In this document: one piece after another, positions 1 to 22,696 of the stretch
Numbering within the stretch: the first letter of the stretch is position 1
Layout of the letters: each line of letters starts with the position of its first letter
Source: a virus
IMG/VR virus record: IMGVR_UViG_3300030419_001291
Coordinates: 1 to 22,696 of that record
Reading direction: 5' to 3' (one strand)
Length of the DNA: 22,696 nucleotides
Notes under the pieces: generated by a model
Told to the model about the DNA's origin: nothing
Databases searched by the model: none
What the model saw: the letters and a program-made list of their open reading frames with translations, nothing else
Translations under genes and position numbers: made by a program

Positions 1-594
1 GATAACCACGACCAGATCTTCAAGTCAACTGACGATGGAGCATCCTGGACAAAGGTCTACGACACAGCAGACTCGCCGGTTTCAGATTCAAACTATTTGG
101 TTCGTGGGATCGCTTACAGCACCTACAGCGGTACGTCTAGGTGGGTTGTGTTGGTCCGAAAGAGTGGAAACACTCGTGTCATCCACGCGACGGCTGCCGA
201 TACCTCAAGTTGGTCTTTGGCTACGGTTGGCGGCTCTGCGGTCTCTGGCGTGAACTTGATCGACGCGGTTGCCCGGCAGGTGGTGGCTGGTGGGGCTACC
301 GTTATTATCACTGCTGGAGACAACTTCGCTCGAAGTACAGACGGTGGTCAAGACTGGACGAAGTACAGTAGTGACTCGGATGATCTAACGAGGACTGACG
401 CCAGAGACTTGGCCACAGATGGCAACGGTACATGGGTCGTTGTTCACGACGCTGGGCGTGTCTCGGTCAACACCAATGATGGCACTGCTGGCAACTGGGC
501 AGAACAGACGGGCGGCCAGTTGACCTTCCCAAGCTCAGGCAGCAACGTCGAGAACCTCGACGCCGTCGCCGCTGACGTTTACTTACCTGTATAG
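1..594 (+). CDS. BNR-repeat virion protein, C-terminal part (5' end outside window)
   Basis: The reading frame is open from the first base, so this is the last 197 codons of a longer gene. The TTG at 97 is internal and is not a credible start. Two Asp-box motifs are visible: FKSTDDGASWTKV near the window start, and RSTDGGQDWTKY about 100 residues later. Both fit the S/T-x-D-x-G-x-x-W pattern of BNR/sialidase-type beta-propeller repeats. A third, degenerate copy (VNTNDGTAGNW) lies near the C-terminus. In phages such propellers usually belong to tail fibre, tail spike or other host-contact proteins; that role is inferred from its position next to virion-type genes. No catalytic residues can be judged from this fragment, so it could be purely structural. 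Confidence 0.7.
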   Translation, partial: DNHDQIFKSTDDGASWTKVYDTADSPVSDSNYLVRGIAYSTYSGTSRWVVLVRKSGNTRVIHATAADTSSWSLATVGGSAVSGVNLIDAVARQVVAGGATVIITAGDNFARSTDGGQDWTKYSSDSDDLTRTDARDLATDGNGTWVVVHDAGRVSVNTNDGTAGNWAEQTGGQLTFPSSGSNVENLDAVAADVYLPV

Positions 595-605
595 AGGGCT
601 GATTA

Positions 606-995
606 ATGGCTTTTAAGATTGCGAAGTTCGATTCTTCAGTATTCACCCACACTCTGATTACAGATACTGTCCTTAGCGGTAGTGGTGGCGGTACGGCTAC
701 TATCGATATCGACATGACCCAGGGCGATGCGGGCTCCGTTCTTTTCATTGATCTGGACAACCAGTGGTCAGGTGGTCGCGTTTACTTCAAGATGACGTTC
801 ACGAATACGGCTCCGGTTGTTGGAACGTCAGTTCCGGATCTGATCATTCCAGTAAACGCCAGCACCGGTACTCGTTGGCTCATCCCTGAGGGAATCCCCT
901 TCACCAATCTGAGTATGTGGGCTGTCACCTCTGGGCTGGACAACGCCACAACAGCCCCCAGCGGAAACTTTCTCGCTACGATTACAACCACTTAG
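606..995 (+). CDS. Small virion-type protein, paralogue A of four
   Basis: This encodes 129 residues, rich in Thr, Ser, Gly and Asn and predicted to be mostly beta strand, with no signal peptide or membrane segment. Its C-terminal half has the pattern shared with the genes at 1004, 1588 and 2014: a GTS/GTT-x-P step, a Pro-Gly/Glu-Gly turn (LIPEGIPF), a LSMWAVT strand and a terminal V/A-T-I-T-T strand. It starts 12 bases after the BNR gene, behind a weak purine-rich site. Its place after a tail-type gene and before the lysis cassette suggests a structural or decoration protein. I do not recognise a named family, and A is the most divergent of the four. Confidence 0.6.
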   Translation: MAFKIAKFDSSVFTHTLITDTVLSGSGGGTATIDIDMTQGDAGSVLFIDLDNQWSGGRVYFKMTFTNTAPVVGTSVPDLIIPVNASTGTRWLIPEGIPFTNLSMWAVTSGLDNATTAPSGNFLATITTT

Positions 996-1003
996 GAGAC
1001 ACC

Positions 1004-1375
1004 ATGGCTTCTACAGTTAGTACTGTTGCGGATCCACTCGCAGCGCGCCTCATCAAGCACACCGCAGACACTACTACGGTTACTGCTGAGGACGATGTCC
1101 GGGGAGCGGCTCCAACAATCTACGGGATCCAGCTTGAGAATCTTGGAACGACTGCTGCCTATTTTAAGGCTGACGAGAGCACCAATGCTACAGCATCTAG
1201 CTCAACCGAAGAATTGAAGCTCTATGCGCCCGCAGGCACTACTGTTTCCTACTTGGTAGGCACTGGACATGCCCATGCAACTGGGTTGTCGTACTGGATC
1301 ACCACTACATCGGTCTCTGGGAGTGCGCAGACGGCACCTTCGGATAGCGTTACCGTCAAAATCCTCACCTCGTAG
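1004..1375 (+). CDS. Small virion-type protein, paralogue B of four
   Basis: The gene encodes 123 residues from the ATG at 1004, which has a good Shine-Dalgarno site (AGGAG) six bases upstream. The frame extends upstream to 917, but that part overlaps the previous gene and has no ribosome binding site. The C-terminal half reads APAGTTVSYLVGTGHAHATG, then LSYWITTTS and VTVKILTS, which parallels genes C and D closely: P-x-G turn, G-x-G-H, G-[LV]-S-x-W-x-T, then a V-x-[VI]-K-[IM] strand. It has no membrane segment or signal peptide. It is probably a beta-sandwich virion component. Function is inferred only from position and from the paralogue set. Confidence 0.65.
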   Translation: MASTVSTVADPLAARLIKHTADTTTVTAEDDVRGAAPTIYGIQLENLGTTAAYFKADESTNATASSSTEELKLYAPAGTTVSYLVGTGHAHATGLSYWITTTSVSGSAQTAPSDSVTVKILTS

Positions 1376-1383
1376 GAAATCGA

Positions 1384-1584
1384 ATGTCACTAATCAAGTC
1401 TGCTTTCTCTAAGCTTTTCGACTCACAAACCCGAATCTCTTGGCGCCGCCTCGCCGTATTGGCTCTTGGTACTTTCCTGCTGTCCCAGGGTCTTTTGGAT
1501 TCTACCCAATGGCTCTACTTGGGCCTTGCATACATTGCTGGCGATTCGGCTGAGAAGGCCATGGCAGCCCTGGGGAAGAAGTAA
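1384..1584 (+). CDS. Small predicted membrane protein, 66 aa
   Basis: This short gene sits between paralogues B and C, eight bases after B and three bases before C. An AGGAAA ribosome binding site precedes its ATG. The protein has a basic N-terminus (residues 1-23), a hydrophobic stretch at about 24-40 (LAVLALGTFLLSQGLL), a second weaker one at about 43-53 (QWLYLGLAYIAG) and a charged C-terminal tail ending in GKK. This fits one or two membrane helices. Two short helices and a charged tail are common in phage holins, but several other small proteins downstream have equal claim to that role. No named family is recognised. Confidence 0.55.
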   Translation: MSLIKSAFSKLFDSQTRISWRRLAVLALGTFLLSQGLLDSTQWLYLGLAYIAGDSAEKAMAALGKK

Positions 1585-1587
1585 CGA

Positions 1588-2004
1588 ATGGCCCTGAGCG
1601 TCACTAGCTGGCCTCAGGCCACTGCATTTCGGGTTGTCTACGAGAATGCTGTAACGACTACCGTCCAGAAGAACGTAACTGGTGCTCCTGGAATCATTCG
1701 GACCATCGTTCTCGACAACACCCAAGGTGCGGCTGCTTGCTATCTTCGGATTGTGGATGGGTTTACCGCCACTTCTGGAACGACTGAGCCTGACTGGCTC
1801 TTTCGAGCAGCTACGGGCAAGACTGAAGTCATCACAATCGGTGACGGGGGCGAGTTCGCAGAGGCTCTGACCTTCTGGGCTACTCGAAACGTCGCATACA
1901 ACGACAACACTCAGCCGAATGTTGTTACAGATGGGACAGTGAAGGTCACAATCGTTGTTGAAGACTCCACGAGCGAGTCCTCTGCTCTTGGGCCTGGGTA
2001 TTAG
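1588..2004 (+). CDS. Small virion-type protein, paralogue C of four
   Basis: The gene encodes 138 residues. It shares with D an N-terminal strand pattern (TIVLDNTQGAAACYLRIVD versus the YILEADNT and GIYLNIADA stretches of D), then A-T-x-G-T-T-x-P, an aromatic-rich strand (DWLFRAATGK), a GDG turn, a [LV]-[ST]-x-W-x-T strand and a hydrophobic C-terminal strand. It has no signal peptide or membrane segment. Spacing to the preceding membrane-protein gene is three bases and to D nine bases, so the set reads as one transcription unit. The fold is probably all beta. The role is inferred to be structural (tail, baseplate or head decoration) from context only. Confidence 0.65.
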   Translation: MALSVTSWPQATAFRVVYENAVTTTVQKNVTGAPGIIRTIVLDNTQGAAACYLRIVDGFTATSGTTEPDWLFRAATGKTEVITIGDGGEFAEALTFWATRNVAYNDNTQPNVVTDGTVKVTIVVEDSTSESSALGPGY

Positions 2005-2013
2005 GAGAGAAGC

Positions 2014-2388
2014 GTGGCTACATACCAGACTACGTCTCCCACATCCCTGGCTGATGAGCTTGCCTGCGTAACGAAGGCTGGGGCGGTAGCCCAAAACAAC
2101 ATCACGGGCTCCACTACCGGGAAAATATACATCCTGGAAGCGGACAACACGCTCAACACAGATTTTGGCATCTACCTGAACATTGCTGACGCTTCATCGG
2201 CCACTGCGGGAACTACAAACCCCCATTTTAGGTTTTTTATCCCAAAAGGGAGAAAGACTTCATTCATATGGGGGGACGGTCACACCTATTCAGCAGGCGT
2301 CAGCCTCTGGGTGACCACAGATAAGGCTACAGCTAGCACGAGTGGTCCCACGAACAATGTGGTCATCAAGATGGTGGTCACAGCATGA
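2014..2388 (+). CDS. Small virion-type protein, paralogue D of four
   Basis: The gene encodes 124 residues from a GTG at 2014, chosen because AGGAGAGA lies just upstream and no ATG is available. It ends with the same module as B: a FFIPKG turn, WGDGHTYSAGVSLWVTT, and VVIKMVVTA as the last strand. B, C and D all carry the A-T-x-[GS]-[ST]-T element followed by a P/A-x-G turn and a G-x-G element, which supports descent by tandem duplication. Its stop overlaps the start of the next gene (ATGA), so it is coupled to the lysis-type cassette. Confidence 0.65.
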   Translation: MATYQTTSPTSLADELACVTKAGAVAQNNITGSTTGKIYILEADNTLNTDFGIYLNIADASSATAGTTNPHFRFFIPKGRKTSFIWGDGHTYSAGVSLWVTTDKATASTSGPTNNVVIKMVVTA

Positions 2389-2630
2389 TCGAAGAACATT
2401 GGCCATTAGTTGCTGCTCTTGTTGTCGGTTTTCTTACTTGGTTGTTCGCTAAGAAAACTCGTCCGCCTAAAGCGCCTGAAAAGCCAGATTCGAGTACTGC
2501 AATTGGTGTGGCTAGCGAGACTATCCAACAGACTTTCGAAGAAGAAGTGAAAGGAATCTGGAAAGATGTAGAAGGGGATGATCCTGCCGGTGATCTTGCC
2601 GACAAGGGGAACTCTCGGAGACGCAGATGA
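2385..2630 (+). CDS. Single-pass membrane protein, 81 aa, lysis region
   Basis: The start overlaps the stop of paralogue D (ATGA). Residues 7-21 form one clear membrane helix (LVAALVVGFLTWLFA), followed at once by a basic, proline-rich stretch (KKTRPPKAPEKP). The rest is an acidic, probably helical region that ends in a polybasic tail (RRRR). The positive-inside pattern suggests that the C-terminus is cytoplasmic. It could be a holin, an antiholin or a tail-associated membrane protein; the sequence does not decide which. The next gene also starts by ATGA overlap, so it is part of a tightly coupled cassette. Confidence 0.6.
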   Translation: MIEEHWPLVAALVVGFLTWLFAKKTRPPKAPEKPDSSTAIGVASETIQQTFEEEVKGIWKDVEGDDPAGDLADKGNSRRRR

Positions 2631-3070
2631 TTGCACTGCTGCTTCTACTATCTTCACCAGCTATCGGAAAAGACCCTATCCCCAGGCCCGAGGCCCCCAT
2701 TGCTGTGGACGGCGAGTGTCGTAAGACTTATCCTCTGCGGCGGGGACAACCATTTCCAATTCCCCTAGCTAATTCCTCGTTAGCTACCTGCTCCGGAGTG
2801 GTTGTCCCCCTTTCCGAATACGCTGATCTTCTTGCAACCGAAGAATGGGCAAAAGCAGTAGCTGCGCAATACAAGATCGATACGACCTTGTTGGAAGCAG
2901 ATTTGAATTGGTATAAGAAAAAGCTAGAAGAAGAATCTAAGCCTCCGCCATTTCTTGAAAGACCAGGAACTCAGCGGTGGTTTGGGCGATTAGAGACACT
3001 TGTCACAGTTGGAGTAGTTGCTGTGGGGCTGGGCGCTGCTTATCAATATGGTGCTGGGGGATTAAGATGA
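2627..3070 (+). CDS. Signal-peptide protein with C-terminal membrane segment, spanin-like topology
   Basis: This 147-residue protein begins with an export-signal-like stretch (MIALLLLLSSPAIGKD). It then has a periplasmic-type region with Cys31 and Cys55 that could form a disulfide, a helical and probably coiled-coil segment at about 70-105 (EEWAKAVAAQYKIDTTLLEA and onwards to KKKLEEESK), and a single membrane helix near the C-terminus (about 127-140, VTVGVVAVGLGAAYQYG). An N-terminal export signal plus a C-terminal membrane helix is the topology of unimolecular spanins such as phage T1 gp11. However, the lipobox cysteine expected of those proteins is missing at the signal cleavage point. The spanin reading is therefore tentative. 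It overlaps both neighbours by ATGA. Confidence 0.55.
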   Translation: MIALLLLLSSPAIGKDPIPRPEAPIAVDGECRKTYPLRRGQPFPIPLANSSLATCSGVVVPLSEYADLLATEEWAKAVAAQYKIDTTLLEADLNWYKKKLEEESKPPPFLERPGTQRWFGRLETLVTVGVVAVGLGAAYQYGAGGLR

Positions 3071-3270
3071 AGGATTTTCTAGATTCAAGGATGGTCATTT
3101 GGCTCCTCTCTCTTGTCTTCATGGCAGGAGGGGGTTGGATGTCTCTCAGTTCTCTTGGTGACCGCGTCACGAAACTTGAGAACAAGCAAGACGCTGTTGG
3201 AGAGGACATTCAGACCATGATGAAGAACCAGGCCAAGATGTGCCAAGCGCTTAAAGTGGATTGTCAGTGA
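3067..3270 (+). CDS. Small membrane protein with coiled-coil tail (holin-like), 67 aa
   Basis: The start is the ATG at 3067, which overlaps the previous stop (ATGA). A longer frame opens upstream at 2977, but it lies inside the previous gene. Residues 10-30 form a membrane helix (VIWLLSLVFMAGGGWMSL). They are followed by a heptad-like helix (LGDRVTKLENKQDAVGED) and two late cysteines. One membrane helix plus a short coiled coil directly upstream of an endolysin gene suggests a holin or holin partner. The protein at 3839 has the same plan, so the two may be a holin/antiholin pair. No family is recognised with certainty. Confidence 0.55.
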   Translation: MKDFLDSRMVIWLLSLVFMAGGGWMSLSSLGDRVTKLENKQDAVGEDIQTMMKNQAKMCQALKVDCQ

Positions 3271-3839
3271 AGCCAGTCCTTCTAGACTACGTTGAGTCCC
3301 TGGGCCACGCTGTATTCACCGAGGGGGAATTCAATCTGAATATCATCGGTATTCGGAGTGAGACCCACAAGCCCAACAAGTTCGACGACCGTATTTGCGT
3401 AGTCTACAAGGACGAAAGCGGTTGGATCACTCGTACTTTCGAAGCGACTACAGATCCTGGACAATACTGGCTTGACCACCCTATGCGGCCAGAAGGGGCG
3501 GCCATCCTCGTCCCCGGACAATACCGGGGAGTCTATAAGATTGGAACCCATCGAAACTACACAGCCCTGACCCAGCGCGGCGGCCGTGTAAAGGTTTACC
3601 GAGATGGGAACAAGGATGAGATCCTTGACCATGATCCGGAGTCGATCACCGAAGGCTATTACGGGATCAACATCCACAAGGCTGGGACTGAGTCCACGAA
3701 TGTCAACAAGTGGTCGGCAGGTTGCCAGGTATTCGCTAGGTCTGATGACTTCGAGTGCTTCATGGCCCTTGTTAAGAAGAGCGCCGACATCTGGGGAGAG
3801 TTCTTCACTTATACGCTCGTTGACGAGCCGATGATGTAA
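3267..3839 (+). CDS. L,D-transpeptidase-fold (YkuD-like) putative endolysin
   Basis: The protein has 190 residues from the GTG at 3267, chosen because it overlaps the previous stop (GTGA) as at other junctions here; a TTG six bases upstream is the alternative. Residues 132-155 carry the catalytic signature of the L,D-transpeptidase/YkuD fold: GINIHKAG with His137, then KWSAGC with Ser150, Gly152 and Cys153 (H...S-x-G-C). In bacteria this fold cross-links peptidoglycan. Phage proteins with the same signature sit in lysis cassettes and are annotated as endolysins or peptidoglycan-acting enzymes. There is no signal peptide, so export would rely on a holin, and small membrane proteins are encoded on both sides. 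Which bond it attacks cannot be told from sequence. Confidence 0.75.
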   Translation: MKPVLLDYVESLGHAVFTEGEFNLNIIGIRSETHKPNKFDDRICVVYKDESGWITRTFEATTDPGQYWLDHPMRPEGAAILVPGQYRGVYKIGTHRNYTALTQRGGRVKVYRDGNKDEILDHDPESITEGYYGINIHKAGTESTNVNKWSAGCQVFARSDDFECFMALVKKSADIWGEFFTYTLVDEPMM

Positions 3840-4090
3840 TGGAAGAGCAGGTCGTATCCGATACCACCAGCAGTGTAGTCACCGCACTGCTGGAGTATGG
3901 AGCAATGGGCATCTTTGCCATCTACTTGATTGTCACCAACTGGTTTGCGCAGAAGCGGATTGACCGCATGACGGACACGATTGGGACGCAGTTGACTGAG
4001 CAAACAGCCAAGCTCGACACGATCATCAAGAGCAAGGAAGAGGACAAGCTCAAGAAAGACATCGCTAAGATGATCGAGAACCGAGAGTAG
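3839..4090 (+). CDS. Holin-like membrane protein with coiled-coil tail, 83 aa
   Basis: Start and stop of the neighbouring genes overlap as TAATG. After a short polar N-terminus, residues 14-37 form one membrane helix (VTALLEYGAMGIFAIYLIVT), followed by a long charged helix to the end (KRIDRMTDTIGTQLTEQ onward) with coiled-coil character. This is a common layout for one-helix holins placed next to the endolysin. It is the last plus-strand gene before the convergent intergenic region, and a hairpin begins 11 bases after its stop. Which of the small membrane proteins here is the true holin cannot be settled from sequence. Confidence 0.6.
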   Translation: MEEQVVSDTTSSVVTALLEYGAMGIFAIYLIVTNWFAQKRIDRMTDTIGTQLTEQTAKLDTIIKSKEEDKLKKDIAKMIENRE

Positions 4091-4100
4091 TTCTGTAGAA

Positions 4101-4138
4101 AGCCCCCGCTCAGCAAAGTCACAAACTGAGCAGGGGCT
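4101..4138. terminator. Strong hairpin after the lysis-type operon
   Basis: The left arm AGCCCCCGCTCAG (4101-4113) pairs with CTGAGCAGGGGCT (4126-4138) over 13 positions with one mismatch and a 12-base loop. It starts 11 bases after the stop of the last plus-strand gene. No T-run follows on either strand, so it is a candidate terminator or an mRNA-end-protecting hairpin rather than a textbook intrinsic terminator. Confidence 0.5.
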
Positions 4139-4198
4139 GGGATGTCCTGTTGCCGCAATACTTACTCGTACAAGACTAGAAGAGTTTAAGGAGGCACC

Positions 4199-4229
4199 CC
4201 AAGCGTGAAGAGAGAGTAAAAACGCTTGG
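4199..4229. repeat. Inverted repeat CCAAGCGT / ACGCTTGG
   Basis: Perfect 8-base arms at 4199-4206 and 4222-4229 surround a 15-base purine-rich loop. It could form a stem-loop in RNA from either strand, or be a protein-binding dyad. Confidence 0.45.
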
Positions 4230-4393
4230 AGCCCAGACCGTTGCGACTGCCGGCGATCAAATCCGCCCTATGTCCAAGGGCTACCAACAAGGTAACAAAG
4301 ACCGGATACTGGTCCCGGACAAAAACTGTCCGATTCCGGGGTTGACTGTGTCCCCAACCCCCCACCCGGCGAGACCAGGCTCCCTACTGCTAA

Positions 4394-4412
4394 GGTGCTC
4401 ACCGCGAGCGCC
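4394..4412. repeat. Compact hairpin downstream of the minus-strand operon
   Basis: GGTGCTC (4394-4400) and GAGCGCC (4406-4412) pair over seven positions, with one wobble, around a five-base loop. It lies 26 bases beyond the stop of the last minus-strand gene, so it could cap the 3' end of that transcript. Confidence 0.4.
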
Positions 4413-4437
4413 TGGCATGAGTGGGGGGCGGGGAGGA

Positions 4438-4692
4438 TCAGACTGCTGTGTGGAGGGCCTCTACGCCTTTCGGGGTGGGGAAGAGGGCCTTGGAGTTACC
4501 AATCTGAACCCCCTTCACAATGTACCCCTTCTGGGCAAGAAAAGAGGCAGCGGCTGTTATCCGCTGGAAGTTGTCCTCTAGGTCCTCTGCTATGGCTCGG
4601 CAAGTCCACTCATTGGGCTCACAGACCGCATAGTTGAGCACTCTCCAGGTCCTACTTGTCTTCTGAAGTTTTCTTTGTCTTTTCCCAGCCAT
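4438..4692 (-). CDS. Winged-helix-like putative DNA-binding protein, 84 aa
   Basis: The last gene of the minus-strand replication operon starts one base after the preceding gene's stop codon. The N-terminus is strongly basic (MAGKRQRKLQKTSRTWR). The rest fits a winged helix-turn-helix: a helix with TCRAIAEDLEDN, a recognition-type helix (FQRITAAASFLAQKGYI) and a beta-wing (VKGVQIGNSKALFPTPKG) before a last helix. MarR-like or replication-initiator-like domains look similar. Its target is unknown; a late switch or transcription modulator would fit the position. The family call rests on pattern only. Confidence 0.6.
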   Translation of the reverse strand: MAGKRQRKLQKTSRTWRVLNYAVCEPNEWTCRAIAEDLEDNFQRITAAASFLAQKGYIVKGVQIGNSKALFPTPKGVEALHTAV

Positions 4693-4693
4693 A

Positions 4694-4918
4694 TCAATCC
4701 CACATGTCGTTGGTCATCATCCGAGCCCCTGAGAACCAGGCGCTCCGAACTCGATCCACATCACCAAGGGGATCATCTGTTGCAGGGACACGAACGAGCA
4801 ACTGCTCCCCTTCTCCATAGAGATCAAGCCAAGCGTTACCAGGAACAAGGGTCAACCCAATACTCAGTTGGACTTCAGAGATCGCATCCATCATCGCTTC
4901 TTTCTTGAGGTGTTCCAT
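4694..4918 (-). CDS. Small hypothetical protein, 74 aa
   Basis: The frame is open far upstream, to 5296, but that part lies inside the preceding ATPase gene. The most economical start is the ATG at 4918, four bases after the ATPase stop, with AGGAGG about 12 bases upstream. ATGs at 4990, 4999, 5002 and 5026 would add a lysine-rich helix overlapping the ATPase tail. The core (EVQLSIGLTLVPGNAWLDLY, then LLVRVPATDDPLGDVDRVRSAW) suggests a small alpha/beta protein. No family is recognised. It is coupled to the winged-helix gene, which starts one base after its stop, and may act with that gene or with the ATPase. Confidence 0.5.
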   Translation of the reverse strand: MEHLKKEAMMDAISEVQLSIGLTLVPGNAWLDLYGEGEQLLVRVPATDDPLGDVDRVRSAWFSGARMMTNDMWD

Positions 4919-4922
4919 GAGT

Positions 4923-6314
4923 TTATAGACCCTCCTCTTGGACTCGCTCTCCAAGACCTTCTGCTTCAGTTTCCGTTTCAGGGACTTCATCCTTCCCATC
5001 ATAGCTCTTAGGGACAACTTCGACATAGTTCCATCCAGATCGTGCTCTTCCGCGTGGCTTGAAAGTAGACATAAGGATTGCCTGACAAGGAGACTTCTCA
5101 AGCCTTTCCATTGTTCGGGCAAGGTTCTTGCTGTCCCACATACGGTCATCAAGAATGATAACCGCAGGTTGCCCATCACTCGATAGGGCCGCCGCCATTG
5201 CAGCCAGTGTCCGGGCTTCGGCACTCCCGGAAAGGGCATAGTGTCGAGTCCCACCCCGCTCCAGGAAGATCTTGAACTGGGCACCACTGTGGTCAATCCC
5301 GAACTTGTCTCCCTTGGGCAGGAACTTGTTCACCTTTCGGCAGTACTCCTCCAGCGGCTTCTCCAGCATGGTGGACAAGACACTTTCCAGAGCAGAAGCA
5401 AGGGCGCCAAACACTTCAACATCTCCCTCGCCATTTGTCCGGATGCGCTTTGCTTTGTTCCCGGCTCGAAGGAGGACCTCGGTTCTCCACCCATCCCGGA
5501 GTATGTCCCAATACTGGGCAGACCCTTCCAGGCTCCGCAGTTTATCCTTCTCCCCCAGAGTGAGGGCCAGCTTTTGGAGGACCGCCTTCTCTTCTGGAAG
5601 CTCCGAACTCAGGAACTGCTTCTTCAGCCATTCAAATTTCAGGGAAAGACAAAGGTCTTCCATCCACTGGGTCTCGTCCAAAGCAGACATTGATCTAGAA
5701 TAATTCAGCAGTGGAAGAACGGTGTCGGCGGCTTTGATCATCGCCTTGCCTTCACGCTTGTACTTTCCGCATTTAGTCTGCGCTTCTACCAAGTCGTTCG
5801 GAGAAATTGGATGACCGTAGTCGGGCAAAACCCTGTCCAAAGCTTCGATAATGTCTACCGCTAGTTGAGGAAGAGCCGCTTCCAATTCTTTTCGAGAGAA
5901 CGGATCCAATAAATGTCCGGCAAAGAAATTCCGAGCCTTGGCTACGGACCCACCTAGGGCTGCCCTAAGCTCACCGATAGGGAGGGCCACACCCTGACTT
6001 CCAGTGTGCCTCGGTCGGCCGTTCTTATTCATCTCCCATCGGGAGACTGTGCCATCCTCGTATTCGACCTCCGCGAATATCGGATCCTCTTCACCCGGAG
6101 ATGAAAGGTCGCCTAGAATTGGGCCTGCCTTCACCTGACCTGAGCGGAGGAAGATGCCATAAGCACTCCCAGACAGTGCAAGCTGCACAGCCTCAGCTAT
6201 GGCGCTCTTCCCACTTTCATTGGGTCCGACAAGAAGGTTGAGGTGTCCTATGTCAAAGGACCACGGCTCCCCACCTGGGCTCTTGATATTACTCGTTACT
6301 TTCTTGATGTTCAT
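4923..6314 (-). CDS. SbcC/RecF-like ABC-type ATPase
   Basis: The protein has 463 residues from the ATG at 6314, which has AAGGAGCAGG just upstream; the frame extends to 6473 but that part overlaps another gene. The N-terminal Walker A is GPNESGKS (about 30-37) and follows LNLLV, as in SbcC, RecF and Rad50-type ATPases. Near the C-terminus are an ABC signature (ALSGSAEARTLAAMA, about 360-374) and Walker B (AVIILDD, about 384-390). The middle is helical but far too short for the long Rad50/SbcC coiled coil, so the protein is compact like RecF or the OLD-type ATPases. It probably acts on DNA ends or recombination intermediates. No SbcD/gp47 nuclease partner is encoded next to it. The last 30 residues are acidic and of low complexity. 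Confidence 0.75.
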   Translation of the reverse strand: MNIKKVTSNIKSPGGEPWSFDIGHLNLLVGPNESGKSAIAEAVQLALSGSAYGIFLRSGQVKAGPILGDLSSPGEEDPIFAEVEYEDGTVSRWEMNKNGRPRHTGSQGVALPIGELRAALGGSVAKARNFFAGHLLDPFSRKELEAALPQLAVDIIEALDRVLPDYGHPISPNDLVEAQTKCGKYKREGKAMIKAADTVLPLLNYSRSMSALDETQWMEDLCLSLKFEWLKKQFLSSELPEEKAVLQKLALTLGEKDKLRSLEGSAQYWDILRDGWRTEVLLRAGNKAKRIRTNGEGDVEVFGALASALESVLSTMLEKPLEEYCRKVNKFLPKGDKFGIDHSGAQFKIFLERGGTRHYALSGSAEARTLAAMAAALSSDGQPAVIILDDRMWDSKNLARTMERLEKSPCQAILMSTFKPRGRARSGWNYVEVVPKSYDGKDEVPETETEAEGLGERVQEEGL

Positions 6315-6522
6315 TTCCTGCTCCTTGGGGTTGATGCTGGTCGAAAAAGCGGTCCAGCGCGCTTCGGAAGACACGGGTTGGCCGGGCCTTTCCTGTCCGC
6401 CAACGGTAGATGCTCTGAGTACTGGGGCCCTCACCCCCCAGACTCTCTCCAAGTTCAACGGAGAGTTTCTCATCGCTCCAACCGTTAAGGCGGAGAATCT
6501 GTAGTTTCAGTTGATAGCTCAT
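6289..6522 (-). CDS. Helix-turn-helix protein, 77 aa
   Basis: The start overlaps the previous gene's stop (ATGA), and the 3' end overlaps the ATPase gene by 26 bases. Residues 6-50 fit an HTH fold: a first helix (LKLQILRLNGWSDEKLSVEL), a Gly-rich turn, then a recognition-like helix with STQSIYRWRTGKARPTR, typical of XRE/Cro or resolvase-type HTH. A further helix follows (FRSALDRFF), with a polar tail. It is probably a small phage transcription regulator or DNA-binding accessory protein. Its position inside the replication operon, rather than at a divergent promoter, argues against it being the main lysogeny repressor. Confidence 0.6.
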   Translation of the reverse strand: MSYQLKLQILRLNGWSDEKLSVELGESLGGEGPSTQSIYRWRTGKARPTRVFRSALDRFFDQHQPQGAGNEHQESNE

Positions 6523-6992
6523 TGGCTTGCTTCCTTAGAAAATGGGAGAGGAAGCTGTTCTGTCTTTGGGAGGTCGCAGACGATCTCCCAGCCGCCAGTC
6601 CAATCCTCCTCATCGTTCACTCGAATAGACAAGACTCTCTTGAACCGACCTGGGCTCTGGCCATCCCACCAAATAACTTTCCTTCCAGACTCCATGGCGA
6701 GTCGGAGGATGTTGGCAGTTGCTCTACCGCACCGGTTCCCCGACACAGCGAATAGATCATAGAGAAGCTCGCCTGTGGTTACATGCTTCCGATTGACCAC
6801 GCTCTGTTGCCAGGCTTCCCAATCTCCTCGGTAGTGGACATGGTGATCAGACCGCCCCGAGCGGACCCGGACATGACGACCCGGGTGGAATCTCTGATAC
6901 TTTAGCTCTAAAGCCTCTTTCAGGAGTTGAGTGTCTCTCTCAATTCCTTGGGGGGAAATAGACGCAGGGTGTGCGTAGAAAACTTTCATCAT
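6519..6992 (-). CDS. Rossmann-like hypothetical protein, possibly nucleotide-related
   Basis: The protein has 157 residues, and its ATG at 6992 overlaps the polymerase stop (ATGA). The N-terminal strand MMKVFYAHPAS leads into a helix (ERDTQLLKEAL), and the C-terminal half has a GRATANILRLAMESGRKVIWW segment. A first strand ending in a His/Pro turn, plus a helix-strand with the A-x2-SG-[RK]-x-V-I pattern, recalls the nucleoside 2-deoxyribosyltransferase/DUF4406-type Rossmann fold that phages often encode. The catalytic residues of that family are not clearly visible, so enzymatic activity is unproven. Position directly after the DNA polymerase would suit a role in nucleotide supply. Confidence 0.5.
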   Translation of the reverse strand: MMKVFYAHPASISPQGIERDTQLLKEALELKYQRFHPGRHVRVRSGRSDHHVHYRGDWEAWQQSVVNRKHVTTGELLYDLFAVSGNRCGRATANILRLAMESGRKVIWWDGQSPGRFKRVLSIRVNDEEDWTGGWEIVCDLPKTEQLPLPFSKEASQ

Positions 6993-9529
6993 ACCTCCAG
7001 CCAGGACATGCCGATGTCTGCTTCGGCGGTGTAGACAAGCCGTGCCCCTTCCCGCCTCTTGCGGGTCATGGCAGCAGCTAGGACTTTGGCCACTTCTTCG
7101 CCCTGTTCTTCGGGCACCTCAAACATGAGGGAGTCGTGGCACTGATTGACCAACCCAGTGCGGGCGTCAAAATTGAAAGAGAGGGCATCCTGACATCGGG
7201 ACACATCTATGTCTGTGTTGGAGGTGGTCCCCCAGCCAGGAATACCCAAAACTAATTCGAGCATAGCTTCGTGAATAAGTGAAGCTCCCCCCGCTTGGAT
7301 CGGGTGGTTTACTAGCTCATTGATCTTCTCTTCATCTCGGAAGTACCGGCGCCGTCCCCACAGAGAGTCAGCTATGAAGCCCTCTCTCCGGTACCTGTTC
7401 CGGATCCGGTCCCACCATTTCGGGATCTCCGGGTCGGCCTTCTTGAGGCCATTAACGACATCTCGGATGTCTCTATGCGAGAGATGGGCATAAATAAGCT
7501 TGCCCTCTTCGTCTTCGACGCTGATGACTTGCTCGTGGATAGTTGGGATGCTGGCTGCATACTGCCAAGCGTATCGGACATTCTTGGTAACGCCGCGCGT
7601 AGCTTTGAAAGTTCCGCCTCCCTTCTTCGTTCTCTCCTCAGGCGCGCCATCGAGCGTCCATATACCTTTGCCATACACGATCTCCATCGTCTCGTTGTGG
7701 GGGTCCAACCCCGAATTAATGATCTCAATGAGACGATCTGCCTCAGCTTCCTCAGCGATGTATCTAAGCTCCAACTGGTCCGCATCTGCTCCAACAAACA
7801 CATGCCCCGGCTCGGGCACGAAGATATCACGCAGGAAATAAGGGATATTCTGGGCATTGGGCGAACTTGAGGAGTACCGTCCAGTAGCTGGGAGCCTGTT
7901 GTAGGAAGGATGTACTCGCCCATCTGCAAGTACAAGCTCCCCGCTCTCCAGCGGTCGGATGTAAGTACTCAAGAGCTTGGTGTAGCGTCTAACCATTCGA
8001 ACAGCTTGGACGAACACCCTCTTCTCCTCATCTACGTCATACGTTGTAAGGATCTTACGTAGAGTGTCGTCATCAGTACTGGGGTCGCCTGTCTTCTCGT
8101 TGTATTTGACGGGTGGGAGCTTCCAATCATCGAAGATGAGGCGACGAAGCTGATGGGTAGAGTTGGGATTGAAGCCTTCGGGGCCCAGGTTCTCTGTTTG
8201 GGCTCGGTTCTCGCTTAATGCTCTTTGGAAAGCATGCTTGTGCTCTTGGAGCCTCTCCTGGTCTACGAACATGCCCAATCGCTGCATGCCTACGCCAACC
8301 CACTGGAGATGGTGCTCTCGGCTAATCAAATCCCACTGCCTGTGTGCCCGAACTTCTTGGGCAAGAGGCTTGGAGACTGCTGCGGTTACCGCACAGTCCT
8401 TTGCGCAGTACGTATGGAGTTCCTCATCAGTTCGAGCGTCAACTGCGGTGTGGTCGGACTTCCAAGCTTCTGTGAAGTCAGAATAGTAGCTTGTCACGAA
8501 CCCGAGATTGTGGGGCATCTCGTTATCAGCGAGGAGATGCAATAGAAGAGTGTCTACTGCAAGCTTAGGACTAATCCCAAAGAACTCCTCACATACCAGG
8601 CGGTCATACTGGCCGGCGTTATGGCCCATCAAAGGGAAGGGGGGATCAGAGAGGTACTTGGTAACGATATCCTTAACAGCAGCCTCCTCCCTTGGGCTGA
8701 AGAAGCGCGTCTCCCTGTCGATGCTTAGGAAAGGGACAATCATACTAAAATGGGTGTTAGCGAAGCCGATGCACCGAAGACGAGCATCCAAGGGATTCTT
8801 AGCGTCAGTCTCAACGTCGTAGGCAACAGGTTCACCCATGTCAGTCAGCTTCTTGAAGCCATCGACTACTCCCTGGACTGTCGTCGGGAAAAAGAACTCT
8901 GGGTCTTTCCAGGTAAGCTCGCCATCAAAGAACCGGATGGCCTTGGCGAGGTCTCGACGAAACACAGGCTGCCACTTTGGAGACCTAAGAACAAACGAGG
9001 GGTGCAGCGTGTAAGCCACCTTCACCTTCCCCCAGGGCATATCGATCTCTTCGCACGCTCCCCGCATTGCAAGGATTGAGGCATTGCCACCTCGGATCCC
9101 GCGTGCGGCTTCTGAGCCCAGACAAATGATCTTGTCAAAGCCTTCGAGGTCTATCATCAGCCTCCCACGGCACGCCTCTGCGGGGGAAAGGAGAAGCTCT
9201 TTCTCTTCCTTCTTACGGCGTTTGTTGGAGCGAGAGTGCTTTACCATAAAAGTGTCGAGACGGTTTGCTGGGGGGCGGCAGGCGATAGCATTGTTGATCT
9301 GAAAATCAGTACGGGGGAGGCCTATAGAATCCAACGCAGCCTGTAGTTCTCGGCCAGCCGGGCCGACAAATGGGCGACCCTCCGAGACCTCATGGGTTCC
9401 CGGAAACTCTCCAACAATTGCGATCCTATCGGAGCCGTGCGTCTCTACGAGCACGGGCATACACTCATCCGCCTTCCTGAGGTGCACCCCCAGCGAACAT
9501 GAGTCGCACTTTGCCCCTGAGATCTTCAT
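6989..9529 (-). CDS. Uracil-DNA glycosylase/family-A DNA polymerase fusion
   Basis: Start is the ATG at 9529 with AAGGAGGG upstream; 846 residues. Residues 1-200 match family-4-type uracil-DNA glycosylase: Cys8, Cys11, Cys84 and Cys120 as probable Fe-S ligands, GEFPGTHEVSEGRPFVG (40-56), NAIACRPPANR and LHPS (175-178). Residues 235-390 are a DnaQ-like 3'-5' exonuclease: Asp238/Glu240, Asn304/Asp309, Tyr374/Asp378. The polymerase domain follows: TGRYSSSSPNAQNIP, motif A with Asp582 (GADADQLELR), motif B R645-x3-K649-x3-Y653-x3-Y657, motif C HDS (798-800). It is probably the replicative polymerase of the phage. Unusual points are Tyr653 at the Phe762 position of E. coli Pol I and Ser800 where a Glu normally follows the catalytic Asp. 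A related UDG-like/PolA arrangement is known in SPO1-type phages. Confidence 0.93.
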   Translation of the reverse strand: MKISGAKCDSCSLGVHLRKADECMPVLVETHGSDRIAIVGEFPGTHEVSEGRPFVGPAGRELQAALDSIGLPRTDFQINNAIACRPPANRLDTFMVKHSRSNKRRKKEEKELLLSPAEACRGRLMIDLEGFDKIICLGSEAARGIRGGNASILAMRGACEEIDMPWGKVKVAYTLHPSFVLRSPKWQPVFRRDLAKAIRFFDGELTWKDPEFFFPTTVQGVVDGFKKLTDMGEPVAYDVETDAKNPLDARLRCIGFANTHFSMIVPFLSIDRETRFFSPREEAAVKDIVTKYLSDPPFPLMGHNAGQYDRLVCEEFFGISPKLAVDTLLLHLLADNEMPHNLGFVTSYYSDFTEAWKSDHTAVDARTDEELHTYCAKDCAVTAAVSKPLAQEVRAHRQWDLISREHHLQWVGVGMQRLGMFVDQERLQEHKHAFQRALSENRAQTENLGPEGFNPNSTHQLRRLIFDDWKLPPVKYNEKTGDPSTDDDTLRKILTTYDVDEEKRVFVQAVRMVRRYTKLLSTYIRPLESGELVLADGRVHPSYNRLPATGRYSSSSPNAQNIPYFLRDIFVPEPGHVFVGADADQLELRYIAEEAEADRLIEIINSGLDPHNETMEIVYGKGIWTLDGAPEERTKKGGGTFKATRGVTKNVRYAWQYAASIPTIHEQVISVEDEEGKLIYAHLSHRDIRDVVNGLKKADPEIPKWWDRIRNRYRREGFIADSLWGRRRYFRDEEKINELVNHPIQAGGASLIHEAMLELVLGIPGWGTTSNTDIDVSRCQDALSFNFDARTGLVNQCHDSLMFEVPEEQGEEVAKVLAAAMTRKRREGARLVYTAEADIGMSWLEV

Positions 9530-9549
9530 CGATCCCTCCTTGAAGTGTT

Positions 9550-9576
9550 GGCAGACTACTTTCCCCCCGGTCTGCC
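9550..9576. repeat. Hairpin between SSB and polymerase genes
   Basis: GGCAGAC (9550-9556) and GTCTGCC (9570-9576) form a perfect seven-base stem with a 13-base loop. They lie in the only substantial gap (104 bases) of the operon, upstream of the polymerase start. No T-run follows on the minus strand, so it is more likely an RNA processing or stability element than a terminator. No convincing promoter was seen here. Confidence 0.4.
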
Positions 9577-9633
9577 AGCGGTGGTCAACAGGAAGCAGAT
9601 TATTGGACCGCCATCTGCCAGAGCGGAAAGAGT

Positions 9634-10164
9634 CTAGTCGTCCATGAGGAAGTCAAAGTCCTCATCCGCCTTGCTCGCCTGAGCAGCCTGCGCGACGGGC
9701 GCTCCCCCACCGTTGGAGGTCTCGACCTCAACGTCTGACGGGCTAAGAGCAGCGACTTCCTGCATCTGCGCGTACCGATCCTTGGTGTAGTAAGTGTACT
9801 TGGGGTACGAGCCCTGGACTGCCTTACCAGTGCTATCCATCTCGGGCGGAACATAGTTGAAGTACACCGTGTTTCCAACCAACTTGTGGAACGGGATCTT
9901 CGACTTTCCACCCAGCTTGTTTGCAGGGACGTTGGCGCTCTCCAGCATAGCCTTCAGGAATGGCAAAGCATTCGGAGAAGAGATGTTGAAGGAGTCGCGG
10001 TGCCGAACACCGTCTGTCATGTAGTAGGCATAAAGACGATTCGAGTCGTCGAAGTGCGCAAACTCCACGATGGTAGCCGAGTTCAGACCAGCCTTAAGAT
10101 AGCCGAGACCACCCGAAGCTGCGTTGACGCCAGTGAAGTCAAGTTCAAGAGTGATGTTATCCAT
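9634..10164 (-). CDS. Single-strand DNA-binding protein, DUF669-like
   Basis: The protein has 176 residues; its ATG overlaps the stop of the ATPase gene (TAATG). The N-terminal two thirds is beta-rich (LNSATIVEFAHFDDSNRLYAYYMTDGVRHRDS and beyond), in the style of phage DUF669 proteins, which accompany Sak4-type ATPases. A Gly/Ala/Gln-rich linker (about 150-166) leads to an acidic tail, DEDFDFLMDD, the hallmark by which SSB proteins and T7 gp2.5 recruit partners. It would coat single-stranded DNA during replication and recombination and contact the polymerase and the Sak4-like ATPase encoded on either side. The exact family assignment is from pattern, but the acidic tail and neighbours make the role likely. 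Confidence 0.75.
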   Translation of the reverse strand: MDNITLELDFTGVNAASGGLGYLKAGLNSATIVEFAHFDDSNRLYAYYMTDGVRHRDSFNISSPNALPFLKAMLESANVPANKLGGKSKIPFHKLVGNTVYFNYVPPEMDSTGKAVQGSYPKYTYYTKDRYAQMQEVAALSPSDVEVETSNGGGAPVAQAAQASKADEDFDFLMDD

Positions 10165-11048
10165 TACCAGTTCTCCTGTTCATCGATGAACATGCGGTCG
10201 AGGATATTCTCTCCCGCGTTTTTGATTACCGCTCGGTGCAGAGAATCCTGCAAAGCCCAGCGAACGTGCCGGAGATCGTGTTGATCCCGGATCTTTGTCC
10301 CAACCTTTCGGAGAGTCTCTCTCCAGTTCTCAAGGCCCTCTGAAAGGACAAGAGCACTCGTCTTGTCTACGAGAGGTTCCATCCACTCCAACTCTTTGGG
10401 TCGGGGCAACTTGTACCCAGCGGCACGAAGAGCTTCACCCAAATTCATAGGAGCGGGGTCGGGGAAAATGTCGAGCCGGTCACCACTGATGTACTCAGGG
10501 TTGGGGCCAGTTCTAAGAACGTACTTCCATGGGGCCGCAGTCTCCTCATACTCAACACGAGCGACGATGTCGGCAAAGGCTGAGAATTGTTCTGGAAGCT
10601 GACCAGGCAGCTTGGGCCCTCCACGAACGTACTTCCCAGAAGAAGTCTTTGGCGGAGACTGGTGGCAGTTAAAGATAACGTGGGTGCCATTGGAAGTTGC
10701 GTACCGCGCAGCGTCTCGCATGAACAAGACCTGATGGCGGAGCTTCCTCCACATCTCACCGAACGTGTGGTTCTTCTCAAGCTCGGTAACGGTAACCTCC
10801 GTCAACAAAGAAAGATCATCGACGACGATGGTGGGCACCTTCCCCGCAGCCTTGGTCACTATGTCCCCTGCGTGCTGCACATTCTGGGCAGCCTGTACCC
10901 GAACCTTCTCCAACCCAAGATAGTTCTTAAGTGGGAGTAGTCCGCCAGTCTGGGCAATAAAGAGTCCCCCGGCTCCGGCAGCTCCGGTAGCTGTACTCTT
11001 CCCCGTCTTGGATGGGCCATAGATTACTGCGAAGATACCGTCGCTCAT
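10164..11048 (-). CDS. Sak4-like RecA-fold ATPase (recombinase)
   Basis: The protein has 294 residues; its ATG at 11048 overlaps the HNH gene stop (ATGA). The N-terminus has Walker A GPSKTGKST (about 11-19). A Walker B-like strand, TIVVDDLSLL, lies near residue 75, and a third strand, THVIFNCHQ, occupies the RecA motif-3 position. This is the layout of the Sak4/AAA_24 group of phage RecA-like ATPases, which act in single-strand annealing or strand exchange and usually sit beside an SSB. The last third (about 200-294) is helical and less conserved. Context supports the call: SSB downstream, a RecB-like nuclease and HNH upstream. Confidence 0.82.
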   Translation of the reverse strand: MSDGIFAVIYGPSKTGKSTATGAAGAGGLFIAQTGGLLPLKNYLGLEKVRVQAAQNVQHAGDIVTKAAGKVPTIVVDDLSLLTEVTVTELEKNHTFGEMWRKLRHQVLFMRDAARYATSNGTHVIFNCHQSPPKTSSGKYVRGGPKLPGQLPEQFSAFADIVARVEYEETAAPWKYVLRTGPNPEYISGDRLDIFPDPAPMNLGEALRAAGYKLPRPKELEWMEPLVDKTSALVLSEGLENWRETLRKVGTKIRDQHDLRHVRWALQDSLHRAVIKNAGENILDRMFIDEQENW

Positions 11049-11293
11049 GCCTTGTCCTTGTTGTACTTCTTTAGGTTTGTCTTGGCAGACACGACACGAG
11101 TGTTCCCATCACCATTACCACCGCCCTTCGAGAGTGGGATCTCGTGGTCAACATGGGTCCCGTCACCCTTAGATGCGCGCCCTTCACGGATAGCCTCTCG
11201 ACGAGCCTTGTTCCGCTTCACACGAAGATCCTTAGTCTTCTTCCCATACTCTTTGTCGTGAGCAGCCTTGTCGGCCTTGTCCTTATACGGCAT
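11045..11293 (-). CDS. HNH endonuclease, 82 aa
   Basis: The start is the ATG at 11293; the frame is open further upstream but that stretch overlaps the nuclease gene. The N-terminal half is highly basic (KDKADKAAHDKEYGKKTKD onward). The C-terminal half carries the HNH/beta-beta-alpha-metal signature: HVDHEIPLSKGG (His-x-Asp-His) followed by the Asn of NTRVVS and the closing TNLKK. A CxxC zinc pair is absent. Small phage HNH proteins of this kind nick or cut DNA and assist packaging or recombination; the place inside a recombination cassette favours the latter. It overlaps the upstream gene by 11 bases and the downstream gene by 4. Confidence 0.8.
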   Translation of the reverse strand: MPYKDKADKAAHDKEYGKKTKDLRVKRNKARREAIREGRASKGDGTHVDHEIPLSKGGGNGDGNTRVVSAKTNLKKYNKDKA

Positions 11294-12140
11294 CGGATTC
11301 TCCCCATTGGCAGAGTTCAAAAGCATCACACTTGCCGTACTTACCCCAACAAGTTTGGTCGCTGTAGACGGCGGGCCACTCCATAGGAGGCTTACCCTCA
11401 AACATATCAACCATATGCTCTTGGAGGGCGAGGTTCTTTGCGAAGCGCTTGATCGCTGAGGGCGCTGGTTCCAGGACCGTTCGGTCAAATCCATAGGGCT
11501 GCGACAACTTCACCCGGTTGACGATGACGCCACCGAAATCCTTACCCCACTTCTTACGTCCAAAGAGTTGGTACCCGATGAACTGCCCTGAAAGGATGTG
11601 CTGGCGAAGAGTCTTACTCTCAATGCGGTAGCAGGACTTGTGGTCAACAATCCAGTAGATCCCATCTGCATCTTTTACAGCCAAATCTGCGCGCTGCGTG
11701 AATAGAAAAGAACCATCCTGACTATACTTAGGTATATGAGCGCGAAGTTCTTCTTCCACCATGACTGGCTCCCAGGAACAGTTCACCCAACGAGCCTCGT
11801 ATGCCTGTAGAGCTAAGACGATGTTGGGGACAGACACCCTCCAAAGAGCAGCAGCGTGTGCAGTTGAAGCTTCCGAAGCTCCGATGGCCGACAGCTTACG
11901 GACAGCATCATCTGGAGTGAAGTAGTCGTCGGGGTTCCCTCCACTAAGTTTGATCTGCTTGCGGATATAGTAGTGGGCCAAACCAATGTGGAGGAGACTC
12001 CCCTTGATAAGGGGCTCGGACTCAAGCCTGGGCATGGCACCTGACTCTCTCCAGGCATGAAGCCTAAGACAGCGCGAGGCTCCCTCGATGCGGTGCCAGC
12101 CGCGTTCAGACGGGCCAGCGTTGAGTAGCTGTTGGGCCAT
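11283..12140 (-). CDS. Cas4/RecB-like PD-(D/E)XK nuclease with Fe-S cysteines
   Basis: The protein has 285 residues from the ATG at 12140, chosen because AGGAG lies five to six bases upstream; the frame continues to 12269 without another site. Motifs in order: GSLLHIGLAHY (His51), the acidic strand MVEEELRAH, RADLAVKD (Asp152), WIVDHKS (Asp166 and Lys168) and GQFIGYQLF (Gln186 and Tyr190). These make up the RecB-family active site. Cys24 near the N-terminus and Cys264, Cys271 and Cys277 near the C-terminus match the one-plus-three spacing of the 4Fe-4S cluster in Cas4 and AddB nucleases. It would resect DNA ends to give single strands for the SSB and Sak4-like proteins encoded next. No Cas1/Cas2 or CRISPR array is present, so the role is phage recombination, not adaptation. 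Confidence 0.85.
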   Translation of the reverse strand: MAQQLLNAGPSERGWHRIEGASRCLRLHAWRESGAMPRLESEPLIKGSLLHIGLAHYYIRKQIKLSGGNPDDYFTPDDAVRKLSAIGASEASTAHAAALWRVSVPNIVLALQAYEARWVNCSWEPVMVEEELRAHIPKYSQDGSFLFTQRADLAVKDADGIYWIVDHKSCYRIESKTLRQHILSGQFIGYQLFGRKKWGKDFGGVIVNRVKLSQPYGFDRTVLEPAPSAIKRFAKNLALQEHMVDMFEGKPPMEWPAVYSDQTCWGKYGKCDAFELCQWGESDAV

Positions 12141-12169
12141 TGGTACTCCTGTTGAAGGGCGATGGAATG

Positions 12170-12197
12170 AGTTTACCACATGTCGGACATGTGTCAA
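12170..12197 (-). promoter_or_regulatory. Promoter of the recombination/replication operon with palindromic operator
   Basis: Read on the minus strand there is TTGACA (12197-12192), a 16-base spacer and TAAACT (12175-12170), followed by a 29-base leader with AGGAG before the ATG at 12140. The spacer is filled by CACATGTCGGACATGTG (12177-12193), a perfect palindrome with 8-base arms around one base. Repressor binding there would block both promoter boxes. Confidence 0.65.
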
Positions 12198-12201
12198 GGA
12201 T

Positions 12202-13791
12202 TTATTCAGCAAACATGCTCGATACACGGTCGAGGAGGTCCTCTTGAGTCCCTGAAAAGGCGCCTTCAACCTCCTGAATCACCTCATCGTCAGCCACCTC
12301 ACCGACAGCGGGCAACTTGTCCACCAGAAGCTCTGCAACGTGCTCGTCAACGGTGCCAGCGGCGATGACATAGGCAATCAGGACGGGCCTCTCCTGCCCA
12401 AGGCGGGCAAAGCGGCCTTCCCACTGGCCGATGGCTCTGGGGGTCCAGGGGAGCATCACGAACAGGGCCAGGTCGGTGTCTTGGAGGTTGACGGACTCAC
12501 CCCAGGCGTCCCCGGTGCCTACAAGAACTGCCCCACCCTTAGCATTCATATACTCATGGCGGATCTTATCCCTAGCCTCCGAGGTTGTTCCCCCGTGCGC
12601 ACACCAAATGGGACAATCATCAATCTTAGAGGCAATCTCTTTCCCAAGTCGGTCACAATCTGCACGTCTCCCAGTAAAGACCACGACCTTCTGCTTACAT
12701 CGAACAGCCTCGACCACACGATCCACGATGTACTTTTTCTTTCGAGACGCTGCTTCCTGGAGCATCACCTCAAACAAGCTCTCCCGGTCACCGGTCCTCG
12801 AAGCTCGTTGGATGTCTCGCTTGAAAGCGGCAGGACGGTTCTGTTCCGACTGATCCAGATAAATGACCTGCCTTCTCTTGGGTGGTAGACAAGCGTTGAT
12901 GGCTCGCTGAGAAGTCTTGTGCTTGGACCAGCGAAGTCTTTCTTGGAGTTCGTCGGTATTACTGAGGCCATCGTACTTCCATCCATATGTGTCTTGGAAT
13001 CCAGCACAGTACCGGACACCGAAGTTGTGGTAGGTTCCCCATTGCCAAGGCTCAACTAAGTCGAGCTGTGCCCATAGGTCCCTGGGCCGATTGGGGATGG
13101 GGGTTGCAGTTAGGCCTAGTCTCGCACCTGCACTGTGTGCAACCGCAGCCGCAGCCGCTGCTGTATTGGGCAGGGGAACCCACTTGCTCTGACCACTTGT
13201 ACCGACGACTGCCTTCACCCGCTTATGATTCTTCGCCCAGTGGATCTCATCCATGACCAGGCCACTGACCTTCATCTTAAGGAGAGCATCCTTCCAGTAG
13301 GTCAGCGTCTCCCAAGCTGTGATGTAGATCTTACGAGCATCGGGAGTTGGAAGAGGTTCCCCTTTCTTCGGGCCCTGACCCGTCAAGAGCACTGGTTCGA
13401 AAGAAGAGTATTTCCTAATCTCCTCACGCCATGTCCCACGGGCAGCCGCCTTAGTGATCACAAGTTTCCCACCCAGGTGAGAAGCAAGCCAGACGATACC
13501 GCAAAGAGTCTTACCTGATCCTGGGGGTGACCAAGCGTGGAACCCTTCTCGGCATAGCGCCTTCTTTAGGATCTCACGCTGGTGGTCCATGAGGAAGTCA
13601 GGAACCCAGGAGTGTAGCAATGGGTTGGAGAATACGTGACCCAACCACTCCTCTCCATCGTATTGAGGGGAGTCGAGGTTGAGGAGACTGGCGGCATTGT
13701 AGGGTACGCGGAAGCCGCGCTTACCCTTATTGGGCCAAATGCCAGGTACTTCCCCCATTTCGGGGGGAACTGATAGGACGTGGAAAAACAT
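12202..13791 (-). CDS. SNF2-type superfamily 2 helicase
   Basis: The protein has 529 residues from the ATG at 13791; a TTG one codon upstream is the alternative, and neither has a clear ribosome binding site. After an N-terminal segment with FRVPYNAASLL, the helicase motifs are Walker A SPPGSGKT (about 88-95), DEIH box VMDEIHWAKN (about 180-188), motif III GLTATPIPNRP (about 226-236), a helicase C domain (about 345-480) with VVVFTGRRADCDRL and LVGTGDAWGESVNLQ, and motif VI QWEGRFARLGQ. This is the SNF2/DEXH pattern found in many phage replication blocks. It would move along duplex DNA to aid fork restart or branch processing. An odd alanine run (AAAAAA, about 211-216) precedes motif III. It follows the primase-helicase gene by 39 bases. 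Confidence 0.85.
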   Translation of the reverse strand: MFFHVLSVPPEMGEVPGIWPNKGKRGFRVPYNAASLLNLDSPQYDGEEWLGHVFSNPLLHSWVPDFLMDHQREILKKALCREGFHAWSPPGSGKTLCGIVWLASHLGGKLVITKAAARGTWREEIRKYSSFEPVLLTGQGPKKGEPLPTPDARKIYITAWETLTYWKDALLKMKVSGLVMDEIHWAKNHKRVKAVVGTSGQSKWVPLPNTAAAAAAVAHSAGARLGLTATPIPNRPRDLWAQLDLVEPWQWGTYHNFGVRYCAGFQDTYGWKYDGLSNTDELQERLRWSKHKTSQRAINACLPPKRRQVIYLDQSEQNRPAAFKRDIQRASRTGDRESLFEVMLQEAASRKKKYIVDRVVEAVRCKQKVVVFTGRRADCDRLGKEIASKIDDCPIWCAHGGTTSEARDKIRHEYMNAKGGAVLVGTGDAWGESVNLQDTDLALFVMLPWTPRAIGQWEGRFARLGQERPVLIAYVIAAGTVDEHVAELLVDKLPAVGEVADDEVIQEVEGAFSGTQEDLLDRVSSMFAE

Positions 13792-13830
13792 CAAATAAAG
13801 AGGAAGTTTTAGGGTTTGGGTCTTTAAGAA

Positions 13831-16071
13831 CTAGGAAGGCGAAACGATACTTACAACCTTGCCTTTGTCCTTGTCCTGTTGACGTGGCAAGCCCTTGTAA
13901 ACTTGCACCTTTCGACCACCAATCCGGGCCGGCACGACTGCTACACCAGGCAAGTCACGGATGACCAGGCGGAGCATGTTCTCACTGCACACATCATTCT
14001 TACCGTTCTTGGTGCAGTACTCACGGTATGTCCCATACAAGGTCTCGCAAGGCACGACTGTTGCCGCTGCCTGATCAGAGATCCTCAAGTAGTTCGGACC
14101 CGGCGGGTAGTTCGAAAGCACCTCAGAAGCCCCAACTCTCCTAAGCTCAGACGCAAAAGACTCCATGCTTCCAAGGCTGGCATTCTGTAGCTCTTTCTTG
14201 GTCTCGGTATCGTAGGGCCGAGCAATCAGTCGCCAGTCCACTTCCATGTGTTTGAGCGTGAATGCAAAAGCCTGGACCTCCCCATAGAAATCACGGGAGA
14301 ACTTAGAGGTCTTCGGGTCGAAGCACTTCTGTAGCATCTTCCGGTATGTGGGCTTCGCCTCACCGGGAGATAGGATGGTGAAGCGTCGGTCATCCTGCTC
14401 CAACAAAAAGGGCCGCCTCTTATTAGAGGTAAGCCACCAGGACATGCGGTTGGTCACAGTTGTCCTGGAAGCATAGGGCGTCGAGCAGTGTACTCGGTCA
14501 TCTGTGATTGCAGCCTTGATCTCTGCAATGACATCCGCAGACTTCTTGTCGATACCCACCTCGTCAGCCAGCACCAGTAGGCTGGTCACGTAGTGTGAGT
14601 TGAAGTTATCCCGCAGAGCCTTGTTGCTCACAACAACGCTATTCCCTTCTCCAATGATTGCAGCAAGCAGCCGACCATAAAGACTCTTGCCGATTCCCTG
14701 CTGAGGTGAAAGGGCAAGAACAGCAACCATAGCTCTACGCTCTGGATGCTGAACAAGGGCGGCGCTCCAGTGGGTAAGCCACTTCACTGCTTGGCCGTCG
14801 CCATCACAAAGAACCTCAAGGATCTGATCAATGCGGGGACAGTCACCAGCCTTAGGCCTCAAGTCTGGCCAAGCATAGAGATTAAGCATGGGAACTTCAT
14901 TCTTCCGAACGACCCGAGCCTTTGAAGACTGGCAGTCAAACCCATACACCTGGCGCGAAAGGATGTGGTCAATGAGGGCTACTGCGTGCGTCTTGTCACA
15001 CCCCTTGGGCAGAAGACCGACAAGGTGATCGGTCAGCGGATCTTTTCGGATGGGCTGGTTAATCTGCCAGGCTCCCTCAGCGTGTCGATAGAACACACCC
15101 TGGGTTGCGTTGTAGGCGAGGCGATCCTCTGCATAAGACCTAAGATCATCTGGGATCTCCGAGAGTCTCTGCTGCCGATCCTCAACACTTCTTGGAGCGC
15201 GGTTGCCTCGCGTCTTCTTCTTCAGCCAGAACTGGCGACCCTCGTGCTCGTGCCTCTCGCTGGCACACTGGAGGAAAGCTCTCCCATCGTTCATCACGCG
15301 GAGGAAAGCACTACCAGGAGCAGCATCATCTTGGAAAGGACAAGTACACTTGTGCTTACCATCACCAGCCTGGAGTAGGGCAGCTACAGACGTGACCTCA
15401 CCTGTGTCCAGGATGAGTTGAGTGTCTAGACGAAGCTCAGGTCCAGAAGGTTTTGGAGGTGCGCTTGTGCTCTGCTCTTCTTTGCTGATCTCATCTGCGT
15501 CCAAGGGTACTCCCGCCAAGTGTACTTCGCTAACGTATTCCTCTCCATCAACCTGGGCAGGGAGCGCATAATGCCGCGAAATGTTCCGAGCCTGACGGTC
15601 AACCCCTGCATCATAACCGATGCGGCGGAGTCCTTTGGCCCACGCTATGGGATACTCTTCAGGTTTCAGGGGACGGCTGAGGAATAGGATGACCCGATAC
15701 CTGGGTTCACTTGGCCGATGGCTCCATGTCGTGTGGAGCACGAAGGCAATGTCCTTCTTCCGGATTGCCTGGGATACGACCTCAGGGGATTCCTCCCCAT
15801 GGTCGAAGTCATACACCAGGGCTGTAACCTCAGTCACGTTATTGTTAGCTCGCTTGTCTCCTGGAGCATAAAGAGCGGGTGACCAACAGGGCAGCGTCTT
15901 CTTTATGTATGTGGGAGGGCGAACCGGTGGCTGCTCGAACAGCCTCTGTAGCCTAACATGATCCTTGACAGTGGTAGCCACCGGGGCTACACTGGTAAAG
16001 CCTTCTCGGAATAGGGTGATGTTCCAAGGGCAAAGATCATTCTCTTGATCTGACATCTGTTGATTCTCCAT
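13831..16071 (-). CDS. Primase-helicase (AEP-like primase plus D5/VirE-like helicase)
   Basis: The protein has 746 residues from the ATG at 16071; an ATG at 16056 with GGAG nine bases upstream may be the true start. Residues 80-180 look like an archaeo-eukaryotic primase core: ALVYDFDHG (Asp88 and Asp90), WSHRPSEPRYRVILFLSRPL (His118), DRQARNISRHYALP. A cysteine/histidine cluster (CTCPF at 242-246, Cys269, His274, His276) could bind zinc. The C-terminal half is a superfamily-3-like helicase: Walker A SPQQGIGKS (455-463), Walker B LLVLADEVG (498-506), sensor strand WWLTSNKRRPF (545-555), as in D5/VirE-type phage primases. It would unwind the fork and make primers for the polymerase. No separate replicative helicase is present in the window. 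Confidence 0.88.
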   Translation of the reverse strand: MENQQMSDQENDLCPWNITLFREGFTSVAPVATTVKDHVRLQRLFEQPPVRPPTYIKKTLPCWSPALYAPGDKRANNNVTEVTALVYDFDHGEESPEVVSQAIRKKDIAFVLHTTWSHRPSEPRYRVILFLSRPLKPEEYPIAWAKGLRRIGYDAGVDRQARNISRHYALPAQVDGEEYVSEVHLAGVPLDADEISKEEQSTSAPPKPSGPELRLDTQLILDTGEVTSVAALLQAGDGKHKCTCPFQDDAAPGSAFLRVMNDGRAFLQCASERHEHEGRQFWLKKKTRGNRAPRSVEDRQQRLSEIPDDLRSYAEDRLAYNATQGVFYRHAEGAWQINQPIRKDPLTDHLVGLLPKGCDKTHAVALIDHILSRQVYGFDCQSSKARVVRKNEVPMLNLYAWPDLRPKAGDCPRIDQILEVLCDGDGQAVKWLTHWSAALVQHPERRAMVAVLALSPQQGIGKSLYGRLLAAIIGEGNSVVVSNKALRDNFNSHYVTSLLVLADEVGIDKKSADVIAEIKAAITDDRVHCSTPYASRTTVTNRMSWWLTSNKRRPFLLEQDDRRFTILSPGEAKPTYRKMLQKCFDPKTSKFSRDFYGEVQAFAFTLKHMEVDWRLIARPYDTETKKELQNASLGSMESFASELRRVGASEVLSNYPPGPNYLRISDQAAATVVPCETLYGTYREYCTKNGKNDVCSENMLRLVIRDLPGVAVVPARIGGRKVQVYKGLPRQQDKDKGKVVSIVSPS

Positions 16072-16077
16072 GTTGGG

Positions 16078-16121
16078 CCCTCGACTGTGCTACCCGCTAA
16101 AAGGTGCAGTCGGGGGTTTTT
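16078..16121 (+). terminator. Plus-sense intrinsic terminator between two minus-strand genes
   Basis: CCCTCGACTG (16078-16087) pairs with CAGTCGGGGG (16107-16116) over ten positions with one wobble, and TTTTT follows at 16117-16121. In the plus direction this is a good intrinsic terminator, although no plus-strand gene lies to its left for 12 kb. On the minus strand the same hairpin ends just before the ATG at 16071 and could affect its translation. Confidence 0.5.
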
Positions 16122-16125
16122 CATT

Positions 16126-16389
16126 CTACTCTTCTTCGTCGAAAGAGTCTTCAGACCAGAAGGATTCGAGCTTCTCTCGAAGGAGAAACTCTACCGTTGA
16201 GTTTACTGTAACGTACTTGTCCGGGAACAATCCTCCCAAGACCTTGGAAGCACGCTTGAGTTCTTCCCACAGTTCAGGGGGAAGACGTAGGGAAGCAGTC
16301 CGGCGCGAGCGCTTACCTGTAGCGCCATTACGTGCTGCATCGAGTACAGGGGAACCCTGCGCTTCTTTGAGAATTCGGGTGCTGATCAT
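16126..16389 (-). CDS. Ribbon-helix-helix-like DNA-binding protein, 87 aa
   Basis: The start is the ATG at 16389, preceded by a strong GGAGG site and overlapping the previous stop (ATGA); an ATG at 16416 in the same frame lacks such a site. After a basic stretch (GKRSRRT, about 25-31), the sequence ASLRLPPELWEELKRASKVL gives the beta strand and first helix of a CopG/Arc-type fold, and VNSTVEFLLREKLESF fits a second helix. The tail is acidic (SEDSFDEEE). Such proteins are usually dimeric repressors. As second gene of the operon it is one of two candidates for binding the CACATG/CATGTG dyads at this operon's promoter and at the 12140 promoter. Confidence 0.6.
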   Translation of the reverse strand: MISTRILKEAQGSPVLDAARNGATGKRSRRTASLRLPPELWEELKRASKVLGGLFPDKYVTVNSTVEFLLREKLESFWSEDSFDEEE

Positions 16390-16751
16390 GTTTCCTCCAA
16401 GCTGTGCTTGAACCATAGCAATGGGCGACGGCTTCCCCGCCGAAACTGCCGCCTTGTGTAGCCGGAAGCCAGAAGTAGCTTCGCGGCAAAGATTTTGACC
16501 TTGTGAGGAGAGAAAATGGGGGCTTCCCCATAGACCTCATCCAGTAGGTCGTCCATTGTGAAACTCCCCCTCGACGACATTAGCTCTCCAGCCGCGTCGA
16601 GGATGGCCTCGGGCTTCCGAGTGTCCGAATCAGCCGGGGGGTTCATGGCCACCACCAGGCGCAACCCATAGGCAATGGCTTCATTGCGAGACACACCCAG
16701 TACAAGGGAGGCCTCATCTGCGAGCGTGAGTAGGCGTTCTTTGGAAGTCAT
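16386..16751 (-). CDS. Putative DNA-binding regulator, 121 aa, possibly leaderless
   Basis: This is the first gene of the primase operon. The N-terminal part (LADEASLVLGVSRNEAIAYGLRLVVAM) looks like a short helical DNA-binding or dimerisation module of ribbon-helix-helix type. The middle (AILDAAGELMSSRGSFTMDDLLDEVYG) and end (VKIFAAKLLLASGYTRRQFRRG) fit a helix-turn-helix or winged helix with a basic end. The predicted -10 box ends only six bases before the ATG and there is no ribosome binding site, so the message may have no leader. Position and basic helices suggest an autoregulator acting on the palindrome in its own promoter. The family is not recognised, so this is inference. Confidence 0.55.
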   Translation of the reverse strand: MTSKERLLTLADEASLVLGVSRNEAIAYGLRLVVAMNPPADSDTRKPEAILDAAGELMSSRGSFTMDDLLDEVYGEAPIFSPHKVKIFAAKLLLASGYTRRQFRRGSRRPLLWFKHSLEET

Positions 16752-16757
16752 GGAGTG

Positions 16758-16786
16758 AATCTACCACATGCACTACCATGTGTCAA
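16758..16786 (-). promoter_or_regulatory. Promoter of the primase operon with CACATG/CATGTG operator
   Basis: On the minus strand there is TTGACA (16786-16781), a 17-base spacer and TAGATT (16763-16758). The spacer holds CACATG (16765-16770) and CATGTG (16777-16782) separated by six bases. It matches the 12170-12197 promoter at the -35 box, at both half sites and in the flanking TACC, apart from the centre of the dyad. Confidence 0.65.
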
Positions 16787-16960
16787 GCACAAACTATGTG
16801 GAATCAGGGCCATGGCAAGCAAGGTCAGTAGTCACATACTAGCACACGTTAGTCCTAAGCAAAAGCCAGGTTAGACCCTGTGTTTTCGCTGTGGCTTACA
16901 ACTCGTTTGCAGAGAGAATGTAAACCGCTACCGTGTATGAACCACCACCCCCTGACACCA

Positions 16961-16976
16961 CTAGTTAGCTAGTTAT
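16961..16976. repeat. Direct repeat CTAGTTAG-CTAGTTAT
   Basis: Two adjacent 8-base units differ only in the last base, and lie just downstream, on the minus strand, of a predicted promoter. This may be a regulator site; it is too short to be certain. Confidence 0.35.
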
Positions 16977-16982
16977 GTATAC

Positions 16983-17010
16983 GTAATAGTGTCTTGTCGA
17001 ATTGTGTCAA
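16983..17010 (-). promoter_or_regulatory. Second sigma70-type promoter upstream of the primase operon
   Basis: On the minus strand there is TTGACA (17010-17005), a 16-base spacer and TATTAC (16988-16983). It shares CTTGACACA with the two dyad-bearing promoters but has no CACATG/CATGTG dyad, so it might escape that control. A transcript from here would have a leader of about 225 bases before the ATG at 16751. Confidence 0.5.
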
Positions 17011-17058
17011 GCGACTACCACTCCCGCTCATAAGTGTAGGTAGTACCTGCCTTTTCCC

Positions 17059-17082
17059 CTTGTGCTAGTATGTACTAACAAG
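17059..17082. repeat. Imperfect dyad around TAGTA-TG-TACTA
   Basis: CTTGT-GC-TAGTA (17059-17070) faces TACTA-ACAAG (17073-17082) around TG. The arms are complementary except for two extra bases on the left. It is a likely regulator-binding site and overlaps the right copy of the 13-base element. Confidence 0.4.
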
Positions 17083-17167
17083 CGGCAAGTGATTATCCTT
17101 GACACCCCTAATCCGCTGAAAAGGTAGGTTGCACCTCGATAGTGTATATTGGGTATTGACATGCCAA

Positions 17168-17277
17168 CCCCATGAGACTTGAACTGGGGAGCCGGAATAC
17201 ACGGCACCCAGGCAAAGGACTATCATCAACAGATCTTGGGCGGATGGGGGGCCGGTTATCGTAGTCCTCTATCCGGC
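17168..17277. other. Nested stem-loop array, candidate structured RNA
   Basis: A hairpin CCCCA/TGGGG (17168-17172 and 17185-17189) abuts a larger element. In the latter GCCGGAATA (17191-17199) pairs with TATCCGGC (17270-17277) through one bulged base, and inside it AGGACTA (17216-17222) pairs perfectly with TAGTCCT (17262-17268). The 3' sides of the two stems are separated by a single base, the 5' sides by 16, so they stack as one long arm with a 39-base loop. Strand is uncertain. An unconvincing 95-codon frame (17108-17395, minus) overlaps it. Confidence 0.4.
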
Positions 17278-17420
17278 TGGACCAAACTAGGGTTAAGCTA
17301 GCTCGAACTGGGCACAGGCCTAAGAGATCCTTTTGGAGGCTCACGAACATTTTCGGGGCCTCGAACTGAATCCACGCCAGGTTTTTATTTTCCACCTTGG
17401 GCCAACCTAAAACTCAAGAC

Positions 17421-17449
17421 AAAAAAAAGCCCCGACCGAAGTCGGGGCT
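17421..17449 (-). terminator. Intrinsic terminator of the MoxR-VWA operon
   Basis: On the minus strand AGCCCCGAC (17449-17441), a TTCG tetraloop and GTCGGGGCT (17436-17428) form a perfect nine-base stem, followed by a run of eight T. It lies 25 bases beyond the stop codon of the gene at 17475-18332. The UUCG loop, GC-rich stem and U-run make it a textbook Rho-independent terminator. Confidence 0.93.
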
Positions 17450-17474
17450 AGTGAGTTGGGTTTTATTGTTAGAG

Positions 17475-18332
17475 CTACACGCCCCAACCCTGGAAGAGAG
17501 TAATGGAAACCGCAGACTCGACACGCTCCAAAGATTCGTCGAGAGATTGCAATCCAACCTTAAACATCTTTTGATATCCAGTTACACGCTTCCGCAGCTT
17601 CTCACATCGGGCCTGCTTTGTTTCCAGAGCTTTCTTCCCAAGGTCATCGGACATAATGGACTCTTCCATAGCCGCGAGTTCCTTATTTAGTTCTCTAGAA
17701 AGTCCAGAGATGATTGCCTGCTTTGTCCTATCGTCAACGGCAGTTCGCAATGAGTAGATAATGTTGGAGCTATCTCCAGAGCATCCCTCAATTGCTTTAG
17801 CAGCAGCATCCCACCTTGAGAGCGCTTGTTCTGGTAGCCAGTAAAGTCCACCGGTAGGCCTAAGACTAATCCCATGGAAGTGGTCCACGAGCCTAACGAT
17901 AGAAATCCCAAGCTTGTGGGAAGAGCACCGGTCTAGCTCTAGAAAATACTGATGAAGAATCTTTGTTTCCTCAGCAGGATTAATCACCTCACCGGTAGCA
18001 GGGTCCCTAAAGATTGGCTGCTGTGCACCATCGGGCAGAACAGCATCAAAATCAACGCTGTGGTCTAGGCTCTTTCCTTGAGCATCTTTTGTCTCGGTGA
18101 CAACAGCATACCCACGCTCACCAGGCGGAAGCGGTCGAACAAGTCTCCGCCTTGAACCGCACACCTTTTGGAGAGCAATCTTTAGGGATGCTGTGTTTGA
18201 GTTCTTATCAGGCGCGAACCTAAGAAGTCCCTGAGATTCAAACTCAGCTTTTAGAGCTACAGCATCCGTCTTGTTTCCGAGAGTCCAGTAGACGACTTTG
18301 CCGCGAAGATCGATTGTGTTTTGAATAGACAT
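17475..18332 (-). CDS. Unrecognised 285-residue protein, last gene of the MoxR-VWA operon
   Basis: The start is the ATG at 18332, with AACAGGA upstream; the frame runs on to 18440 inside the neighbouring gene. The N-terminal 140 residues are mostly beta, with DLRGKVVYWTLGNKTDAVAL and a basic patch (GSRRRLVRPLPPGERGY). A central segment (VRLVDHFHGISLRPTGGLYW, then LPEQALSRWDAAAKAI) is the most family-like part. The last 90 residues are helical and probably coiled coil (NKELAAMEESIMSDDLGKKA and beyond). I cannot assign a family with confidence; it resembles phage proteins of the DUF6744 type only in general layout. It lies 25 bases from the VWA gene and just before the terminator, so it may be a substrate, adaptor or structural partner of the ATPase-VWA pair. 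Confidence 0.65.
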   Translation of the reverse strand: MSIQNTIDLRGKVVYWTLGNKTDAVALKAEFESQGLLRFAPDKNSNTASLKIALQKVCGSRRRLVRPLPPGERGYAVVTETKDAQGKSLDHSVDFDAVLPDGAQQPIFRDPATGEVINPAEETKILHQYFLELDRCSSHKLGISIVRLVDHFHGISLRPTGGLYWLPEQALSRWDAAAKAIEGCSGDSSNIIYSLRTAVDDRTKQAIISGLSRELNKELAAMEESIMSDDLGKKALETKQARCEKLRKRVTGYQKMFKVGLQSLDESLERVESAVSITLFQGWGV

Positions 18333-18352
18333 TTGTTTTTTCCTGTTGAAAA
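18330..18352 (-). promoter_or_regulatory. Leader repeat with ribosome binding site, copy 1
   Basis: The bases before and at the start codon (TCAACAGGA, then an A-rich spacer, then AAATGTC on the minus strand) are almost identical to those at 22037-22059 before the MoxR gene. AGGA is the ribosome binding site. Sharing over about 20 bases suggests common translational control or a copied gene start. Confidence 0.45.
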
Positions 18353-18357
18353 GAAGT

Positions 18358-19563
18358 TTAGTTTGAGGGGATATCGATTGTCTTAGCCCAAGCCGGAACT
18401 CTTTCCGGTTGGACTTTCCAGCGACCCACGAGGGCCACAATAACTTTCATCCCAACCGGCGGAGCCGCTGGCCAGGGTGTATCTCCATCTGTAAAACAGA
18501 CGAGAATATCCGGACGGGGACGAAGCTTACCGATAGCCTCGAAACCCGTGCGCAAGTCCGTTCCGCCACGTCCACGGAATTCAACCTTTCTAATATCTGA
18601 AACTGGTTTCAGAGAATGAACCTTCGTGTCCACTACGCAAACCTTACCGGTAGAACCGGCAGAAGTTCTAAGACACTCGCGAGCTTCTGGAAGAACCTTT
18701 TGGAGGTCGGCATCTCCCATACTTCCAGAGGTGTCAATCATTAGGGCAATCTCAGGCACTGGAGTAACTCCGCCTGGATATATGACCGACCCACCGGGCT
18801 GAAAGCGTGAGAGTTTTCCGTAGGAATAATCTCCCTGACCTTTCACCCACTCGGCAGCATTCCTAGCGTGAGCCCTAAGTTTTGATTGCCAGCTAATTGT
18901 TGGAGGTTCCAGGACATCTTTTGACCATGCCACAAGATTCCCGGGTACATCCCCGCAACCTTTCTTTGCGGCCTCAATTACAGCTTCCGCAACCTGGCGT
19001 CCCACAACCTCAAGGTCAGTATCGTCCATACCTGGACCACCATCTTTTGGTTCTGGAAGTTCATAGTCTTTGGGCTGCCCATCAGCACCGGAACCACATT
19101 CCCCGTTACCGACACCCGGATCACCTCCTGGTCCACGACGACGCTCGGGTTTTTCTTTCTTCCAAAGAGCGGCATACTCCTCGAAAGTAAGGTTTGCCGG
19201 GAGTCCGAAGTCTTCCGGATAAATGCATCCCTTGGGCAGAAACGCGCGCATCTTTCGACTATCGTTAATCTCAATGTCCCCGATAATGTTTAGGGTCATT
19301 GGGTCTAGGCCTAAACTTTTCCCACGTCGAAAGTGCATCCGAAGGACGTGTTGCATCTCATGGACCAAAACACCAACTCTTTCTTCTACAGTCAGTTTCT
19401 TCCAGTAATCGACGTTCACATAAACCCGGCCATTTTTATCGACGGCTAGGGTTGGAACTTCATCACATACAAAGAACTGAAGCTTTGAGAGGATGTGGGA
19501 AAAGAAAGGAAACTCGTACATCGCACGAAACCTTTCTACTTGCATGTCTCTGAACCTATCCAT
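18358..19563 (-). CDS. Metallopeptidase-like/VWA domain protein (DUF2201-like)
   Basis: The start is the ATG at 19563 with GGAGG seven bases upstream (401 residues); the frame also has in-frame starts at 19575 and 19626. Near the N-terminus is a zinc-peptidase signature, VLVHEMQHVLRMH (His68, Glu69, His72), followed by NIIGDIEIN, the second conserved element of the DUF2201 family. A Gly/Pro/Asp-rich linker (about 139-180) separates it from a von Willebrand A domain with the MIDAS motif IDTSGSM (Asp277, Ser279, Ser281), GRGGTDLRTG and CFTDGD. Bacterial members of this family are encoded with MoxR ATPases, as here. It would bind metal-dependent ligands and present them to the ATPase. Whether the peptidase site is active is unknown. 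Confidence 0.85.
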   Translation of the reverse strand: MDRFRDMQVERFRAMYEFPFFSHILSKLQFFVCDEVPTLAVDKNGRVYVNVDYWKKLTVEERVGVLVHEMQHVLRMHFRRGKSLGLDPMTLNIIGDIEINDSRKMRAFLPKGCIYPEDFGLPANLTFEEYAALWKKEKPERRRGPGGDPGVGNGECGSGADGQPKDYELPEPKDGGPGMDDTDLEVVGRQVAEAVIEAAKKGCGDVPGNLVAWSKDVLEPPTISWQSKLRAHARNAAEWVKGQGDYSYGKLSRFQPGGSVIYPGGVTPVPEIALMIDTSGSMGDADLQKVLPEARECLRTSAGSTGKVCVVDTKVHSLKPVSDIRKVEFRGRGGTDLRTGFEAIGKLRPRPDILVCFTDGDTPWPAAPPVGMKVIVALVGRWKVQPERVPAWAKTIDIPSN

Positions 19564-20521
19564 TGTTGCCTCCATAGAATCGGGTAATTGTCCAACCGAG
19601 TCTCTCGGTTTTTTGGGCGATAGCAAACCTCCAAGGCCTACGTTTACAGGTTGGAGATGGAGCCAGAAGAACTATCTTTTCTTCCAGGTCCGAAACGAAA
19701 GAACGGTCGTCGTCAAGAACGTCAATCACCAAAGGTTTGCCACTGAAGTACATACCAATTTCAGTAAGTACCGGAGCTTCGTGGAGACCTAAGGAACGGA
19801 CTCGCTTAAACCAGCCGAAGTCTTTCACAGCTTCCTCTGGTATTCTCCAGCCCTTAGGGAAGTTCCAGTAGTCTTTCCAGTCGTGGTTCGAGTCTCCGAA
19901 GTAATCCCGGATAATCTTTTCCCGATAGACATGGACTCTCTGCTTTAGGTCCTGGTAATGAGGGCTCCGATAGAAGTTCCCAGACCGGTCCCAAGTATCG
20001 TTGGAATAGTTCCGTCGAGCATCATGGATAGGAGCACATCGGTACTTTTCTCCGTAAGAACTATGGTAGTTCTGGCGACGTTCGAGCCAATTCAAAGTCG
20101 GGTGGAACTTAGCGGGGATAATTTTCTTTATGTCCGCCATGTCGTAATAGTCGTTTGGATTCATCACAGTGTTCCAGGCTTCCAATACCTCCAAACATCT
20201 AGTCTTTTCGTCTCCGAAAAACTTCATTGCCTGAAGAGCCTCGACACCTTCGGTGTGGTCGTGAAGAGTCATCTTCCCGTCCAAACCTAGAGTTACTTTG
20301 TGGTATCTCCCACAACATCTGATTTGAGCCGTGACCGTCCTAGGTAGTTTCTTGTCCTCCCGAAACTTTCTCTGGATAACGAACCCTCCGTTACCTTTCT
20401 TAGGAAAGATGGTAGGCCTGAAAGCTCCCGAACGTAGAACGTCAGGAACAATTCCAGCATGGTATCCGTTGTGGTCTGTGAGGAACTTAAACAAGTGTAG
20501 ATATTTCTTATCGGCGTTCAT
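19556..20521 (-). CDS. Unrecognised 321-residue protein in the MoxR-VWA operon
   Basis: The start (ATG at 20521) overlaps the zinc-ribbon gene's stop (ATGA), and the end overlaps the VWA gene by eight bases. It is rich in Tyr, Trp, His, Arg and Lys, with no membrane segment or signal peptide. Visible pieces are an IRCCGRYHKVTLGLDGKMTL segment (Cys-Cys near a His), a middle with many aromatic-Asn/Arg pairs (SHYQDLKQRVHVYREKIIRD region), and a C-terminal alpha/beta stretch (KPLVIDVLDDDRSFVSDLEE, KIVLLAPSP). I do not recognise a family. Being placed between the ATPase and the VWA protein, it may be a client or adaptor of that pair. Confidence 0.65.
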   Translation of the reverse strand: MNADKKYLHLFKFLTDHNGYHAGIVPDVLRSGAFRPTIFPKKGNGGFVIQRKFREDKKLPRTVTAQIRCCGRYHKVTLGLDGKMTLHDHTEGVEALQAMKFFGDEKTRCLEVLEAWNTVMNPNDYYDMADIKKIIPAKFHPTLNWLERRQNYHSSYGEKYRCAPIHDARRNYSNDTWDRSGNFYRSPHYQDLKQRVHVYREKIIRDYFGDSNHDWKDYWNFPKGWRIPEEAVKDFGWFKRVRSLGLHEAPVLTEIGMYFSGKPLVIDVLDDDRSFVSDLEEKIVLLAPSPTCKRRPWRFAIAQKTERLGWTITRFYGGNNG

Positions 20522-20676
20522 TGCGCACTCCCGTCTTCTGATTCATCCAGCACAGATTCTTCCCCATGCTGGCGGTAAAAAAGTTCTTCTTGATAGCAGC
20601 CACAACAGACAAGTTCTCCATCAATTAGATAGCCCTCATCTTCGTGAGCAATTCCTGTACAAAGATTGCACTTCAT
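20518..20676 (-). CDS. Zinc-ribbon-like miniprotein, 52 aa
   Basis: A 52-residue gene starting at the ATG at 20676, behind GGAGGTG and overlapping the upstream stop (ATGA). The frame is open far beyond, but the upstream part overlaps the membrane-protein gene. MKCNLC and LVCCGC give two CxxC pairs about 18 residues apart, the spacing of a small zinc ribbon, around an acidic strand (EDEGYLIDGE). The tail is acidic and serine-rich. It is probably a metal-binding adaptor. Its short length and central place in the MoxR-VWA operon make it easy to miss; coupling on both sides supports it as a real gene. Confidence 0.65.
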   Translation of the reverse strand: MKCNLCTGIAHEDEGYLIDGELVCCGCYQEELFYRQHGEESVLDESEDGSAQ

Positions 20677-20903
20677 CTCGCACCTCCAGCAATCCACTGC
20701 TGTGTATAGAATTTGTTGGTGAAACCGAGGGAGAGGAATGCCCACCCAATGTTCCACCCATAGAAAAGAAAGTCCGGCATCATACAAAGCCAGACATGAT
20801 GTGGGTCTACAAAATGGTTGACCACCACCACGGCAATTGTCGGAGCCATGGCGAGGGCAAGATATGTAAACGCGAATAAGGTAGCTCTTTGAATTGTACT
20901 CAC
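20673..20903 (-). CDS. Two-helix membrane protein, 76 aa
   Basis: It starts at a GTG (20903) that overlaps the MoxR gene's stop (GTGA); no other start fits as well. Two hydrophobic stretches are present: about 8-27 (TLFAFTYLALAMAPTIAVVV) and about 40-61 (CMMPDFLFYGWNIGWAFLSL). They are joined by a His-rich loop (NHFVDPHHVW). The N- and C-termini are short and basic (QWIAGGAR at the end). It is probably an inner-membrane protein with both ends in the cytoplasm. Being inserted between the ATPase and the rest of the operon, it could anchor the complex at the membrane. No family is recognised. Confidence 0.6.
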   Translation of the reverse strand: MSTIQRATLFAFTYLALAMAPTIAVVVVNHFVDPHHVWLCMMPDFLFYGWNIGWAFLSLGFTNKFYTQQWIAGGAR

Positions 20904-22039
20904 TTGACACCTCCCGAAAGGTCAACGCCAGAAGCTTGAAGCATAGGAATAAAGTGACGCGCGGCGGGTGGAATGTTCTTCGCCTTACCTCTGTTCTTTG
21001 CGAGCATCGGAGCACCCAAAGCAGCAAGGTCACTAAAGTTCTTTCCTCGACAAAAGTCTAGGAATTCCCAGCCCTTAGCCCATCGTTCTGGAGTATTGTT
21101 CTGAAGAACTGCGGACATGACTGCGTTGATAATTGCAAACACGCGGTCGTCATCTTGTGGGAAGTGCTGATGTTGTGGAGAGTTAAGCCAGACTTCAGGG
21201 TCTCCAAACTCTAGGTCTTTTTCCCAAGCCAAGTATTCAATGCCGGGAGTACCAACAGTTCCCTCGGCAATCATGTACATAAGTTCCTTCTGATTAGAAG
21301 CATGTGCAGCAGCACGAAGAACCCAGAAGTGGTTCCAAGTTCTACGGGTGTGCGCAGGTTTCCAAGCATCCTCACCACGGGCCAAAAGATCTTTCTCAGA
21401 GATCTCTACATGTTGAGGAAACTTCTGGAGGAATTGCCCAACCATGTTTGCGGAAGCAACGATGGTATTTTCCCAGCCCCTTGGAAGCTTCTTTACTTGA
21501 GGGGAATCCCAGCCTTGCATGACCTGGCGAATCCAGTCCATCTTATCGGGCTCCCAATTGATTTGAAGGATCCGGGTAGCGAATGGATGGGAGATAGTTC
21601 CGCCAGTTGTAGCAATGTTTGGCGGATTCATAGCCATACACATCGCCGCACCTTTGATGGAAGTATCTCCAACAGTTCCATCAGTTAGCAAACCGTGCAT
21701 TGCTGCTTGGGTCATTCGTGTACCATCGGAAGCCTCATCGAAAAAGACGATGCAATTCTTAGGGCCCAACTTGTTTACCTGAACGGCCCAATCCGGAGCA
21801 TAGAATCTCATGGAGCCACGCTCGGTATCTACGTAGGGATAACCATTGAATTCTGCCGGATCGTGGCGAGGCACTGCCACATGGACATAGTTCTTTTCTA
21901 GTTGCTTCGCGGCAAGTTCTACACCGCCACGATTCTTACCAGTTCCAGCACGGCCAACCATACAAACGGGCGGAGCTTCTGGAGAATCTATTTGTGCCTG
22001 GAGGGCAAGCGAGAGGGTTTGAAAGTGAATGTTAGACAT
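20900..22039 (-). CDS. MoxR-family AAA+ ATPase with unusual Walker A (GKN)
   Basis: This 379-residue protein is the first gene of the operon; its ATG at 22039 is preceded by AACAGGAAA. Walker A reads GRAGTGKN (29-36), with Asn36 replacing the usual Thr or Ser after the Lys; Walker B is CIVFFDEAS (about 96-103, Asp101 and Glu102). TQAAMHGLLTDGTVGDTSI, the MAMNPPNIA sensor-1-like strand and the PFATRILQI arginine-finger region follow in the usual MoxR order. MoxR ATPases work as hexameric chaperones that remodel proteins together with a VWA partner, and one is encoded four genes downstream. The C-terminal third is helical and less typical. The family call is strong; whether it hydrolyses ATP with this Walker A is open. 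Confidence 0.88.
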   Translation of the reverse strand: MSNIHFQTLSLALQAQIDSPEAPPVCMVGRAGTGKNRGGVELAAKQLEKNYVHVAVPRHDPAEFNGYPYVDTERGSMRFYAPDWAVQVNKLGPKNCIVFFDEASDGTRMTQAAMHGLLTDGTVGDTSIKGAAMCMAMNPPNIATTGGTISHPFATRILQINWEPDKMDWIRQVMQGWDSPQVKKLPRGWENTIVASANMVGQFLQKFPQHVEISEKDLLARGEDAWKPAHTRRTWNHFWVLRAAAHASNQKELMYMIAEGTVGTPGIEYLAWEKDLEFGDPEVWLNSPQHQHFPQDDDRVFAIINAVMSAVLQNNTPERWAKGWEFLDFCRGKNFSDLAALGAPMLAKNRGKAKNIPPAARHFIPMLQASGVDLSGGVK

Positions 22040-22059
22040 TTTGTTGTTTCCTGTTGAGT
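22037..22059 (-). promoter_or_regulatory. Leader repeat with ribosome binding site, copy 2
   Basis: The MoxR start region (TCAACAGGA, an A-rich spacer, AAATGTC) nearly repeats that at 18330-18352. The differences are a single substitution and an extra base in the spacer. The nuclease gene at 12140 also has TTCAACAGGAG before its start, so this may be a favoured ribosome-binding leader of this phage. Confidence 0.45.
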
Positions 22060-22098
22060 GGAATTTTGTGGCGAAATTGCCGGGAAAATGGGGCTCTC

Positions 22099-22142
22099 TT
22101 TTATCTACTTGAAAATTATCCTTGTTCTTTTTTTAGATAAAA
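22099..22142. repeat. 9-base inverted repeat TTTTATCTA / TAGATAAAA
   Basis: Perfect arms at 22099-22107 and 22134-22142 are separated by 26 AT-rich bases. They lie in the leader of the MoxR operon, so they could be an operator or a leader hairpin. Confidence 0.5.
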
Positions 22143-22171
22143 CAGTGCCATCCCCAAGCGGGGACAAGCCC

Positions 22172-22177
22172 ATTATA
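22172..22177 (-). promoter_or_regulatory. Predicted -10 box of the MoxR operon
   Basis: The minus strand reads TATAAT (22177-22172), an exact consensus, about 130 bases before the ATG at 22039. The -35 region (TGTACC at an 18-base distance) matches consensus poorly, so the promoter may need an activator. A compact TCCCC/GGGGA hairpin (22151-22164) lies just downstream. Confidence 0.5.
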
Positions 22178-22283
22178 GCGCACCCTGGTAGCAGAGGTAC
22201 AGCTTTGCGCCCTAAGTAGCTGATATCACTGGGGTTTTAGGCCTCCGCTATGGTGTCAGGCGTGGCGCATCTGACGTGTCGCC

Positions 22284-22310
22284 GATATGCCAGGTTTAAC
22301 CTACCATATC
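22284..22310. repeat. 27-base dyad with GATATG/CATATC and AGGTT/AACCT arms
   Basis: GATATG (22284-22289) pairs with CATATC (22305-22310), and inside it AGGTT (22292-22296) pairs with AACCT (22298-22302) around one T; only a two-base step on each side is unpaired. It may be an operator or cruciform. A second hairpin, ACCCCT-ATC-AGGGGT, follows at 22315-22329. Confidence 0.5.
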
Positions 22311-22383
22311 AGGCACCCCTATCAGGGGTCCAGGCTCACCCATTTTGCTGGAATACCCAGCACCAAATTCTTTTCTCCAAATT

Positions 22384-22407
22384 AAAAAGGCTTTTTCTTT
22401 TAAGCCT
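22384..22407 (-). terminator. Putative terminator of an upstream minus-strand transcript
   Basis: On the minus strand AGGCTT (22407-22402), an eight-base A-rich loop and AAGCCT (22393-22388) form a six-base stem, followed by TTTTAATTT. It lies upstream of the MoxR promoter, as expected for the end of a preceding operon. Confidence 0.5.
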
Positions 22408-22536
22408 CAAAAATAAAGAGAGGCGATGGCTTTTCCCCTTAGACCTATGCTCGAAAGGCTTTGGCTTTTTTTAATTTAAGTCCTGGTTTTTTTCTTAGGG
22501 TTTTGGCTTTGGCTTTGGCTTTTCTCCCGTGGCTTT
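22389..22536. repeat. Eight copies of GGCTTT, some in tandem
   Basis: GGCTTT begins at 22389, 22428, 22457, 22463, 22505, 22511, 22517 and 22531. The copies at 22457-22468 and 22505-22522 are tandem with exact 6-base periodicity. On the minus strand the unit is AAAGCC. They could be binding sites, iterons or slippage-generated low-complexity sequence. Confidence 0.55.
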
Positions 22537-22553
22537 CCCCTAGGTAGGTGGGT

Positions 22554-22694
22554 GGGTGAGGTCTAAGCGAGAGACCACCCCGCCAGTTTCGGACGGTCAT
22601 CAAGCGAAGTGCTGCGCTCTTCGCAGCCCATAACGATGATAGTCCTTCGTCTGAAGACTATGGACTCCACACCGTGGGTGTGGGACTGTCATCT
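22554..22694. other. Cluster of hairpins at the window edge, possible structured RNA
   Basis: Stem-loops follow each other: GGGT-(GA)-GGTCT with AGACC-ACCC (22554-22580), GCTGCG/CGCAGC (22611-22627), which competes with GCGAAG/CTTCGC (22604-22624), and CCACACC-GTG-GGTGTGG (22667-22683). An 11-base outer stem joins GATGATAGTCC (from 22636) to GGACTGTCATC (up to 22694) with one wobble and encloses the last hairpin. The strand is uncertain, and the element may extend beyond the window. Confidence 0.4.
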
Positions 22695-22696
22695 CC

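Follow-up and report, generated by a model that had tools for sequence, protein, structure and literature searches.

A conserved MoxR-VWA-DUF6744 gene set in a phage: a candidate protein-remodelling machine recurring on mobile elements

Background

Six closely packed genes on one strand of a phage genome raise the question of whether they encode a single machine and, if so, what this machine would do during infection. They lie in an IMG/VR virus record (IMGVR_UViG_3300030419_001291), the whole of which, 22,696 bases, was analysed here as the window; judged from its relatives, it is probably a fragment of a ~ 55 kb phage genome. An earlier note, made from the sequence, had read the six genes (A to F) as an operon with its own promoter and terminator, separate from the replication genes, in which a MoxR-type ATPase (A) and a metallopeptidase-VWA protein (E) would be joined by three unrecognised partners into a membrane-linked remodelling machine.

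Pairs of this kind have already been met in phages under various labels. The N4-like roseophage counterparts are annotated ‘AAA’ and ‘vWFA’, function unknown (PMC2784036), and N4 gp24 and gp25, to which the EcP1 pair genes are annotated as similar, have been labelled rIIA/rIIB (PMC9525291). A and E match families other than rIIA/rIIB.

Results

Layout of the unit and its conserved core

All six ORFs were found on the minus strand (22039-17475), to which every coordinate given below refers, as the earlier note had it, and they are mostly overlapping, with 4-nt overlaps at the junctions A/B, B/C and C/D and an 8-nt overlap of D and E, except for a 25-nt gap between E and F. The unit was compared with two close relatives of 54-56 kb, the IMG/VR phages L011 (contig G001) and L012 (contig G002). 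An intrinsic terminator downstream of F (17449-17428; 9-bp stem, 4-base loop, T-tract) closes the operon, as had been proposed, and its hairpin is common to both relatives, where it follows one to three additional small genes. The operon's own promoter is unproven: the region ahead of A holds no sigma-70-like site, and shuffled sequences contain sites of this type at least as often. Other shared elements precede the genes. A conserved 16-nt element 5' of A, TCCCGGCAATTTCGCC (22070-22085), recurs letter for letter ahead of A in G001, and no further site was detected in the window or in the G001 and G002 contigs with up to 3 mismatches allowed. In addition, in each of the three phages (window, L011 and L012), A and F both have the leader CAACAGGAAA immediately 5' of their start codons; in the window, this leader is CAACAGGAAACA before A (22045-22056) and CAACAGGAAAAA before F (18337-18348).

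Conservation of gene order in related phages had been set beforehand as the test on which the idea of one system would stand or fall. The order A-D-E-F was found in both close relatives, with identities to the window of 71-74% for A, 65% for E and 58-59% for F, alongside replication genes shared at 70-80%; a wider scan with the E clade recovered the same order in two distant phages (L112 and L144) whose E proteins are 30-33% identical. Neither B nor C was present in the close relatives; for B, this holds for the A-D junction as well as for the rest of the G001 and G002 contigs. The one-system reading thus stood for A, D, E and F and was not supported for B and C: as judged by this comparison, the core is four genes rather than six, and B and C are local additions to the unit.

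B (20673-20903, 76 aa, GTG start) is predicted to be a small membrane protein, with a single hydrophobic stretch standing out at about residues 10-28, and C (20518-20676, 52 aa) an acidic miniprotein with two CxxC motifs; neither matched a clear family in Pfam or PHROG. We set both aside as parts of the machine, and the proposed membrane link finds no support in the comparison, because B and C are missing from G001 and G002.

The supposed separation of the unit from the replication genes was borne out in part: a terminator does stand in between, but in both relatives the A-D-E-F unit opens the non-structural arm, with primase, helicase and polymerase, on the strand opposite to the structural module. 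MoxR-VWA pairs also lie amid replication genes in EcP1, Vibrio D505, CRP-7 and a Moorella phage, and pairs outside the window adjoin helicase/polymerase.

The MoxR-type ATPase and the metallopeptidase-VWA protein

The identification of the central pair was upheld. A (20900-22039, 379 aa) belongs to the MoxR-type AAA+ ATPases of phrog_1297 (E 7e-22); its Pfam match, to AAA_5, falls below cut-off, and its best solved relative, by profile comparison with solved structures, is midasin (E 1.4e-17). A has the AAA core and aligns at the Walker B acidic pair (FFDEA), the sensor-1 Asn (N138) and the lid Arg (R233). Its Walker A, GRAGTGKN (21932-21955), departs from the canonical GxxxxGK[ST], has a one-residue insertion after the motif and is kept in both close relatives, whereas 49 of the 52 relatives with a readable motif have S or T at the final position. 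Lacking the usual S/T, A may hydrolyse ATP poorly, and we therefore claim for it homology to MoxR ATPases, not activity.

E (18358-19563, 401 aa; ATG start at 19563, alternative at 19575) combines a zincin-like DUF2201_N domain with a DUF2201 VWA domain, both over the Pfam cut-off (PF13203, E 5.8e-23; PF09967, E 3.3e-19), and matches phrog_1314 (E 1.2e-55). Its HExxH motif (HEMQH, H68-H72; 19348-19362) is invariant in nine phages and present in 86/95 relatives, and the DxSxS motif of its MIDAS (DTSGS; 18721-18735) in the same nine phages and in 95/95 relatives. The MIDAS is complete, DTSGS being accompanied by T335 and D359, unchanged across the nine phage relatives. PHROG labels the E family ‘HNH endonuclease’, which is contradicted by the Pfam domains of E, so that this widespread label is very probably mistaken for proteins of the E type. 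A tblastn search with E matched 219 of 50,697 phage records, each at less than 60% identity. Furthermore, a MoxR gene accompanies DUF2201 at 42/46 viral loci, and the window, L011 and L012 likewise encode the pair in one unit.

F is a DUF6744 protein

One of the partners held to be unrecognised has a family: F (17475-18332, 285 aa) is a Pfam DUF6744 protein (PF20529, scoring 32.0 bits where the gathering cut-off is 27), also above the cut-off in a DNA-level search. The remaining three, B, C and D, did match no clear family in Pfam or PHROG. The AlphaFold2 model of F, built from 48 sequences, was obtained with high scores (pLDDT 94.2, pTM 0.86) and comprises an alpha/beta domain (~ 9-199) followed by three C-terminal helices (201-282). 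Foldseek found no match to this model in the PDB below E 0.07, and a second structural comparison (VIA) gave, among the matches listed, partial ones with Z < 10, the helical part resembling RRF and CorA and the alpha/beta part the C-terminal part of EF-G; these may reflect common arrangements only.

DUF6744 accompanies two kinds of MoxR-VWA pair

In 84,980 scanned genomes, 47 DUF6744 loci were identified, archaeal ones among them. Of the 27 represented by 12 kb of sequence or more, 25 carry both MoxR and VWA genes, kin loci all being counted, and the other two have one of the two partners. At seven annotated plasmid loci from Bacillota, Actinomycetota and Cyanobacteriota (Brevibacillus, Alicyclobacillus, Streptomyces, Nocardia, two in Rubrobacter, and Pseudanabaena), DUF6744 lies about three genes or fewer from a MoxR-VWA pair, in either order. 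On the Brevibacillus plasmid, the AAA and VWA proteins score best with the NCBIfam RavA and ViaA models, below cut-offs. In the Moorella phage MTATph1, DUF6744 lies near a second, different pair, a MoxR protein matching the bpMoxR model and a CoxE-type VWA protein. A SNF2/dnaN/helicase neighbourhood was also observed on plasmids.

Placement within whole records points in the same direction. All eight whole plasmid or phage records carry a single bpMoxR gene, always as the neighbour of DUF6744, for which the product of locus-to-record length fractions gives a rough chance of ~ 1e-9; none of 14 control genomes has DUF6744, and 12 of them carry bpMoxR. On the Subdoligranulum plasmid (L025), a MoxR-type AAA gene is present but distant from DUF6744.

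Viral DUF6744 contigs were obtained with a profile based on Bacillota and Actinomycetota sequences, an earlier viral scan with window F and the Moorella sequence as query having returned no matches. A MoxR-VWA pair is adjacent in 6 of these 10 contigs; two others carry DUF2201 elsewhere and two have MoxR and VWA genes some kilobases off. The haloarchaeal virus HVTV-1 encodes a DUF6744-like gene, HVTV1_25 (E 6.8e-17), with an AAA-VWA pair 15 kb away, and the fold matches also include an HVTV-1 protein whose length agrees. Approached from the other side, unique viral DUF2201 loci of at least 12 kb have DUF6744 within 6 kb in 17 of 46 cases. Among 26 unique cases combining DUF2201 and DUF6744, the order is A-E-F in 13 and F-A-E in 12, with the genes on the same strand in 25/26. 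The other 29 of the 46 loci show none at that distance, so that a VWA protein of the DUF2201 type need not come with F.

F is thus found with two types of VWA protein, RavA/ViaA-like and DUF2201. Being encoded with a MoxR-VWA pair, as F is in the window, is the linkage found here and not a published definition of DUF6744 proteins. Its standing as a near-constant neighbour of MoxR-VWA pairs seems undescribed.

D is the fast-changing member of the unit

D (19556-20521, 321 aa) is a basic protein (pI 9.4) and a putative adaptor, matched by position in L011/L012 and L112/L144. Searches gave nothing in Pfam and NCBIfam, nothing significant in PHROGs, PADLOC and the PDB, and no match by tblastn against phages. 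D shares 29-33% identity with its L011/L012 counterparts. Between G001 and G002, it is 40% identical, although it overlaps its neighbours, as compared with 85% for A, 81-82% for E and 75-76% for F, and its dN is 0.62 against 0.10-0.19 for these three genes. Only 3 of the 49 genes shared by G001 and G002 are more divergent, all three on the structural-arm strand. The change is uneven along the protein, the N-terminal half being 54% and the C-terminal half 25% identical in the same comparison. Synonymous sites in D are saturated between G001 and G002, and its fast change could therefore be relaxed constraint.

Within D, a module of the form C-x4-H ... H-x-H ... C (~ residues 60-120; 20162-20344) recurs in ORFs of the DUF2201 cassettes L002, L015, L112, L120, L121, L144 and L147, all four C/H positions being kept in some members and not in every one. 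A trio-only profile of this module found the D genes of L112 and L144 among 12,289 ORFs (E 7.6e-4 and 5e-4); run against 13,267 control ORFs, it gave beyond the close relatives no match better than E 0.045 and 0.057, both weak but both within MoxR-DUF2201 cassettes. The module was not found at the F-containing triads of plasmids. An AlphaFold2 model of D from three sequences (pLDDT 38.7) was uninterpretable, so that the adaptor role proposed for D is drawn entirely from its linkage and divergence.

Discussion

A putative AAA+ remodelling machine

The best explanation of these observations, which we consider fairly probable, is that the products of A, D, E and F work together as a single AAA+ machine for protein remodelling. 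In NorQ-NorD, the VWA domain inserts a finger into the pore of the AAA+ partner (PMC13036017), and the MIDAS of NorQD is required for target activity while being dispensable for NorQ binding (PMC9976466). By homology to NorQD and midasin, A would form a MoxR-type ring on which the VWA domain of E would dock, the MIDAS metal gripping an acidic residue of the target, and the zincin-like domain of E may clip this target or E itself. F would be a regular third component of the MoxR-VWA machines that mobile elements carry, and D would join the machine by its conserved N-terminal half and select the target by its fast-changing C-terminal half; most simply, F and D would both be further adaptors. The job of the machine would most likely be to remodel a host or phage complex in early or mid infection, with virion assembly not its sole role.

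Relation to known systems

A and E form an already known phage pair (phrog_1297/phrog_1314; N4 gp24/gp25), which they resemble in domains and co-encoding; the differences are that D and F here join the conserved block and that the Walker A of A is of the GKN form. The partnership with F and the variable D seem undescribed: both are absent from the open-licence literature searched, in which no paper names DUF6744.

The likeness to RavA-ViaA, NorQ-NorD and other pairs lies in a MoxR-type AAA+ protein adjoining a MIDAS-bearing VWA protein, but where ViaA and NorD have their N-terminal part E has a zincin domain, and for pairs of this group we know of no additional subunits resembling F or D. Midasin (Rea1/Mdn1), to which A is closest in sequence among solved structures, also couples an AAA ring to a MIDAS domain, but as a single giant eukaryotic polypeptide that acts in ribosome assembly. 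P618 and P892 of ATV are likewise a viral MoxR-VWA pair; unlike A and E, they are archaeal virus proteins in tail development. P892 is not reported to contain a zincin domain, and to our knowledge the ATV pair has no F or D counterpart. Finally, the MoxR-vWA ternary conflict systems (VMAP, iSTAND, beta-propeller, FtsH; PMC7159879) share the pair and a standing third protein, which here, however, is DUF6744 and occurs on phages and plasmids. Pfam finds no VMAP, iSTAND or beta-propeller domain in D or F, and no effector domains were found; F, modelled as an alpha/beta domain with C-terminal helices, falls outside the third components of those systems.

Alternative explanations

The set could instead be a chaperone or protease of virion assembly or maturation. 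Such a role, with peptide processing, has been proposed for the MoxR and metallopeptidase-vWA pair described in the jumbo phages of group 2.2 (PMC7824862), which has the same domains, and the ATV pair is virion-linked, P618 being a virion protein bound by P892 (PMC4124505). Some neighbourhoods agree: DUF2201 stands directly 5' of GroES-GroEL in the large phage L101, fitting assembly or folding, and Hsp20 and a ‘virion structural protein’ lie near the pair in S-TIM61. Early remodelling is nevertheless likelier than pure virion assembly, because the unit opens the replication arm, opposite in strand to the structural module, because pairs elsewhere lie near replication genes, and because MoxR-VWA-DUF6744 triads are also found on mobilizable plasmids, elements that need no virion. 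We regard the virion-assembly explanation as rather unlikely.

A machine for counter-defence or host takeover, in which D would meet a changing host target in an arms race, would suit both the location of the unit at the start of the non-structural arm and the divergence of D, far above that of its overlapping neighbours and exceeded only by genes on the structural-arm strand. Against it, defence profiles (PADLOC) gave no match for the window genes, no anti-defence homologue is known, and the plasmid triads that contain F do not show the D module; we find this explanation quite doubtful. The PADLOC result, blank for the window genes and with weak AAA matches alone for the plasmid triad, led us to reject an identity as a defence system.

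That D and F are ordinary neighbours, co-transcribed with a known MoxR-VWA pair and outside the machine, would fit N4-like and many other phages in which the pair has no detectable D or F nearby, but is very improbable given that the F linkage recurs across Bacillota, Actinomycetota, Cyanobacteriota and archaea with two VWA types and that the A-D-E-F order is kept in distant phages.

Conclusions

Under the remodelling-machine explanation, DUF6744 may define an undescribed three-part MoxR-VWA-DUF6744 class that spans phages, plasmids and archaeal elements. Its VWA module would be swappable, either RavA/ViaA-like or a metallopeptidase-VWA protein, and D would be a target-setting fourth subunit in one phage branch; we see about even chances for this proposal. 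Many phages keep a MoxR-VWA pair, as N4 does with gp24/gp25, and explanations by virion assembly only leave the plasmid cases uncovered. With a shared third subunit and a variable fourth, the role of MoxR-VWA pairs in phages would become approachable through the binding partners of F and D.

Gene neighbourhoods and accompanying genes

At L015:5602-6959 and L121:5104-5959, the cysteine-histidine module of the window's protein D (residues about 60-120, C-x4-H ... H-x-H ... C) occurred in each of at least two adjacent ORFs located between the MoxR and DUF2201 genes. A SWIM-like CxC...CxH ORF was flanked by MoxR and DUF2201 genes at L014:6738-6986, a theme comparable to that of E. coli yehQ, adjoining yehL/yehP. 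In the 202-kb phage G004, GroES and GroEL genes directly followed a DUF2201 gene (L101:4721-7946). Another locus, L002, contained many small tandem genes (e.g. 1769-2265, 7189-7419 and 10229-11036), forming one family with a CxxC ... H ... H pattern and an LLxRLxK-like C-terminal end.

In the close relative G001, the CAACAGGAAA leader occurred a third time, upstream of another small gene (L106:11031; G001 about 30030). By eye, the window's DNA polymerase (6989-9529) looks like a fusion of an N-terminal uracil-DNA glycosylase-like domain with a PolA-type enzyme.

Family label of the metallopeptidase-VWA protein

The window's DUF2201 protein (E, 18358-19563) belonged to phrog_1314, which PHROG names 'HNH endonuclease', whereas the members of this family in our analysis were DUF2201 metallopeptidase-VWA proteins. 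This label is now found across many phage records.
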